From Alphaproteobacteria bacterium (GTDB lineage Bacteria > Pseudomonadota > Alphaproteobacteria > UBA9219): a DNA stretch of 64,000 nt. Shown piece by piece: positions 1-64,000 of this stretch. The stretch lies in assembly GCA_026225415.1 (NCBI GenBank), contig JAMFSS010000001.1, forward strand, positions 248,001-312,000. The letters run 5' to 3'. Under the pieces are notes generated by a model. That model was not told the DNA's origin. It did not search any database and worked only from the letters and a program-made list of their open reading frames with translations. The translations under genes were made by a program, and so were the position numbers. The stretch's first letter is position 1. Each line of letters starts with the position of its first letter.

Positions 1-83
1 ACGGGCGCGGCCACGCCGCACGCAATGGCTGTCAGGCCAAGATTTAGAATACGACGTCGTGCTGGGTTGGCGGGTTGTGTCAT
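1..83 (-). CDS. Partial N-terminus of a Tat-exported protein, possibly YcbK-like
   Basis: Only the first 27 codons lie in the window; the gene starts with ATG at 83 and runs off the left edge. The translation begins MTQPANPARRRILNLGLTAI, a clear twin-arginine signal (three Arg followed by a hydrophobic stretch), then an Ala-rich segment. It lies 52 bases downstream of the YcbB-type L,D-transpeptidase gene on the same strand. In enterobacteria ycbB is followed by ycbK, a Tat-exported M15/DUF882 peptidase, so a YcbK-like peptidoglycan peptidase is a reasonable guess. That identity rests on neighbourhood and signal type only. I see no strong Shine-Dalgarno sequence. Confidence 0.55.
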   Translation of the reverse strand, partial: MTQPANPARRRILNLGLTAIACGVAAP

Positions 84-135
84 GCGTTGATGCTAATAAC
101 CGCCCACGTAATATACAATCAAATTATCGGCCAAA

Positions 136-1788
136 TTATAACGCGTTCTTTTCCTTCACTTTATTTATTAACATGGGGTCGTAACCATAAATATCCTTTC
201 GGAAATTGACCGCGCCGCCATCATCGGGAAACGCATCCCAATACAGAAAATAAATCGGCATCGGCTTGGCCAGCAAAACGGTTTTTGTTTCGCCCGCTTC
301 AATCTCATGCCCGATACGGGCTTCATCCCAATCGCCATTTTTATCATGCGTATGTTGTAATAAAATCTGCGCGACGCCTTCGGGGTCTTCCAACCGCACG
401 CAGCCCGAACTGAAATCCCGTTCGGCTTTATCAAAGAGTTCCTGATGCGGCGTACCATGCATATAAACATCGAACGGATTTTTGAAATTGAATTTCAACT
501 GGCCGAGGCTGTTCAAATCTCCCGGCGCCTGTCGCAACGTATAAGGAAAATGATCGGGGTCGAGTTTCTTCCAATTGATCGTGGTGCCGGCGGGGTCGTC
601 GGTGCGCCCTTCGATCACCATGCCCATTTTTTCCAGGTAACGCGGATTCTTAACCAGCTTGGGCAGAATATCTTTTTTCGCGAGTTTGACCGGCACATGC
701 CATGACGGGTTCACAACCATATTGGTGATGCGGCTGCCCACAAACGGCGTGGGGCGTTCCGGTTGACCGTCGACCACGATGCCGCTGTAAATCACTTTGT
801 TATCTTCAGTGATATCGACCGTGAATGCGGGGATATTCACAACCGTGTAATTTGCGGGCGGAAAACTGTCCGGCATGTGGCGCCACCGTTCCATAGTGGC
901 GCGTATCTGGTTGATGCGTTCTGCGACAGGCACATTCAGACTATCCACGGTTTTGCCGCCCAAATGCCCGTCGGGGGTTAGTCCATTGCGTTCCTGATAG
1001 GCCAGCAAAGCCTTGCTGAGGCTATCGCCAAAAAGTTCCGAATTATTGGCTGAAGATTCGATGTAGCCCTCGGCGGCCAGACGCGCGCGCAATTGCGGCA
1101 TGCGTGGATCATGGTCGCCCGGACGCAGATTGCCGCCATTATCAATGACCGGCCACGCGCCTTTCGCCGCAATCTCGCGATAATTTTTCAACCCAATCGC
1201 CAAACCGCGATAAGCGGCATTTTGCGGCGCAATCTGGTCAAAGAAAGAACCCAACGTGCTTTCGCGCACCGCCTGACCCATCAGCACCGGCAGATCAATT
1301 GTATCGCGATGAAAATTCCACCCGGGATAGATTGCATCCAGATCAACCGCATCGCCGTGCAGATCATGCGCCAGATGAAACAAACATGCCGTAATCATCG
1401 GCTCCAGTTTTTGTTTGTCGGCGCTTTCGGTGCTGTTGGCCAACCCGCGCATTTGCTCCAACGGATAGGTGGCTTCTTCCAACCCGTGATAGGCAATCAA
1501 CGCGGCGAGAGAGTCGATAAAGGAAACCGCTTTCTTCACCCCGTCTTCATCCGCCAAATTCCATGCTGGATGATTATTGCGCGCGGCATAGAATTTTTCC
1601 AACTCCGCCTTGGTGGCGGGGGATGCCGTGATATCCGTCAGGCTTACATCCGCAACCGGTGCCGCAACGGGCACGATAACCGATGATATATTGCTGGTGG
1701 AGGCTGCCTGCGGAGGCGCAACTTCCTCCTGCGCCATCGCGGCATCAGAACAAAAACACAAAGCAATAAGGACAAAAACAAGAAGCAT
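136..1788 (-). CDS. ldtD: L,D-transpeptidase of the YcbB/LdtD family
   Basis: A 550-residue secreted cell-wall enzyme that makes 3-3 (L,D) cross-links between peptidoglycan stem peptides. An N-terminal signal peptide (about residues 1-19, ending AMAQ) is followed by a helical scaffold region, a peptidoglycan-binding-like segment (about 255-285, ALLAYQERNGLTPDGHLG) and the YkuD catalytic domain. The catalytic motif is visible as HGTP, then SSGCVRLEDPEGVA with the nucleophile Cys463. The large scaffold before the catalytic domain is typical of YcbB rather than of short YkuD proteins. It is probably co-transcribed with the Tat-signal gene downstream. Its 5' flank carries a palindromic repeat (1829-1922). 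Confidence 0.93.
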   Translation of the reverse strand: MLLVFVLIALCFCSDAAMAQEEVAPPQAASTSNISSVIVPVAAPVADVSLTDITASPATKAELEKFYAARNNHPAWNLADEDGVKKAVSFIDSLAALIAYHGLEEATYPLEQMRGLANSTESADKQKLEPMITACLFHLAHDLHGDAVDLDAIYPGWNFHRDTIDLPVLMGQAVRESTLGSFFDQIAPQNAAYRGLAIGLKNYREIAAKGAWPVIDNGGNLRPGDHDPRMPQLRARLAAEGYIESSANNSELFGDSLSKALLAYQERNGLTPDGHLGGKTVDSLNVPVAERINQIRATMERWRHMPDSFPPANYTVVNIPAFTVDITEDNKVIYSGIVVDGQPERPTPFVGSRITNMVVNPSWHVPVKLAKKDILPKLVKNPRYLEKMGMVIEGRTDDPAGTTINWKKLDPDHFPYTLRQAPGDLNSLGQLKFNFKNPFDVYMHGTPHQELFDKAERDFSSGCVRLEDPEGVAQILLQHTHDKNGDWDEARIGHEIEAGETKTVLLAKPMPIYFLYWDAFPDDGGAVNFRKDIYGYDPMLINKVKEKNAL

Positions 1789-1828
1789 TCGATTGGGGCT
1801 TTTCGGATGGGGGCGGGAGGGCTATTAC

Positions 1829-1922
1829 TTTCTTGCCTTTCCTCTGTGGGAGAGGAAGCAAAAACTAAGACTCACGCTCTTGAAGCGTAAGTCTTAGTTT
1901 TTGCAGGTGAGGGGTCGCCTTG
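1829..1922. repeat. Dispersed palindromic repeat, copy A
   Basis: The core at 1858-1904 is a near-perfect hairpin: two 21-base arms (beginning GCAAAAACTAAGACT) with one mismatch around a short loop. Flanks CCTCTGTGGGAGAGGAAG and AGGTGAGGGGTCGCC match, in inverted orientation, the flanks of a second copy at 30580-30668. The element sits between the divergent ldtD and ratA genes. Confidence 0.8.
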
Positions 1923-1965
1923 TTGTGACTCTGGTTTTCAACGACAAAGCAATCTAGCCCGTATC

Positions 1966-2439
1966 ATGCCGCAACATCAAGAAACACGATTAATGCCCTA
2001 TACAGCGGCGCAAATGTTCGACCTTGTCGCCGACATCGAACATTATCCCGATTTTCTGCCCTGGTGCCAAAAGGCGCGGATTCTTTCGCGCAAGAAAAAC
2101 AAAGTTACAGCCGATCTGGTGATTGGCTATAAATTATTTCAGGAAAAATTTACATCCGAAGTCGTGCTGGATCAACCGCACAGCATCACGGTGCATTACC
2201 GCTCCGGCCCTTTGTCGCATCTGTCGAATGCGTGGCAGTTCAAAGCTAAAGGCAAAAAATCTTGCGAAGTTTCTTTTCAGGTCGATTTCGATTTCCACTC
2301 GCCCTTGCTTCGCGCCGCGATGAATATCTTTTTCGACAAAGCGCTCAGTAAAATGGTGTCGGCGTTCGAAACAAGAGCAGAAAAGTTATACAAAGACTGC
2401 CCCGCCCGCGAGGGGCGGGGGAGCCCCGCTGCAACTTAG
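1966..2439 (+). CDS. ratA: RatA/COQ10-type ubiquinone-binding START-like protein
   Basis: A 157-residue SRPBCC/START-fold protein of the RatA/Coq10 family. These bind ubiquinone-type lipids and support respiration; in E. coli RatA was also described as interfering with ribosome subunit association. Family marks are the opening region with YTAAQMFDLVADIEHYPDFL and the PWCQKARI segment, followed by alternating strands and a C-terminal amphipathic helix (FDKALSKMVSAFETRAEKLY). Length is normal. The last codons run through a GC-rich perfect hairpin (arms 2400-2407 and 2413-2420), so the C-terminal tail (CPAREGRGSPAAT) looks like a terminator or small palindrome read as protein. It ends convergently on map with a 4-base overlap. 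Confidence 0.88.
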   Translation: MPQHQETRLMPYTAAQMFDLVADIEHYPDFLPWCQKARILSRKKNKVTADLVIGYKLFQEKFTSEVVLDQPHSITVHYRSGPLSHLSNAWQFKAKGKKSCEVSFQVDFDFHSPLLRAAMNIFFDKALSKMVSAFETRAEKLYKDCPAREGRGSPAAT

Positions 2440-3245
2440 ATATTATAAGGCGGACAATGCAGCCCCTTGGCCGATTGCGTAAAAATCTCCACGCCCGTGT
2501 CCGTCACGCCAATCGTATGTTCGAACTGTGCCGACAGGGATTTATCGCGTGTCACGGCAGTCCACCCATCGTTCAAAACCTTGGCATCATATTTTCCGGC
2601 ATTCAACATCGGTTCGATCGTAAAAATCATGCCCGCTTTCAACACCGCGCCTTGCCCCGCTTGGCCGTAATGCAGAACCGAAGGTTGGCAATGGAAAATC
2701 TGTCCGGTGCCATGTCCACAGAAATCGCGCACCACGGAAAAACGCGCCGCTTCGGCATGTTGCTGAATGGCGTGGCCGATATCGCCCAAAGTCGCGCCGG
2801 GCTTCACCACTTCAATGCCGCGCATCAACGCTTCATAAGTCACATCAATCAAACGCCGCGCCTTCAAACTGATTTTATCTCCCACGCCATACATGCGGCT
2901 GCTGTCCCCATGCCATCCGTCCAGTTTGGGCGTGACATCGATATTGACGATATCGCCGTCTTCCAGTTTTTTATCGCCCGGAATACCGTGGCACACGACA
3001 TGATTAATAGAGGTGCAGATGGATTTCGGAAATCCGCGATAACCCAACGGTGCCGAAACCGCGCCGCGTTCCTGCGTAAATTTTTCGCATAGATCATTCA
3101 GCGCACCGGTCGTAACACCCGGCACGACAAACGGCGTGATGTAATCCAGCAAATCGGCGGCCAGGCGTCCCGCCTTGCGCATCGCGGCAAAATCCTCTTC
3201 GCCATGCAACTGAATTTCGCCGTCTTCTTCGTGATGGTCGTTCAT
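2436..3245 (-). CDS. map: Methionine aminopeptidase, type I
   Basis: A 269-residue cytosolic metalloprotease that removes the initiator methionine from new proteins. The fold is complete: the substrate-pocket His in INHVVCHGIPGDKKLEDGDI, metal ligands in NIDVTPKLDGWHGDSSRMY, the conserved His of GHGTGQIFH, and the last Glu ligands in FTIEPM and QFEHTIGVT. The start overlaps the stop of the upstream unknown gene by one base (TGATG), implying coupled translation. A short acidic N-terminal extension (MNDHHEEDGEIQLHGEED) precedes the domain. Confidence 0.96.
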   Translation of the reverse strand: MNDHHEEDGEIQLHGEEDFAAMRKAGRLAADLLDYITPFVVPGVTTGALNDLCEKFTQERGAVSAPLGYRGFPKSICTSINHVVCHGIPGDKKLEDGDIVNIDVTPKLDGWHGDSSRMYGVGDKISLKARRLIDVTYEALMRGIEVVKPGATLGDIGHAIQQHAEAARFSVVRDFCGHGTGQIFHCQPSVLHYGQAGQGAVLKAGMIFTIEPMLNAGKYDAKVLNDGWTAVTRDKSLSAQFEHTIGVTDTGVEIFTQSAKGLHCPPYNI

Positions 3246-3916
3246 CAGGGAAACCCACCCGGTTTCGGCGCTTGCTGGTTTTGCACCTGCATCGTCACGC
3301 CAGCCTGAGTAACGGATGCCAGCATGGCCTGACCATATTCGGTTGGCGAACGGCTCGATGTGGTTTTTTCCGCCATCAATAAATTGGTGATAATGCCGGG
3401 CAATCCACCATCTTCCGGTTTGCCGGTACGGATGCCTTCATCCTGACGCGCGCGCGGACCCCAGAACAGTTCGGGAATACGTGAATCGCCGTTGCCTTTT
3501 TTCTTTTTCTTCTTTATGGGCAATCCCGTGTCTTCGTCGATTTCTTCGGGCGCATTCGGATCTTCGTATTTGCATTCTTCCCATGTGATGCCCAGAAAAT
3601 CCTGAATGGCGCTCGACATGAAAGGCAAATTCACCAGCAAATCGCGGAACAGCTGCACGCAATGAAAAATCGCGTCTTCTTCCAGTTTTTTGACTTCGGC
3701 TTTTTGCTCGTCGGTTTTTAAACCCTTGCGCGCCGCCGCTACCGGTGTCATGCAATTTTCTTTTAAACGCTTGGCCCAATCATGTGCCACATCGGCGCGT
3801 TCGCCTTCGCCATTTTCTTTATACAAATCGCCTAATGTCCGCAAACGCTTGACGAAACATTCCGACCAGTACCACCAATCATTGAAAGGGGCTTTTTGAC
3901 TCCAGTTATTTGCCAT
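3245..3916 (-). CDS. Conserved-looking unknown protein, paralogue of the next gene
   Basis: A 223-residue soluble protein I do not recognise. It has no signal peptide or membrane segment. It is Trp-rich near the start (NDWWYWSECFVKRLRTLGDL) and mostly helical. The middle contains a Lys run (LPIKKKKKKGNG, about residues 129-140), probably a linker. The C-terminus is Gln/Pro-rich. Several blocks align with the gene just upstream: the W..W....V.RL opening, an LF..LLVNLPF/LFGETLAALPW segment and a Gly-rich G...G..E.G.LP segment, so the two are divergent tandem paralogues. It is translationally coupled to map (one-base overlap), which suggests a steady housekeeping role, but no function can be inferred. 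Confidence 0.75.
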   Translation of the reverse strand: MANNWSQKAPFNDWWYWSECFVKRLRTLGDLYKENGEGERADVAHDWAKRLKENCMTPVAAARKGLKTDEQKAEVKKLEEDAIFHCVQLFRDLLVNLPFMSSAIQDFLGITWEECKYEDPNAPEEIDEDTGLPIKKKKKKGNGDSRIPELFWGPRARQDEGIRTGKPEDGGLPGIITNLLMAEKTTSSRSPTEYGQAMLASVTQAGVTMQVQNQQAPKPGGFP

Positions 3917-3959
3917 TTTAAAATTCTTCGCAAGTTAAGGGTAATATAACCCCAACCTT

Positions 3960-4583
3960 CTACTCCACCCGGCCAGCGGTGCGCAAGAAGCCGCTGTTCT
4001 GCGCCGCCCATCTTTCGCGGGCGTCGGTGTCGTGGCGGCGGGGTTCGCCGTGGCGCAGCAATTCTTCACGCGGGTGGCGCGTATCGCCACCTTGTTCGCG
4101 CTCCAACATTAAATCCAAAGAGGCGGGCAGGCGGCCTTGCTCACGGTGGCCGCTGCCAATACCTTGTTCTTCAATACCATCGCCGTTAAACACAATCCGC
4201 GCGAGTTTATTGGGAAATTGGCTCATCCACGGTGATTTTAACATTTTTTGCATATCGGCCGAAAGCCACGGCAAAGCCGCCAGCGTTTCGCCAAATAAAA
4301 CGGTCAGGCCGCTAATAGTACGTTCATAATGCTCATGCGCATCTGACACAGAATCCGACGGAACCTCGGATTGATCAGCCAGGGCGTGTATGCGATGCAA
4401 AAGCTTGATGGTAATATCAGTCTTCTTTTGCCGTTCGCTGTCGGAAACAAAGACATCGGCATGCGGCGGCTTTTTATAGACATGGACACAGTTGCTAAGG
4501 CGGTCAATGACCACCCCGGCCCAATGCAGCCATTCTTCAACACTCGGCTTTTGGTTGCGCTCGTTTTTATCGATTGCTTTCAT
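3960..4583 (-). CDS. Unknown protein, divergent paralogue of its downstream neighbour
   Basis: About 207 residues if started at the ATG at 4583, which has GGAGGA eight bases upstream; an in-frame start at 4643 would add 20 residues with no ribosome-binding site. I do not recognise the family. The opening (EEWLHWAGVVIDRLSNCVHVYKK, split here as two blocks around VIDRL) and the segment LFGETLAALPWLSADMQKML resemble the downstream 223-residue protein. The C-terminal third is strongly charged (Arg/Glu/His/Gly) and may be disordered. It lies 72 bases downstream of aroC on the same strand. Confidence 0.7.
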   Translation of the reverse strand: MKAIDKNERNQKPSVEEWLHWAGVVIDRLSNCVHVYKKPPHADVFVSDSERQKKTDITIKLLHRIHALADQSEVPSDSVSDAHEHYERTISGLTVLFGETLAALPWLSADMQKMLKSPWMSQFPNKLARIVFNGDGIEEQGIGSGHREQGRLPASLDLMLEREQGGDTRHPREELLRHGEPRRHDTDARERWAAQNSGFLRTAGRVE

Positions 4584-4654
4584 GACCAGAGTCCTCCGGC
4601 CAGAACCATACGCCAAAAACCCAATTTTGGCAAACCGGGGCAAGCAGAAGTTAT

Positions 4655-5731
4655 TTATTTATCGGGGCAAATGCTGCGCTGCCGTAAAAACAGGTCAGCC
4701 AGCACACAGGCGACCATAGCCTCGCCCACCGGAACGGCGCGGATGCCCACACAGGGGTCATGACGGCCTTTGGTTGTAATATCAACCTCTTGCCCTGCTT
4801 TGTTCACAGTCTTGCGGGGGGATAGGATCGAGCTGGTGGGTTTCACGGCAAAACGGGCGACAATATCCTGTCCGGTTGAAATACCGCCCAAAACGCCGCC
4901 CGCATGGTTCGATAAAAACACCGGTTTATTATTTTCCATGCGCATTTCATCGGCATTTTCTTCGCCGGTCAGGCTGGCTGACGCGAATCCGGCGCCAATC
5001 TCCACGCCTTTGACCGCATTGATGCTCATCAAGGCGCGGGCAATTTCGCTGTCCATCTTGTCGTAAATCGGCTCTCCCCAACCGGCGGGAACACCCGACG
5101 CTGTGATTTCGATAATCGCGCCAATCGAAGAACCGTTCTTGCGAATATCATCCAGATAATTTTCCCAAGCCGGAACGGCGTAAGCATCGGGGCAGAACAG
5201 AGGGTTATTATGTACTTCTGCAAAATCAAATTGGCTGCGGTTAATTTTGTGCGCCCCGATTTGCACCACCGCGCCGCGCACCTGAATTTTGTCACCCAGA
5301 ATTTTTCGCGCCACCGCACCGGCGGCGACACGGCATGCGGTTTCACGCGCCGAAGAACGCCCGCCGCCGCGATAATCGCGAATACCGTATTTTACCTGAT
5401 AGGTGTAATCGGCGTGACCGGGGCGGAATTTATCCTGGATGTCGGAATAATCTTTCGACCGTTGATCGGTGTTTTCGATAATCAAACTTATCGGCGCGCC
5501 GGTGGTTTTGCCTTCAAAAACGCCGGACAGGATTTTGACTTTATCTTCTTCCTGACGTTGTGTCGTGAAACGCGATTGTCCGGGTTTGCGCTTATCCAGC
5601 CAGGGCTGAATATCGGTTTCACTCAACTCAATCAACGGCGGGCAGCCGTCAATCACAACGCCGATAGCCGCCCCGTGGCTTTCGCCCCAAGTGGTGAAAC
5701 GGAAAAGAGTGCCGTGGCTGTTGCTTGCCAT
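4655..5731 (-). CDS. aroC: Chorismate synthase
   Basis: A 358-residue FMN-dependent enzyme converting 5-enolpyruvylshikimate-3-phosphate to chorismate, the last step of the shikimate pathway. Signature sequences are present: [20 protein letters not shown] near the N-terminus, the RPGHADYTY segment, and [14 protein letters not shown]. The C-terminal [17 protein letters not shown] is also characteristic. Length is normal for the bacterial enzyme. It follows fabI on the same strand with a five-base gap, so the two are very likely co-transcribed. Confidence 0.97.
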
Positions 5732-5736
5732 AATCT

Positions 5737-6606
5737 TTATTTACCAAGGGTTGCCGCATGCATCCCATTCACCAACTCTGCCAACGCTTCGGTTTCATCG
5801 ACTGCGATCATGCCGACGGTGTGGTATCCGGCATCAACATGCATCACTTCGCCGGTCACGCCGGTGCCAAGGTCTGACAACAGGAACAACGCCGAATGGC
5901 CAACTTCGGTGGTGTTGACATTGCGTTTCAATGGCGCGTTGATTTCATTCCATTTCAGAATGTAACGGAAATCGCCGATACCGCTAGCGGCCAAAGTTTT
6001 AATTGGCCCCGCCGAAATGGCGTTGACGCGAATGCCCTTGCCGCCCAGATCAACCGCCATGTAACGTACGCTGGTTTCCAGCGCGGCCTTGGCAACGCCC
6101 ATCACATTATAATGCGGCATGACGCGCTCCGCACCCAGATAGGACAATGTCAGCAAGCTGCCGCCATCTTTCATCAAAGGCACGCAACGACGTGCGAGCG
6201 ATGTGAAGGAGAAGCACGAGATATCCATGGTCTTCAGGAAATTGGCGCGGGTCGTGTCGACATAATGCCCGTCCAGCTCGTTCTTGTCCGAAAACGCAAT
6301 CGCATGAACGAGGAAATCAATCTTGCCCCATTCTTTTTCAATGGTGGCAAATAACGCATCCATGCTGGCTTCGTCAGTTACATCGCAAGGCAGGATAAGT
6401 TTTGCGCCTACGGATTCCGCCAAGGGTTGCACACGTTTCAACAACGCATCGCCTTGATAAGTAAAGGCCAATTCCGCGCCATGCGCCGCGCAAACGCTGG
6501 CGATACCCCATGCAATAGAACGATCATTGGCGACGCCCATAACCAGGCCGCGCTTGCCTTCCATCAATTTGCCGGTGAGGGGGGCGGTGGGGACATTGTA
6601 TTCCAT
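5737..6606 (-). CDS. fabI: Enoyl-[acyl-carrier-protein] reductase [NADH]
   Basis: A 289-residue short-chain dehydrogenase/reductase carrying out the last step of each fatty-acid elongation round. The FabI-type nucleotide motif [13 protein letters not shown] is intact. The catalytic Tyr-x6-Lys is seen in [12 protein letters not shown], and the family-specific [15 protein letters not shown] precedes it. The C-terminus ([15 protein letters not shown]) is typical. AAGGATTAA upstream of the ATG at 6606 serves as ribosome-binding site. It probably leads an operon with aroC. Confidence 0.96.
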
Positions 6607-6995
6607 GTAACTTAATCCTTAATGCGTTTTTGAATCGGCTGACTTTACACAATTACAGTAACGCGTCAAATCAACGCGACAGGCCACGGAAAAATATAAA
6701 GAAAGCATAAAAACTTTGAAAGAAAACGGGAATCACCGCAGCGTGGTTAAGAAAAATGCGTCACAATGGCGACACTCCCCTGAAAATACGGCAAAGTTTG
6801 GGCGAAACTATTTGACATAGGGGGTATTTCAAGTGAAAAACATCCGCCTAGACCGCGATCCATCCTATTACGATTATGTATGATGGGCGAATCGCCGGTC
6901 TTAGAATAAAAACTACCGGAGTTGTCCGTTTAGGTACGGTAAATTCTACAAATTTGAATATTTCCGCTTAACCATTGCCTATATGTAAGAGCACC
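6607..6995. other. Intergenic region between divergent fabI and pgaA
   Basis: 389 bases with no gene, AT-rich towards pgaA. It must hold promoters for both directions. TTGACA at 6812-6817 is a possible -35 box facing pgaA, but the hexamer 17 bases on (GAAAAA) is a poor -10 box. I see no riboswitch-like structure or long inverted repeat. Confidence 0.4.
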
Positions 6996-9900
6996 ATGAT
7001 TCAGCGAACAAAAAATAACTATTTGAACAGCACCGCAACGCTTGTGGTTCTTGGCAGTTTTCTTATCACCGGCTCTATCGCCCATGCGCAAACAAACGGC
7101 GCAGCGGTGGATGCTTCTTCCGGTTCTGCTATCGGAACAACGGCTAACCCTGCTGTTCCTGCCGATGTTGATAGTGTCGCGCCTTCAACGCCTTTGATGC
7201 CTGCGACGATTGTTCCGCCCGCATCCTCCACGCCTTCTTCCGCCGCTTCGACATCGATCGGCACATCCGGCAACGAAGAAACAACCACAGCCAGCCCGCA
7301 CCGCACGATTGGCGACACGGCGGCCAAGGTTCTGGATGCCATTTCCAAGCACCCCACGGAACGCGAAGGCAAAGTGCCTGAATGGCGCATTGATCAGGAC
7401 AAGGCTGTGCAGGCTGCGCGCGCAGGTCAATATGATCAGTCTTTGGCGACCCTTCAAAAATTGCATGCCGAACATCCTGAAATTGTCGGTATTTCCTATG
7501 ATTACGCGGCAATTCTGGGCTGGGCAGGGCGCGATGCTGATGCCGTTGCCGCCTATAAGGCTTTGCCTGCGGTTTCGCCAACCGTTCCCGAACGCCCCGA
7601 TTATCTGATCGATTCTGTCGGCCATGCATACCGGAATTTGCATCAACCGGCAGATGCTTTGACCGTATATCAGTTGGGCATTCAAAAATATCCCGATAAC
7701 CAAAGCTTTAAGGCTGGCGAAATTCTTTCCACATTGGAAAACGGCAAAATTGCCGATGCCAAGGCTCTGGCGCAAGGCGCAGAAGCCAAATTCACAACGC
7801 CAACCGATGATCTCACAATTGCGATTAAGACCGCTTATCGCGCCGACGCAGTTGATATGGCGCGTAATGCCCATTTCAAGGAAGCATTGGATGCTTTCGC
7901 TTCGTTGCATACAAAATACCCAACCGATACCGCAATTACCGGTGATTATGTTGCCGTCCTCAGCTGGGCTGGTCATGACACGGAATGTGTTGCGCTGTAT
8001 CAAACATTGAATGGTGTCGATACGCCTGATTATGTTTTGGATGCCGCCGCCCATTCATACCGCAATCTGCGCAAGCCACAACAGGCTTTGGATTTGTATC
8101 AAGCCGCTCTGGCCAAATCGCCGGATAACGTCGTTTATGCCGTTGGCGCTATTTACAGCCTGTCGGATCTCGGCCGTTCTAAAGAAGCCCTGGCAATGGC
8201 GCGCGAACAGCTTGCGAAACATCCTGAAAAACCGCCTGAACTGGTCAAGGCTTACAGCTATATCCAACGCCGCGCCGCTATCGATCTGGCGCGGGCCGGT
8301 CATTATAACGAAGCCTTGAAGCTGTTGCGCGAATTGCGCCGCGAATATCCATCGGACACCACCGAAGAGATGGATTATATCGCCGTTCTCAGCTGGGCCG
8401 GACATGATGCCGACGCCGTTAAAGAATACAAGAAAATCGCGCGTCAGCCGATGCCCGACTATGTACTTGAAGCCGTCGGTGCTTCCTATCGCCGCATGGG
8501 TCAGCCCGACAAGGCGATCGTCGTTTATCGTCGCGGCTTGAAGCAATCGCCACGCAACGAAATTTTTGTGGCTGGCATTGTGCGTTGTTTGAACGACCTG
8601 AAGCGTTATGACGAAGGCGAAAAAATCGCCAAGGAATATACGCATCGTTACGGCGACCATCTGCAGGTTTTGCTGGCCGGTGGTGAATCGTCGAACATGA
8701 ATGACGAAAATATCGAAGCGTTGAACTTCTTTGAGCGCGCCAACTCTGTCGCGCCAAAGAACCGCGAAGCGTTGCGCGGCGTCGTGCAAACCGAAGATCA
8801 TCTGGGCGCATCGCATCTGGCCTTGAAGACGGCGGGTAGACATCCCGGCCTGTTAAAAGCCGATGAATATCGCGCCTTGGTTGGCAATGCCGACTCCGCG
8901 CTGGTGCGCTGGGGGCCTTTAGAGCCCGCAAGCGAAGCGACGCGTTATCAAGAAACCGACAAGGCTTTGGCGACATTGGATGGCCATATTGCCAAATGGT
9001 CGGCGATGAACAAGCCTTCGGTCTATCCGAACATCCAGCGTGCCCGTTTTGACCGTATCGTTGCTTTGCGTGACCGTTCGCGCATGCAGGATGCCGTGGC
9101 CGAATATAACGCTTTGGTACAAGAAGGCGTTGAAATTCCCGGTTATGCGCTGGAAGCGGTGGGCGAAGCCTATCTGTATTTGCGCGAACCCGAAATCGCC
9201 CGCGATATTTTCCTGAAAGCTTTGGAATCGCAACCGAATGATTTTGAAACGCGTCGTTTGCTCGCTTACGCCTATCTGGAATGCGACCAATATGACGAAG
9301 CGTTTTCGACTTCGGACAAAGTGTTGGCCGACGAACCGCAATGGATTTACCTGAAGGGTGAACCCGAACGTCAACCGAACCCGAACCGCGCGATTGCGGA
9401 ACTGGATTCCGGCGATCTGCGCCAATATGCCGGCATGAGTTCCGCCGCCGATGAACGCATTACACCGATTGTGCAGGCGGGCCCTTATGATGCGCGTAAC
9501 CGCGCGGCTGCGGGTAATTTGTATCTGGCGCAAGGTTTGCCGCGCAAGGCTATGGAACAATATGAAATCGGCAAGGCCATCAATGACGGCCATGACGTGA
9601 ACAACGAAGTCGGCATTGCCAATGCCAATCTCGCTTTGCAGAATTTCCCCGAAGCGGAATCGCAGACCCAAAGCCTGGTCAAACGTTTTCCCGAAAATCT
9701 CAGCGTTCAACGCGCGGATCGTGATTGGGAAGTGCATAATATGGCCGAAGTTGACGCGCATGCGGGCTATAATTTTGCCCCAAGCGGCGGCAGCACGAAC
9801 GATATCAGCCCGAACGGGCAGGGCTATGATGTAGGGGCGGAACTTTATTCGGCGCCTATCGATTATAACTGGCGTCTGTTCGCGGGCGAAGACTGGTTCC

Positions 9901-10640
9901 ACGAACATGAGCCGAACGCCGAAGGCATCGTCGATTATTCGCGCACCAATGCCGGTGCCGAATACCGTAACGGCGATGTAACCGCCACCGGCGCGCCTAC
10001 ATTCAACGAATATAATGGCCGCGAGCGCGTTGGCGCCGATGGCACATTGAAATATACCTTCAACGATATGTGGACGGCGGGCATCGCGGCTGAACTTTTT
10101 GCCGCGAACACACCGCTGCGTGCGCTTAACACGGGCGTTACCGCAGATCGTTACGACGCTAATTTAGTGTGGCGTCAGGATGACACGCGCGAATTGACGT
10201 TGGACACTTATGTGATGCCGTTCTCGGATGGCAATTTCCGCACCGTTCAGGATGCGGAATTCATCCAGCGTTTGTTCACGAATCCAAACTTCAAACTGGA
10301 TGGCGAAATCAATCTGGCGTCGTCGCAGGATAACAAAGACGAAAACCGTTTGTATTATAACCCATCGCTGGATTTCACCGGTTTGGCAGGTTTGCGCGCG
10401 ACGCAGACTTTGTATCACCGCTACGAAACCTTGTATGAACACAGCTTGCTGGCGATGCCGGGTCTTTATGCGCAACAGCATTACGGAACATCTGCCGCGT
10501 GGTTGGTGCGTTATGAACAACGCATTCATTACAATGATACGCTTAACGCCGGTGCGGGCGTCAATTATACGCATCAGGATTACGATGGTGCGGCCCAGGA
10601 TGCCGTTAGTTTGACAGTCGATGTTGTGGAGCGGTTCTAA
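6996..10640 (+). CDS. pgaA: Poly-beta-1,6-GlcNAc export porin PgaA, enlarged
   Basis: A 1214-residue outer-membrane protein exporting poly-N-acetylglucosamine. The ATG at 6996 is preferred over the upstream TTG at 6975 because it directly begins the signal peptide (MIQRTKNNYLN, then a hydrophobic stretch ending IAHAQ). A Ser/Ala/Pro-rich linker follows, then a long TPR superhelix. Three tandem modules of about 142-149 residues start near residues 135, 284 and 426. Each has an ARAGxYxEAL helix, a D(Y)xAxLxWAGxDADAV motif, a PDYxLxAxxxxYRxxxxPxxA motif and an SPxN loop. From about residue 917 the sequence becomes a 16-strand-type beta-barrel ending VDVVERF with a C-terminal aromatic. E. coli PgaA is about 807 residues, so the periplasmic TPR part is greatly extended. 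It overlaps pgaB by one base (TAATG). Confidence 0.9.
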   Translation: MIQRTKNNYLNSTATLVVLGSFLITGSIAHAQTNGAAVDASSGSAIGTTANPAVPADVDSVAPSTPLMPATIVPPASSTPSSAASTSIGTSGNEETTTASPHRTIGDTAAKVLDAISKHPTEREGKVPEWRIDQDKAVQAARAGQYDQSLATLQKLHAEHPEIVGISYDYAAILGWAGRDADAVAAYKALPAVSPTVPERPDYLIDSVGHAYRNLHQPADALTVYQLGIQKYPDNQSFKAGEILSTLENGKIADAKALAQGAEAKFTTPTDDLTIAIKTAYRADAVDMARNAHFKEALDAFASLHTKYPTDTAITGDYVAVLSWAGHDTECVALYQTLNGVDTPDYVLDAAAHSYRNLRKPQQALDLYQAALAKSPDNVVYAVGAIYSLSDLGRSKEALAMAREQLAKHPEKPPELVKAYSYIQRRAAIDLARAGHYNEALKLLRELRREYPSDTTEEMDYIAVLSWAGHDADAVKEYKKIARQPMPDYVLEAVGASYRRMGQPDKAIVVYRRGLKQSPRNEIFVAGIVRCLNDLKRYDEGEKIAKEYTHRYGDHLQVLLAGGESSNMNDENIEALNFFERANSVAPKNREALRGVVQTEDHLGASHLALKTAGRHPGLLKADEYRALVGNADSALVRWGPLEPASEATRYQETDKALATLDGHIAKWSAMNKPSVYPNIQRARFDRIVALRDRSRMQDAVAEYNALVQEGVEIPGYALEAVGEAYLYLREPEIARDIFLKALESQPNDFETRRLLAYAYLECDQYDEAFSTSDKVLADEPQWIYLKGEPERQPNPNRAIAELDSGDLRQYAGMSSAADERITPIVQAGPYDARNRAAAGNLYLAQGLPRKAMEQYEIGKAINDGHDVNNEVGIANANLALQNFPEAESQTQSLVKRFPENLSVQRADRDWEVHNMAEVDAHAGYNFAPSGGSTNDISPNGQGYDVGAELYSAPIDYNWRLFAGEDWFHEHEPNAEGIVDYSRTNAGAEYRNGDVTATGAPTFNEYNGRERVGADGTLKYTFNDMWTAGIAAELFAANTPLRALNTGVTADRYDANLVWRQDDTRELTLDTYVMPFSDGNFRTVQDAEFIQRLFTNPNFKLDGEINLASSQDNKDENRLYYNPSLDFTGLAGLRATQTLYHRYETLYEHSLLAMPGLYAQQHYGTSAAWLVRYEQRIHYNDTLNAGAGVNYTHQDYDGAAQDAVSLTVDVVERF

Positions 10641-12631
10641 TGATTATGCGTCTTTTCGCTCGTCTGGCTTTTGGCCTTTTGTTGGTTGCCTCTACGGCGG
10701 CAACGGCAATGGCGGCTGTGCCTCCATCGGGTTCTTTCATGGCCTTGTGTTATCACAATGTCGAAGACACCGATCCCGATCAAACCTATGACGGTGTCAG
10801 CACCACCAAACTGATCGAACAATTGTCATGGCTGCAACATGAAGGCTACACCGCGATTTCGGTGAATGATTTGCTGGCCGCGCGTTCGGGCAAAAAACCA
10901 TTGCCTGCCAAAGCTGTATTGCTCAGCTTCGATGACGGTTATGAAAGCTTTTACACCCGCGTTTATCCGATTTTGCGCGCGTTCCATTACCCTGCCGTTA
11001 TCGGTGTGGTTGATGAATGGATGGGCTCCAAGATTGGCTCACATGGTGGTGCGCATGCCGGTGACCGCGTGAATTACGGCGATGTCACCATGCCGCGCAG
11101 CGCGTTTCTGACATGGAAACAAATCCGCGAAATGCAAAAATCGGGTTTGGTCGAAGTCGCTTCGCATACGCATGCGATGCATTATGGCGTTCTGGCCAAC
11201 CCGCAAGGCAACAAGGAACCGGATGCTTTATCCGCCATTTATGACTCGCATACGGGTTCTTATGAAATGGCTTCGGCCTATGCCAAGCGTTTGGATGATG
11301 ATGCCGCCGCTTCGGTTCGCACCATTAAAAAGGAAACGGGCCGCGCGCCGCGCGTGATGATCTGGCCTTATGGTGCCTATAACGATCTGGGTATGAAGAT
11401 TCAAAACGAACATGGCATGCCGATCACGCTGTCGCTGGAAGATGGTTATGCCACCGTCAGCGATCTGCGCTCGACACCACGCGCATTGGTCAAGGACGAC
11501 CCAAGCCTGTCGGATTTCGCCATTCAGACGCGTCAGTTCAGCAAGGTTGCGCCGATGCGCGTTATCCAGGTTGATCTGGATTATGTCTATGACCCCGATC
11601 CCGAACAGGAAGCCAAAAATCTCGATATGCTGATCTCGCGTGTGTACAACATGAAGATCAACACGGTTTTCCTGCAAGCTTTCTCTGACCCCACGGCATC
11701 CGGCGTTGCCAAGGAAGTTTACTTCCCCAACCGCTTCCTGCCTGTGCGTCAGGATTTGTTCAACCGCGTCGCGTGGCAGTTGGAAACACGCGCGATGGTC
11801 AAGGTTTATGGCTGGTTGCCCGTCTTGTCGTTTGATTTCGGCGATGACGTGACGCCGGTTACGGCCTGGAATCCGGCCACCAATTCGGCCGCGCCCGATG
11901 CCAAAGCCTATCACCGCATTTCGCCTTTCGATCCCGAAGGCCGTCGCCGCATTATCGGCCTGTACGAAGATCTTGGCCGCCATGGCCCGATCGACGGCTT
12001 GCTGTTCCATGATGATGCGATGCTGTCCGATTTCGAAGATGCCAGCGCACCGGCTCTGGCTGCCTATCAGGCGGCTGGCTTCCCCGGCTCGATCGCTGAA
12101 ATCCGCGCCAACCCGGAAACACTGGGACGCTGGGCGGCTTTCAAAACCGATACTCTGGTGCAATTTACGCAAGAACTTGCCGCGCATGTTCGCGTGTACC
12201 GCGCGCCTTTGAAGACTGTTCGTAATATCTATGCCTCTTTGCTGACCAATCCGGAAAGCGAATCCTGGTTCTCGCAAAACTATGACGAGTTCCTGAAGGC
12301 TTATGATTACACGGCTGTCGAAGCGATGCCTTTGATGGAAAATGTGCCATCCTATGATCAGGATGAATGGATGAACAATCTCGTCACTATTGCCGCCACG
12401 CGCCCCGACGGGCTGAAGCGAACGGTGTTTGAATTGCAATCCGTCGATTGGCATATTAAGGATAGCAGCCGCGCTGTTTCAACCGACACGCTGGGCGGGC
12501 AAATGAATTTGCTGGCACGCCGTGGAGCCTTGAATTTCGGCTATTATCCTGATGACTTTATCGCTAATGTGCCGGACGCTGATGCCCTGCACAAAGATTT
12601 TTCACTGCAAACATATCCGTACACGCCATGA
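10640..12631 (+). CDS. pgaB: PNAG N-deacetylase/glycoside hydrolase PgaB
   Basis: A 663-residue two-domain periplasmic enzyme that partially de-N-acetylates poly-beta-1,6-GlcNAc so it can be exported through PgaA. The N-terminal carbohydrate-esterase-4 domain shows MALCYHNVED, LSFDDGYESF (catalytic Asp pair) and SHTHAMHYG (metal-binding His). The WPYGAYN motif closes the domain. From about residue 305 the PgaB-type C-terminal TIM-barrel domain follows (QVDLDYVYDPDPEQ, INTVFLQAFSDP, GLLFHDDAMLSDFED). The N-terminus is a signal-peptidase-I type leader (TAATAMAAVPP) with no lipobox. An in-frame ATG two codons later (10646) is an alternative start. It overlaps pgaC by four bases. Confidence 0.94.
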   Translation: MIMRLFARLAFGLLLVASTAATAMAAVPPSGSFMALCYHNVEDTDPDQTYDGVSTTKLIEQLSWLQHEGYTAISVNDLLAARSGKKPLPAKAVLLSFDDGYESFYTRVYPILRAFHYPAVIGVVDEWMGSKIGSHGGAHAGDRVNYGDVTMPRSAFLTWKQIREMQKSGLVEVASHTHAMHYGVLANPQGNKEPDALSAIYDSHTGSYEMASAYAKRLDDDAAASVRTIKKETGRAPRVMIWPYGAYNDLGMKIQNEHGMPITLSLEDGYATVSDLRSTPRALVKDDPSLSDFAIQTRQFSKVAPMRVIQVDLDYVYDPDPEQEAKNLDMLISRVYNMKINTVFLQAFSDPTASGVAKEVYFPNRFLPVRQDLFNRVAWQLETRAMVKVYGWLPVLSFDFGDDVTPVTAWNPATNSAAPDAKAYHRISPFDPEGRRRIIGLYEDLGRHGPIDGLLFHDDAMLSDFEDASAPALAAYQAAGFPGSIAEIRANPETLGRWAAFKTDTLVQFTQELAAHVRVYRAPLKTVRNIYASLLTNPESESWFSQNYDEFLKAYDYTAVEAMPLMENVPSYDQDEWMNNLVTIAATRPDGLKRTVFELQSVDWHIKDSSRAVSTDTLGGQMNLLARRGALNFGYYPDDFIANVPDADALHKDFSLQTYPYTP

Positions 12632-13929
12632 CAAGAAAAATATTCGGTCTTTCAATCATCCTGTTCCTTGTCCTTTATGGGCTTGTGACCGGCTACATGC
12701 TTGACTTCATCTTCCTGTATCCACTCTTCATGTCGATCATGTGGATTATCGGGGGGCTGTATTTCTATTTCCATTGGGAACGCGGCACGCCAAGCCCCGA
12801 TGTGACGCCGACATGTTCGGAATATCCGTTCGTGACCGTGTTGATCCCTTGCTTCAACGAAGGCGCGAATGTTGCCGAAACAATCGAAGCCGCCAACGGC
12901 CAAAACTGGGCTGGCGATTTTGAAATTATCGCGATCAATGACGGCTCCAGCGACGATACAGGCGCGCGTCTTGACCAACTGGCCAAAGAATATCCCCGTC
13001 TGCGCGTTATTCAATTTGCCGCCAACCAAGGCAAGGCGATGGCGTTGCGTATGGGCGCTTTGGTTGCGCGCGGCGAATATATCGTTTGCGTCGACGGTGA
13101 CGCGATGCTGCATGAAAATGCTTTGTCCTATCTTGTGCGTCCTTTGGTTGAAAACCCGCGCGTCGGTGCCGTTACCGGCAATCCGCGCGTGCGTACCCGT
13201 TCGACCTTTATCGGCAAGATTCAGGTGGGCGAGTTTTCATCCATCATCGGTCTTATCAAACGCGCCCAGCGTATTTACGGGCATCTGTTCACCATCTCTG
13301 GCGTTATCTGTTCGTTCCGTCGCCGCGCTTTGCATGATTGCGGTTATTGGGATCTGAACATGGTGACCGAAGATATTGATATCAGCTGGTCGCTCCAATT
13401 ACGCCATTGGTCTATCCAATATGAACCCAATGCGCTCTGCTGGATATTGATGCCTGAAACCCTGCGCGGCCTGTGGAAACAGCGCGTGCGTTGGGCGCAA
13501 GGCGGCGCGGAAGTGTTCTTCAAGAACATTATCCGTATCTGGAAATGGATGGATCACCGTATGTGGATCCTGATTGTCGATTTCGTCCTTTCAACCGTGT
13601 GGGCTTATTCATACCTGTTGTCGTTGATCTTGTGGGCGATGGGCAAATTCTGGGTTATGCCGGCCACGCTTAACGTGCCGACCATCTTCCCGCCCGCTTT
13701 CTGGGGTTTGGTTTTGGCGTTCGTCAATATGTGTCAGTTCGTCACCGCTATGACGATCGAAACACGCTACGAACATAAGCTGCTGCGTCTGTTGGGCTGG
13801 ATTGTCTGGTATCCTTTGGTGTTCTGGATTGTGTCGATGTTCACCATGCTGGTCGCCGTTCCCAAGGCCTTCTTTAAATCACGCACCAAACGCGCCGCAT
13901 GGGGCGCGTCGGATAGAGGTTTCAAATGA
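12628..13929 (+). CDS. pgaC: PNAG synthase glycosyltransferase PgaC
   Basis: A 433-residue inner-membrane family-2 glycosyltransferase that polymerises UDP-GlcNAc into beta-1,6-GlcNAc. Two N-terminal membrane helices (about 5-50) precede the GT-A domain. The processive-transferase residues are visible: INDGSSDDT (first Asp), VDGDAML (DxD), TEDIDISW (TED) and QRVRWAQGG (QxxRW). At least three further membrane helices follow from about residue 310. It begins four bases inside pgaB and ends four bases inside pgaD (ATGA overlaps on both sides), so the three are tightly coupled. Confidence 0.95.
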   Translation: MTRKIFGLSIILFLVLYGLVTGYMLDFIFLYPLFMSIMWIIGGLYFYFHWERGTPSPDVTPTCSEYPFVTVLIPCFNEGANVAETIEAANGQNWAGDFEIIAINDGSSDDTGARLDQLAKEYPRLRVIQFAANQGKAMALRMGALVARGEYIVCVDGDAMLHENALSYLVRPLVENPRVGAVTGNPRVRTRSTFIGKIQVGEFSSIIGLIKRAQRIYGHLFTISGVICSFRRRALHDCGYWDLNMVTEDIDISWSLQLRHWSIQYEPNALCWILMPETLRGLWKQRVRWAQGGAEVFFKNIIRIWKWMDHRMWILIVDFVLSTVWAYSYLLSLILWAMGKFWVMPATLNVPTIFPPAFWGLVLAFVNMCQFVTAMTIETRYEHKLLRLLGWIVWYPLVFWIVSMFTMLVAVPKAFFKSRTKRAAWGASDRGFK

Positions 13930-14384
13930 GCAAGCTTCCTTACGAACATTACATCATCACCGACTCGGATGATGTTTCCTTCCTCATCCGCCTGCGCGAC
14001 ATCATTTTGACAATCGCTCTGTGGGTTATCTATATCTACTTCATCCGCGACTCTTTCGCGTTTGTGGCGGATTTGTTCCGCTGGATGATGAGCGGGTTTG
14101 ACGACTACACCCAATATGACGCGCTGAAAATCATCCCGACCATTCAGGCCTATTTGCAGGTCGCGGGCGTGATGACGGTCATCTATCTGGGCTGGGCGAT
14201 TTATAACATGCTGCGTTTCCGTGGCCGCCAACGCCGCAAGCCGCGTGCGACGGTAACACCGGTTGATTTGGCGAACATGTATGGTTTCTCAACCGAAACC
14301 GTCACAGCATGGCAGGAATCGAACAACATGGTCATGCATCACGATGCCGAAGGCCATCTGACGGATGTGAAGTTGAATTCGTAA
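13926..14384 (+). CDS. pgaD: PgaD-like accessory subunit of the PNAG synthase
   Basis: A 152-residue inner-membrane protein with two predicted helices (about residues 25-50 and 78-102) and a basic cytosolic segment (FRGRQRRKPRA). In E. coli, PgaD partners PgaC and is stabilised by cyclic-di-GMP binding at the PgaC-PgaD interface. Sequence conservation in this family is low, so the call rests on position (last gene of pgaABCD, four-base overlap with pgaC), size and topology. The C-terminal soluble tail (TPVDLANMYGFSTETVTAWQ) resembles the usual post-membrane segment. Confidence 0.85.
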   Translation: MSKLPYEHYIITDSDDVSFLIRLRDIILTIALWVIYIYFIRDSFAFVADLFRWMMSGFDDYTQYDALKIIPTIQAYLQVAGVMTVIYLGWAIYNMLRFRGRQRRKPRATVTPVDLANMYGFSTETVTAWQESNNMVMHHDAEGHLTDVKLNS

Positions 14385-14412
14385 TTTTTTCTTTATTCAA
14401 TAAAAAAATTTC

Positions 14413-14919
14413 ATGGCTTTTACATATCAAGAACAGCTTCGCATGAACGCCATTATCAATGCCTTGGTGTATGATGCGGGCGAAGTATATGATATTTCTC
14501 TTGGCAGAGAATTTCGTGATCTTGTTTTTGAGAATTGCAATCTCAAACCTGACTCGCGTTTTCGTGCCCGATACACATCTTACTCTTCATCACAAAGTAT
14601 GATGGGCCATGCTGCTGGTATTGGAAATGTCAAAATAGACGGGCTAGAAAATAAGAAAGAATTTAAACTTGGATTTGGCAATCGGGTTCGTGTTGGTAAG
14701 TGGGATGTTTTCGCCAGTGCGGCCAGAGGGATTTGTATTGATGAAAGATTCAACGAGACGCGTGAGTCAGAAAATGAGATAGGGTATCGCCTTCAGCTTG
14801 ATCATCAGTTTGAACCAATTAATTTTATGGAAAAACACAATAAAGCTATTCGTTTTTTGAATATACTTATTGTACGCTCACGATATAGAACCCTTAAAAT
14901 GCCTTCCGTGTCTGGCTAA
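14413..14919 (+). CDS. Orphan AT-rich gene of unknown function
   Basis: A 168-residue protein I do not recognise, with neither a signal peptide nor a clear membrane segment. The middle is Ser/Tyr-rich (ARYTSYSSSQSMMG) and the second half is basic. Base composition is clearly richer in A+T than the adjacent pga and nadK genes, and there is no good Shine-Dalgarno sequence before the ATG, only an A-rich run. It lies 28 bases after pgaD and could be read through from it, but composition points to later acquisition. Confidence 0.55.
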   Translation: MAFTYQEQLRMNAIINALVYDAGEVYDISLGREFRDLVFENCNLKPDSRFRARYTSYSSSQSMMGHAAGIGNVKIDGLENKKEFKLGFGNRVRVGKWDVFASAARGICIDERFNETRESENEIGYRLQLDHQFEPINFMEKHNKAIRFLNILIVRSRYRTLKMPSVSG

Positions 14920-14937
14920 TTTATATATACAAAAAAT

Positions 14938-15699
14938 TCACGACATAAACTGTTCCCGAATAATCCGTTCGCTCAGATGCTGATCGGGGTCGAACAAAAG
15001 GCTGATATTCTGTTGGCAATCCAGCCAGATTTTCGCTTTGGCGATGTTGCGGATAACGGAAGAACCTGCCTCAATCCGCACTGGACGTTTTTCGGTTTCC
15101 AGTACGGCGATTTCCGTTACCGCATCCTGCGGTAAAACCGCATGCGACCAGCCGCGCGGGCGATAACCGCTGATGGCGGTCATAATAAGTGTATTGGCGT
15201 TCAACGGCATAATCGGCCCGCCGCAGGAATGGTTATAGGCGGTGCTGCCCGCAGGCGTCGAAACCAATATGCCGTCGCCGCTGAATTTCGCAATGCGTTC
15301 TGTGCCATCAATCGACACGGATAACTTTACCGCCTGTGGCGTTTCGCGCAACACGGTAATTTCGTTAATGGCCGAAGCCGAGATGGTATTGCCGTTTAAC
15401 AATGTCGCATCGATGCGAAGAGGGTGCAGCATAACCGCCTGCGCCTTGGCCAGACGTTCGGGTAAATCTTCCGCCGTGTCGCCATTGCACAAAAACCCAA
15501 CCGATTCGGTGCGGCGAATCGCAAAAATCGGTTTGCCGCTTTCCATCGTTTCATACAAGGTGTGCAGCACATGCCCATCGCCGCCCAGCGCCACAATGAT
15601 GTCGGCGCCCTTAAAATCGGCCTGTCCGTAACGTTTGGTAAAATCAGTAAAACTTTGTTGCGCAAGCCTAGAATGGCTCGATGTGAAGTGAATTTTCAT
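14938..15699 (-). CDS. nadK: NAD kinase
   Basis: A 253-residue ATP-dependent NAD kinase that makes NADP. The GGDG motif is present in IIVALGGDGHVLHTLYE, and the NAD-binding NE motif is seen in SAINEITVLR. The phosphate-site segment FSGDGILVSTPAGSTAYNHS is nearly canonical. The sequence is short at the N-terminus, as in other alphaproteobacteria. Its promoter region is shared with the divergent chpT-che operon and includes a CtrA-type box. Confidence 0.95.
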   Translation of the reverse strand: MKIHFTSSHSRLAQQSFTDFTKRYGQADFKGADIIVALGGDGHVLHTLYETMESGKPIFAIRRTESVGFLCNGDTAEDLPERLAKAQAVMLHPLRIDATLLNGNTISASAINEITVLRETPQAVKLSVSIDGTERIAKFSGDGILVSTPAGSTAYNHSCGGPIMPLNANTLIMTAISGYRPRGWSHAVLPQDAVTEIAVLETEKRPVRIEAGSSVIRNIAKAKIWLDCQQNISLLFDPDQHLSERIIREQFMS

Positions 15700-15717
15700 G
15701 TGCCTGTAAACCCAATT

Positions 15718-15732
15718 TTAAGCGTCTCTTAA
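15718..15732. promoter_or_regulatory. Full CtrA-type binding site (TTAA-N7-TTAA)
   Basis: TTAAGCGTCTCTTAA matches exactly the gapped palindrome recognised by the cell-cycle response regulator CtrA of alphaproteobacteria. It lies 19 bases upstream of nadK and 168 bases upstream of chpT. ChpT is the phosphotransferase that feeds CtrA, so feedback control is plausible. Chance occurrence of an eight-base motif cannot be excluded. Confidence 0.55.
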
Positions 15733-15788
15733 CGACTCGCAAGCCATTCTAACAGACCAATCAATCTATTCAAATACCTGTCGCAGTC

Positions 15789-15861
15789 CAAGAATTGGCA
15801 AGCCGTGTCCCTAAAATGCTTTAAGAAACCAGATTGCCACTAAACAGCTTGCCAATTCTTG
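15789..15861. repeat. 15-bp perfect inverted repeat upstream of chpT
   Basis: CAAGAATTGGCAAGC (15789-15803) and its exact reverse complement GCTTGCCAATTCTTG (15847-15861) enclose 43 bases. Pairing continues imperfectly outward (GCAGTC and GAGTTGC). The right arm ends 38 bases before the chpT start, so it could be an operator pair or a leader hairpin. Confidence 0.75.
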
Positions 15862-15899
15862 AGTTGCAATGAAATTAAAACTTAAAAAAGGCGTCTTCT

Positions 15900-16577
15900 A
15901 TGCAAATCGACATGCGCGTGATGGAGCTTCTGGCTTCCAAAATCTGTCACGATCTGGTCAGCCCCGTCAGCGCCATTAATAACGGCGTCGAGCTGATCGA
16001 GGATATCGGCGGCGATGTGGTCGAGGAAGCAATGAAGCTGATCGGTGACAGCGGCGCAACAGCCGCGCGCCGTTTGCGCCTGTTCCGCATGGCCTATGGC
16101 CGGGCGGGCAGCGAGGAAGCGCTGGCCACGCGCGATGTCAAACAGGTGGCAGAACAATATTTATCGACAACCAAAGTGTCGCTGATCTGGGCGGATGATA
16201 TGCCTTCATACGAAGTGGCAGAACAACGCGGATTTTTAAAAACTTTGCTGAACGTTATTATTATGGCCGAAGAATCTTTGGCCTATGGCGGCGTTGTGAC
16301 ATTGCGCGCCGCGACGGATGGATGCCGCGTAGAAATCGTCGGGCGCAATGCGCAACTTTCACTTCCGATTCAGGAAGCGTTGGAAGGCAACGTGCCGTTC
16401 GATGTGTTGACGCCGCGCAGCATACAATCTTATGTCACCGGGCGTTTCGCCGAACATTTTGGTTTGAAGCTGGCGCATGATCATTCCATCACCGACAGGC
16501 TTGATCTCCTTTTGTCCACCAATGTTGTCGCGTTAAACGTGCAAGAACCGTCGGGTATGCTCGTAAATCTTTCTTAA
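15900..16577 (+). CDS. chpT: ChpT-type histidine phosphotransferase
   Basis: A 225-residue dimeric pseudo-kinase phosphotransferase. In Caulobacter and relatives ChpT passes phosphate from CckA to CtrA and CpdR. The phospho-acceptor His17 sits in KICHDLVSPVSAINNGVELI, the characteristic DHp helix, followed by the second helix (AATAARRLRLFRMAYG region). The C-terminal part resembles a degraded HATPase domain lacking clear ATP-binding G boxes. It is the first gene of the che cluster, 54 bases before cheA. In this position it could serve either the CtrA pathway or the chemotaxis system; sequence alone does not decide. Confidence 0.88.
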   Translation: MQIDMRVMELLASKICHDLVSPVSAINNGVELIEDIGGDVVEEAMKLIGDSGATAARRLRLFRMAYGRAGSEEALATRDVKQVAEQYLSTTKVSLIWADDMPSYEVAEQRGFLKTLLNVIIMAEESLAYGGVVTLRAATDGCRVEIVGRNAQLSLPIQEALEGNVPFDVLTPRSIQSYVTGRFAEHFGLKLAHDHSITDRLDLLLSTNVVALNVQEPSGMLVNLS

Positions 16578-16631
16578 GCATTTACCCCCAAGCTTGGCGA
16601 TAAGAAATGTTTTCCACCCAAAGGATAAATC

Positions 16632-19307
16632 ATGGATGATCTTCTTCGCGACTTTCTGACCGAAACTTCAGAAAATCTGGCAACGCTTGATGTCGAAATT
16701 GTGCGGTTGGAACAAAATCCGAATGATCCCGATCTGATCGGCAGCATCTTCCGTCTGGTGCACACCATCAAAGGCACTTGCGGGTTTTTGGGTTTGCCTC
16801 GCCTGGAACATCTGGCGCATGCGGGCGAAAATGTTTTGGGTAAATTCCGCGACCGCGAATTGGAAGTCACGCCCGTTGCCGTCGATCTGATTTTGAAATC
16901 GATCGATCGGATTAAAGTTCTGCTGGCTTATTTGGAACAGCATGAAAAAGAATCCGATGAAGGTAATGACGAAGATTTAATCACGGCGTTGAATGCGATG
17001 GCGGATGGGAAGCCTCAGTCTGCTGCGGCTAAAATAGAAACGCCTGTGGCCACGCCAATCGCCGCGAATGAACCGGATGAATTTGGTTTCGTGCCTGTTA
17101 TGGCGGGCGATTTGGCGAGCCTTGATGCCAATATGAATATGGCTCCGCCTGTTGCGGTATCCTCCTACGCCAAGGCTTCGGAGGACAAGCCTGTCGAAGC
17201 ACCCAAGCCGGTTGCCGCCGCGCCCAAAATTTCTGTGGCAGAAGAGGGCGGTAAGGGTGCCGCATCAAGCGTTGCCGACCAATCCATCCGCGTCAATGTC
17301 GCGCAACTTGAATCGCTGATGACGACGGTCAGCGAATTGGTGTTGACGCGCAACCAGTTGTTGCAGATTTTGCGTGGGCAGAAAGACAGCGCCTTTTTGG
17401 GGCCATTACAGCGTTTGAATCAGGTGACATCGGAACTGCAAGACGGCGTTATGAAAACCCGCATGCAGCCCATCGGGAATGCGTGGGCGAAATTGCCGCG
17501 CATCGTGCGCGATCTGGCGCATGAATTGAACAAGAAGATCGATTTGCAAATGTTGGGCGCGGAAACCGAACTCGACCGGCAAGTGCTTGACCTTATCAAG
17601 GATCCGCTCACGCACATGGTGCGCAATTCCGCCGATCACGGCATTGAATTACCTGCCGACCGCATTAAATCGGGCAAGCCCGAAATCGGCACCGTGACGC
17701 TTAAAGCCTATCATGAAGGCGGCCATATCATCATCGATATCGTCGATGACGGGCGCGGCCTTGCATTGGAAAAAATCAAATCCAAAATTCTGGAGAAAGG
17801 CTTGGCGACGGAATCCGAACTGTCCGGCATGACCGACCAACAGATCATGCAATTCATCTTCAAAGCCGGTTTTTCGACCGCCGCGCAGGTTACGTCCGTG
17901 TCCGGCCGCGGTGTTGGCATGGATGTTGTGCGCACCAATATCGAACGTATAGGCGGTACGGTCGATTTCAAATCCATCGCGGGCAAAGGTTCGGCGTTTT
18001 CGATCAAAATCCCGCTGACGCTCGCCATCGTTTCCGCGCTCATCGTCGAATGTGCCGATGAACGTTTTGCGGTGCCGCAAATCAGCGTGATAGAGTTGGT
18101 GCGTACATCGCAGATCAGTGAACACCGCGTCGAACTGATCAACGAAACACCAGTCTTGCGTCTGCGCAACCGTTTATTGCCGTTGGTGTCCTTGCGCAAA
18201 ACATTGAAATTGGGCGACGAGGATATCAAGGCAAACGGCGATGCGTTTATCGTCGTGGCGCAAGTCGGCAATGCCACATTCGGTATTCTGGTCGATCGCG
18301 TTTTCGACACCGAAGAAATTGTCGTCAAGCCGGTCGCAAAAATTTTGCGCAATTTGAATATTTTTTCCGGCAATACCATCCTTGGCGATGGCAGCGTCAT
18401 TATGATTTTGGATTTAAACGCCATCGTCAGCCATGTCGGCGACGGCGGCAGCCAGCTTCAACAAGCCGCCGCGGTCACGCAAAGCGCACGCGGCGAAAGC
18501 AAGCAATCGCTGTTGCTGTTCCGCGCGGGCGCGGGCGCACAGAAAGCGGTGCCGCTGGCGTTAGTGGCGCGTCTGGAGGAAATCAACCGCGCCAATATAG
18601 AGTATTCCGAAGGCAGCCCCATGGTGCAATATCGGGAAAAACTGATGCCGCTTGTGTCGGCAACCGCAGGTGCGATTATTCCGGCAGAGGGCATGCAGGC
18701 CGTATTGGTGTTTGCGGATAAGGGTAAGCATATGGGGCTGATGGTCGATGAAATTATCGATATCGTCGAAGACCATTTGCATGTTGATTTAACGGGGCGT
18801 CGTCCGGGCGCATTGGGCACATCGATTATTGCGGGCAAAGCAACGGATGTGGTCGATGCGGCCTATTATCTGTCGCAAGCCTTCCAAAGCTGGTTCGGGG
18901 AAGAAGACGGCGCGTTTGAAGGCGATGTTCTGCGCCGCGTTTTGCTGGTGGAGGACAGCCCGTTCTTCCGCAATCTGTTGACGCCGCTCTTGACCGTGGC
19001 CGGTTATGATGTGACCTCGGTTGAAGACCCCATTCAGGCCCTTAAATTACTGGAAGACGGATTGATGTTCGATGCCATCGTCAGCGATATCGAAATGCCG
19101 AACATGAATGGTTTTGATTTTGTTTCCAAGCTGCGCAACGAAGAAACGCGATGGAGCCGGTTGCCGATTTTTGCCATGTCGTCGCACGCCACGCCGCGCG
19201 ATCTGGACAGGGGCAGACAGGTCGGCTTCACCGATTATGTGGCCAAGTTCAACCGCGAAGGGTTATTGAACGCCCTGCATGAAAATCTGAAAGGAGGCGT
19301 GCAATGA
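16632..19307 (+). CDS. cheA: Hybrid chemotaxis histidine kinase CheA with C-terminal receiver
   Basis: An 891-residue kinase of the chemosensory pathway. Order of domains: HPt (His44 in LVHTIKGTCGF); a linker with Ala/Pro-rich sequence; P3 dimerisation (about 215-285); HATPase (HMVRNSADHGIE N box, DIVDDGRGL, SGRGVGMDVV); a CheW-like P5 domain and a second CheW-like segment (about 620-755); and a receiver domain (LLVEDSPFFRNLL, phospho-acceptor Asp819 in DAIVSDIEMPNMNG). A fused receiver is typical of several alphaproteobacterial CheA proteins. The linker contains a 26-base palindromic repeat read in frame as SSYAKASEDK (about residues 177-186; DNA 17160-17189). It overlaps cheW by four bases. 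Confidence 0.96.
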   Translation: MDDLLRDFLTETSENLATLDVEIVRLEQNPNDPDLIGSIFRLVHTIKGTCGFLGLPRLEHLAHAGENVLGKFRDRELEVTPVAVDLILKSIDRIKVLLAYLEQHEKESDEGNDEDLITALNAMADGKPQSAAAKIETPVATPIAANEPDEFGFVPVMAGDLASLDANMNMAPPVAVSSYAKASEDKPVEAPKPVAAAPKISVAEEGGKGAASSVADQSIRVNVAQLESLMTTVSELVLTRNQLLQILRGQKDSAFLGPLQRLNQVTSELQDGVMKTRMQPIGNAWAKLPRIVRDLAHELNKKIDLQMLGAETELDRQVLDLIKDPLTHMVRNSADHGIELPADRIKSGKPEIGTVTLKAYHEGGHIIIDIVDDGRGLALEKIKSKILEKGLATESELSGMTDQQIMQFIFKAGFSTAAQVTSVSGRGVGMDVVRTNIERIGGTVDFKSIAGKGSAFSIKIPLTLAIVSALIVECADERFAVPQISVIELVRTSQISEHRVELINETPVLRLRNRLLPLVSLRKTLKLGDEDIKANGDAFIVVAQVGNATFGILVDRVFDTEEIVVKPVAKILRNLNIFSGNTILGDGSVIMILDLNAIVSHVGDGGSQLQQAAAVTQSARGESKQSLLLFRAGAGAQKAVPLALVARLEEINRANIEYSEGSPMVQYREKLMPLVSATAGAIIPAEGMQAVLVFADKGKHMGLMVDEIIDIVEDHLHVDLTGRRPGALGTSIIAGKATDVVDAAYYLSQAFQSWFGEEDGAFEGDVLRRVLLVEDSPFFRNLLTPLLTVAGYDVTSVEDPIQALKLLEDGLMFDAIVSDIEMPNMNGFDFVSKLRNEETRWSRLPIFAMSSHATPRDLDRGRQVGFTDYVAKFNREGLLNALHENLKGGVQ
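17160..17189. repeat. Palindromic repeat inserted in frame in cheA
   Basis: A short imperfect palindrome: TCCTCC...GGAGGA outer arms, GCCAAGGC core, followed by CAAG. It matches 28 of 30 positions of an intergenic copy at 54499-54528; the two differences (C to T and G to A in the core) preserve base pairing. A third, inverted copy is at 58721-58750. It encodes a hydrophilic peptide in the CheA linker, as Rickettsia palindromic elements do in their host genes. Confidence 0.8.
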
Positions 19308-19783
19308 GCGCCTTACCCGTTCCCGCAACCGGCTCCGCCTTGACAGTCACGGAAGACGCGACGCAAGGCATGTATGTCACGATGACAATTGCCAATCAGC
19401 TTTTCGGTATTCCGGTTCTCAAAGTACAAGATGTTCTGGGCCCGCAACGCATCGCGCATGTGCCGTTGGCGCCGCCCGAAATCCTGGGTTCGCTTAATCT
19501 GCGCGGACGCATTGTCACCGCCGTCGATGTGCGCACGCGCCTCGGCCTGTCGCCATTGGAAGACGGCAGCAAGAGCATGAGCGTCGTGGTCGAACATGAA
19601 GATGAGCTGTACAGCCTAGTGGTCGATAAGGTGGGCGAAGTGATGCAGCTGCCCACCACGGATTTTGAACGCAACCCGGCCACGCTCGACCCCAGCTGGC
19701 AGGAAGTTTCAAACGGCATTTACCGGTTACAGGGAACCTTGCTTATCGTCTTGAATGTTGCGCGTTTTCTGCGTGCCGAATAA
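19304..19783 (+). CDS. cheW: Chemotaxis coupling protein CheW
   Basis: A 159-residue scaffold protein linking chemoreceptors to CheA. The SH3-like double barrel is recognisable from YVTMTIANQLFGIPVLKVQD, then the conserved segment PPEILGSLNLRGRIVTAVDV and LYSLVVDKVGEVMQLP. The N-terminus carries about 20 extra residues. It starts four bases inside cheA (ATGA), so the two are translationally coupled. Confidence 0.94.
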   Translation: MSALPVPATGSALTVTEDATQGMYVTMTIANQLFGIPVLKVQDVLGPQRIAHVPLAPPEILGSLNLRGRIVTAVDVRTRLGLSPLEDGSKSMSVVVEHEDELYSLVVDKVGEVMQLPTTDFERNPATLDPSWQEVSNGIYRLQGTLLIVLNVARFLRAE

Positions 19784-19812
19784 ATGAAGAAACCAACCTG
19801 TGAGTTTCAGAA

Positions 19813-20184
19813 ATGAAAAATTGTCTTATCGTTGATGACAGCCGCGTCATACGCAAAGTCGCCCGCCAGATTTTCGAGGCGATCGGTTTTGTGTGCGAAG
19901 AAGCCGAAGACGGAAAAGTGGCGTTGGATAAATCGACCGCGCTTATGCCCGGCATTGTGTTGCTGGACTGGAACATGCCGGTCATGAACGGGCTTGATTA
20001 TCTGCGCGCCCTTCGCGCCATGCCGGGCGGCGATAAACCGATTGTTATTTTTTGCACAACCGAAAACGATCTGACGCATATTCAGGAAGCCATGGCCGCG
20101 GGCGCCAATGAATATATCATGAAGCCGTTTGATGCCGATATTATCCGCGGCAAGCTTGAGCAATTAGGGCTTATGGGAAGTTAG
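19813..20184 (+). CDS. cheY: Chemotaxis response regulator CheY
   Basis: A 123-residue single-domain receiver. The acidic pair is in CLIVDDSRVIRK, the phospho-acceptor is Asp52 (VLLDWNMPVMNG), the Thr/Ser switch lies in IFCTTEND and the Lys in YIMKPFD. There is no output domain, as expected of a regulator acting on the flagellar switch. It lies between cheW and cheB with gaps of 29 and 3 bases. Confidence 0.94.
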   Translation: MKNCLIVDDSRVIRKVARQIFEAIGFVCEEAEDGKVALDKSTALMPGIVLLDWNMPVMNGLDYLRALRAMPGGDKPIVIFCTTENDLTHIQEAMAAGANEYIMKPFDADIIRGKLEQLGLMGS

Positions 20185-20187
20185 GTT

Positions 20188-21309
20188 ATGAATTTACCGC
20201 AAACCCCTGCCGCCAAAGCCGCCGCAACCGATCCCCAGATCAGGGTGATCATTGTCGATGACTCGTTGGTTATTCGCGGTTTTATTTCGCGCGCTTTGTC
20301 CCAAGACCCCGCTTTTGTCGTGGTCGGTACTGCCGCCAACGGGCTTATCGCGGTCGATCTTCTCAAACGCGTACCCGCCGATGTTATCATTTTGGATATC
20401 GAAATGCCTGTTATGGACGGGCTTACGGCTATCCCTAAATTAAAGGAGGTTGATTCCAGCGTGCAGATCATGATGGCATCGACGCTCACGCAACGGAATG
20501 CGGAAATCAGCCTCAAGGCTTTGTCGCTTGGTGCAACAGATTATCTGCCCAAACCTTCGGCGCATGAAATGGCTGTGCCGAATGAATTTAACGGCGCGTT
20601 GCGGCAAAAGGTCAAAGCGTTGGGCGCCATCGCGTGGAAACAATCCACGCGCCAATCGCCTGCGCCTAAATCCGCCGCGACGGGTACGGATATTAAAAAA
20701 CTGGCCTTACGCCCCATGCCGATATTGCGGCCGGATATCCTTGCGATAGGGTCATCAACGGGCGGGCCACAGGCTTTGTTTGAAGTCATCAAATCCATGG
20801 GCGCCAATTTGCCGCAACCGATTGTGATTACCCAACACATGCCGCCTTCCTTCACCACCATTCTGGCGGATCACATCTGCAAACAGGCGGGTGTCATTTG
20901 CGTGGAAGCCAAGGAAGGCGATGTGTTGAAACCCGGCCATTATTATGTCGCGCCGGGCGGTTTCCACATGAGTTTTGTCAGAAAACCCGAAGGCACTGTC
21001 GTCGTCTTGAAACAGGATCCGCCGGAAAATTTCTGCCGTCCTGCGGTTGATCCCATGTTGCGTTCGCTGGTATCAATTTATGCTGGTCGTATTTTGACGG
21101 TTATCCTGACCGGCATGGGCGCCGATGGCATGAAGGGCGGTGAAATCGTCGTAAACGCCGGCGGCGCCATTATTGGCCAGGATGAGGCCAGCAGCGTCGT
21201 CTGGGGCATGCCGGGCGCCGTGGCCACTGCGGGATTGTGTTCGGCCATTTTGCCGCTGAATGAAATCGGCGCGAAGGTTAAACAAATCGCCACGGGGGGC
21301 AGGGCATGA
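20188..21309 (+). CDS. cheB: Chemoreceptor glutamate methylesterase CheB
   Basis: A 373-residue enzyme that demethylates and deamidates chemoreceptors during adaptation. The N-terminal receiver has Asp70 (VIILDIEMPVMDG). The C-terminal methylesterase shows the catalytic Ser in AIGSSTGGPQAL, His in ITQHMPPSFT and Asp in TGMGADGMKGG. An Ala/Pro-rich linker connects the domains. It overlaps cheR by four bases. Confidence 0.96.
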   Translation: MNLPQTPAAKAAATDPQIRVIIVDDSLVIRGFISRALSQDPAFVVVGTAANGLIAVDLLKRVPADVIILDIEMPVMDGLTAIPKLKEVDSSVQIMMASTLTQRNAEISLKALSLGATDYLPKPSAHEMAVPNEFNGALRQKVKALGAIAWKQSTRQSPAPKSAATGTDIKKLALRPMPILRPDILAIGSSTGGPQALFEVIKSMGANLPQPIVITQHMPPSFTTILADHICKQAGVICVEAKEGDVLKPGHYYVAPGGFHMSFVRKPEGTVVVLKQDPPENFCRPAVDPMLRSLVSIYAGRILTVILTGMGADGMKGGEIVVNAGGAIIGQDEASSVVWGMPGAVATAGLCSAILPLNEIGAKVKQIATGGRA

Positions 21310-22187
21310 AACCCGAAGATTTTGAACTTTTCTCGACGCTTGTGCGGCAACGCTCCGGTTTGATTTTAACACCGGAAAAAACCTATCTGCTGGAATCGCG
21401 CTTGCTGCCTGTCGCGCGTAAACATAATTTGAAAACGCTGGAAGACATGGCGAATATGTTACGCGCCAAGCGCGAAGAAATTTTGATGTTCGACATCACC
21501 GAAGCGATGACGACCAATGAATCTTTTTTCTTCCGCGACAATAAACCTTTTGTTCTTTTTCAGAAAAATCTGTTGCCGCGTTTGCTGACGGCGCGTGCCG
21601 GCAAAAAACATATCCGCATCTGGTCTGCCGCCGCTTCAAGCGGGCAGGAGGCCTATTCGCTGGCGATGATCTGCGCGGAAGAAACCGCCAAGTTGCAGGG
21701 CTGGAAGATAGAAATTATCGGCACCGATTTGTCGCGCGAAATGGTCACGCGCGCGAAATCGGGAATTTATTCGCAGTTCGAAGTGCAACGCGGGTTGCCC
21801 GTTACGCATTTGGTGAAATATTTTCAGCAAGTGGCAGGTGACAAATGGCAGATCAAGGAACCGTTGCGCCAGATGGTGCAATTCCGCGAAGGCAATTTGC
21901 TGACCGATATGGGCGCGTCGGGCACATTCGATGTGGTGTTTTGCCGCAATGTTTTGATTTATTTCGATCTGCCGACCAAGGGGCGCGTGTTGGGCGCTAT
22001 CCACACCATGATGCCTTCCGACGGTTATTTGCTGATGGGTGGCGCCGAAACCGTTTTGGGCGTGTCGGATAAGTTCAAGGTTATCCGCGGCGAACAGGGG
22101 CTTTATGTGCCTCATGCCTCGATTTATGAATCCGCAGCGGCACCATTGGCGGCGGGTATTGCGGTGAGCGCAGCCGCGGCGCGATAA
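21306..22187 (+). CDS. cheR: Chemoreceptor methyltransferase CheR
   Basis: A 293-residue S-adenosylmethionine-dependent enzyme that methylates receptor glutamates. The N-terminal helical domain (FSTLVRQRSGLILTPEKTYL) is followed by the Rossmann domain: the SAM-binding IRIWSAAASSGQEAYSLAM, IIGTDLSREMV, and FDVVFCRNVLIYFD. A short Ala-rich tail ends the protein. It closes the chpT-cheAWYBR operon. No receptor, CheD or CheZ gene is visible in the window. Confidence 0.96.
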   Translation: MKPEDFELFSTLVRQRSGLILTPEKTYLLESRLLPVARKHNLKTLEDMANMLRAKREEILMFDITEAMTTNESFFFRDNKPFVLFQKNLLPRLLTARAGKKHIRIWSAAASSGQEAYSLAMICAEETAKLQGWKIEIIGTDLSREMVTRAKSGIYSQFEVQRGLPVTHLVKYFQQVAGDKWQIKEPLRQMVQFREGNLLTDMGASGTFDVVFCRNVLIYFDLPTKGRVLGAIHTMMPSDGYLLMGGAETVLGVSDKFKVIRGEQGLYVPHASIYESAAAPLAAGIAVSAAAAR

Positions 22188-22214
22188 AAAAACAAACGAT
22201 AAAAAGTGGAGAAT

Positions 22215-22249
22215 AAAAAAGGGCAGCGAAATTTCCGCCGCCCTTTTTA
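22215..22249. terminator. Bidirectional terminator between cheR and mlaC
   Basis: A hairpin with arms GGGCAGCG and CGCCGCCC (one mismatch) and a seven-base loop, flanked by A-runs on the left and T-runs on the right. It can therefore serve both convergent genes. Confidence 0.85.
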
Positions 22250-22261
22250 TTTTTGTTGTAT

Positions 22262-22930
22262 TTAGTTCGCGGGCGCGGGCGCATTTAATTCGGTGCGCAT
22301 TTCTTGCAACAAACCATCAATCTGTCCGCCGCTGTTCTGGATGATCGACGCATATTCCTGACGCTGTGTCACGCTCAGGCTCACGCCTTCGACGATCACA
22401 TCAATCACGCCCGTCTTGCCATCTTTTTGGCGGACGCGCCAATCAATCGCGGTCGGTTGCGATCCGTCGGGATGCGTAATCTGGCTTGTCACCGTTGTGT
22501 CCATATCGGATTCAGGACGCGTGCCGACAACCTGGAAACCTTCGCCGGTGTATAACGTCATGCGGCTGCCGTAATTTTTGATAACCAACGCTTTGAACAA
22601 ATCCATATATTCATTTTGTTGCGCGGGTGTCGCGGTGTTCCAGTTGCGGCCGATAACAAAACGGCCAATGGTTTTCAGATCGAAGGAGTCGCTGAGGATT
22701 TTGCTGAACTCCGCATTGCGCTGCGCGACCGGCAATTGCTTGTTGGCGATGATGGCGATGGCGTGATCGCCGAGAGATTGGATGAATTTGCCAACCGGCG
22801 TTTGGATCGCCTGATCATGGGATGATGTTGCGGCTGCGGTATCGGCCAGTGCGGGCGCGGGAAGTGTCAGTGGCGCAATCAATGTCGCAAGTGCGAAGAA
22901 GAACGGCAAAGAACGAAGAATACGGGGCAT
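22262..22930 (-). CDS. mlaC: Periplasmic phospholipid-binding protein MlaC
   Basis: A 222-residue toluene-tolerance Ttg2/MlaC family protein carrying phospholipids between the outer and inner membrane in the Mla system. It has an N-terminal signal peptide (ending PALADTA), followed by the typical SDSFDLKTIGRFVIGRNWN segment, then KNYGSRMTLYTGE and the beta-sheet region IDWRVRQKDGKTGVIDVIVE. The last part (SLSVTQRQEYASIIQNSGG) is the usual closing helix. The other mla genes are not in the window, so it stands alone here. Confidence 0.9.
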   Translation of the reverse strand: MPRILRSLPFFFALATLIAPLTLPAPALADTAAATSSHDQAIQTPVGKFIQSLGDHAIAIIANKQLPVAQRNAEFSKILSDSFDLKTIGRFVIGRNWNTATPAQQNEYMDLFKALVIKNYGSRMTLYTGEGFQVVGTRPESDMDTTVTSQITHPDGSQPTAIDWRVRQKDGKTGVIDVIVEGVSLSVTQRQEYASIIQNSGGQIDGLLQEMRTELNAPAPAN

Positions 22931-23056
22931 TTCGTGGCTCCTGCGGCAAAAAGGGAATGTGTATAGTCGGACGGAATTGCCAAACCAAGGGTCGGATGAT
23001 GAACGAAAAGGCGGTCGATTCCAAGCCCTGACTTTTACCCTAAAGGGATTCTGTGT

Positions 23057-23080
23057 CTTTTTTGAGATATCTCAAAAAAG
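23057..23080. promoter_or_regulatory. 24-bp perfect palindrome
   Basis: A perfect palindrome centred on TGAGATATCTCA with outer CTTTTT/AAAAAG arms, lying 116 bases upstream of the Ala/His-rich gene. With no GC-rich stem it is a poor terminator, so an operator for a dimeric regulator is more likely. Confidence 0.5.
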
Positions 23081-23195
23081 ATAAAAAACCATACGAAAAA
23101 CCCATTGACGCCAATAATTTGACATGCTCTTTTGCTTACCTATCTCTAACGGAGTCGTTCGGCTCCGGTCTAAACTCCATGGAAAGGATACCCCT

Positions 23196-23420
23196 ATGCG
23201 TTCGATCAAACTTTTGGCTTCGGCAGCTCTGGTTGCTGCTCTGGTTGCTGGCCCCGTTTTGGCTCAAGATGCTATGGCACCTGCTGCTGACGCTCCTGCT
23301 GCCGCTGCTCCTGCTCCTGCGAAGGCTGCTCACAAGCACCACACTGGCGCCAAGAAGCATCACCACAAGAAGGCTGCTGCTGCAGCCGCTCCTGCTGCTG
23401 ACGCTCCTGCTGCTCAGTAA
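23196..23420 (+). CDS. Small secreted Ala/Pro/His/Lys-rich protein
   Basis: A 74-residue protein of low complexity. Start at the ATG at 23196, preceded by GGAAAGGA; an upstream in-frame start at 23124 would spoil the signal peptide. Residues 1-23 form a signal peptide (MRSIKLLASAALVAALVAGP, cleaved after VLAQ or nearby). The mature part alternates Ala/Pro repeats with His/Lys clusters (AHKHHTGAKKHHHKK). Such proteins may bind metal ions or anionic polymers, but I do not recognise a defined family. It has its own strong terminator, so it is probably a monocistronic, well expressed gene. Confidence 0.8.
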   Translation: MRSIKLLASAALVAALVAGPVLAQDAMAPAADAPAAAAPAPAKAAHKHHTGAKKHHHKKAAAAAAPAADAPAAQ

Positions 23421-23436
23421 GCTTTACGACCCTATT

Positions 23437-23477
23437 AAAACCGCCGCGTTTGGGACGTCCACGCGGCGGTTTTTTTA
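23437..23477 (+). terminator. Strong rho-independent terminator
   Basis: Perfect nine-base GC-rich arms CCGCCGCGT and ACGCGGCGG with an 11-base loop, preceded by AAAA and followed by TTTTTTT, 17 bases after the stop of the Ala/His-rich gene. Confidence 0.92.
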
Positions 23478-23479
23478 TG

Positions 23480-23600
23480 TCGAGGCCAGGGGTTCGAGGC
23501 TAGAGGCTAGGGAAATGCTTTATGTTGCGATTTCAAAGCTCAAATGCTAAGTCCTACCCCGAACCTCCAGCCTCTAACCTCTAACCTCTAACCCCTTTTT
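23480..23600. repeat. Imperfect inverted repeat with heptamer tandem, upstream of efp
   Basis: The left part (AGGGGTTCGAGGCTAGAGG) is complementary to a right part containing three tandem CCTCTAA heptamers followed by CCCC and T-rich sequence. The structure ends just before the efp start. It may be a decayed mobile palindrome or a leader hairpin. Confidence 0.5.
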
Positions 23601-23605
23601 TAAAA

Positions 23606-24172
23606 ATGCAAGTTAACGCAAATACCCTGCGCAAGGGACATGTCCTTGATTACAACGGCAAGCTGTGGCTCATCTTGAAGGGTGAAATCATGTCGCCCGG
23701 CAAAGGCGCTTCGGTCATTCAGGTTGAAATGCGCGATGTCCGCACCGGCGTTAAAAACAATATCCGTTTCCGTACGCAAGAAGTCGTGGAACGCGTTCAG
23801 CTGCACGAACATCAGATGCAGTTCCTGTTTTCCGCCGATGACGACTATACTTTTATGGACCAGGAAAATTTTGAACAGCTGGTCATCCCCAAGGATATCA
23901 TCGGCGATCCCGTTGTGTTTTTGTCCGAAAGCATGATCTGCACCGTTATGACCTATGAAGGCGTGGCCTTGTCGGTTGAACTGCCTTCCAGCGTCACGCT
24001 GGAACTGACCGAAGCCGATCCTGTGGTGAAGGGCCAAACGGCTTCATCGTCCTACAAACCGGCCAAGCTGTCGAACGGCGTGCGCATTATGGTGCCGCCT
24101 TTCATCGAAGCAGGCACGCGCGTGGTTGTGAACACCATCGACGGCACCTATGTCGAACGCGCCAAAGATTAA
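23606..24172 (+). CDS. efp: Translation elongation factor P
   Basis: A 188-residue tRNA-shaped factor that relieves ribosome stalling at polyproline. The KOW-like first domain contains the modifiable Lys33 in the loop SPGKGASVIQVEMRDV. The OB domains follow, ending with the signature YKPAKLSNGVRIMVPPF and GTRVVVNTIDGTYVERAK. The start used is the ATG at 23606, which gives the standard N-terminus MQVNANTLRKGHVL. Confidence 0.97.
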   Translation: MQVNANTLRKGHVLDYNGKLWLILKGEIMSPGKGASVIQVEMRDVRTGVKNNIRFRTQEVVERVQLHEHQMQFLFSADDDYTFMDQENFEQLVIPKDIIGDPVVFLSESMICTVMTYEGVALSVELPSSVTLELTEADPVVKGQTASSSYKPAKLSNGVRIMVPPFIEAGTRVVVNTIDGTYVERAKD

Positions 24173-24196
24173 GCCTTTATAGAAAGTATAGTTGTT

Positions 24197-24994
24197 ATGG
24201 CCGTTCGTTCACCATTGATGAATGTTATGTTCAAGGCTGCCGATAAGGCGGCCAAGAGCCTGACGCGTGATTTCGGCGAAGTCGAAAATCTGCAAGTGTC
24301 GCGCAAGGGGCCCGCAGATTTCGTTTCCAATGCCGATCTGAAAGCGCAAAAAGCCATTCGGGAAGAGTTGTCCAAGGCGCGTCCCGATTTCGGTTTCTTG
24401 ATGGAAGAAAGCGACGGCGAGGCCGACACATCGGCCAAAACCGAACGCTGGATTGTTGACCCGCTGGATGGCACATCGAATTTTCTTCACGGGCTTGGCC
24501 ATTGGGCGATTTCGATTGCCGCCGAACGGGCAGGGGAGATTATCGCCGGTTTGATTTACGACCCGATCAAGAATGAAAGTTTCTGGGCGGAAAAAGGCAT
24601 GGGTGCATACAGCGCCAATCGCCGTTTGCGCGTTTCCGCGCGTCGCGATTTTGCCGATTGCCTGATTGCGACCGGCGCGCCGTTTAAGGGCGTGATGGAA
24701 AAACGCCCGAATTTTACCAAGCAATTAAACGCCGTAATGCCGCAAGTGGCGGGCGTCCGTCGTTTTGGCGCGGCTGCGCTCGATCTGGCCTATGTCGCCG
24801 CCGGACGTTTTGACGCGTTCTGGGAAGAAGGTTTGTATCCATGGGATGCCGCTGCCGGCCTGTTGCTGGTGCGCGAAGCGGGCGGCTTTGTCGCCCCCAT
24901 CGACCCCAAGCAGGATCCTATGCAAAGCGGCTGCCTGATCGCGACCAATGCGGAAATTCATGAACCGTTGGTGAAACTTATTCGGGGTGCTTAA
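24197..24994 (+). CDS. suhB: Inositol-1-monophosphatase family protein (SuhB-like)
   Basis: A 265-residue Mg-dependent phosphatase of the inositol monophosphatase superfamily. The metal-binding motifs are intact: the Glu pair in FLMEESDG, WIVDPLDGTSNFLHG, and WDAAAGLLLVREAGG near the C-terminus. In many bacteria this protein acts on inositol or sugar phosphates and also in rRNA transcription antitermination, so the physiological substrate is uncertain. It follows efp by 24 bases and probably shares its transcript. Confidence 0.93.
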   Translation: MAVRSPLMNVMFKAADKAAKSLTRDFGEVENLQVSRKGPADFVSNADLKAQKAIREELSKARPDFGFLMEESDGEADTSAKTERWIVDPLDGTSNFLHGLGHWAISIAAERAGEIIAGLIYDPIKNESFWAEKGMGAYSANRRLRVSARRDFADCLIATGAPFKGVMEKRPNFTKQLNAVMPQVAGVRRFGAAALDLAYVAAGRFDAFWEEGLYPWDAAAGLLLVREAGGFVAPIDPKQDPMQSGCLIATNAEIHEPLVKLIRGA

Positions 24995-25027
24995 GGCATT
25001 TCGATAATTGAGTGCAACACTCGACAC

Positions 25028-25172
25028 GTCATTGCGGACTTGATCCGCAATCCATCGCATTGCGTCTGCAATGCGTAAGACTCTTTGTACCGCGCAAGCG
25101 CGGCGATGGCGTGGAAGTGCAACCAGTATATACTCACAGGCGGTACTCCACGCGGATCAAGTCCGGCATGAC
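25028..25172. repeat. REP-like element with inverted ends
   Basis: The ends GTCATTGCGGACTTGATCCG and GCGGATCAAGTCCGGCATGA are near-exact inverted copies, enclosing smaller palindromes (GCATTGCGTCTGCAATGC, CGCGCAAGCGCG). This is the common alphaproteobacterial 'GTCATGCCGGACTTGATCCGG' type of intergenic repeat. Confidence 0.75.
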
Positions 25173-25265
25173 AACCTGATCTGTACTTCCTGTTTTTCAA
25201 TTATTGCTCTGTTGTTATGTCATTTTTCGATATTTCATTGGATTATCTGAACTCCTGAATAAAAA

Positions 25266-25420
25266 AGAAGAAGCGCGCTTCCCCCGAACCCTGTGAGCCA
25301 ATGCGCACGGGGTCAGTGGTACCACCTGCCTTGTCTGCCGCCGGTCGATGTCTCTTGCAAAGGCGCCTTTGCAAGATTCGGCGGGGACACAAGACGTCTG
25401 TTGTCAGCAGACTGGATGGT
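25266..25420 (+). ncRNA. Structured RNA candidate, 6S-like
   Basis: No protein is coded here, yet the region is strongly structured. A perfect 22-base palindrome lies at 25354-25375 (CTTGCAAAGGC and its complement). It is enclosed by CTTGTCTGCCGCCG and CGGCGGGGACACAAG arms. To the left lies CCCTGTGAGCCAATG, resembling the CCCTGAGCC segment of 6S RNA, and GTGGTACCACCTGCC. The succession of a CCCTGnGAGCC block, a self-complementary hairpin and a CGGCGG block recalls ssrS. Boundaries are approximate and the closing stem is not convincing, so another leader or regulatory RNA of the downstream operon is equally possible. Confidence 0.42.
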
Positions 25421-25440
25421 TATAAATCAGGTGGGTTTTA

Positions 25441-25662
25441 ATGTCAATGGAAAAATCACATATATGTGGGATTTTTATTGAAGCGGCTGCGGCTGCGCGG
25501 GATGAACCCCTTCTGAAAAAACAGGGCCTTGCGCGGGTGGAAGGGAATATGCCCTATTTTGGCAATGATCGCTGCCTTAACCATAATTTCCGGTTGGTGA
25601 AACTATATGGAATTGCTATGAATCGGGGGCGCAAAAAGCAATTTATAAGGGACGCAAAATGA
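25441..25662 (+). CDS. Small unknown protein coupled to the ankyrin gene
   Basis: A 73-residue reading frame that I do not recognise, with no signal peptide. AGGTGGG lies eight bases before the ATG at 25441. Its stop overlaps the start of the ankyrin gene (ATGA), a mark of real translational coupling. The sequence is rich in charged residues, ending RGRKKQFIRDAK. It may be an immunity, adaptor or leader protein for the ankyrin-repeat product; nothing in the sequence specifies which. Confidence 0.55.
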   Translation: MSMEKSHICGIFIEAAAAARDEPLLKKQGLARVEGNMPYFGNDRCLNHNFRLVKLYGIAMNRGRKKQFIRDAK

Positions 25663-26942
25663 CGAAAACATTTGATTTGGCAGCCGCACTCTCAACTTTA
25701 ACACAGGAACAAATTCTTCAGCTGTGGTTTAAAGCTGTTGAGGCGGGAAATGGTGCCGCCGTTTCGGCGCTCCTCAAGTCACAAAAAATTGATGTCAATG
25801 CCAAGGACAGTAATGGCGACACCGCCCTGATTCTGGCGGCATGGAATAATGACGCAGACATTGTTGAAAAATTACTGGCTGTTGACGGGATTGATGTCAA
25901 CGCCAAGAACGATGCTGGTAGCACCGCCCTGATTCTGGCGGCACGGAATAGTGGCGCAGCTATTATTGAAAAATTACTGGCTGTTGACGGGATTGATGTC
26001 AACACCAAGAACGATGCTGGCAACACCGCTCTGATTGTGGCGGCAGATAATGATTACGCAGACATTGTTGAAAAATTACTGGCTGTTGACGGGATTGATG
26101 TCAACACCAAGAATAATGCTGATAGCACCGCCCTGATTCTGGCGGCACGGAATAATGACGCAGACATTGTTGAAAAATTACTGGCTGTTGACGGGATTGA
26201 TGTCAACACCAAGAACGATGCTGATAGCACCGCCCTGATTGTGGCGGCAGATAATGGTTACGCAGACATTGTTGAAAAATTACTGGCTGTTGACGGGATT
26301 GATGTCAACACCAAGAACGATGCTGGTAGCACCGCCCTGATTATGGCGGCATGGAAGAATAACGCAGCTATTATTGAAAAATTACTGGCTGCTGACGGGA
26401 TTGATGTCAACACCAAGAACGATGCTGGCAACACCGCCCTGATTGTGGCGGCATGGAAGAATAACGCAGACATTGTTGAAAAATTACTGGCTGTTGATGG
26501 GGTTGATGTCAACGCCAAGGACAGTGATGGCGACACCGCCCTGATTGTGGCGGCATGGAAGAATAACGCAGACATTGTTGAAAAATTACTGGCTGTTGAT
26601 GGGATTGATGTCAATGCCAAGAACGATGCTGGCAACACCGCCCTGATTATGGCGGCATGGAAGAATAACGCAGACATTATTGAAAAATTACTGGCTGCTG
26701 ACGGGATTGATGTCAACACCAAGAACGATGCTGGCAACACCGCCCTGATTGTGGCGGCAGATAATGGTTACGCAGACATTGTTCATATCCTGTTAAACGC
26801 GAAGGGTATTGATAAGGCGGGGTACCACACCCCTATGTTGCCTTCAACCGCCAGGGAAACTGTGGCGAAGCCTGTTGCCGCTCCCCCGCGCCCTGTCGAG
26901 AAAAGCCCCTATGACATGGTTCGGGATGCGTTGGGCCTCTAA
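25659..26942 (+). CDS. Ankyrin-repeat protein with ten near-identical repeats
   Basis: A 427-residue soluble protein. A short helical N-terminus (residues 1-42, LSTLTQEQILQLWFKAVEAG) is followed by ten ankyrin repeats of 34 residues (44-383; pattern IDVNxKxDxGxTALIxAA then IVEKLLAVDG). Repeats are so alike in DNA that they must have expanded by recent duplication or been homogenised. A Pro-rich tail follows (VAAPPRPVEKSPYDMV). There is no secretion signal or catalytic domain. Ankyrin proteins usually mediate protein binding; host-associated alphaproteobacteria use many. Here it pairs with the overlapping 73-residue gene. Confidence 0.9.
   Translation: MTKTFDLAAALSTLTQEQILQLWFKAVEAGNGAAVSALLKSQKIDVNAKDSNGDTALILAAWNNDADIVEKLLAVDGIDVNAKNDAGSTALILAARNSGAAIIEKLLAVDGIDVNTKNDAGNTALIVAADNDYADIVEKLLAVDGIDVNTKNNADSTALILAARNNDADIVEKLLAVDGIDVNTKNDADSTALIVAADNGYADIVEKLLAVDGIDVNTKNDAGSTALIMAAWKNNAAIIEKLLAADGIDVNTKNDAGNTALIVAAWKNNADIVEKLLAVDGVDVNAKDSDGDTALIVAAWKNNADIVEKLLAVDGIDVNAKNDAGNTALIMAAWKNNADIIEKLLAADGIDVNTKNDAGNTALIVAADNGYADIVHILLNAKGIDKAGYHTPMLPSTARETVAKPVAAPPRPVEKSPYDMVRDALGL
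25788..26807 (+). repeat. Ten tandem 102-bp ankyrin-coding repeats
   Basis: Ten consecutive units of exactly 102 bases, each beginning near ATTGATGTCAA (one GTTGATGTCAA variant). Whole blocks such as GACATTGTTGAAAAATTACT recur unchanged. The variable positions cluster at the tips of the repeat (ADNGY, AWKNN, ARNND), the expected binding surface. Confidence 0.95.
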
Positions 26943-26948
26943 AAAAAT

Positions 26949-27392
26949 GTCAGACGGTCTGTAAGCCGGGTTTTGTCCTCGTCTTGCGACGATGGATGAT
27001 CATTCATCTAGGATGTATGTTGCCATACACCTCGAGCAACCAACCCGAGTTACGCGCGGGGAAAGCGCCGCGTATCTATGGGTCGAAACCCAGATATACG
27101 CTATGTAACTCCTATTCGGTTTTGCTTCGGGTGGGGTTTTCCATGCCAAGTCTGTTACCAGATTTGCGGTGCGCTCTTACCGCACCTTTTCACCCTTACC
27201 TGATCCGGCAAGCCGAATCGGGCGGTTTGTTTTCTGTGGCACTTTCCTTTGAGTCGCCTCAACCGGACGTTATCCGGCACCTTTTTCCCCTGAAGCCCGG
27301 ACTTTCCTCCCCATTACCTTATAAAAAAGCAATAAATTTAAGGCTTTATTGCGTTTGTTTAAGGTAATGCGGCGATCACCCGACCGTCTGAC
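26949..27392 (-). ncRNA. rnpB: RNase P RNA (class A)
   Basis: The catalytic RNA of RNase P, which matures tRNA 5' ends. On the minus strand the molecule starts GTCAGACGGTCGGGTGATCG and ends with ...GACCGTCTGAC, the two ends pairing as helix P1. Universal segments are visible: GAGGAAAGTCCGGGCTTCA, then AGGTAAGGGTGAAAAGGTGC, GGTAAGAGCGCACCG and the closing ACCCGGCTTACAGACC. Length is 444 bases, normal for class A. It lies head-on to the ankyrin gene, whose stop is only seven bases away. Confidence 0.95.
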
Positions 27393-27551
27393 AACGGGGT
27401 TTTAACACCAAAAGCGTCACATAAAAACAACAATCTGAAAAAGAGTGATTTTTTGGGCTGTTTTTGAGCATTTCTGGGCTGTTAAAAAAGACGGCAGGTG
27501 GTAATCAACAACCCCCGAGACTTTTCACAGATAATTCCAAGGAGCTTACAC

Positions 27552-28625
27552 ATGAAGAAACTTTCCGTATCCGCTTTGGCGTTGGTTGCTGCGCTTTGCG
27601 CCGCTTCTGCCGCACACGCAGACACAACACCAGGCTGGTATGTCGGCGCTGGCGCCGGTGCAAGCCTGCCACAAGACCCTTCGGTCCGCGACAGCCGCGG
27701 CAAATTCAATGCACGCGACGAAGACGTAAACCTGGATCTGTTGGGCAATGCTGGTTATGCATGGCACAATGGTCTGCGCGTTGAAGGCGAATACTTCCAC
27801 AACCAGAACAACACCAACCATTTCGATGACGTTGCAGGCGCAGGCAGCCAAGGTAGCGGCCACATCACCAACAATGCCATCTTCGGCAACGTGTTGTATG
27901 ATTTGAATGCTGAACAATTCGGCATGGGCAAATCGCGCTTCACACCTTATATCGGTGCCGGTATCGGTCCTGACTTCATCAATGTGAAGAGCGTTGGTTC
28001 GTCGTCCGTTGGTTACCTGAAGGGTGACACTCTGGATGCCGCATACCAGGGCATCGTCGGTGCGTCGACCCAGTTGGACGCTAACTGGGCTGTGACAGCT
28101 GATTACCGTTATATCGCTTCGTTCGACCCCAAGGTTGACAGCACAACCGGTGGCCAAGGCCGTATGGACAATGCTTCGCACAACATCGTGCTCGGCGTTC
28201 GTTACAGCTTTAACTGCCCGGCACCGATGGCCAAGACAACGGCTCCTATGGTTGGCGCACATGGCGCGACCCATGCGACCGGCGTTGCTTCTTCTGACTT
28301 CACCGTGTTCTTCGACTTCAACAAGGCGACGATCACACCAGAAGCTCACCGCATCATTGCGGCAGCTGCTGCTGAGTTCAAGAAGTCCGGCAATGCTGTT
28401 ATCACTGTTACCGGTCACACGGACACAGTTGGTTCGGATGGTTACAACCAAAAGCTGTCTGACAAGCGTGCAAACGCTGTTGAAGTCGAGCTGAAGAAGC
28501 TGGGCGTTTCGACCAAGAGCATCACCGAAACCGGCGTTGGCAAGTCTGACTTGCTGGTTCCAACAGCAGACGGCGTGCGCGAAGCACAAAACCGTCGCGC
28601 TGAAATCGTTCTGGGCAGCAAGTAA
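27552..28625 (+). CDS. ompA: OmpA-family outer membrane protein
   Basis: A 357-residue outer-membrane protein. Start at the ATG at 27552, preceded by AAGGAG; the in-frame start at 27498 would precede the signal peptide unnaturally. Signal peptide residues 1-23 (ending AAHAD). An eight-stranded OmpA-like barrel follows (GWYVGAGAGASLP to HNIVLGVRYSF), an Ala/Thr linker, then the peptidoglycan-binding OmpA domain (VFFDFNKATITPEA, VTGHTDTVGSDGYN, LSDKRANAVEVEL and the conserved NRRAEIV). It tethers the outer membrane to the wall through DAP. It has its own terminator. Confidence 0.95.
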   Translation: MKKLSVSALALVAALCAASAAHADTTPGWYVGAGAGASLPQDPSVRDSRGKFNARDEDVNLDLLGNAGYAWHNGLRVEGEYFHNQNNTNHFDDVAGAGSQGSGHITNNAIFGNVLYDLNAEQFGMGKSRFTPYIGAGIGPDFINVKSVGSSSVGYLKGDTLDAAYQGIVGASTQLDANWAVTADYRYIASFDPKVDSTTGGQGRMDNASHNIVLGVRYSFNCPAPMAKTTAPMVGAHGATHATGVASSDFTVFFDFNKATITPEAHRIIAAAAAEFKKSGNAVITVTGHTDTVGSDGYNQKLSDKRANAVEVELKKLGVSTKSITETGVGKSDLLVPTADGVREAQNRRAEIVLGSK

Positions 28626-28656
28626 GCCCTTACCGATTTAGGTAAAGACTAAGGAA

Positions 28657-28684
28657 ACGCCCTGCTGCAAAGCAGGGCGTTTTT
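28657..28684 (+). terminator. Terminator of ompA
   Basis: Perfect ten-base arms ACGCCCTGCT and AGCAGGGCGT around a GCAA loop, followed by TTTT, 31 bases after the ompA stop. Confidence 0.93.
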
Positions 28685-28686
28685 CT

Positions 28687-28835
28687 TTAGAACCTATCCA
28701 TAATCTTTCCATGCTGGGCGCAAATCGCGCTTTTTTGGATTTTTTCTGCTCACGTATCTCATTATACGCTGCGCAAAAAAATCCAAAAAATCACGATTTT
28801 CACCTCAGCCTGAAAAAATTCTGAACAGGTTCTAA
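28687..28835. repeat. 149-bp MITE-like palindrome, copy 1
   Basis: Begins TTAGAACCT and ends AGGTTCTAA (perfect 9-bp terminal inverted repeats). The two halves pair over most of their length, including TTTTTTGGATTTTTTCTGC with GCGCAAAAAAATCCAAAAAA. It contains no reading frame. A related 151-bp copy lies at 44463-44613; the inner arms differ in sequence but remain complementary. Confidence 0.85.
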
Positions 28836-28916
28836 CCTGCTGCAAGCATAGTTGACTTGCACAAAAAGTGGGGCAGGCGTAGACAAAGACACGCAGTCCC
28901 TTACGAGGTTTTTGAT

Positions 28917-29894
28917 ATGTCCGGTGATATTTTTCCTGTCTCCCGCATGCGCCGTTTGCGGAAGACAGCCGCTTTGCGCGATTTGGTGCGCGAAAACAGC
29001 GTGACGATGAATGATCTGATTTTGCCGATTTTTGTCGAAGAGGGGATCGACGCGCCCGTCCCCATTTCATCGATGCCGGGCGTTGTCCGCATACCGGAAT
29101 CCGGCCTTGAAAAAGAAATGAAGGCGATTGCCGCCGACGGCGTCAAATCTGTGATGATGTTTGGCGTATCGCATAAAAAAGACGCAACCGGCAGCGATGC
29201 GTGCCAAAGCGACGGCTTATTGTCGCGCATGATCAAACGCGCGAAAGACGCCACGCCCGATATGGTGGTGATGGCCGATATCTGTTTTTGCGAATATACG
29301 GACCACGGCCATTGTGGCGTGGTGGAAAATGGGCATGTGCATAATGACCGCACTTTGCAAAATCTGGCGGCACAGGCCGTGATTGCTGTCCGCGCCGGTG
29401 CGGATATCGTGGCACCTTCGGCCATGATGGACGGGCAAATTGCCACTCTGCGCGAAGGGCTGGACGCGGAAAATTTCTGTGACATACCCATTATGGCTTA
29501 TTCATCGAAATTCGCGTCTGCCTTCTATGGGCCGTTTCGTGCAGCCTCTGGTTGCGATTTAAAGGGCGACCGCAAAACCTATCAGATGGATCCGTTCAAT
29601 GGCCGCGAGGCGATGCGGGAATCCTTGATGGATGAGGCGGAAGGCGCGGATTTCCTGATGGTCAAACCGGGCATGCCTTATCTGGATATTCTGGCGAGAT
29701 TGCGCGAACAAACTTTGTTGCCGCTGGCCGTGTATCAGGTGAGCGGCGAATATGCGATGATCAAATTTGCGGCCCAAGCGGGCGCGATTGACGAAAAACG
29801 CGTCGTTCGTGAAACTTTGGGCGCGTTTAAACGGGCGGGCGCAGATTTGATTTTATCCTATTTCGCGCGGGATATTGGCCGCGAAGGATTCTAG
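28917..29894 (+). CDS. hemB: Delta-aminolevulinic acid dehydratase (porphobilinogen synthase)
   Basis: A 325-residue enzyme condensing two 5-aminolevulinates to porphobilinogen in haem synthesis. The ATG at 28917 is preceded by ACGAGGT; the more upstream start at 28857 adds 20 basic residues without support. The Schiff-base lysines are in [15 protein letters not shown] and [10 protein letters not shown]. The metal loop reads [15 protein letters not shown]: it has the three Cys of the zinc-dependent class rather than the Asp/Ala pattern common in many alphaproteobacteria. dapB follows after four bases. Confidence 0.96.
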
Positions 29895-29898
29895 GCGC

Positions 29899-30606
29899 AT
29901 GAAATTTACGATTATCGGAAGCGGTAAAACGGGGCAGGCTGTTATTGATGCCTTGCCGCCGCAAGATGTCGTGGGTGTTTTCAATTCGCGCCATCCTGTG
30001 ACTGTGGATGCTTTGCGCAAAGCTGATGTGGCCGTGGTTTTTGTGCCCGCCAAAGCTTTTGCCGATATGGTGCCATTGTTTATGGAAGCCAGAACGCCTT
30101 TGGTGATCGGCACCACGGGATATGAGTGGCCACAGGATATCGACGCGCGATTACGCGCGGCGGGTATTGTTTGGGTGGCGGGACAGAATTTCAGCCTCGG
30201 TTTGAACGTCATGCGTTATTACGGGCAACGCATTAAGCAAACATTGAACGCGTTGCGGCCTTCCGCGTTGAAGATGCGCATTAACGAAATCCATCATGTC
30301 CACAAGCTGGATGCACCCAGCGGAACCGCTTTATATATCGCCAAGTCGCTTGATTTTCCGCGCAGCGATATAACGGCTGTGCGCGAGGGTGAGGTTAAAG
30401 GCATCCATACCGTCCATTTCGACTGGCCGCACGAAATCATCAGTTTGGCGCATGAATCCTTGGATCGCGGTATTTATGCCGAGGGGGTTTTGTTGGCTTG
30501 TGAGGGCATAAAAAACCTGTCGGCGGGGCTTCATTTTTTTGAGAATATGGCGGATGATATTATTGAACAATCATTGTTAAGTGACACCCCCACTGGCAAA
30601 AACTAA
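29899..30606 (+). CDS. dapB: 4-hydroxy-tetrahydrodipicolinate reductase
   Basis: A 235-residue NAD(P)H-dependent enzyme of lysine/diaminopimelate synthesis. The start at 29899 gives the Rossmann motif MKFTIIGSGKTGQAV at once. The catalytic signature is EIHHVHKLDAPSGTAL, with the substrate-binding His and Lys. The protein is somewhat short. Its last eight codons (SDTPTGKN) and stop lie within a palindromic repeat (30580-30668), so the original 3' end has been replaced. It leads dapB-dapA-dapD and follows hemB by four bases. Confidence 0.93.
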   Translation: MKFTIIGSGKTGQAVIDALPPQDVVGVFNSRHPVTVDALRKADVAVVFVPAKAFADMVPLFMEARTPLVIGTTGYEWPQDIDARLRAAGIVWVAGQNFSLGLNVMRYYGQRIKQTLNALRPSALKMRINEIHHVHKLDAPSGTALYIAKSLDFPRSDITAVREGEVKGIHTVHFDWPHEIISLAHESLDRGIYAEGVLLACEGIKNLSAGLHFFENMADDIIEQSLLSDTPTGKN

Positions 30607-30668
30607 GACTTACGCTTTGAAGGGCGTAAGCCTAAGTTTTTGCTTCCTCCCCCATAAAGGGGAAGGTA
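30580..30668. repeat. Dispersed palindromic repeat, copy B, at the 3' end of dapB
   Basis: The core hairpin at 30596-30643 has arms GCAAAAACTAAGACTTACGC and GCGTAAGCCTAAGTTTTTGC. The flanks GTGACACCCCCACTG and TTCCTCCCCCATAAAGG match those of copy A (1829-1922) in opposite orientation. It supplies the dapB stop codon. Confidence 0.82.
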
Positions 30669-30708
30669 TTCTCCTGCTTGAATCATTTTTTCTTCAAAAA
30701 GGGCTATT

Positions 30709-31611
30709 ATGAAAGCAAAACAACAATATTTATGGACAGCACTCATTACGCCTTTTGCCGCCGATGGCGCGGTTGATTATGCCGGTTTGGCGGAACTGAT
30801 CAAACAACAGGATAATGCCGGAAACGGCATTTTGCTTTTGGGCAGCACCGGCGAAGCAATGGCTTTGGCCGAAGATGAAAAACGTGAAATCGTGCGCGTT
30901 GCGTTAAGCCTTAAAACCAAAAGCCCGATTATGGTGGGCGTGCCGAATATCAATCTGGCACAAACTTTGGCGTGGGTTGAAACCTGCCGCGGCTTGGGCA
31001 TTGATGCTTATCTGGCCGCGACGCCCGCTTACAGCAAGCCAGCATCACAGGGACAATGTGGTTGGTTTTGCGCGGTAATGGATGCCGCCGATGCGCCCGT
31101 GATGCTCTATAATGTGCCGTCGCGGACAGGGGCCAGCCTGTCACCCGATGTTTTGCGCGAGCTGCGCGGACATAAAAACTTCTGGGCGATTAAGGAATCT
31201 TCCGGCGGGTTGGATGCTTATGTCGATTACGCGTCTGCCGCGCCCAATATCGCGCTTTATTGCGGTGATGATAATATCTTGCCTTCGGCGGCCCCTCTGG
31301 GTGCTTGCGGGTTGGTGTCGGTTGCGTCGAATGTGTGGCCGGATGCTACGCACGCCTATGTCGATGCCTGCCGCGCCGGTGTTTTTGGCGGACAGGATTG
31401 GTGGAAAGCGACCAAGGCCTTGTTCAGCACGACAAGCCCTGTACCCTTGAAAGCATTGATGCAGTTGCGCGGTATGATTGCGTCAAACACTGTGCGCTTG
31501 CCATTGAGCATTGCGGATTTGGGTTCGACAGACGCCTTGAAACAGGCCGATGCGGCAATTGCCGAATGGCACAAAAACTACAGCGCCCAAAACAAAGGAA
31601 AAGCGGCATGA
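30709..31611 (+). CDS. dapA: 4-hydroxy-tetrahydrodipicolinate synthase
   Basis: A 300-residue TIM-barrel aldolase condensing pyruvate with aspartate semialdehyde. Recognised from LWTALITPFAADGAVDY, LLLGSTGEAMAL (Thr of the proton relay), the Tyr of VMLYNVPSRTGASLSPD, and the Schiff-base Lys of FWAIKESSGG. Length is normal. Its stop overlaps the dapD start (ATGA). Confidence 0.96.
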   Translation: MKAKQQYLWTALITPFAADGAVDYAGLAELIKQQDNAGNGILLLGSTGEAMALAEDEKREIVRVALSLKTKSPIMVGVPNINLAQTLAWVETCRGLGIDAYLAATPAYSKPASQGQCGWFCAVMDAADAPVMLYNVPSRTGASLSPDVLRELRGHKNFWAIKESSGGLDAYVDYASAAPNIALYCGDDNILPSAAPLGACGLVSVASNVWPDATHAYVDACRAGVFGGQDWWKATKALFSTTSPVPLKALMQLRGMIASNTVRLPLSIADLGSTDALKQADAAIAEWHKNYSAQNKGKAA

Positions 31612-32342
31612 GCCACCAGGAATTTTTGCGCGCGTTAGAAGCGGGCAGCCTTCGCGTTGCCAAAAAAGATGCAGACGGTGTATGGCAGATCAATACAGAC
31701 ATCAAACAACGTATTCTCGATTATTTCGCCGCGCATGGTTTGGTGGAAATGTCAAACGGCTTTGTCGATAAACAAGGCTTTGAACCGCGCCAATTTAAAA
31801 TTACTGACGGCGTGCGTATGGTGCCGGGCGGAACATCCGTAAGGCCGGGTGCCTATGTCGCGCCAAAAACTGTGATTATGCCGCCGGCTTTTGTGAATAT
31901 CGGCGCCTATATCGATGAAGGCACGATGGTCGACAGTAATGTGCTGGTCGGGTCCTGCGCGCAAATCGGCAAATCGGTGCATCTGAGCGCGGGTGTGCAG
32001 ATTGGCGGCGTATTGGAACCCATTGGGCAATTGCCTGTTATCATTGAAGATCACGCCTTTATCGGCGCGGGCAGCGCGATTTTGGAAGGCGTGCGCGTGG
32101 GCGCGCATGCTGTCATTGCGGCGGGCACGATTTTATCGGCCTCTATCCCTATTTATGACACGGTGCATGAACGCATTATCAAGGGCGCGGTTCCCGCCAA
32201 CGCGGTTGTGGTTTCCGGCTCGCGCCCTATGTCGAATGATAGTGAATTTGCTAAAGGTTTGCATATCCAATGCGCGGTTATCATCAAATATCGCGATGAG
32301 AAGACCGACAAGGCATTGCAGTTGGAAGATTATTTGCGATGA
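31608..32342 (+). CDS. dapD: Tetrahydrodipicolinate N-succinyltransferase
   Basis: A 244-residue left-handed beta-helix acyltransferase making N-succinyl-2-amino-6-ketopimelate; it marks the succinylase branch of DAP synthesis. The ATG at 31608 overlaps the dapA stop; it gives the standard N-terminus MSHQEFLRALEAG. Hexapeptide repeats run from VRPGAYVAPKTVIMPPAFVN through FIGAGSAILEGVRVGAHAVI. Signature residues in MVDSNVLVGSCAQIGKSVHL are intact. It overlaps the next gene by four bases. Confidence 0.96.
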   Translation: MSHQEFLRALEAGSLRVAKKDADGVWQINTDIKQRILDYFAAHGLVEMSNGFVDKQGFEPRQFKITDGVRMVPGGTSVRPGAYVAPKTVIMPPAFVNIGAYIDEGTMVDSNVLVGSCAQIGKSVHLSAGVQIGGVLEPIGQLPVIIEDHAFIGAGSAILEGVRVGAHAVIAAGTILSASIPIYDTVHERIIKGAVPANAVVVSGSRPMSNDSEFAKGLHIQCAVIIKYRDEKTDKALQLEDYLR

Positions 32343-33241
32343 GCCTCATTGACCCTGTTACCTATACCGGTGCAGAACCGGGTAAGCGATTGTTGGTGTT
32401 GGGCGCGGTGCATGGCAATGAAAAATGCGGCACCTTTGCCATTCAACGTATCATCAGGGAAATTGAATCCGGTGATATAAAAATCGCGCGTGGCTCGGTA
32501 ACTTTTGTGCCGATATGTAACAAGGCGGCATTCGATGCGGATGTGCGTTACATCGACCGTAACCTGAACCGCTTTTTGGTGCCACATTCCAACCCGACAT
32601 TGAATGAAGAAAAAATTGGCAATGAATTATGTCCTTTGCTGGAGCAATGCGACGTTTTGCTTGACCTCCATTCCTATACGGTTGGCGGCGATCCGTTCGT
32701 GTTTATCGGCGCGCCCGATACGGAAGAACACATATTTGCCAATTGTCTTGGCGGCGCGGCGGGAATTACGGGCTGGGCAAAGGCCTATGCTGCTTCGGGC
32801 AGAGAAAGCGTCCCAACAGATCCGGATGAATCAACTGGCACCACCGAATATGCCCGCCGGTTCGGTGCTATGGGCGTCACGCTGGAATGTGGCCAACACC
32901 GCGACGAAAACGCGCCTGCGGTCGCCTATCAAGCCATAAGAAACGCCCTGAATTATCTGGGGCTATGCGATGATCTGGGTGCGGGCGCGTCGCCCCTTAT
33001 GTCGCGGCTGATTGAGGTTAAACGGGTGTTTTTTCGTGGGCAGGGTGGCGATTTCACCAAAGGCTGGAAACATTTGGAGCCTGTGAAAAAAGGCGAGGTG
33101 ATAGCCACAGATGAACATCATGAGCCCCTAAGCGTGCCGGATGACGGTTATTTGATTTTACCCCACAGGGACACGCATGCTGGTACTGAATGGTTTTATT
33201 GGGGACAAGCCCGCGTTTCTGCACGTCCAAAGATTGCCTAA
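32339..33241 (+). CDS. Zinc-dependent M14-type deacylase (AstE/aspartoacylase family) in the dap operon
   Basis: A 300-residue enzyme of the succinylglutamate desuccinylase/aspartoacylase family. The zinc ligands are visible: His25 and Glu28 in LGAVHGNEKCG and His111 in LLDLHSYTVGG. The substrate-binding RNLNR is at about 74-78 and the likely catalytic Glu183 is in VTLECGQHRDE. There is no signal peptide. It begins inside the dapD stop (ATGA) and occupies the place where dapE, the succinyl-DAP desuccinylase, would be expected. The reaction class (removal of an N-succinyl group from an amino acid) is right for that step. This role is inferred; no ast (arginine catabolism) genes are nearby. Confidence 0.85.
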   Translation: MSLIDPVTYTGAEPGKRLLVLGAVHGNEKCGTFAIQRIIREIESGDIKIARGSVTFVPICNKAAFDADVRYIDRNLNRFLVPHSNPTLNEEKIGNELCPLLEQCDVLLDLHSYTVGGDPFVFIGAPDTEEHIFANCLGGAAGITGWAKAYAASGRESVPTDPDESTGTTEYARRFGAMGVTLECGQHRDENAPAVAYQAIRNALNYLGLCDDLGAGASPLMSRLIEVKRVFFRGQGGDFTKGWKHLEPVKKGEVIATDEHHEPLSVPDDGYLILPHRDTHAGTEWFYWGQARVSARPKIA

Positions 33242-33287
33242 CGCCTGACCAAGATGGTATGTTCACCCCACGAATCTAGGGGTTAAA

Positions 33288-35699
33288 ATGCGTATTGCGT
33301 TAGTGTGCGGCGGGCCATCGGCGGAGCGGGGTATATCCCTGAATTCCGCGCGTTCGGCTATGGATCATTTGACCCCTTTGGGTTGGGAAATCGTGCCGTT
33401 TTATTGCGATCTGGGGCGGCATTTTTACCGTCTATCTCCCTCGCAACTTTATTCCAATACGCCATCGGATTTTGATTACAAGCTGGCGCATACCGCAGAG
33501 CCCTTGACGCAAACCGAATTTTTGAACGCCTGCCGCGAAACCGATATTGTCTTTCCCGCCATCCACGGCGCGTTTGGCGAAGATGGCGAATTGCAGGCGA
33601 TGCTGGAAGCGCACGACATTCCGTTCGTCGGTTCGCCGTCCAGCGCTTGCAAGCTCATGTTCGATAAAGGTATCGCAAATACCCACATGGCCAAAAACGC
33701 TTTTGCCGTGTTGCCCAATTGTCGGGTGAATAGTGGCGATACGGCGGAAGCCAGCCTGCAGGCCATTACCGAATTTTTCAAAAAACATCATGTCACCAAA
33801 GCGGTTGTGAAACCTTCCGCTGGCGGTTCAAGCCTCGGCGTAGCGACCGCCGCGACGCCGCAAGAAGCCTTGGCGCGGGCGCAAGATATCTTTGAACAAA
33901 AACATGGCACGCAGGCATTGATTGAGCCTTATTGCCAGGGCCGCGAATTCACAATCGTGGTTTTGCAGAACAGCGATAACCAGCCGGTTGCGCTTATCCC
34001 GACCGAAATCGATTTAACCGGCGGCGATCTTTTCACCTTCCGCCATAAATATCTGCCGACCTGTCATGTGGAATATCATTGCCCGCCGCGTTTCGGCGAT
34101 GATGTTATTGCGCGCATCCAAAAAGACGCGGAAACTTTGTTCACCTTTTTCGGCATGCGTGATTTTTCGCGGCTTGATGGCTGGTTGCTGGATGACGGGC
34201 GCGTGATTTTTTCTGACTTCAATCCTATTTCGGGGATGGAGCAGAATAGTTATCTGTTTATTCAAGGCAGCCGTATCGGTTTCACGCATGGCGATATGCT
34301 GCGCATCATTGTGACGCATGCTGCGCAACGTTACAGCATTGATTACACCACGCAGGCGGTTGCCAAAAATCCGCAACCCCAAAAAGTGCGCGTGTTGTTC
34401 GGCGGCATGACGGCGGAACGTCAGGTTTCACTGATGTCGGGCACCAATGTCTGGTTGAAATTGCTGCACAGCGCGGGTTATGTGCCCGAACCCTATATTC
34501 TGGGCGCCAATCGCGAAATCTGGCATTTGCCATATAGTTTTACGCTTAACCACACGGTTGAAGAAATTCTGGCGCGGTGCGGCGAGGCGGAACAGATTAT
34601 CGCGCGGTTAAAAACATTGGTGCCGCCGATACGCGCAAGATTGGGTTTGCCCGCCTTGACGGATAACGCCTTTAAAATGCCGCGCAAGATGAGTTTGTCG
34701 CAATTTTGTTTGGAAGCCGTTGGCGAGCAAGCTTTCGTCTTTATCGCGCTTCATGGCGGCGAGGGCGAAGACGGGACCTTGCAGGCCGAACTCGATCGTT
34801 ATGGCTTGCCGTATAACGGCTCGGATACCGATGTGTCGCATTTGTGCATGGATAAAGACGCGACCGGTCGCGCCATTGATGCGTTGGATAATCCTTTGCT
34901 GGTATCGGCGGGTAAATTAATCGTGACCGCGAAACAGGTGGCAGAGGCAGAAAATATCTGGAAAGCGGCGACGCATAAATTCCAAAGCTATGATATTTTA
35001 ATCAAGCCTCAATCGGACGGATGTTCCGCAGGTGTCGTGCGTTTGAAATCAGCACAGGAACTGAAAATCTATTTGCAGGCTTTGACCGATGGAAAAACAT
35101 TTTTACCTGCAGGCACATTGTCGCAACAACCGAATATGATCGAAATGCCTTTGTCTTCAGCGTCTTTCATGCTGGAGCCGTTTATTGTGACAGATGCCAT
35201 TCAGATTGCGGGGTTGGAATTGGTGCATATCGCGCGCACCGGCTGGGTGGAATTAACGGTCGGCGTGTTGGAAGAAAATGGCCGTTATCATTCCCTATCG
35301 CCCAGTATCACCGTGGCGCATGGCAGCGTTTTGTCTTTGGAAGAAAAATTCCAGGGCGGCACCGGCGTCAATTTAACGCCGCCGCCGGAATCGATTATTT
35401 CGGTCAAGCAGGCCAATCTGATTAAAACGCAGATTGAACAGGCGGCCAAGGCGTTGGGGATTCAAGGTTATGCCCGTATCGATATTTTCTTTAATGTCGT
35501 GACGGAACAAACCTTGGTGATTGAAGCGAACAGTCTACCCGGCCTAACCCCCTCTACCGTCATCTATCATCAGGCTTTGGCGGAACTGCCGCCTTTGACA
35601 CCACAGGAATTTTTGGCGCAGCTGGTTGAATTCGGATTGGAACGCCGCGCCCTTGCGCAGGCGCAGAATTTGATGCCGCCGCGCGTATCACGGGAATAA
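33288..35699 (+). CDS. ddl: Tandem D-alanine-D-alanine ligase (two ATP-grasp halves fused)
   Basis: An 803-residue protein made of two Ddl-like units. The N-half (1-360) has ALVCGGPSAERGISLNSARS, FPAIHGAFGEDGELQAMLE and the ATP-loop VVKPSAGGSSLGV, but its metal/ATP motif reads FSDFNPISGMEQNS instead of the usual EVNTxPGxT. The C-half (about 370-780) has RVLFGGMTAERQVSLMSG, IALHGGEGEDGTLQAELD and a near-normal IEANSLPGLTPST, but a changed ATP loop (IKPQSDGCSAGVV). Each half is thus degenerate at a different motif. It makes the D-Ala-D-Ala end of the peptidoglycan stem. It sits between the dap genes and PBP1a rather than beside ftsQ, where ddl is usually found. Confidence 0.88.
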   Translation: MRIALVCGGPSAERGISLNSARSAMDHLTPLGWEIVPFYCDLGRHFYRLSPSQLYSNTPSDFDYKLAHTAEPLTQTEFLNACRETDIVFPAIHGAFGEDGELQAMLEAHDIPFVGSPSSACKLMFDKGIANTHMAKNAFAVLPNCRVNSGDTAEASLQAITEFFKKHHVTKAVVKPSAGGSSLGVATAATPQEALARAQDIFEQKHGTQALIEPYCQGREFTIVVLQNSDNQPVALIPTEIDLTGGDLFTFRHKYLPTCHVEYHCPPRFGDDVIARIQKDAETLFTFFGMRDFSRLDGWLLDDGRVIFSDFNPISGMEQNSYLFIQGSRIGFTHGDMLRIIVTHAAQRYSIDYTTQAVAKNPQPQKVRVLFGGMTAERQVSLMSGTNVWLKLLHSAGYVPEPYILGANREIWHLPYSFTLNHTVEEILARCGEAEQIIARLKTLVPPIRARLGLPALTDNAFKMPRKMSLSQFCLEAVGEQAFVFIALHGGEGEDGTLQAELDRYGLPYNGSDTDVSHLCMDKDATGRAIDALDNPLLVSAGKLIVTAKQVAEAENIWKAATHKFQSYDILIKPQSDGCSAGVVRLKSAQELKIYLQALTDGKTFLPAGTLSQQPNMIEMPLSSASFMLEPFIVTDAIQIAGLELVHIARTGWVELTVGVLEENGRYHSLSPSITVAHGSVLSLEEKFQGGTGVNLTPPPESIISVKQANLIKTQIEQAAKALGIQGYARIDIFFNVVTEQTLVIEANSLPGLTPSTVIYHQALAELPPLTPQEFLAQLVEFGLERRALAQAQNLMPPRVSRE

Positions 35700-35701
35700 C
35701 C

Positions 35702-38209
35702 ATGCGCTTTATCGGAGCTATCCTTTCTTTGTTATTGCTCGTTGCCGGTATCGGCGCGGTTATCATGGCCGCGTTGTTTTCGCATTACGCCAAAGATTTG
35801 CCCGATTACAGCTATTTAAAAGATTATCAACCGCCGACGCTGAGCCGCATTTACGCCGATGATGGGCGCATGATGGCTGTGGTCGCCGAAGAACAACGGT
35901 TGTTTGTGCCGATCAATGCTATACCCGAACGGGTCAAAGATGCGTTTTTATCGGCAGAAGATGCTGATTTTTATCAACATGGCGGTGTCGATTTTTCCGG
36001 CGTTATCCGTGCCGTGTTCGTGAACTTGCGCAATCTGGGGCATGATCATCACCCGATGGGCGCATCGACCATAACGCAACAGGTTGCCAAAAACATGTTG
36101 CTGACCAACGAGGTTTCCATCGCCCGCAAGGTGCGCGAGGCGATATTGGCGACGCGGTTGGAAAAAACATTATCCAAAGACCGGATTCTGGAAATTTACC
36201 TGAACGAAATTTTCCTTGGCAATCATTCTTATGGCGTTGCCGCTGCTGCCTTAAATTATTTCAATAAATCACTGGATGAATTGACGGTACAGGAAGCCGC
36301 CTATCTGGCCGCCTTGCCCAAAGCGCCGAACAATTATAACGCCACACGCAATTACAATGCCGCGATGGCGCGGCGTAATTGGGTGATTGGCCGCATGGCT
36401 GAAAACAACCGTATAACGGCCAATGAAGCCGCCATGGCGCAATCAGCCCCGTTGGAAATTAAATCGCGTGATGAAAGCGAAAGTGTGAACGCCGATTATT
36501 TTTCTGAAGAAGTGCGCAGACAGCTGGTTGATAAATTCGGCGATGATGTGGTGACGGAAGATGGTCTGGCGGTTAAAACCAGCCTTGACCCCGTTTTGCA
36601 GGAATTCGCGACACAGGCGTTGCATAACGGGTTGGTGAATTTTGACCGGCGCGAACGCGGGTGGCGCGGCCCCGTGGCGCATATTGCCGATCTGGGCGAT
36701 TGGGATAAAAAGCTGAAAGCGATAGCGTTGCCTGCGGGCGGCGAGGGTTGGCGGTTGGCGTTGGTTTATGGGTTGAAACCGGGGCAGGCGGATATTGCCT
36801 TTGCCGATGGTTCGCGTGCCATTATTCCATGGGCGGAAATAAGTTGGGCGCGGCGCGAATTACCGGATAACCAGTTTGGCCCTGCTATTCACACGCCGGC
36901 CGATGTTTTGAATAGTGGCGATGTGGTGTTGGTCGAGCCTGTGAAGCAAAACGCGCAAGGCAAGGCCTATCCCGAAAACACTTACACATTGCGTCAGGTA
37001 CCGGTTGTGCAGGGCGCGATTGTCGTTCTCGACCCGCACACAGGGCGGGTATTTGCGATGAATGGTGGGTTCAGCACGAAGATGAGCCAGTTTAACCGCG
37101 CGACGCAGGCGATGCGGCAACCGGGGTCGTCGTTCAAGCCTTTTGTGTATATGGCGGCGTTGGATAAAGGATTTACGCCCGCTAGTTTAATTTCGGATTC
37201 ACCCGCGTCCTATTCCCAAGGGCCGGGCTTGCCACTATGGACGCCCGAAAATTATGGCGGCGAAGATTTCGGCGTGCAGCCTTTGCGCGTCGCGATTGAA
37301 AAATCGCAAAATGTTATGACGGTGCGCGTGGCCAATGCGATTGGCATGCCGATTGTGGTCGATTACGCCAAAAAATTTGGCATTGTCGATGATATGCCTC
37401 AATTGCTGTCTTTCTCGCTGGGAGCCAAGGAAACAACGCCTCTGCGTATGGCAACCGCCTATGGCATGATTGTCAATGGCGGTAAAAAAATTACCCCAAG
37501 CCTGATTGACCGCGTGCAGGACCGCAGCGGCAAAACAATTTGGCGGGCCGATAACCGCGATTGCAAGGAATGCGCATCCGCCGGGTGGACAACGCAATTA
37601 ACGCCGCCTGATGTGCCCGACACGCGCGAACAAATCGAAGACCCGCGCACCGCCTATCAAATGGTCAATATTTTAACGGGTGTCGTGCAACGCGGCACGG
37701 CGGCCAGTTTGCATGATATCGATTTTCCATTGGCGGGCAAAACCGGTACCACCAATGATAGTAAGGATGCGTGGTTTGTGGGCTTTACCCCTGATCTGGT
37801 TTGCGCCGTCTATGTCGGGTTTGATAATCCTGTGCCGCTGGGCTCCAAAGAAACCGGTGCGAGCGTCGCGGTGCCTGTGTTCCGCGAATTTATTACGCAG
37901 GCGATCAAAGGCCGCCCCGCAATACCATTCCGCGTGCCACCCGGTTTGCGGATGGTGCGGGTGGATCCGGCGACAGAAAATCCGGCTTTACCTTCTGATA
38001 AAAAGGCGATTTGGGAATCCTTTATCCCCGATACCGAACCGCAGGAAGGCAAGCCGCGCCCCGTGTTGAATGGCACCGAAGCAGGGACGGGTGTGCCCTT
38101 GGGAACATCTGCGTTGCCATCGGTTGAGGTTCCTTCGGACGGCGCCATTGAAACGCCCGATGCGCCAGCCGGCGCGCCGACGACCAATGGAACGGGCGGA
38201 TTATATTGA
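35702..38209 (+). CDS. mrcA: Penicillin-binding protein 1A (bifunctional)
   Basis: An 835-residue class A penicillin-binding protein, inner-membrane anchored by residues 5-28. The GT51 transglycosylase domain carries the catalytic Glu86 (SAEDADFYQHGG) and GASTITQQVAKNMLL. An OB-like insert follows. The transpeptidase domain has the active-site Ser476 and Lys479 (RQPGSSFKPF), the SxN motif as EKSQNVM and KTGTTND from Lys680. The C-terminus is Pro/Thr-rich. It begins two bases after the ddl stop and thus ends the lysine/peptidoglycan block. Confidence 0.96.
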   Translation: MRFIGAILSLLLLVAGIGAVIMAALFSHYAKDLPDYSYLKDYQPPTLSRIYADDGRMMAVVAEEQRLFVPINAIPERVKDAFLSAEDADFYQHGGVDFSGVIRAVFVNLRNLGHDHHPMGASTITQQVAKNMLLTNEVSIARKVREAILATRLEKTLSKDRILEIYLNEIFLGNHSYGVAAAALNYFNKSLDELTVQEAAYLAALPKAPNNYNATRNYNAAMARRNWVIGRMAENNRITANEAAMAQSAPLEIKSRDESESVNADYFSEEVRRQLVDKFGDDVVTEDGLAVKTSLDPVLQEFATQALHNGLVNFDRRERGWRGPVAHIADLGDWDKKLKAIALPAGGEGWRLALVYGLKPGQADIAFADGSRAIIPWAEISWARRELPDNQFGPAIHTPADVLNSGDVVLVEPVKQNAQGKAYPENTYTLRQVPVVQGAIVVLDPHTGRVFAMNGGFSTKMSQFNRATQAMRQPGSSFKPFVYMAALDKGFTPASLISDSPASYSQGPGLPLWTPENYGGEDFGVQPLRVAIEKSQNVMTVRVANAIGMPIVVDYAKKFGIVDDMPQLLSFSLGAKETTPLRMATAYGMIVNGGKKITPSLIDRVQDRSGKTIWRADNRDCKECASAGWTTQLTPPDVPDTREQIEDPRTAYQMVNILTGVVQRGTAASLHDIDFPLAGKTGTTNDSKDAWFVGFTPDLVCAVYVGFDNPVPLGSKETGASVAVPVFREFITQAIKGRPAIPFRVPPGLRMVRVDPATENPALPSDKKAIWESFIPDTEPQEGKPRPVLNGTEAGTGVPLGTSALPSVEVPSDGAIETPDAPAGAPTTNGTGGLY

Positions 38210-38271
38210 TGATTCAAATGGTTATAAGTTTTCGCTGATTATTTTCATGATTGTGGGGTATTATCCCCTTC

Positions 38272-39168
38272 ATGAAACGGGCGCGTATTTACATTGAAGG
38301 CAATGATCAATCGCTGGTTTTAGATGCGGCGGGTTTTGTGCGTCTTCGCGATGAACTTGGTGCAAAAGCATTGAACCCTTGTTGCATTGAATGCGGCGAG
38401 AAAGTTTTTCTGAATGACGAAAAAGGCGCGCTTGGTTTCCGCAGCGTCAATAAAGAAATCACCAAACGCGGACAGATTCAAAAACGTCCAGGTTTTAGCC
38501 ACCACAAAGACAATGCGAATAAAGAATGTTCGCTTTATTTTGCCGCCGACCCGCGTTTTTCTGGTCTGCATGCCGGCAATCAATTTGATATTCTGGAAAA
38601 GAGGCGCAACGAAGCCGCGTTGGACATTCCGCGCATGCGCGAATCTTTGGTGGATATTGAAACTTTTTTTATGCACCGCCTGACAGGTAGTCCGCACATT
38701 TCGCCCGAAGACAGAAAAGCGCTTGATGATGCGCAGAAAAAGCTTTTGTCCTGGACGGGGGTAGCCGATCATCCATGGGTTCTGGCCTATGTCACGCCCG
38801 TTTTGATCGGTTCGCGGGTAAAGAAATTTAGAGATGGGAATGTCAGACGCATCGAATATAAAGGCGTTGGACAGCAAGTCCTTTCCGTTAAAAGTCTTGA
38901 TGGAGAGGAAAGATTTTTGTCTATTCCCACAAAGCTACAACTTTGTTTCAGCCGCAGAGATGGCAAGGAACCCCAGCCTTTGAAAAGAGACAACATGCCT
39001 GTCGAATTTCCGGTGTCGCGGGATTTCGCCCATGATATCGCTCTGCATGAAAGCAAATTAAGAAAGCGTGTCGCGACTTCTGTGGAAAGACGCCCCGAAA
39101 ATCCGACGAAAGAAGCGACTGTAATGACGGGTGCATCGGCTTCTGGGGCGCAACCTAGACCATTATAA
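38272..39168 (+). CDS. Unknown protein with CoiA-like Cys/His N-terminus
   Basis: About 298 residues from the ATG at 38272 (MKRARIYIEGNDQ); a start at 38251 is possible, and neither has a clear Shine-Dalgarno sequence. The first 110 residues contain CCIECGEKVFLNDEKGALGF, then RPGFSHHKDNANKECSLYF: a Cys-x2-Cys, His-His and Cys arrangement like the zinc/nuclease-associated N-terminus of competence protein CoiA. The middle part is helical (DIPRMRESLVDIETFFMHRL). The C-terminus is basic and low in complexity. No signal peptide. The CoiA link is tentative. It stands alone between mrcA and prfB. Confidence 0.6.
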   Translation: MKRARIYIEGNDQSLVLDAAGFVRLRDELGAKALNPCCIECGEKVFLNDEKGALGFRSVNKEITKRGQIQKRPGFSHHKDNANKECSLYFAADPRFSGLHAGNQFDILEKRRNEAALDIPRMRESLVDIETFFMHRLTGSPHISPEDRKALDDAQKKLLSWTGVADHPWVLAYVTPVLIGSRVKKFRDGNVRRIEYKGVGQQVLSVKSLDGEERFLSIPTKLQLCFSRRDGKEPQPLKRDNMPVEFPVSRDFAHDIALHESKLRKRVATSVERRPENPTKEATVMTGASASGAQPRPL

Positions 39169-39231
39169 TTTCTTGCATCCCCCTGATTTTCCCTTATATT
39201 CCGCCTGTAATATCACAAAGGATACACGCCT

Positions 39232-40342
39232 ATGCGCGCCGAAATACAGACAGCCATAGCAGCCATCGAAAAATCGATGAGCTTGCTGAGGAGGCATCTT
39301 TGACTATGACAATGCGATTGCCCGTCTGGATGAGCTGAACACGCTCTCCGAAGACCCCGGTTTATGGAATGATGCCGCCAAGGCGCAAAAAATTATGCGC
39401 GAACGTACCCAGCTGGATACGGCATTGGGTGGCTATCGCGATATTGCTAATGGCCTCGCCGATAATATTGAAATGCTGAAAATGGCCGAAGGCGAGGATG
39501 ACGCGCCGATGGTCACCGAAGCCGAAAACGCCATTTTTGCGTTGGGCGAAACCGCCGCGCAACGCGAGTTGGAAAGCCTGCTCTCGGGCGAAGCCGATGC
39601 CAATGATTGTTATTTGGAAGTCAATGCCGGCGCCGGCGGCACCGAGGCGCAGGATTGGGCGCAGATGTTGTTGCGCATGTATATCCGTTGGGGCGAAAAA
39701 CACGGGTACAAAATCACAGTGCTGGATGAAAATGCGGGCGAAGAAGCGGGCATTAAATCCACCACGATTCAGCTGTCGGGGCAGAACGCCTATGGCTGGC
39801 TCAAAACGGAATCCGGTGTGCATCGTTTGGTGCGTATCAGCCCCTATGACAGCAATGCGCGCCGACACACCAGTTTTTCCAGTATTTCGATCACGCCCGT
39901 GATTGATGACAATGTGCCGATTGAAGTGTTGGACAAGGATTTGCGCGTTGATGTGTATCGTGCCTCGGGAGCAGGTGGCCAGCATGTCAATAAGACCGAA
40001 AGCGCGGTGCGTTTCACGCATTTGCCCACGGGTATTGTGGTGGCGTGCCAGCAAGAACGTTCGCAACATAAAAACCGCGCCAAGGCGATGGAAATGTTGC
40101 GTGCGAAATTATATGAGCTTGAATTGAAAAAGCGCGAAGCGGCGGCGGCGGATATCGAAGCGCAGAAATCCGAAATTGGCTGGGGACATCAAATTCGTTC
40201 ATACGTTTTGCAACCTTACCAGATGGTCAAGGATGCGCGGACGGGTGCGGAAACCAGCCAGTCTGGTGCAGTTTTGGACGGCGATATTGATTTGTTCCTG
40301 CGCGCGTCACTGGCCAGTCGTATTAAGGGGCATGTGGAGTAA
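39232..40342 (+). CDS. prfB: Peptide chain release factor 2 with programmed +1 frameshift
   Basis: Release factor 2 reads UGA and UAA stop codons. The gene is in two frames: 39232-39300 codes 23 residues ending in CTT, then TGA stops the frame; skipping T39301 continues with GAC TAT GAC... to 40342, giving about 369 residues. The join is the standard self-regulating frameshift. In the second part are [15 protein letters not shown] (the SPF anticodon-like tripeptide reads SPY here) and the catalytic GGQ in [18 protein letters not shown]. Low RF2 favours frameshifting and so more RF2. Confidence 0.96.
39288..39304 (+). promoter_or_regulatory. prfB: Programmed +1 frameshift signal of prfB
   Basis: An internal Shine-Dalgarno-like GAGGAGG (39288-39294) is spaced three bases from the slippery CTT-TGA-C (39298-39304). 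Layout and spacing are the same as the E. coli prfB signal. Confidence 0.96.
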
Positions 40343-40346
40343 GTGT

Positions 40347-41126
40347 TTAGGGGGCAACAATCGCTCTGGCGATTTCAGGTGCTATCCCACCTTTTTGCAA
40401 TAAGTTTGCTGCTGTGCCTCTTTGTGGCTCGGTTAATTCTTCGCCATTAATGATGATTCGCGCTTCAATAGACAATTTACAAGAATGTTGAAAAATGGCT
40501 AAAGCCGCCGCTCGTGCAAGGGCAATATCGATCTTATCTTTTTGCATCATTAATTCTGTTGATAGAAGAAGACTTCTATTCGGTATTTCAAGCGCGGAAT
40601 AAATTTCTGCGATTTCAGCATGTACAGCTGAAGAAATTTTACTCCAGTTCGCAGAGCTTAATTGTTCAATAGTATATTCAGATAATTTATATTTTGGATC
40701 ATCTGTTAGGGTTCTGAAATAAGTGTGTGCCTGAGTGGATATCAATCCCAGTTTTTGCATAATATTTATATCGTCTATCCCCGCTTTAGACGAAGCAACC
40801 AATAACTGCCATGCTTTTTCTTCTTCAGAAAATTCTTGCAAAAGATCAGTGCGCTGTTCTTCAGATATGCCTTCTTTGCTGGCTTTTACCGACAAGGACT
40901 GTGCGGCATCTGCATGTTTTTGCGCATCTTCTCTTACTCTTTCTCTTGCATCTCTAAGGCATAAAATAAATTCTGCAGTGCGTTCGTCACAAGTATCCGC
41001 ATCTTCATTCAATCCAAGAATAGTTGATATGGCGATGAAGGTTGATTGAGATTTTAAAGATTCTCTACTAAGAGCAAAATATTTTTCAAGTGATACAGGA
41101 AAACTTAAATTTAATGAGCGTGCCAT
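40347..41126 (-). CDS. Orphan AT-rich helical protein
   Basis: About 259 residues from the ATG at 41126, five bases after GGAGG; an ATG three bases earlier is too close to that site. I do not recognise it. It is almost wholly alpha-helical and charged, with a likely coiled region around ARERVREDAQKHADAAQ. It has no signal peptide or membrane helix. DNA is clearly AT-richer than prfB and recN and the codon use differs, which suggests acquisition. It converges on prfB with a four-base gap. Confidence 0.7.
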   Translation of the reverse strand: MARSLNLSFPVSLEKYFALSRESLKSQSTFIAISTILGLNEDADTCDERTAEFILCLRDARERVREDAQKHADAAQSLSVKASKEGISEEQRTDLLQEFSEEEKAWQLLVASSKAGIDDINIMQKLGLISTQAHTYFRTLTDDPKYKLSEYTIEQLSSANWSKISSAVHAEIAEIYSALEIPNRSLLLSTELMMQKDKIDIALARAAALAIFQHSCKLSIEARIIINGEELTEPQRGTAANLLQKGGIAPEIARAIVAP

Positions 41127-41327
41127 CATTTCCTCCAATTAAATGTCTTTGATAATACGTTTATTTAGTTATGTTTATGGCTTGGCAATATCAAGGATTA
41201 TTTATGGTTAATATTTAACAAGATTTAGATTTATCCCCATTTTACAAATCGACACCCTGCTTCTCATCGATATTCTATTAATTTATGGGGATATTACTTC
41301 TGTATTAATTAACTTGGGGAGGCGGCA

Positions 41328-41807
41328 ATGCGTAATTCTCATCAAGATTCAGAAAATTCGGATGTTGTCCTTCTCGCCTTCAATCTTGTGTTGGTCGCTT
41401 TGGTTTGCATGATGATCGGCATATCATCCGCCTATGCCGATGATAATGACGCGGCGCAAATCCCGTTGGCGCAACCGCAACAAATTGGCAATGTAAGTTT
41501 TGTTTCTGGTGGCATTGGTGAAGATGAAAGCAATGCCATCAAGGCGCAGGCCAGTAATTTTGATTTGCGCGTGACGGAAACCCAGCGCGACGGTGCCTAT
41601 ACCAGTGGCGCGATTGTTATTCTGACAGATAATAAAACACGCGAACAATTCACGATTGGCAATACCGGCCCGTTGCTTTATGTGAATTTGCCGAACGGTG
41701 CCTATACGCTGAAGGCAGTAAATGGCAGCGAAGAAATTACGCGCCAGATAAAGGTCAATGCGCATAAGCCTGTGAACCTGAATTTGGTTTGGCAGGAATT
41801 GACTTAA
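41328..41807 (+). CDS. Secreted protein with carboxypeptidase-regulatory-like fold
   Basis: A 159-residue protein with an N-terminal signal or anchor (about residues 13-37, ending SSAYAD). The mature part is mainly beta: FDLRVTETQRDGAYTSGAIV, then NGAYTLKAVNGSEEITRQI, resembling the Ig-like transthyretin/carboxypeptidase-regulatory domain used in envelope proteins. GGGGAGGCGGCA before the ATG is a good ribosome-binding site. A long AT-rich intergenic stretch upstream holds its promoter. Precise role unknown. Confidence 0.75.
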   Translation: MRNSHQDSENSDVVLLAFNLVLVALVCMMIGISSAYADDNDAAQIPLAQPQQIGNVSFVSGGIGEDESNAIKAQASNFDLRVTETQRDGAYTSGAIVILTDNKTREQFTIGNTGPLLYVNLPNGAYTLKAVNGSEEITRQIKVNAHKPVNLNLVWQELT

Positions 41808-41848
41808 TAAAGAACGTTCTCTTATGTTTGCGCGGAAAGAGACTCTTA

Positions 41849-41896
41849 TCCTCGCTATCGCGAGCGATGGATGCCGGCTCGGAGGCCGGCATGACG
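41849..41896. repeat. REP-like double hairpin
   Basis: Two adjacent palindromes: TCGCTATCGCGAGCGA and GCCGGCTCGGAGGCCGGC followed by ATGACG. The GATGCCGGC...GCCGGCATGAC pattern belongs to the same broad REP class as 25028-25172. It lies between convergent genes and may help terminate both. Confidence 0.65.
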
Positions 41897-41912
41897 CCTC
41901 ATCTGTAGTTCT

Positions 41913-43616
41913 TCAAGATTTTCTACGGATGCCTTTGGACTGAAGGATTGGTTCTTTATCTTCCCCCAACAAACTATCCGCCGCCTGCCGCGCGGCATCG
42001 GTGATTTCAGCACCGGACAGCATGCGGGCGATTTCTTCGCGGCGGGCGGGCTTATCCAATACTTCCACTTGCGTGATTGTGTGCTTACCGGAAACTTTTT
42101 TGGCGACGCGCAGATGGTGATTGCCACGCGCGGCCACTTGCGGACTGTGCGTCACCACCAATACTTGCACATTTTCCGACAGATGCGCGAGGCGCTCGCC
42201 AACGGCGGAGGCCACGGCACCGCCGATGCCCGTATCGACTTCATCAAATACCAAAACCGGCACAGGGTCTGCAGCAGCCAAAACCGTTTTCAACGCCAAC
42301 ATGAAACGCGCCAATTCGCCGCCCGACGCGATTTTTTGCAACGGCCCCGGTGTCGTGCCGATATTGGTGGCGGCTAAAAATGTTACGCGGTCGGCGCCTT
42401 CGGCACCCCATTGGGCTTCGGGCAACGCCGCGACTTCAATCATGAATTTCGCGCGTTCCAGTTTTAAGGGCGGCAATTCGCGGGCGATTTCTTTCTCAAA
42501 TTTTGCTGCTGCCGTTTTGCGCTTTGCGCTTAAATCTTCGGCCAGTTTAACATAGGTATGACGAGCCTTGACGGCCGCATCGGCCAGTTTGGCAATCTGG
42601 CCGCCTTCATTGCTGATAAGCGCCAAACGGTCGGATAAATCGCGCAGGAAATCGGGCAGGGAATCAACCTGAATGGAATGCTTGCGGGCAATGGCGCGCA
42701 ACGCAAACAACCGCTCTTCGATTTTTTGCAGAGCATCAGGCCGAGAGTCCAAAGACGACATAAAGCGGGAGAGTTGCGCGCTGGCTTCCGACGCTTCGTT
42801 GGCGGCGCGGTCAATGGTCGCTAAAATATCGGGCAGGGTGGCGGCTTTGTCCGACACGCGGGCAAGGGCTTTGCCTGCCTGGGACAGGGTGTTTATCGCG
42901 CCGCGCTCTCCTTCTAATGATGAAACAGTCTGGTTCAATGCATCGGTAATTTTTTCGCGATGTTGCAATTGTGTGCGTTGTTCGGCCAGCTGTTCCGCCT
43001 CGCCGGTTTGTGGGGCAAGCTTATCAAGTTCGTCGAACGAAGCGCGAAGGTAATCTTCTTCGGCCTTGGCTTGGGCACTGGATTTTTGCGCTTCCTGCCA
43101 TTTATCCTGCGCTTCGTGCCACAGGGTGAACGCTTGCGCGATCTTTTGTTTAAGCGCATTCAACCCGCCAAAGGCATCCAACAAACCGCGATGCGTGGCG
43201 GCATTTAACAATCCATGCGTTTCAAATTGCCCATGGATTTCCAACAGGCTTTCGCCGAATTGTTTTAAAAGACCGACGCCAATCGGCTGGTCGTTGAAAA
43301 AGGCGCGGCTTTTACCGTCCTTGCCAATCACGCGGCGCAGGATGATGGGGTTTTCTGCTGATAGGCCTTGGTCGGATGCTAAAGCAAAAACGGTGTGCGT
43401 TTCTTTTAAAGTAAATTCTGCCGATACTGATGCCTGTGCCGCGCCTGAACGAACCAACCCTGCATCGCTGCGCCCGCCCAAGGCGAGCCCCAATGCGTCG
43501 AGCAAGATGGATTTTCCGGCACCGGTTTCGCCGGTGAACACATTCAATCCGCGTTCCAGCGGCAGCGCGAGTTTTTCGATAAGAACCACATCATTGATGA
43601 CGAGGTGCGAGAGCAT
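41913..43616 (-). CDS. recN: DNA repair protein RecN
   Basis: A 567-residue SMC-like ATPase for double-strand-break repair. The Walker A box is in VFTGETGAGKSILLDALGLA, with the long coiled coil in the middle (about 160-350). The ABC signature is in IASGGELARFMLALK, the Walker B box is in VLVFDEVDTGIGG and the His switch is in LVVTHSPQVAA. Length is typical. It follows bamD on the minus strand, a common alphaproteobacterial order (ftsZ-lpxC-bamD-recN). Confidence 0.96.
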   Translation of the reverse strand: MLSHLVINDVVLIEKLALPLERGLNVFTGETGAGKSILLDALGLALGGRSDAGLVRSGAAQASVSAEFTLKETHTVFALASDQGLSAENPIILRRVIGKDGKSRAFFNDQPIGVGLLKQFGESLLEIHGQFETHGLLNAATHRGLLDAFGGLNALKQKIAQAFTLWHEAQDKWQEAQKSSAQAKAEEDYLRASFDELDKLAPQTGEAEQLAEQRTQLQHREKITDALNQTVSSLEGERGAINTLSQAGKALARVSDKAATLPDILATIDRAANEASEASAQLSRFMSSLDSRPDALQKIEERLFALRAIARKHSIQVDSLPDFLRDLSDRLALISNEGGQIAKLADAAVKARHTYVKLAEDLSAKRKTAAAKFEKEIARELPPLKLERAKFMIEVAALPEAQWGAEGADRVTFLAATNIGTTPGPLQKIASGGELARFMLALKTVLAAADPVPVLVFDEVDTGIGGAVASAVGERLAHLSENVQVLVVTHSPQVAARGNHHLRVAKKVSGKHTITQVEVLDKPARREEIARMLSGAEITDAARQAADSLLGEDKEPILQSKGIRRKS

Positions 43617-43625
43617 GCCTGTCGC

Positions 43626-44420
43626 CTATTTTTTCTTTGCCGGTTCCACGGTGATACCGCGGTCTTTCAGCAAATTATAGGCGTCCTGATACCAGTCGCT
43701 GCCCGGGAAATTGTAACCCAGAACGGCGGCGTCTTTCTTGGCTTCGTCAAAGATGCCGAGCGCGGCGTAACATTCAACCAGACGTTCCAACGCTTCCGGC
43801 ACATGGCTTGTGGTCTGGTACTTGTCGACCACAGTGTGGAAACGGCCGATGGCCGCGATATACAAATGTTGTTTGACATAGTAACGGCCAATTTCCATTT
43901 CGGCGCCCGCCAAATGGTCGTTGATCAGTGTGATTTTCAACACCGCATCTTTGGCATAATCACTGTCGGGGAAACGCGTGATAACTTCATTCAGGCTTTT
44001 CAGCGCTTCATGCGCGGCGGTTTGGTCGCGCCGCACGTCGGATATGCGTTCATAATTGCAAAGGGCGCGCAGATAAAACGCGTATCCGATATCGGTGTTG
44101 CCCGGATGCAGTTCGATGAATTGATCGAGCGATTTAATCGCCTCGTCATATTCCAGATTTTCGTAATGGGCATAGGCTTCCATAATTTCGGCCCTGGTCG
44201 CCCACTGTGAATAGGGATGCTGACGGTCCACTTCGGAAAATTGCTTGGCGGCTTCTTTGTAATCACCGCTGTTCATCGCGTCGGTGCCCTTGGTGTACAG
44301 GCTGTCGACGGGCTCATCCGGCGCGGTCGTATCTTTATCCTTGTCGCCTGCGCAGGCGGAAAGAACAGCCAACAAAGCGAACAGAAGCGCGAATTTGGGA
44401 AGGAGGTAAGACATACGCAT
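43626..44420 (-). CDS. bamD: Outer membrane assembly lipoprotein BamD
   Basis: A 264-residue TPR lipoprotein of the BAM complex that inserts beta-barrel proteins. The signal peptide ends in the lipobox LSAC (Cys22). TPR-like repeats follow (LYTKGTDAMNSGDYKEAAKQ, FSEVDRQHPYSQWATRAEI, EYDEAIKSLDQFIELHPGN). The central ALCNYERISDVRRDQ segment is the BamD signature. It lies nine bases upstream of recN. Confidence 0.95.
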   Translation of the reverse strand: MRMSYLLPKFALLFALLAVLSACAGDKDKDTTAPDEPVDSLYTKGTDAMNSGDYKEAAKQFSEVDRQHPYSQWATRAEIMEAYAHYENLEYDEAIKSLDQFIELHPGNTDIGYAFYLRALCNYERISDVRRDQTAAHEALKSLNEVITRFPDSDYAKDAVLKITLINDHLAGAEMEIGRYYVKQHLYIAAIGRFHTVVDKYQTTSHVPEALERLVECYAALGIFDEAKKDAAVLGYNFPGSDWYQDAYNLLKDRGITVEPAKKK

Positions 44421-44462
44421 GGAATCAGCCAGACAGGTTTAAGACCATGGGGTTATAGCACG

Positions 44463-44613
44463 AAAAAAACGCGTCCATAATCTTTTGATGCTGGGCTGCA
44501 AATCGCGCTTTTTGTTATTTTTGCTGCTTACATATATTTAATACGCGGCGCAGCAAAAATAACAAAAATCACGATTTTCGCCGCAGCCTGAAAAGATTCT
44601 GAACGGTTTTTTT
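44463..44613. repeat. 151-bp MITE-like palindrome, copy 2
   Basis: Shares CCATAATCTTT, TGCTGGGC, CAAATCGCGCTTTTT, AAATCACGATTTTC and CAGCCTGAAAA blocks with copy 1 (28687-28835). The inner arms read TTTTTGTTATTTTTGCTGC and GCAGCAAAAATAACAAAAA, different from copy 1 yet again complementary. It fills the gap between lpxC and bamD. Confidence 0.85.
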
Positions 44614-44617
44614 GGGG

Positions 44618-45580
44618 TTAAATGGCAGCCGCTTGTGCTGTTTCCATGCTGCCTTCGACCACGCGCCAGGCATCGGGGCGGGCGAATAAAGCGCGGAGCA
44701 AGGTGTTATTCAAAGCGTGGCCTGTGCAATAGCCATCGAAATGACCACGGATAGGCATGCCCGCCAGCGCCAGATCGCCAATGGCGTCCAGAACCTTGTG
44801 ACGGGCGAATTCGTTGCTGTAACGCAGGCCTTCCTGATTCAGGATTTCGTTGCCCTTGATGACAACCGCATTGTCCAAAGAACCGCCACGCGCCAAACCC
44901 ATTTTTTGCATTTGTTCGACTTCCTCAAAGAAGCCGAAGGTGCGGGCCCGGGAAATGTCGTTTTTAAAAGCGCCGCGCGACAGGATGATGTCACAGCTTT
45001 GCGTCAGGATGGGGGCGCGGTCGAAATTGATTGTGACGCTGTAACGGCTGACATCATCGGGGCTCAGGCTGGCGCGTTTGCCGTTCTGTTCGATTTCAAC
45101 GGGGGCGAGGATTTCAATTTCGCGGCGCGGCGCGGCCTGTTCAACAACACCGGCGACATCGATCAGGAACACGAATGAGTCCGAGCTGCCATCCATCACG
45201 GGGACTTCGCCGCCGTCAATTTCGATAAGGGCGTTGTCGATACCGCAGGCCGCAAGGGCCGCCATCAAATGTTCGATTGTGGCGACTTTGCCGCCATGAT
45301 CATTGCCGATAACGGTGCACATGCGTGTGTCGATAACATTGTCCCACCGGGCGGCGATGCTGCGCGCGCCATTGACCAGATCGGTGCGCATGAAAACGAT
45401 GCCGGTGTTTTCTGCGGATGGGCACAGGCGCATATTCACGAGGTTGCCCGAATGAACGCCGATGCCCGAGCATTCAACGGCCTTGCCCAGTGTCTTTTGC
45501 AAGGCAGGCGCCGATACACCCATAAGACCCATGGCGGGCAGGGTGGCGATTGGCTGGCTTGGGACGGTGATGATGGACAT
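44618..45580 (-). CDS. lpxC: UDP-3-O-acyl-N-acetylglucosamine deacetylase
   Basis: A 320-residue zinc deacetylase, the committed step of lipid A synthesis; its presence implies LPS. A zinc His lies in TIEHLMAALAACGIDNALIE, others in RHKVLDAIGDLALAG and the GHFDGYCTGHALNN segment. It has about 30 residues before the first domain. It is downstream of ftsZ and its terminator, as in many proteobacteria. Confidence 0.96.
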   Translation of the reverse strand: MSIITVPSQPIATLPAMGLMGVSAPALQKTLGKAVECSGIGVHSGNLVNMRLCPSAENTGIVFMRTDLVNGARSIAARWDNVIDTRMCTVIGNDHGGKVATIEHLMAALAACGIDNALIEIDGGEVPVMDGSSDSFVFLIDVAGVVEQAAPRREIEILAPVEIEQNGKRASLSPDDVSRYSVTINFDRAPILTQSCDIILSRGAFKNDISRARTFGFFEEVEQMQKMGLARGGSLDNAVVIKGNEILNQEGLRYSNEFARHKVLDAIGDLALAGMPIRGHFDGYCTGHALNNTLLRALFARPDAWRVVEGSMETAQAAAI

Positions 45581-45694
45581 GGTTAATCAAATGGGAAAAG
45601 GGAACTTGTTGGGATAATCTTTAGCCTTGGTTGCGCCGCAACAAAAGACAAGCATTCTTACGGTTTGTTACGGGGCTAATGAATTGAAATATAT

Positions 45695-45730
45695 AATAAA
45701 AAATGCCGGATTCGATTTAACGAATCCGGC
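45695..45730 (-). terminator. Terminator of ftsZ
   Basis: Perfect ten-base arms GCCGGATTCG (45705-45714) and CGAATCCGGC (45721-45730). On the minus strand the stem is followed by ATTTTTTA, 25 bases after the ftsZ stop. Confidence 0.92.
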
Positions 45731-45755
45731 AAAATCTAGGCAGTCTGGTCGAATT

Positions 45756-47492
45756 TTAGTGATTGTTCTGTCTGCGCAGGAAAGCAGGGATTTCCAAAAG
45801 ATCTTCAGGTTGTTCCGACAGGCTGGGGCGATCCGACGCATGGATGTCCAGTTTGGGCTGTCCGGCCAGAATTTCATCTGGCAGTTGGGATTCTTGCAGC
45901 TCTTCTTCATGTTGCGAAGACGGGCGCACCAAACCAAAGCCTGTTATGCGGGTAAAAAGCGATTCCGCACGACGTTGACGGCGTTGGTCGGCCGGGGTCG
46001 CCGCGGCAGGTTGCGCCGATGCCTGGGGTGTCAAATGCGTCATGTGCATGTCGATAGGCGATGCGGGCGGTGACGCGGGACGCGAGCTGCGTGCCGCTGT
46101 CGAAGGCGCATAGGAAGGCGCCGACGAAACAGGTGCCGATGCCGGCGACGATGCATAAGTCGGTTGCGCGGCGCGTGGTGCCGAATAGGCGGGCGATTGC
46201 GCAACAGGAGCCTGATGAACAGGGGCTTCCGCAACTTGTGCCTGTTCAACAACCGCTTCTTCGCGGTAGTCTTGTTCGGCTTCCTGTTCCACGGTTTCCT
46301 GTTCAGGAGCCGCCGCTTGCGGCATTACCGCCTGTGGCATGGTGAAATAGTTGGTTTGCGTATTGACAGAAGGTGTCACCACTTGCTGGGCCTGCGCCGG
46401 TGTTGTGGTGGAGCGATAGGCGGGTTGCGCATAGGCGTTTTGTTGGATGGGCGGCTTTGGCGCTGCGGGGCGAACTTGCCCCGAGCCGGTTGCCGTTCCA
46501 TTGGTGGTGACGGCGCGTGGTGTGGATGCGGCGTCGATGCCGGTTGCGATAACCGAAACGCGCAACTTGCCTTCCAGATTTTCGCCCAAGGTCGAACCGA
46601 CTTTGATTTGTGCTTCGGGGTCGACTTCTTCGCGGATACGGTTGGCGGCTTGATCGACTTCGAACAAAGTCATGTCCATGCCGCCGGTGATGTTGATGAG
46701 AACGCCGCGTGCGCCCTTCATCGATACATCGTCCAGTAACGGGTTGGAAATGGCGGCTTCGGCGGCACGAATGGCGCGGTTATCGCCATCGGCTTCGCCC
46801 GTTCCCATCATCGCCTTGCCCATTTCGCCCATAACGGTTTTGACATCGGCGAAATCAAGATTCATAAAGCCGGGCATAACCATCAAATCGGTGATGCCGC
46901 GTACGCCGCAATGCAGAACTTCGTCGGCAAGACGGAAAGCATCTGCAAATGTCGTGCGTTCATTGGCGATGCGGAAAAGATTTTGGTTCGGAATGACAAT
47001 CAGCGTATCGACATATTGTTGCAGCTCGGCAATGCCGGCTTCGGCTTGGCGCATACGGTTGTTGCCTTCAAAATGGAAAGGCTTGGTGACAACGCCGACG
47101 GTCAAAATGCCGGACTCACGCGCCGCGCGGGCGATAACGGGTGCCGCACCTGTGCCGGTGCCACCGCCCATACCCGCCGTGACGAAAATCATGTCAGAGC
47201 CATCAAGGACTGCCATAATATCGGCCAGCTGTTCTTCGGCGGCGGCGCGACCCACATCGGATTTCGACCCGGCGCCCAAACCGCGCGACATATTGATGCC
47301 CAGCTGAATCTTGCGGCCTGCGAGCGACAAAGCGAGCGCCTGGCTGTCGGTGTTGGCGGCGATAAAGTCGCAGCCTTCAAGCTGGCAACGGATCATGTTG
47401 TTGATGGCGTTGCCGCCTGCACCACCGACGCCGACAACGGTCAGGCGGGGACGCAGATTATGTTCGGGATCGGCCATTGACAAATTGATCAT
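45756..47492 (-). CDS. ftsZ: Cell division GTPase FtsZ
   Basis: The tubulin-like ring protein of division, 578 residues from the ATG at 47492 ([10 protein letters not shown]), which has GGAGG seven bases upstream; a start at 47594 would add an unlikely 34-residue extension. GTPase motifs: [32 protein letters not shown] (tubulin signature) and the T7 synergy loop [11 protein letters not shown]. From about residue 320 a long Ala/Gln/Pro-rich linker leads to the C-terminal peptide [10 protein letters not shown] that binds FtsA and other partners. Confidence 0.97.
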
Positions 47493-47771
47493 CGAGAAAC
47501 CTCCGGGGGGTGTGCTTACAAACATGTTTGAATCAGTTTTGATATATGAATCCTTTCCTTTGATTCGTGCAACAAAAACATGCGCTAAGAACAAGATTTT
47601 TCAGGGCTTTAGCGGTTTTTGCCTGTGCAAAAGCACATAAAGAAAAACAGATGCAGAGGGTTAGCGGGGGATGTGAATGTAGTGGTTAATGAGGAGCGCG
47701 AAATGATTTTGGTTGTGAGAAAATAAAAACCGGATGTAGAATTGCGCATAAACATCAAACGGAGTTTTTAA

Positions 47772-48128
47772 ATGACATTACAAATTATGAAATCGGGTGT
47801 TGCCGCTTTATTTATGACTTCGGCGTTTATGGCGCAATCCGTATCGGCGGCGGACAATAAACCGGCAATGAAAATGTCCCGGGTCGATGCGGGCAGCCAA
47901 GATATAGGATGCTCTGACGTTACAGGGGGATTGCCGAATATCCGGGATATAAACCCGGACAAATCCGCAAGCACCGGTGATTCCGCAGAGGCGGGCGATA
48001 AACCCGCCGTCTTTATGCTGATGGCATTTCAGTCCAGACAAATGTTGGAAAAGAAAATGCGCCCGATGCGTGTGGATGATGATGCGACATCGAGTGATTT
48101 CGGTTGTTACACATTGGCAATCGCCTAA
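47772..48128 (+). CDS. Small secreted protein between ftsZ and ftsA
   Basis: A 118-residue protein with a clear signal peptide (residues 1-27, ending QSVSAAD). The mature part is hydrophilic, with two Cys (IGCSD and FGCYT) that could form a disulfide. No known family is recognised. CGGAGTTTTTAA gives a good ribosome-binding site before the ATG. It lies in opposite orientation between ftsA (stop four bases away) and ftsZ, splitting the usual ftsA-ftsZ pair. Confidence 0.7.
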   Translation: MTLQIMKSGVAALFMTSAFMAQSVSAADNKPAMKMSRVDAGSQDIGCSDVTGGLPNIRDINPDKSASTGDSAEAGDKPAVFMLMAFQSRQMLEKKMRPMRVDDDATSSDFGCYTLAIA

Positions 48129-48131
48129 GGG

Positions 48132-49478
48132 TTACAAATTCTGCTTCAACCACAAACCGACGCGGTTCAATGTCGAACCGCCGCTGGTGATAACGCGGTT
48201 GGCGATCGCGCCCATGCCACCGGTGGAAGCCAATTCCGGCTGCATGGAAATAGCCAGCAATCCGGCCGTGGTCGCGAAGGCTGGTCCCGATGTGGATTCC
48301 GCCAAGCCTGTGAAAGACGTCCCGCCGCTCTTGCTGCCTACAGAATGAGGCCGCGCGACGCGCAACGGACGACCCAAACGAACCTGTTTATCCAACATGC
48401 GTTGCGCCATTTCGCGCACGCCCGGCAATTGGCTTCCGCCGCCGGTCAACACCACGCGGCGACCCGCGACTTCGTTGAAACCGCTTTTATCCATACGGGC
48501 GCGGACAAGTTCAAAAATCTCCTCAACCCGCGGTTGGATGATGCGGATAAGATGCGATTTCGGCAGATGGTTGGCGTTTGAAGGATCTTCCTCGCCGACC
48601 AAAGGCACATCGATAATTTCGCGTTCGTCCATCGGGCTGGGGATGGCATTACCATAAAGCGTTTTCAATCTTTCGGCGTGAGCCACCGAGCTGGTGAGGC
48701 CACGTGCGACATCATTGGTGATATGCGCACCACCAATCGGCAAGCCGCCGCTATAAACCACATTGCCATCGAAAAAAACCGCAAAGCTGGTGGTGCCCGC
48801 GCCCATATCGATGATGAGACTTCCCAAATCCATTTCATCTTCGACCAAGCATGCCAAACCGCTGGCATAGGGTGCGGCCACAATCTGTTCGACATCCAGA
48901 TGGCAACGCGCAATCGCGGCTTCCAATGTGCGGACGGGGCCGAAACCGGCGGCGATCAAATGCATTTGCGCGCTTAGCATGCTGCCGGTCATGCCAAGCG
49001 GATCGCGGATGCCTTTTTGGCCATCCAGCGCATAGCTGACGGGTATCGTGTGCAGCAATTCTAACGAATGACCCTGTGCATCTTCCGGCACCATCATTTG
49101 CCCTTGTGATTGGATGCGCGCCACGTCGCTTTCCATCACTTCGCGGCCATTCAACGGCAATTCAATATCGACGGTTTGCGAGGCCAGATGCGCACCCGAC
49201 AAATTGACCGTGACGCGGTTGATGGTTTCGCCCGCCATCATTTCCGCCGAGGATACCGCCTGGCCAATCGCGTGTTGCAATGCTTCCATGTTGGAAACGC
49301 TGCCATGATTCATGCCTTCGGAAAGTTGGTGCCCGATGCCGACAACGCGGGCTGGGCCCGCATTCTCCGACCGCGCGATAAGGCACGCGATTTTGCTGGA
49401 GCCTATATCGAGCGCCGCAAAAACATCGCCGTTGGATGTGCGCGGTTCGGAAAAGAGCCAGTTGCGGATGCGTTTCAT
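48132..49478 (-). CDS. ftsA: Cell division protein FtsA
   Basis: A 448-residue actin-like protein that anchors the FtsZ ring to the membrane. Phosphate loops: AALDIGSSKIACLIAR and LIIDMGAGTTSFAVF, then VVLTGGGSQLPGV. The 1C domain lies between (EDAQGHSLELLHTIPVSY). The C-terminus ends in the amphipathic membrane helix STLNRVGLWLKQNL. It overlaps ftsQ by four bases. Confidence 0.96.
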   Translation of the reverse strand: MKRIRNWLFSEPRTSNGDVFAALDIGSSKIACLIARSENAGPARVVGIGHQLSEGMNHGSVSNMEALQHAIGQAVSSAEMMAGETINRVTVNLSGAHLASQTVDIELPLNGREVMESDVARIQSQGQMMVPEDAQGHSLELLHTIPVSYALDGQKGIRDPLGMTGSMLSAQMHLIAAGFGPVRTLEAAIARCHLDVEQIVAAPYASGLACLVEDEMDLGSLIIDMGAGTTSFAVFFDGNVVYSGGLPIGGAHITNDVARGLTSSVAHAERLKTLYGNAIPSPMDEREIIDVPLVGEEDPSNANHLPKSHLIRIIQPRVEEIFELVRARMDKSGFNEVAGRRVVLTGGGSQLPGVREMAQRMLDKQVRLGRPLRVARPHSVGSKSGGTSFTGLAESTSGPAFATTAGLLAISMQPELASTGGMGAIANRVITSGGSTLNRVGLWLKQNL

Positions 49479-50353
49479 GGGTGTTTGTCTTTCGCAGGCG
49501 CGGTGTTTGCAGCAGCGTGGGCAACGGGTTCAATCGTTAAACGATCGGGGATGCGCAGATCGACTGCGACGATATCACGATCCAGCAATTTTTCCTGGCT
49601 GATCAACACGGATAAACGATGCAGCGCCGCATCAATGTCATCTTCGGGCAGGCGCACAATAATTTTGGGCGCAAGGTGCAAGTCCCAGCGCCGCTCGCCA
49701 ACCCACACGGCGGATTCGGTTTTTTGTTGAATGTCGGGATAGTTTTGCAGGGCGGTGAACAAGCCTTGCGTGGCCTTTTCCGCGCCTGTACCCACAACCA
49801 AAGGCAGTATGGCGAAATCTTCGGGTTTGGCCGAGGTTAAAACCTGTCCCTGATTATCAATGACATAAAGTTTGTCATCATGTTGCCAGCGGGCGGCTGG
49901 TGTACGTTCGGTGAGTATAACGGCAATTGTTCCGGGCAAGCGACGTTCGACAATCGCCGAACCCACCCAAGGCAATTTGCCCAAACGGTCAGTTGCGGCC
50001 TGCATATCAAAACCAAAAATGGGTGCGCCGCGTTTGGTGGCGAGCGCGTCGTAAATATCATCGCGGTTCGATTGGTGGCGGCCTTCGATCACGATATCAC
50101 GAACGGAAAAATCGGCTTTTTGCGTGGCGGTCAGGCCAAGATCGGCAATCGCTTCGCCCTGGCGTTGCGGCCAGCCGGTATGGAAAAGCCATAGCAGGAA
50201 AAAGCCGGTGAAAATCAGCCCGCCGAACAACAAACCGAGGCGCGTCAGGAAACTGGTGCCCGATGCCTCGCGCGCACGCATGCGCACCGATACGTTGCTT
50301 TGGGTGACGCTGCCGCGAAGGGAGGGCGCGTGGGGGGATTTCTTTTTACGCAT
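49475..50353 (-). CDS. ftsQ: Cell division protein FtsQ
   Basis: A 292-residue bitopic divisome protein. A basic cytosolic N-terminus leads into one membrane helix (about 38-57, LLFGGLIFTGFFLLWLF). The POTRA domain follows (FSVRDIVIEGRHQSNRDDIY) and the beta domain LPGTIAVILTERTPAARWQ. No ddl or murB gene is upstream, so this division cluster is truncated at ftsQ compared with the usual murB-ddl-ftsQAZ. Confidence 0.95.
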   Translation of the reverse strand: MRKKKSPHAPSLRGSVTQSNVSVRMRAREASGTSFLTRLGLLFGGLIFTGFFLLWLFHTGWPQRQGEAIADLGLTATQKADFSVRDIVIEGRHQSNRDDIYDALATKRGAPIFGFDMQAATDRLGKLPWVGSAIVERRLPGTIAVILTERTPAARWQHDDKLYVIDNQGQVLTSAKPEDFAILPLVVGTGAEKATQGLFTALQNYPDIQQKTESAVWVGERRWDLHLAPKIIVRLPEDDIDAALHRLSVLISQEKLLDRDIVAVDLRIPDRLTIEPVAHAAANTAPAKDKHP

Positions 50354-50426
50354 AGAGAATCAACCAAACTGAGGTGGCGGGTAGGTTAGCACAGGCTGGT
50401 TGGGTTTTGAATGTTAAGAAATCTGA

Positions 50427-50804
50427 TTATTCGTGTGCTAATTGTGCAGAAGGTTGAGATTTGAAGAGGCTTTGATTGGCCATAGCTCGAATGAGAGAAG
50501 TTGAGAAATCTTCGACACTGTAAAAAACAGATGATTTAGAAGTGGAGTGATCAACAATATCAACTCTTCCATCTGTCATTAGGTACAATGTAGCGTCTAT
50601 CTTAAATAGAGATGGGCATTTTAGAAGGAAGGAAGTTCCCATAATGCTATGGTTAGGCCAAATAATTCTTGCTTGAAATGCGCCATTAGATTGTTCATGT
50701 AAAATATTAAAAGCTGATTTTAGCTCATTTGAACTTTGTTCAAAGGTAATGGGGCGGTTTGCAACTTCGTCTTGTGCTGCGGCAATTATCTTTAAGACGT
50801 CCAT
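50427..50804 (-). CDS. Orphan AT-rich small protein
   Basis: A 125-residue soluble protein I do not recognise. It has a helical start (MDVLKIIAAAQDEVANRP), then a beta-rich middle (ARIIWPNHSIMGTSFLLKCP). AAGGAAAAA precedes the ATG. The AT content is high compared with ftsQ and degP, as in the orphans at 14413, 40347 and 59371. Possibly acquired DNA. Confidence 0.6.
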   Translation of the reverse strand: MDVLKIIAAAQDEVANRPITFEQSSNELKSAFNILHEQSNGAFQARIIWPNHSIMGTSFLLKCPSLFKIDATLYLMTDGRVDIVDHSTSKSSVFYSVEDFSTSLIRAMANQSLFKSQPSAQLAHE

Positions 50805-50895
50805 GATTTTTTCCTTAAATTTGTTTAAGCCAAATCACGCAAAGTATAATTCAAAATATTGGAAGTTAAAGCGGAGAGTATGGTTAACGACAAGA

Positions 50896-50988
50896 GGTTT
50901 CGCCTTAGGCGAACCCCCTCCCTCGTGGAGTTGCAGCTGAGTTTCGTTTGGCAGATATGCTCCCGTGCCCCACAAGGGGGAGGAAACC
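50896..50988. repeat. Palindromic repeat downstream of degP
   Basis: The outer ends GGTTT and AAACC are followed inward by CCCCCTCCCTCGTGG and CCACAAGGGGGAGG, which pair. TTTCGCCTTAGGCGAA is a small hairpin at the left. The end resembles the CCCCCATAAAGGGGAAGG end of copy B (30580-30668), so it may be a distant family member. Confidence 0.6.
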
Positions 50989-51017
50989 ACAGCAGGATTG
51001 TGGTGAGAGGCATTCTT

Positions 51018-52532
51018 TTACGGCTTCTTCTTCCCGAAAGTAATCGCCATATATTGCAGATCATCCTTGCGGTTGAGGAGCAGCAACAAAGGCTTGGTGC
51101 CTTTCTTGGCCGCCGTGACATGATCGGCCAAATCCTTGGGCGATTTCACATCCTGCTGACCCGCTTCGGCGATGATATCGCCTTCCTGCAATCCGGCTTC
51201 GCCGCCGATGCCATCGGGCGCCACTTCGGTGATCACAACGCCATTCGTGCCTTTTTTAATCTCGTATTTGGCGCGAAGCGTGTCGTTCAATGTTGCCGCC
51301 GTAATTCCCAGATCGGGAATTTTGTCGCCGTTGCTGGGCGGTGCCACGGGCGTGGCATCGGGGGCGTTCTTGTCGGCATCGGTTTCGTCCTTGACGCTCA
51401 GCTCGCCGACTTTGACTTTCAGGGTGATGTTTTGCCCCTTGCGAACCACGACCATATCGACCGTTTTATCGACATCGGTTTCGGCCACCATTAAAGGCAG
51501 GCGGTGCATGTCGGGCACTTCCTTACCATCAAAAGACACAATGACATCGCCCGGTTGCACGCCCGCTTTGGCGGCGGGGCCAGCTTGCGTTGTGCTGGAC
51601 ACAAGCGCGCCGCGCGGTTGGCCAAGGCCTAAACCATCGGCAATATCCTGCGTCACATTCTGGATGCGAACACCTAACCAGCCACGGCGTATTTTGCCGC
51701 TGGACTTCAATTGATCGACAATATTTTTGGCAAGCGTCGACGGAATGGCAAAACCAATGCCGATAGACCCGCCGGAGGGCGAATAAATCGCGGTGTTAAT
51801 GCCGACCACATTGCCATCCATATCAAACATAGGGCCGCCCGAATTGCCGCGATTAATCGGCGCATCGGTTTGCAGATATTCATCATAGGGGCCTGAATTG
51901 ATGTTGCGGGCGCGTGCGGAAATAATGCCTGCCGTAACGGTGCCGCCCAAACCATAAGGGTTGCCAATCGCCAAAATCCAATCGCCCACGCGCAGCTTGT
52001 CGCTGTCGCCAAAACTAACGGCGGTCAGGGGTTTTTTGGTTGTGACTTTTAACAAAGCGATATCGGTTTTCTTGTCACGCGCCACCAATTTGGCGGGCAG
52101 GTTGGTGTCGTCTTGCAAAATCACGGTAATCTCATCGGCATCATCAATCACATGATTATTGGTGACGATATAGCCTGATGCGTCGATAATAAAACCGGAG
52201 CCGAGCGCTTGCACCTTATGCTTTTTCGGTGCGCCTTGGGGCGTGCCTTTCTGCATTTGTTGCTGTTGATCCATAAAATCTTTGAAGAATTGTTCAAAGG
52301 GCGAGCCGGGTGGAAAAGGGGAGTCCGGCATGCCCAAATCATCGCCGTCGCCTTTGCCGGGCGCGATGGTTTGCGAGGTCGATATATTGACAACGGAGGG
52401 TAGAAGCTTCTCCGCCAGATCGGCAAAACCCTGTGGGCCGCTATGGGCGTGGGCAGGGGTGGCTGACATGGCAAATGCCAGAACCATAAGGCCGGCTATA
52501 AACTTACTGAGGAAACGGGAGGATATTTTCAT
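51018..52532 (-). CDS. degP: Periplasmic serine protease DegP/HtrA (Do family)
   Basis: A 504-residue envelope quality-control protease and chaperone. The ATG at 52532 begins the signal peptide (MKISSRFLSKFIAG... ATPAHAHS); a start at 52688 would prepend 52 residues. The trypsin-like domain has His (IVTNNHVIDDADE), Asp (KKTDIALLKV) and Ser (INRGNSGGPMFD). A Gln-rich LA loop (QQQQMQKG) lies before it. Two PDZ domains follow (GWLGVRIQNVTQDIADGLGL and the region from VITEVAPDGIGGEAGLQEGD). Confidence 0.95.
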   Translation of the reverse strand: MKISSRFLSKFIAGLMVLAFAMSATPAHAHSGPQGFADLAEKLLPSVVNISTSQTIAPGKGDGDDLGMPDSPFPPGSPFEQFFKDFMDQQQQMQKGTPQGAPKKHKVQALGSGFIIDASGYIVTNNHVIDDADEITVILQDDTNLPAKLVARDKKTDIALLKVTTKKPLTAVSFGDSDKLRVGDWILAIGNPYGLGGTVTAGIISARARNINSGPYDEYLQTDAPINRGNSGGPMFDMDGNVVGINTAIYSPSGGSIGIGFAIPSTLAKNIVDQLKSSGKIRRGWLGVRIQNVTQDIADGLGLGQPRGALVSSTTQAGPAAKAGVQPGDVIVSFDGKEVPDMHRLPLMVAETDVDKTVDMVVVRKGQNITLKVKVGELSVKDETDADKNAPDATPVAPPSNGDKIPDLGITAATLNDTLRAKYEIKKGTNGVVITEVAPDGIGGEAGLQEGDIIAEAGQQDVKSPKDLADHVTAAKKGTKPLLLLLNRKDDLQYMAITFGKKKP

Positions 52533-52686
52533 AGGAAAAGCCTTGGTAAGAAAATTAACCGTAACGGTAATGTGGCGCTTTTTAAAAGAGATGCAAGAGG
52601 GATTGTGTGGGTGATTGCAGAATCGTAGAACCCGCCATACGATAATTTTATTGGGAAGTAGTTTTCTATGGGGAAAGGCTTCGGGC

Positions 52687-53100
52687 ATGCATCATGTACA
52701 GCGTAGGGATTTGCCGACCGAATTTTTCACTCTTACCGTTCTGGGCGGCATAAATGTATTTTTGGGAACGGCCAAAGAATTGAACACAACCGACAGATTG
52801 CCCTATTTCTTGATGAAATTTAATGACCGCGGCGACCGGATGTTAGAAAAATACCGTATAACATACGCCGAAGCCGATGCTTTGTTCGACCAATGCAATG
52901 TCGAGGATGTGAAGTTTAATTTCTCCCGGCAAAATTTGATAAAATATATGAAACAAGTCAGGGGCGAACATACCGCCCATCATGCGCGTGCAAAACCGAT
53001 AGACAGAAATAAAGCCGAAACAGCAGCCGAAGCGGCATCGGCATGTCGGGCTTTAACAGTGTTCAGGCGGGATTTTCCCTATGGGCCGATACTTAAATAG
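52687..53100 (+). CDS. Small soluble protein of unknown function
   Basis: 137 residues from the ATG at 52687 (GGAAAGG nine bases upstream); an in-frame start at 52615 lacks a site. It shows no signal or membrane segment and is highly charged, with His- and Ala-rich stretches near the end (RGEHTAHHARAKP, AETAAEAASACRAL). Not recognised. It is transcribed divergently from degP and converges on obgE. Confidence 0.6.
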   Translation: MHHVQRRDLPTEFFTLTVLGGINVFLGTAKELNTTDRLPYFLMKFNDRGDRMLEKYRITYAEADALFDQCNVEDVKFNFSRQNLIKYMKQVRGEHTAHHARAKPIDRNKAETAAEAASACRALTVFRRDFPYGPILK

Positions 53101-53107
53101 ACGACTT

Positions 53108-54177
<1,070 letters not shown>

Positions 54178-54207
54178 CGTAGCTTTTGAGATATCAAATC
54201 GACGCGC

Positions 54208-54465
54208 TTACTCGGCAGCGGCGGCGACGGAAACATATTGTCTGCCGCTCTTTTCACGGAACTTGACCACGCCTGCGACTGTGGCGAACAAAGTGTGGTC
54301 TTTGCCCATGGCGACATTTTCGCCGGCATAGAATTTCGTGCCGCGTTGGCGAATGATAATCGCGCCGCTTTTGGCGGCCTGTTCGCCATACAGCTTGACG
54401 CCCAAACGGCGGCCTGCGCTGTCACGACCGTTGCGGGATGACCCGCCTGCTTTTTTGTGTGCCAT
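54208..54465 (-). CDS. rpmA: 50S ribosomal protein L27
   Basis: An 85-residue ribosomal protein near the peptidyl-transferase centre. The N-terminus [20 protein letters not shown] and the segment [12 protein letters not shown]-like ([20 protein letters not shown]) are diagnostic. Length is typical. It lies between rplU and obgE. Confidence 0.97.
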
Positions 54466-54498
54466 GTTATTCTCCGTTTGTTGTCATCCCGCCGATCC

Positions 54499-54528
54499 TC
54501 CTACGCTAAAGCTTCGGAGGACAAGGGC
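54499..54528. repeat. Intergenic copy of the palindromic repeat found in cheA
   Basis: 28 of 30 positions equal the cheA copy (17160-17189). The core changes from GCCAAGGC to GCTAAAGC, a compensatory pair. It lies between rplU and rpmA, in a spacer where read-through must still occur. Confidence 0.8.
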
Positions 54529-54538
54529 GAGAAAGTTG

Positions 54539-54850
54539 TTAAGCCTTGATGCCGGTAATCTTCAGAACGGTGAAATCCTGACGATGGTTATTTTTGCGGC
54601 GATAATTTTGACGACGCTTCTTCTTGAAGATGATCAGCTTGTCGCTGCGCTTGTGCGCGACGATTTCGGCGGAGATTGCGGCGCCTTTCACGAAAGGCGC
54701 ACCGACCGTAACCTTGCCATTGTCGCAAAGCATCAAAACTTCGGATAATTGGATGGTGGCGTTAGCTTCGCCTGCCAGTTTTTCCACATTGATAATATCG
54801 CCTTGGGCAACTTTGTATTGCTTGCCGCCGGTTTTCACTACTGCGAACAT
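54539..54850 (-). CDS. rplU: 50S ribosomal protein L21
   Basis: A 103-residue ribosomal protein, [20 protein letters not shown] at the N-terminus and the conserved [20 protein letters not shown] near the C-terminus. It is the first gene of rplU-rpmA-obgE. The leader at about 54896-54930 contains a GC-rich hairpin (ACCCCCTACGCGGGGGCT). Confidence 0.97.
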
Positions 54851-55070
54851 GATCTCATTCCTTAAATCTTAAGCAAGCCCACATCGGGCAAACGCATAGC
54901 ACCCCCTACGCGGGGGCTGCGAAGGGGGGTTAATGAAGGAATCGCGCCGGATTGTCAAGAAAAACTGCCTGCGCCGCATGAAACTATTATTGGTTTTGCC
55001 TGACAGTGGGGTTTTGATTATAAAGAGCAGGAAAATTGTAGATTTATACTGAGGATAAAAGTTAATTTGA

Positions 55071-55406
55071 ATGTATAGCGCCCATAATCGACAACATATT
55101 GCCCTTAATCGCCTTAAGGAGAAGAAACGGATCGAACGCCTTCACGGTATTGCTCTTCGATGGGCGTCCGGTGGCATTAGTATCGAGAGCTTTAAAAATG
55201 CCAAAGGCCATCTTTGTATGGTTGAGCGCATTCATCAAGCACCGCGATCATCATTCACTGTCGCCGCACAGGAGAATGTGCAGGTTTCTGTGCATTTTGT
55301 TCCTTATCAGGAAGCTGCACGCGACGGGTTGAAGCGTTTTCTGGACGCCGAAAAACCCAGTTTTCCGTGCCCCCAACATATTTTGAACAGGCATTGCGGT
55401 TTATAA
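55071..55406 (+). CDS. Possible small unknown gene
   Basis: A 111-residue frame with a basic N-terminal half (NRLKEKKRIERLHGIALRW) and no recognisable domain, signal or membrane segment. The ATG lacks a Shine-Dalgarno sequence. It ends two bases short of the stop of the glycosyltransferase gene. Such tight convergent packing gives mild support; it may be spurious. Confidence 0.35.
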   Translation: MYSAHNRQHIALNRLKEKKRIERLHGIALRWASGGISIESFKNAKGHLCMVERIHQAPRSSFTVAAQENVQVSVHFVPYQEAARDGLKRFLDAEKPSFPCPQHILNRHCGL

Positions 55407-55408
55407 GC

Positions 55409-56158
55409 TTAGGTGATTTCCTCGCCGCGCTCCGGCTTGGGTGTGTGGCGGATAAGCCATATAACGCCCAACAAATCATAAGTGCCGCGAATGGCGCGCC
55501 CCAGAAAATCGGATTTGGAAACGCCATGCTGGCGCGGGTGGTCATTGACCGGCAGGAACACGCATTCATGCCCATATAATTTCAGCAAAGCCGGCATAAA
55601 ACGATGCAGGCCAGAGAAAAACGGCAATTCAAGATAAGAATCGCGCGGAAAAATTTTCAGGCTGCATCCGGTATCGGGGCAATTATCATTCAAAAATGAT
55701 TTGCGGATTTTATTGGCGAATTTGCTGGCCAGACGTTTGCCGGTTGTGTCGCGGCGATTAACGCGAATACCGCCCACCAGAATTTTATGGTCACGATCCT
55801 TTGCCCACGCCTGATCAAGCAAACGCGGCGCGTCATGGGGGTCGTTCTGGCGGTCGCCATCTATCGTCATAATCCATGTCGATCTGGCGCGGCGGATGCC
55901 GTTGCGCAACGCGGCGCTCATGCCCAGACGGTTGGCGTGGCGCACAAGGCGCACTTGGGGGTGTTTCTGTTTAGCTTGCTGAACTTCGGCGACCGTTGCG
56001 TCGGTACTGCCATCATCGACACAGATAATTTCAAAATTTTGCCCCACCGGCTTGTATGCCGACAGCGCCGCCGCGATTTCATCAATCAGGGGTAAAACAT
56101 TGCCGGATTCATCCAACATAGGGATGACGACGGAGATTTGGGGCAGGGTGTCGGACAT
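55409..56158 (-). CDS. Family 2 glycosyltransferase, dolichol-phosphate-mannose-synthase type
   Basis: A 249-residue cytosolic or peripheral transferase of the DPM1/ArnC type, likely moving a sugar to a lipid (polyprenyl-phosphate) carrier. GT-A motifs: ISVVIPMLDESGNVLPLIDE, ICVDDGSTDATVAEV and the metal-binding MTIDGDRQNDPHD. GCSLKIFPRDSYLELPFFSG is typical of this subgroup. No membrane helices follow. It lies upstream of tRNA-Arg in the opposite direction. Confidence 0.88.
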   Translation of the reverse strand: MSDTLPQISVVIPMLDESGNVLPLIDEIAAALSAYKPVGQNFEIICVDDGSTDATVAEVQQAKQKHPQVRLVRHANRLGMSAALRNGIRRARSTWIMTIDGDRQNDPHDAPRLLDQAWAKDRDHKILVGGIRVNRRDTTGKRLASKFANKIRKSFLNDNCPDTGCSLKIFPRDSYLELPFFSGLHRFMPALLKLYGHECVFLPVNDHPRQHGVSKSDFLGRAIRGTYDLLGVIWLIRHTPKPERGEEIT

Positions 56159-56296
56159 GGGGATACTCTGGGCGAAGGGGACGAGCCGCTTTTTGGCGCA
56201 GAAACCACCGAAAAACTAGGGGGAAAGCGCAGGCAAACAAAGTTTTTGCATTTCTGTGGCTTTTTGGCTAGGTTGCGCCTCCTTAACGGCCAATGC

Positions 56297-56373
56297 GCAC
56301 CCGTAGCTCAACTGGATAGAGCATCTGACTACGAATCAGAAGGCTAGGAGTTCGAATCTCTTCGGGTGCACCA
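56297..56373 (+). tRNA. tRNA-Arg (anticodon ACG)
   Basis: A complete 77-base cloverleaf including a coded CCA end. Acceptor GCACCCG pairs with CGGGTGC, D-arm AGCTCAACTGGATAGAGC, anticodon loop CTACGAA (ACG, with A34 expected to become inosine), T-loop TTCGAAT. Confidence 0.97.
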
Positions 56374-56375
56374 AT

Positions 56376-56406
56376 AAAAAAGCCACGCATTTGCGTGGCT
56401 TTTTTA
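56376..56406 (+). terminator. Terminator of tRNA-Arg
   Basis: AAAAAAGCCACGCA and its complement TGCGTGGCTTTTTT (one-base loop overlap around TTT), ending in T's, three bases after the CCA end. Confidence 0.92.
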
Positions 56407-56629
56407 TTGTGCCTCGGAGCCGTGAATAACAAGTTAGTTCGACAAAAATGTTTGGTGGACATTTTTGAGCGAGGCACTTGCCGAGGCCGAAGGCCAAAAA
56501 CAGGCCTTGAGTCTGTTTTTGCAATCTCTTCGGGGAACTGCCCATTCCTTCCCTTGCCTAAATAAAATACCAATCCTAATCTGAAATTCCCAACCAAAAG
56601 ATTCGCAAACAAACAGAAGGAAAAACCAC

Positions 56630-57040
56630 ATGCTCCAAAAATCCAAAAAATGGCTTGTTCTGTTTGTGGCGCTGGCGGGCTTTGCGGCATGTGCGCATAT
56701 CGCGCCTGTCGAAGAAGTCAGGAACGCGCCTATTCCTTCCGGTCCGCATCAACTGTCGAGCAAGGAAGTCGGCAGCGTTATCGCCAAGGCCGCGATCAGC
56801 CGTGGTTGGACAGTGGCGCAAGTCACCCCAAACAAGCTGCATGCAAAAATTTTGCGGCATGACAGCTATGAAGCCGAAGCCAATATCAGCTATACCGAAA
56901 AGAGCTATAGCATCACGCTGGCCTCATCCAAAAATCTGGATCAGGACAACAAGGGACAGATTGCGCCCGCCTATAACCGCTGGGTTGAATATCTCAAGAG
57001 CGATATTGATACAGGGCTTAATCAGGCCGTGTTCAACTGA
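56630..57040 (+). CDS. Small lipoprotein of unknown function
   Basis: A 136-residue protein with a lipoprotein signal (MLQKSKKWLVLFVALAGFAAC; Cys at 21). The mature domain (LSSKEVGSVIAKAAISRGWT to RWVEYLKSDIDTGLNQAV) looks like a compact alpha/beta fold present in several proteobacterial lipoproteins, though I cannot name it. AAGGAAAAACCAC supplies the ribosome site. It overlaps the next lipoprotein gene by four bases if the latter starts at CTG. Confidence 0.8.
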   Translation: MLQKSKKWLVLFVALAGFAACAHIAPVEEVRNAPIPSGPHQLSSKEVGSVIAKAAISRGWTVAQVTPNKLHAKILRHDSYEAEANISYTEKSYSITLASSKNLDQDNKGQIAPAYNRWVEYLKSDIDTGLNQAVFN

Positions 57041-57687
57041 AGTTTTTAATTCAGCGCGTCTTAAGTTTTTTCTGTCTGGTTCTGCTGACGGCTTGTTCTT
57101 CTTATGAACAGCCCTGTGCGCCGGTGGGCAACAATGTTGTCTATGTCGTGGAAGGTGGATGGCATGCCGAAATTGGCGTTCCGGTTTCCGAACTAAGCGG
57201 CGGCCTACAATTTTACAAAGACGTTTTTCCGGGTGCCGATACATTGATGATCGGTTATGGCAAACGGACATTTTTTACCGCTGAGGTAAAGACGCCCAGC
57301 GAATATTTGCTGGGCCCTTTTCCGGGACCCGCGGTTATCCATATTGTCGGGCTGCGTGGAACGCCGATTGCAGCTTATCCCGATGAGGATGTTGTGACGC
57401 TTGCTTTGCCGCCGGATGGCAGCCGCAAAATGTCGGCATTTATCTGGCAGGATATTGTGAAAGACGACGTGGGAAAGCCAAAACAAATAGCACTCAGCAC
57501 CAACCCGCAAGGCGCGTTTTATGATGCCAAGAGCGAATATAATCTCCTGCACACCTGCAACAGTTGGACAGCCGAAGCGTTGCAGGTGGCAGGTTTGCCG
57601 GTATCGCGTGAGGGCGTTGTGTTTTCCGGACAGGTAATGTCCGAAGCCCGCGAAGCGGGCATACAACAATGCGCCGCGCTGCCTTAA
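57037..57687 (+). CDS. DUF2459 lipoprotein with probable CTG start
   Basis: A 216-residue protein if started at CTG (57037). No ATG, GTG or TTG exists between the in-frame stop at 57019 and GTG 57124, yet the intervening codons form a perfect lipoprotein signal (LKFLIQRVLSFFCLVLLTAC, lipobox LTAC) directly in frame. CTGA overlaps the stop of the previous gene as ATGA would. The mature part matches the DUF2459/TIGR02117 family: VYVVEGGWHAEIGVPV near the start and LLHTCNSWTAEALQVAGLPV near the end. Function of the family is unknown. A start at 57124 would lose the signal. Confidence 0.8.
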   Translation: MKFLIQRVLSFFCLVLLTACSSYEQPCAPVGNNVVYVVEGGWHAEIGVPVSELSGGLQFYKDVFPGADTLMIGYGKRTFFTAEVKTPSEYLLGPFPGPAVIHIVGLRGTPIAAYPDEDVVTLALPPDGSRKMSAFIWQDIVKDDVGKPKQIALSTNPQGAFYDAKSEYNLLHTCNSWTAEALQVAGLPVSREGVVFSGQVMSEAREAGIQQCAALP

Positions 57688-57688
57688 A

Positions 57689-57841
57689 TCAATAATGGTT
57701 CGTTGTGGTTGTCGAGCTGTTCGGCGGCACCACTACTGTGGTTTTGCTTGGCGGCGGTGAACCTTCGCCCCAGCTGGAGCTGCAAGCCGCTACACTTAAA
57801 AGCGCCATAAGAAGAATGGCCGGTGTGATTTTCTTTTTCAT
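57689..57841 (-). CDS. 50-residue small lipoprotein
   Basis: ATG at 57841, stop TGA at 57689-57691, AAGGAAC seven bases upstream of the start. The product is a lipoprotein: MKKKITPAILLMALLSVAAC with lipobox VAAC (Cys20), then a Ser/Pro/Thr-rich 30-residue tail (SPPPSKTTVVVPP, STTTTNHY) without fold. It resembles tiny entericidin-like or outer-membrane-anchored peptides in size only. It converges on the DUF2459 gene with a single base between stops. Confidence 0.72.
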   Translation of the reverse strand: MKKKITPAILLMALLSVAACSSSWGEGSPPPSKTTVVVPPNSSTTTTNHY

Positions 57842-57997
57842 TTTCTGTTCCTTGATGTTCCGGTTTAACTTCCCTCATTGAAACCTTTGTTGCATAAAGT
57901 TGCAGTTGGAATTTGACCCCCAGCATAAAGAAACCATATAATTCATAGGCTGATTGTCCTTTACCAATTCTTAAACCCCCGTTTCCATACTTCGCGC

Positions 57998-58708
57998 ATG
58001 ACGCGTATCAAAGAACAGATTCTCGATTTCATCACCGACGGGCTGTGGACCGACGGGGTGGGGCTGTTTTTCCGTTATTGGAAAAACTGGTTTGTGGGTT
58101 TCTGGGTGTTTGTCGGCATCGACGTTTTGGCCAGTCCGTTTTTGCATGATGTGTTGCCGCTTTTCTGGGACAAGGTTTTTTATACGGCGATCGGCGTTGC
58201 GCAGGTTTATTTTTTCTGCGTCTGTTTTTTACAACAAGAACCCGTGACGGGCGTGATTGTCGTCAGTGTCCGCGCCTTTATCCGCAGTTTTGGTTACTTG
58301 CTTCTGCCGTTTCTGGTATTGGGCGGCGTGGGGTCTGCTTGTGATCTGGTTCCGTTGAACGACGTTTCGGTTAAATTGATCATGTCTTATTTTGCTGTGT
58401 ATTTCCTGTGCGTGGCGCCTTTGGCCATGAATGGCATCGCGGCACCGCTGGCGACCAACTGGCGCTTTGTGCGTGGTAAATTCGCGCGTGTATGGATTAA
58501 CATTATCACGATCTTTTTGCTGTTCGCGCCTTGTTACCTGATGGCGCCGTTTTGGCAGGAAAACAGCGGCGCCGATATTTTCTACAGCATCGTTGATGTT
58601 ATTCGTTTTGGTATTTTCTCGGCCTTCGCCTGTGCCACCACAAAAATTCTATATGGCGAGGATATGGCGGCGCGTTATGGCGATCGCCGTGGCGCTGTGC
58701 GCGTCTGA
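57998..58708 (+). CDS. Inner-membrane protein, five or six helices
   Basis: A 236-residue integral membrane protein of unknown function. Hydrophobic segments lie near residues 30-50, 60-85, 95-115, 125-150, 160-185 and 190-215 (YLLLPFLVLGGVGSACDLVP and the following segments). The N-terminus is cytosolic-looking (MTRIKEQILDFITDGLWTDG). No enzymatic motif is evident. It stands alone, followed by a repeat and the antisense tRNA-Gly. Confidence 0.75.
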   Translation: MTRIKEQILDFITDGLWTDGVGLFFRYWKNWFVGFWVFVGIDVLASPFLHDVLPLFWDKVFYTAIGVAQVYFFCVCFLQQEPVTGVIVVSVRAFIRSFGYLLLPFLVLGGVGSACDLVPLNDVSVKLIMSYFAVYFLCVAPLAMNGIAAPLATNWRFVRGKFARVWINIITIFLLFAPCYLMAPFWQENSGADIFYSIVDVIRFGIFSAFACATTKILYGEDMAARYGDRRGAVRV

Positions 58709-58720
58709 AAAGACTGGCCA

Positions 58721-58750
58721 TGTCATCCGAAGCCTTGGCGTGTAGGAGGG
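58721..58750. repeat. Inverted copy of the cheA-type palindrome abutting tRNA-Gly
   Basis: On the minus strand it reads CCCTCCTAC, two extra bases, GCCAAGGCTTCGGATGACA; this matches the cheA copy apart from the two inserted bases and a G-to-T change. Its edge coincides with the 3' end of tRNA-Gly, replacing any coded CCA. Confidence 0.7.
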
Positions 58751-58821
58751 AGCGGGTGAGGGTAATCGAAACCCCGTCATCAGCTTGGGAAGCTACTGCT
58801 CTACCATTGAGCTACACCCGC
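58751..58821 (-). tRNA. tRNA-Gly (anticodon CCC)
   Basis: 71 bases without CCA. Acceptor GCGGGTG/CACCCGC, D-arm AGCTCAATGGTAGAGC, anticodon arm AGCTTCCCAAGCT with loop TTCCCAA (CCC), T-arm GGGGT-TTCGATT-ACCCT. The genome continues CCC after the discriminator T, so CCA must be added by the nucleotidyltransferase. Confidence 0.93.
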
Positions 58822-58886
58822 ATAGGTACATCCACACAGCGTCAGAAACATAGCGCGGGCAAAAACTTTCTGCTAGTGTCTTTCCC

Positions 58887-59300
58887 ATGCCTATCGAACA
58901 TAAAAAACATTATAACGCGACCACACGCCAAATCCGCGTGAGCGTTCTGCCGACCTATCTGGATGATAAATCCGCGCCGGAAGATCAACATTTCTTCTGG
59001 GCGTATGAGGTCACAATCGAAAATCTGGGCTCGGAAACAGTGCAGTTGCTCAGCCGCCATTGGAAAATTACCGATGCGCGCGGCGAGACACAGGAAGTGC
59101 GCGGGGCAGGGGTGATTGGGGAGCAGCCGACCCTCGAACCGGGCGACAGCTTCAGCTATACCAGCGGCACGCCCTTGGCGACTCCTTCAGGTATTATGCA
59201 GGGCACCTATCAGATGGAAAATGAACGGGGTGAGCGGTATGACATTATTATTCCGGCTTTTTCGTTAGATAGCCCCTATCAGCCGGTGCGGTTGCATTAA
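58887..59300 (+). CDS. apaG: ApaG domain protein
   Basis: A 137-residue protein with an Ig-like beta-sandwich. Characteristic segments: IRVSVLPTYLDD, FFWAYEVTIENLGSETVQLL, SRHWKITDARGETQEVRG, GVIGEQPTLEPGDSFSYTSG. Family members are linked genetically to Co2+ resistance and diadenosine tetraphosphate, biochemical role unclear. Length is typical. It stands beside tRNA-Gly without partner. Confidence 0.94.
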   Translation: MPIEHKKHYNATTRQIRVSVLPTYLDDKSAPEDQHFFWAYEVTIENLGSETVQLLSRHWKITDARGETQEVRGAGVIGEQPTLEPGDSFSYTSGTPLATPSGIMQGTYQMENERGERYDIIIPAFSLDSPYQPVRLH

Positions 59301-59370
59301 CTATAATCTAAGGTTGATTTCTGTTTTCAAGGTTCCTAAAATTTTCTGATTTTTTGTGAGGGAAAATTAA

Positions 59371-60021
59371 ATGGCGTATGATCCAAACGATTCGCACCAT
59401 GGCGGATATGCAGGAAACGGACGGCCTATAGGTGGTTATAGATTGGGTAGTCCAGCATGGAGTGGAGAGTAAACGCGTCTTCATTTAGATAAACAGCAAA
59501 AAATTCACGCCGATTATGTGACAAATGCTACCACAACTACAAATAAGCACAGATCAGCAAATTATAGTTTTTCCTCCGGTGATATCAAATGTATAAAAGT
59601 AGCGTTTGCTTTATGCGCATTGCCATTTGTATGTTGGGCTGCTGTGTCAATAGGTCAGTCTGCATATCAAAATGTAAAGGAGCGGAAGGAACTTGTTGTT
59701 CAGGGAAAAAAACTAAATGACGCGGCGATAGCAGCATCGCTCGAGATTTCTTTTAATACTCTTACTGAAGGGTTTAAGAACCGAGGTGTAAGGGTAAAAG
59801 AACAGACGAAAAATGTCGCTTTTATTGGGGTGGATCCGCTCTTTATTGAAGATGTAGATGGAACCAAAGTTTTAATTCGTCATGTTTGTGGAACACAAGT
59901 CCATGTTGTTGAGAATTATTTGACACATTTGTCAAAAATCGTCGGATATGATGATATTTATGCTTATGTCCCAACTCGATCACTTTCTATGAGATATGTT
60001 AAAAGATGTTTTAATCGATAA
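59371..60021 (+). pseudogene. Orphan gene interrupted by one in-frame TAA
   Basis: ATG at 59371 has a good GAGGG site and codes 33 Gly/His/Ser-rich residues up to TAA (59470-59472). The same frame then stays open to 60021: 15 codons to GTG 59518, a hydrophilic Thr/Asn stretch, one membrane helix (IKVAFALCALPFVCWAAVSI), and a periplasmic or cytosolic domain (ASLEISFNTLTEGFKNRGVR to the end). GTG 59518 lacks its own ribosome site. So this looks like one gene broken by a nonsense change, or two coupled ORFs, or a sequence error. The DNA is AT-rich and no family is recognised. Confidence 0.6.
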
Positions 60022-60025
60022 TAGT

Positions 60026-62809
60026 TTAATGTGCCTCCGCCCAATTGTCCGCATGCCCTGCATCTGCGACTAGCGGCACGCGGAGTTTAACGGCGGGCAG
60101 GGGTGCGTTTTCCATAATCTGTTTGACCAAAGCCGTGGTCGCATCTAACTCGGCCAGCGGCACTTCAAATACCAATTCATCATGGACCTGTAACAACAAC
60201 CGTGAACTTAATCCTGCCTCCAACAAAGCCGAAGGCATGCGTATCATCGCGCGTTTCATGATATCCGCCGCAGTGCCTTGCAAAGGCGCATTGATCGCCT
60301 GACGCTCGGCGCCGCCGCGACGCGGGCCTTTTTCATTGATGCCGGCAATATGAATACGGCGGCCAAACAAAGTTTCGACATAGCCGTGATCATGCGCGAA
60401 TTTTTTGGTCGCTTCCATCCAGTCGCGAAGCTCGTGAAAACGGTTCAGATATTGTTTAATAAATTCGCCTGCTTCTGAAGGCGATATGCCGATTTGTTTC
60501 GACAATCCAAAACCGCTGATACCGTAAATAATGCCGAAATTAATCGCCTTGGCGGCGCGGCGTTTATCGGGGGTAATTTCGGATAAGGGTATGCCCAAAA
60601 CCTGGCTGGCGGTCAGCGCATGAATATCAACCCCGTCATGAAACGCCTGTATTAACGCCTCAATCCCCGCGACTGCGGCGGCCAAGCGCAATTCGATTTG
60701 CGAATAATCGACCGACAATAAAGTATATCCCGTTTCGGCGATAAAAGCGCGGCGAATGGCGCGGCCATCTTCGGTGCGGATGGGGATGTTTTGCAAATTG
60801 GGATCAGTCGATGACAAACGCCCCGTTGCCGCGCCGACCAGAGAATAAGACGTATGCACGCGTCCTGTTTTCGGATCAATCTGTTCCGGCAAAGCATCGG
60901 TATAGGTCGATTTCAACTTGGCCATACTACGATGTTCAACCAGCTTGACCACAATTTCGTGTCCCGCTTCGGCCAACGGTTCCAACACATCCGATGCAGT
61001 TGAATAAGCGCCCGTCTTCCCCTTTACACCGCCCGGCAAACCCATTTCGGCAAACAAAACTTCGCCCAACTGTTTGGGCGAAGCGACATTAAACGCATGT
61101 CCTGCGAGTGCGTGAATTTCCAATTCAAGTTTTTGCAAACGCGTGCCAAAACCCGCGCTTTGTTTGCGCAAAATTTCTGCATCAATCTTAACGCCAATCG
61201 TTTCCATCGCCGCAACAACCGGTACAATCGGCCGTTCGATGCGTTCGTAAACAGTCGTGACATTTTTCTGGGCGATTTGTGGTTTCAAAATTTCCCATAA
61301 GCGGAAAGTAAAATCCGCGTCTTCGGCGGCATAGGCCAACGCCTTATCCAACGGCACACGGTCGAAGGTGATACGGTTCTTGCCGGTGCCGGAAACTTCG
61401 TCGAACGATATCATTTTATGCTGGCAATATTTTTCCGTCAGAAAATCCAACCCATGCCCATGCAACCCTGCCGACAAAACAAATGACAACAGCATCGTGT
61501 CATCATAAGGCGACACTGTTAAATCATGCTGGCCAAGCACTTGCGCATCATATTTAAGGTTATGCGCGACTTTAAGAACAGTAGAATCTTGCAATAAATC
61601 ACGCAAATGTTTGGCGACGATGCTGGTTTTTAATTGGGGTGGTGCCTCTGCTGCATCGAACGAAAATCCACCAGTATCCGGCGCGGTATTGGGATCGATA
61701 TGGCCAACCGGAATGTAACAGGCTTTGCCCGCTGCAATCGCCAATGACACGCCGACAAGTTTCGCGGTGCTGGCGGTCAGCGAATCCGTTTCTGTATCAA
61801 TCGCCACCACGCCCGCCGCGCGCGCCGCATCAACCCACCATTTTAAGCGGTCTTCGGATTGGATGAGTTCGTAAGAAATGAGGGAGGAAGGGCGAGAAGA
61901 AGGTGGGGATAGAGGAGTTAAAGAAAGGTTTTTCTCGGCTTCTTCTCCTCGTGTTTCTCGACTTTCTCTTCCTCCCAGCTTTGCCAACAAAGATCTGAAA
62001 TTCTGCGCCTGTAAAAACGCCGCTAATTCGGTGCGGTTATTTTGATTCCACACAAGTCCTTCAATCGGCGCGGGCAGGGGTGCCTTGTCATCCAGTAATA
62101 CAAGCCTGCGTGAGATGCGTGCCAGTTCGGCGTTATTTATCAGGGCTTCGCGGCGTTTTGGTTGTTTGATATTGACCGCTTCGGCCAATAAATTTTCCAA
62201 CGAGCCGTATAGATTTATCAACTCTGCCGCGGTCTTCACACCAATGCCCGGCACACCCGGAATATTATCGGTGCTGTCACCCGCCAACGCTTGTACTTCC
62301 ACAACCTTGTCTGGCGTCACACCGAATTTTTTAAAAACCTCTTCGTCGCCAATAGGAATCGATTTCAACGGGTCGAACATCGTCACGCCGGGGCGCAGCA
62401 ACTGCATCAAATCCTTGTCGGATGACACAATGCAAACTTTGATGCCCTTGGATTCTGCCTCACGCGCATAGGCTGCTATCAGATCATCCGCTTCGTAATG
62501 GGGTGCCTCGATGGATGGCAGACCATAGGCGCGGGTTGCCTCGCGGATAAGGGCGAATTGGGGAATCAGTTCGGGCGGCGGCGGCGGGCGGTGTGCTTTG
62601 TACTCGGGAAAGATGTCATTTCGGAAGGTTTTGCGGCCTGCATCGAAAATAACGGCTATTTTTTCAATTTTTGACCCGTCCAGCAGCTTGTTAAGCATGT
62701 TGCAAAAGCCGAAAACCGCGTTTATAGGGGTTCCGTCGGGGCGCGTCATCGGCGGCAGGGCGTGAAAAGCCCTGAAAATAAAGCCGGAACCGTCGATGAG
62801 ATAGAGCAT
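60026..62809 (-). CDS. polA: DNA polymerase I
   Basis: A 927-residue repair and Okazaki-fragment polymerase with all three activities. 5'-3' exonuclease: YLIDGSGFIFRAFHALPPMT, YEADDLIAAYA. 3'-5' exonuclease with the acidic residues kept (VVAIDTETDSLTAS, LKYDAQVL). Polymerase: TGRLSSTDPNLQNIPIRTED, VDYSQIELRLAA, RRAAKAINFGIIYGISGFGL and LLQVHDELVFEVP. An extra hydrophilic segment of about 33 residues (278-310) between the first two domains is coded by a purine-rich inverted repeat (61882-61976). Confidence 0.97.
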   Translation of the reverse strand: MLYLIDGSGFIFRAFHALPPMTRPDGTPINAVFGFCNMLNKLLDGSKIEKIAVIFDAGRKTFRNDIFPEYKAHRPPPPPELIPQFALIREATRAYGLPSIEAPHYEADDLIAAYAREAESKGIKVCIVSSDKDLMQLLRPGVTMFDPLKSIPIGDEEVFKKFGVTPDKVVEVQALAGDSTDNIPGVPGIGVKTAAELINLYGSLENLLAEAVNIKQPKRREALINNAELARISRRLVLLDDKAPLPAPIEGLVWNQNNRTELAAFLQAQNFRSLLAKLGGRESRETRGEEAEKNLSLTPLSPPSSRPSSLISYELIQSEDRLKWWVDAARAAGVVAIDTETDSLTASTAKLVGVSLAIAAGKACYIPVGHIDPNTAPDTGGFSFDAAEAPPQLKTSIVAKHLRDLLQDSTVLKVAHNLKYDAQVLGQHDLTVSPYDDTMLLSFVLSAGLHGHGLDFLTEKYCQHKMISFDEVSGTGKNRITFDRVPLDKALAYAAEDADFTFRLWEILKPQIAQKNVTTVYERIERPIVPVVAAMETIGVKIDAEILRKQSAGFGTRLQKLELEIHALAGHAFNVASPKQLGEVLFAEMGLPGGVKGKTGAYSTASDVLEPLAEAGHEIVVKLVEHRSMAKLKSTYTDALPEQIDPKTGRVHTSYSLVGAATGRLSSTDPNLQNIPIRTEDGRAIRRAFIAETGYTLLSVDYSQIELRLAAAVAGIEALIQAFHDGVDIHALTASQVLGIPLSEITPDKRRAAKAINFGIIYGISGFGLSKQIGISPSEAGEFIKQYLNRFHELRDWMEATKKFAHDHGYVETLFGRRIHIAGINEKGPRRGGAERQAINAPLQGTAADIMKRAMIRMPSALLEAGLSSRLLLQVHDELVFEVPLAELDATTALVKQIMENAPLPAVKLRVPLVADAGHADNWAEAH
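61882..61976. repeat. Palindromic insertion in frame within polA
   Basis: The ends are GGGAGGAAG and CTTCCTCCC; inside, CGAGAAGAAG can pair with CTTCTTCTC. It codes a Glu/Arg/Ser/Pro-rich peptide (RESRETRGEEAEKNL, then SPPSSRPSSL) in the interdomain linker. Rickettsia polA carries a palindromic element at a comparable kind of site. Confidence 0.6.
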
Positions 62810-63272
62810 GAGGGGGAAATCGGGGTTAGAGGGAAGAGCGAGGAAGAGCAGAGGGCGTGCGGGGAGGCAATTTACACTTTATTTTGGGGAAAACTAGAAA
62901 TCTCTTACCTCTTTTGCTCGTTCTGTCTGAATGCCTCCTCGCTCGCTCCTTTTTTATAAGAAACCAATAATATCCCCTTGACCTATCGGCAAAAAACACT
63001 TAAAACCCGCGTGACTTTACGGAATCGGTGGTGGCCAAACTGCTTGCAGAAATGCAGGAAACTCAAGCCAGACGCGGTTTCGGATGTTACAAAGATGAAG
63101 ACGATAGCCTGTGATGACGAAACGGCTGATGCCCGTGCTGGGGATTAAGCAGAGTCATCCGGTGTTGGAGTGAGAGTTCCCACGCGGGGCGCCAAAGATA
63201 GTGCGCACCGAGGTGGGTTTTGCGTTTTGAATTAACCGGCGCATGTTGCGCCAAGCTGAAGAAGGATTTTGG
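62810..63272. other. Intergenic region between polA and rpsL
   Basis: 463 bases with no convincing gene. 62825-62960 is rich in GAGGAAGAG and CTCGCTCGCTCC type sequence forming an imperfect palindrome, maybe another degenerate repeat. TTGACC (62978-62983) and TAAAAC (63001-63006), spaced 17 bases, make a plausible promoter toward rpsL. The stretch 63009-63113 could code about 34 residues (ending KDEDDSL) without start signals; I treat it as non-coding. Confidence 0.45.
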
Positions 63273-63644
63273 ATGCCTACGGTCAACCAATTAATCAAAA
63301 GCCCACGTTCGCCAATTCGCGCGAACAAAAAAGTTCCTGCGCTGCAGGAATGCCCGCAAAAGCGCGGCGTCTGCACGCGCGTCTATACAACCACGCCAAA
63401 AAAGCCTAACTCGGCTTTGCGTAAGGTTGCGCGCGTTCGTCTGACCAATGGTCACGAAGTTATCAGCTATATCCCAGGCGAAGGCCACAATCTGCAAGAA
63501 CACAGCGTCGTGATGATCCGCGGCGGCCGTGTCAAGGATTTGCCCGGCGTTCGTTACCACATCATTCGCGGCACCTTGGATACACAAGGCGTCAAAGATC
63601 GTAAAAAGCGTCGTTCGTTGTACGGCGCAAAGCGTCCTAAGTAA
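63273..63644 (+). CDS. rpsL: 30S ribosomal protein S12
   Basis: A 123-residue decoding-centre protein. The ATG at 63273 (after GAAGGA) gives [12 protein letters not shown]; a start at 63243 is not supported. Diagnostic segments: [20 protein letters not shown], with the Lys that mutates to streptomycin resistance, and [20 protein letters not shown]. It is followed by rpsG after nine bases, the start of the str operon. rpoBC is not upstream. Confidence 0.97.
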
Positions 63645-63653
63645 GGAAAAAAA

Positions 63654-64000
63654 ATGGCACGTCGTCGTCGCGCAGAAAAACGTCAAGTTCTTCCCGATCC
63701 AAAGTTCGGGGAAATCATTGTCACCAAATTCCAGAACGTCTTGATGTATGACGGCAAGAAAGCTGCCGCCGAACGCATCCTGTACGGCATGATGGAAAAA
63801 GTTCAAAAATATTCCAAGGGCGGCAACGCGTTGGAAATTTTCAAGAACGCCATCGAAAACGCCCGTCCGCACGTTGAAGTGCGTTCGCGTCGCGTTGGCG
63901 GCGCCACCTATCAGGTGCCTGTCGAAGTCCGCAAGGAGCGCGGTGAAGCGCTGGCTATGCGCTGGATCATCGACGCGGCGCGCAAGCGTGGCGAGCACAC
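63654..64000 (+). CDS. rpsG: 30S ribosomal protein S7 (partial)
   Basis: The first 115 codons of S7, a primary 16S rRNA-binding and tRNA-exit-site protein; the gene continues beyond the window. [20 protein letters not shown] at the start, then [16 protein letters not shown] and [20 protein letters not shown] are characteristic. AAGGAAAAAA precedes the ATG at 63654. Confidence 0.97.

Follow-up and report, generated by a model that had tools for sequence, protein, structure and literature searches.

How does a bacterium that makes the N-succinylated intermediate of diaminopimelate (DAP) synthesis remove the succinyl group when the usual desuccinylase, DapE, is not at hand? The question is raised by a gene in the window, by which we mean the whole stretch of 64,000 nucleotides of alphaproteobacterial DNA analyzed here, where an enzyme of the AstE/aspartoacylase type lies directly behind dapD. 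The DapE step serves both lysine and peptidoglycan synthesis, and in E. coli grown on rich medium the genes dapABDEF cannot be dispensed with (PMC5764234; the word desuccinylase does not occur in that paper). DapE is also discussed as an antibiotic target.

The dap gene run and its fourth member

The genes dapB, dapA and dapD are followed, in that order on the plus strand, by the AstE-like open reading frame (ORF), and four-base overlaps join dapA to dapD and dapD to the AstE-like ORF.

29896 to 30606, plus strand: dapB, divergent (PF05173 and PF01113 over cut-off; TIGR00036 93.1, under 122)
30709 to 31611, plus strand: dapA (TIGR00674 259.7, over 206.15)
31608 to 32342, plus strand: dapD, tetrahydrodipicolinate N-succinyltransferase of the short divergent type (NF008808 296 bits, over 204)
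32339 to 33241, plus strand: AstE/AspA-family zinc deacylase, proposed succinyl-diaminopimelate desuccinylase (300 aa, ATG start; PF24827, AlphaFold2 model)

The DapB of the window is short, at 236 aa, as well as divergent and below the TIGR00036 cut-off. The AstE-like gene is followed, after 46 bases, by a gene (33288 to 35699, plus strand) for an 803-aa protein with two tandem D-Ala-D-Ala ligase modules. PF01820 and PF07478 each match this protein in two stretches, and a homologue in L068 is 74% identical.

By its model scores the window's DapD is of the succinyl type: it passes NF008808 and falls far under the cut-off of the acetyl-type model TIGR03532 (99.5 against 231.75); it is also under the cut-off of TIGR00965 (200.6 against 375.4). 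When it was used as a phmmer query, N-succinyltransferase structures ranked above N-acetyltransferases.

In a Pfam scan at E 0.001, the 300-aa protein matched only the AstE/AspA superfamily domain PF24827 (AstE_AspA_cat; 75.2 bits against a cut-off of 25), and no M20 domain (PF01546) was found; the same domain is matched by all 47 members of our larger alignment, and the ORF is the only AstE/AspA-family match in the whole genome. No NCBIfam model was exceeded. Curated cut-offs rejected identity as AstE proper (TIGR03242, 24.3 bits against 305.65), as the aspartoacylase PRK02259 (NF002601, 40.6 against 180) and as DoeB (TIGR02994, 33.6 against 402.7); the protein forms a subfamily of its own within the AstE/AspA superfamily. 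A weak match to the N-acetyl-ornithine deacetylase model NF052223 in 3 of the 47 members (best E 0.00031) is a lead only.

A chance ORF at this position is excluded by conservation in an alignment of 20 proteins from the same order, in which H25, E28, R70, N77, R78, H111, E183 and Y287 are invariant; the 47-row alignment lists the same residues as invariant except Y287. The roles given below for the zinc ligands, R70, N77/R78 and E183 are what we take them to be by transfer from aspartoacylase and carboxypeptidase A; all the codons listed are invariant in both the 20 and the 47 rows.

32411 to 32422, plus strand: codons of H25-x-x-E28, presumed zinc ligands
32546 to 32548, plus strand: codon of R70, presumed substrate or transition-state residue
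32567 to 32572, plus strand: codons of N77-R78, presumed carboxylate binding
32669 to 32671, plus strand: codon of H111, presumed third zinc ligand
32885 to 32887, plus strand: codon of E183, presumed catalytic glutamate

The AlphaFold2 model of the protein (pLDDT 92.6, pTM 0.91) predicts an AstE/AspA-family fold, and in structure comparison it matched AstE, AspA and DoeB structures (3cdx with Z 26.9, rmsd 2.6 and 267 aligned residues). The gene, the predicted fold and the conservation of the site are thus shown. An earlier note, made from the sequence alone, had claimed an AstE/aspartoacylase-type ORF behind dapB, dapA and dapD with a four-base overlap, which the ORF coordinates bear out, and an M14-type zinc deacylase with intact HxxE...H and catalytic Glu, which held through PF24827 and the invariance of H25, E28, H111 and E183. 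Its AstE/aspartoacylase-type label is right for the superfamily; the protein is not AstE proper. Its statement that DapD makes an N-succinylated intermediate in need of a desuccinylase is supported by the NF008808 and TIGR03532 results.

DAP synthesis in the genome

The genome that carries the window comprises 2,019,590 bases (2.02 Mb) and is 100% complete. A normal dapE elsewhere in it, which had been set beforehand as grounds for refutation, was looked for and can be rejected: the genome contains a single M20 peptidase match, which scores as ArgE (NF005710, 421.6 against 412; TIGR01892, 364.3 against 297.7), and no protein exceeded the DapE cut-off in the profile search, the best TIGR01246 score (117.1 against 361.8) coming from that same ArgE. 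Replacement of the succinylase branch by DapL was likewise rejected, as the best DapL match, at 129.1 bits against 364.7, came from an aminotransferase that exceeds the cut-off of the alanine transaminase model (773 against 647) and scores below cut-off on LL-DAP aminotransferase models. DapF is present. We looked for a dedicated dapC in the genome and identified none; in E. coli the dapC step is done by argD and serC (PMC5764234).

The presence of DapD, together with the lack of DapE, is shown, as is the presence of DapF. DapD without DapE or DapL was our criterion for an alternative succinyl-DAP desuccinylase (EC 3.5.1.18), and the genome meets it; meso-DAP dehydrogenase was outside the search, and hydrolysis is inferred.

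Distribution within the order and class

The same 59 genomes, 33 from the order of the window's organism (families f1-f3) and 26 from the remainder of its class, were searched for the AstE-like protein, DapE, DapD, DapL and DapF. In the order, a strong AstE-like match was defined as E<1e-50 and DapD as E<1e-40, the model cut-off being applied for DapE and DapL; the M20 hits of carriers other than the window's own genome were sorted by the DapE cut-off alone. Within the order, 18 of the 33 genomes had a strong AstE-like match and 3 had DapE over cut-off (G026, G027 and G032), and no genome had both. Among the 15 order members with DapD, 12 had only the AstE-like protein, 2 only DapE, none both and 1 neither (Fisher p 0.029, uncorrected for kinship; here and below, Fisher tests count related genomes as independent). 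In the genome with neither enzyme, G015, the contig ends 298 bases from dapD. The DapE model, even at E 0.001, found nothing in five of the 12 (G011, G014, G025, G029 and G031). Among the 26 genomes from outside the order, the best AstE-like match was 3.4e-15 and none was strong; DapE was over cut-off in 20.

A referee may point to the 6 of the 18 carriers without strong DapD (G008, G012, G018, G019, G022 and G030). Four are under 80% complete (G008 79%, G012 63%, G019 69% and G022 78%), and in G030 the contig stops just past the AstE-like gene, where its relatives G024 and G028 carry dapD. Counting against our reading, G018 lacks strong DapD at 96% completeness and G008 also has DapL; in G018 and G022 there are DapL-like matches under cut-off. 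In the organism's own genus, strong DapD is missing from four genomes (G001, G003, G006 and G008) whose DapL exceeds its cut-off, and DapL accounts for these four.

Three other members of the genus, G002, G004 and G009 (96 to 100% complete), have neither strong DapD nor a strong AstE-like match, and neither DapE nor DapL over cut-off, and their source of DAP is unexplained. Two genomes carry two AstE-like copies each, in tandem in G014 (L073, 9140 to 10902) and at L078 and L079 in G011; neither has a DapE-model match.

The wider family in Beta- and Gammaproteobacteria

When a collection of genome contigs was scanned with the alignment and the best 80 of a larger number of loci were kept, these came from Alphaproteobacteria and Micavibrio bins and, at about 40 to 46% identity, from Beta- and Gammaproteobacteria, so that confinement of the gene to its own lineage is rejected. 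Two of the loci, L141 (titled a Klebsiella pneumoniae MAG) and L125 (a Candidatus Kaiserbacteria MAG), bear titles that do not fit their beta- or Micavibrio-like genes and are probably mis-binned or mis-titled. The genomes of 50 of the 80 loci, some of which overlap the first set of relatives, divided into 24 with DapE over cut-off and 26 without; DapD was over cut-off in 19 of the 26, and in all 5 of the DapE-bearing genomes run alongside.

The order of Chitinibacter (G103, itself without a DapE-model match at E 0.001) offered a larger sample of 299 genomes, of which 258 had DapE over cut-off and 55 a strong AstE-like match. The threshold here, E<1e-60, was not critical, the 55 genomes standing at 1.1e-63 or better and the next at 4.4e-29. 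The AstE-like protein alone was found in 29 genomes, DapE alone in 232, both in 26 and neither in 12, so that the AstE-like protein occurs in 29 of 41 DapE-lacking genomes against 26 of 258 DapE-bearing ones (Fisher p 4.9e-16, again uncorrected for kinship); this table covers the two enzymes only and not DapD. The 12 genomes with neither are G159, G237, G238, G253, G254, G257, G324, G327, G336, G357, G358 and G401.

The presence and absence pattern is shown; what it means for substrate is less certain. Our confidence for the wider family is lowered because many beta- and gammaproteobacterial carriers also have DapE, and given this coexistence (24 of 50 genomes; 26 of 55) a different or additional substrate is possible for the wider family.

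Gene neighborhoods and loss of dapE

The synteny of the AstE-like gene with dapD was examined across relatives. Both G005 and G007 show the run dapB-dapA-dapD-AstE-like again. In G016 one contig ends with dapB-dapD and a different contig starts with the AstE-like gene, which is only suggestive. In other arrangements dapD is the convergent neighbor of the AstE-like gene (G024, G028 and L203) or lies upstream on the same strand (L108, where it is 3 bases away, L109 and L114, the last with one ORF between), and in L122 it is dapF that lies 10 bases upstream. The dapD genes of L108, L109, L114, L083 and L203 and the dapF of L122 pass their family models, the DapD of the first four being of the ordinary kind that passes TIGR00965. 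As evidence to the contrary, dapD is adjacent in only 5 of the 18 carriers of the order in the stretches fetched, the window's own genome included, and inspection by eye of 7 beta- and gammaproteobacterial loci revealed no dap neighbors. The neighborhoods themselves are shown: dapD or dapF adjoins the AstE-like gene in several arrangements, and not in all carriers.

The fate of dapE was surveyed in 10 of the 11 beta- and gammaproteobacterial carriers with DapD and without DapE, G079 being omitted for its short contig. The DapE-bearing genomes of Noviherbaspirillum (G067) and Ramlibacter (G069) have the order dapC-dapD-pilU-dapE-prmB. In all 10 surveyed carriers dapC adjoins dapD (dapC was over its cut-off in L189), and in 6 of them (G066, G068, G091, G097, G101 and G105) prmB comes after pilU without an intact dapE between them; pilU had no match at that site in the remaining 4. 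Between pilU and the body of prmB, G101 (AstE-like gene in L159) keeps a relic of dapE, a stretch of 52 residues that is 54% identical to DapE and matches positions 115 to 165 of TIGR01246 with 57.5 bits. Retention of the succinylase branch with loss of dapE is what would be expected if another desuccinylase were present, although a role of the AstE-like enzyme in permitting that loss is inferred and not shown.

In a tree of 64 AstE-like proteins, 63 rows were labeled by whether the host has DapE. This label switches 6 times on the tree, and supported branches force at least 4 of the switches; the count is rough, since incomplete bins account for some of the "without DapE" labels. Chromobacterium, which has DapE, and Craterilacuibacter, which lacks it, are neighbors, for example. 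Two separate subfamilies for carriers with and without DapE are not supported, the two kinds being intermixed. The tree fits a history in which DapE was lost repeatedly by lineages already holding the AstE-like enzyme, and where the enzyme stands beside DapE, as in many lineages, it may be redundant or may serve another substrate.

Proposed function and alternative explanations

We consider it likely that the AstE-like enzyme is the succinyl-DAP desuccinylase of this organism, acting in place of DapE; there are no activity data, and activity on succinyl-DAP is inferred. This reading is supported because presence and absence in relatives, gene neighborhood and the loss of dapE in other carriers agree. 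The earlier note's proposal of a non-orthologous DapE replacement is thus upheld by genome content, relatives, neighborhoods and dapE loss, its enzymology remaining an inference.

The substrate and chemistry are inferred rather than shown. In the proposed mechanism, a zinc amide hydrolase of the AstE/AspA superfamily, made from one gene run with DapB, DapA and DapD, would remove succinyl from N-succinyl-L,L-diaminopimelate. Zinc would be held by H25, E28 and H111, and E183 would act as general base for the attack of a zinc-activated water on the succinyl amide. As in carboxypeptidase-like enzymes, R70, N77/R78 and Y287 would hold the transition state and the carboxylate next to the amide.

The alternative that survives best, although we think it unlikely, is that ArgE, the M20 enzyme, also cleaves succinyl-DAP and that the AstE-like enzyme acts on another N-acyl amino acid. 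ArgE and DapE are related, the genome has ArgE, and many AstE-like carriers also have DapE. Against this, six carriers (G103 and the five named above from the organism's order) have no DapE-model match, although the model detects the ArgE of the window's genome, and several arrangements tie the AstE-like gene to dapD or dapF.

Also very unlikely is a pathway in which DapD transfers acetyl and the AstE-like enzyme serves as deacetylase of N-acetyl-DAP. In its favor, the divergent DapD of the window falls short of TIGR00965, and the related DoeB is named as deacetylase of an N-acetyl diamino acid; however, this DapD passes NF008808 and is far under TIGR03532, and other carriers have a TIGR00965-passing DapD (L108, L109, L114 and L083) and dapC-dapD pairs. 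Synthesis of DAP through DAP dehydrogenase or LL-DAP aminotransferase, with dapD and the AstE-like gene serving otherwise or vestigial, finds some support in the four same-genus relatives that use DapL and in the sub-cut-off scores of the organism's aminotransferase on LL-DAP aminotransferase models, but it is very unlikely (with the reservation that meso-DAP dehydrogenase was not searched for), as that aminotransferase passes the alanine transaminase model, dapD is intact in one run with dapA and dapB, and DapL-bearing relatives lack strong DapD, as if the routes were mutually exclusive.

We infer, with activity untested, that an M14-fold class of succinyl-diaminopimelate desuccinylase that has displaced DapE more than once is the best reading. 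A bolder version, which we hold to be more likely than not, is that a second, independently evolved desuccinylase class with the M14/AstE fold extends across the Alpha-, Beta- and Gammaproteobacteria, having displaced DapE several times and left dapC-dapD without dapE and, in one case, a dapE relic; one copy in the two-copy genomes G011 and G014 may also cover another M20 deacylase step, such as that of ArgE.

Comparison with known systems

The earlier note held that this would not be a standard assignment, and the open-access literature searched contained no account of an AstE-family enzyme in the role of DapE; most subscription papers and all preprints were beyond its scope, and a report may exist elsewhere. 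The novelty, with activity inferred, lies in a role that the literature searched does not assign to this otherwise known superfamily, and in the replacement, apparently widespread, of an essential enzyme by a non-homologous one. Gaps at this step are on record: GapMind lists a missing DapE for Pedobacter and missing DapE and DapC for Echinicola (PMC7311316), and for Ilumatobacter a lack of dapE has been reported and dapL proposed (PMC3910706). If our reading is correct, a non-homologous stand-in for DapE fills an annotation gap and explains bacteria seemingly unable to make DAP, and DapE inhibitors would miss bacteria that use it. The swap can be seen both at an intermediate state, where a genome has the two enzymes side by side, and at an end state, where a dapE relic is left, and is thus a good natural case of enzyme replacement.

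Among superfamily members, aspartoacylase (PRK02259 and human ASPA), which has been placed in M14 (PMC11511702), has active-site residues in common with the window's protein but differs in its model score, given above, and in having only 16% identity in the structure alignment with the human enzyme (2o4h and 2i3c). DoeB/EutE (N2-acetyl-L-2,4-diaminobutanoate deacetylase, TIGR02994) shares the fold (6twm, Z 25.9, rmsd 2.9, 268 aligned) and, judging by its name, takes an N-acylated diamino acid; the window's protein is nevertheless far below its cut-off. AstE, the succinylglutamate desuccinylase (TIGR03242), has the predicted fold and the active-site plan in common with the window's protein (E. 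coli AstE 1yw6 against the model, Z 23.4, rmsd 3.4, 256 aligned). It also takes a succinyl group off an amino acid. The window's protein is set apart from it by a score of 24.3 bits against 305.65 and by its loci, which, where seen, are linked to dap genes and not to arginine catabolism. DapE (M20, TIGR01246) has the same proposed reaction and pathway step and is unrelated in sequence and family, the window's protein having no M20 domain, and its relic in the wider-family carrier G101 marks the gene that was vacated.
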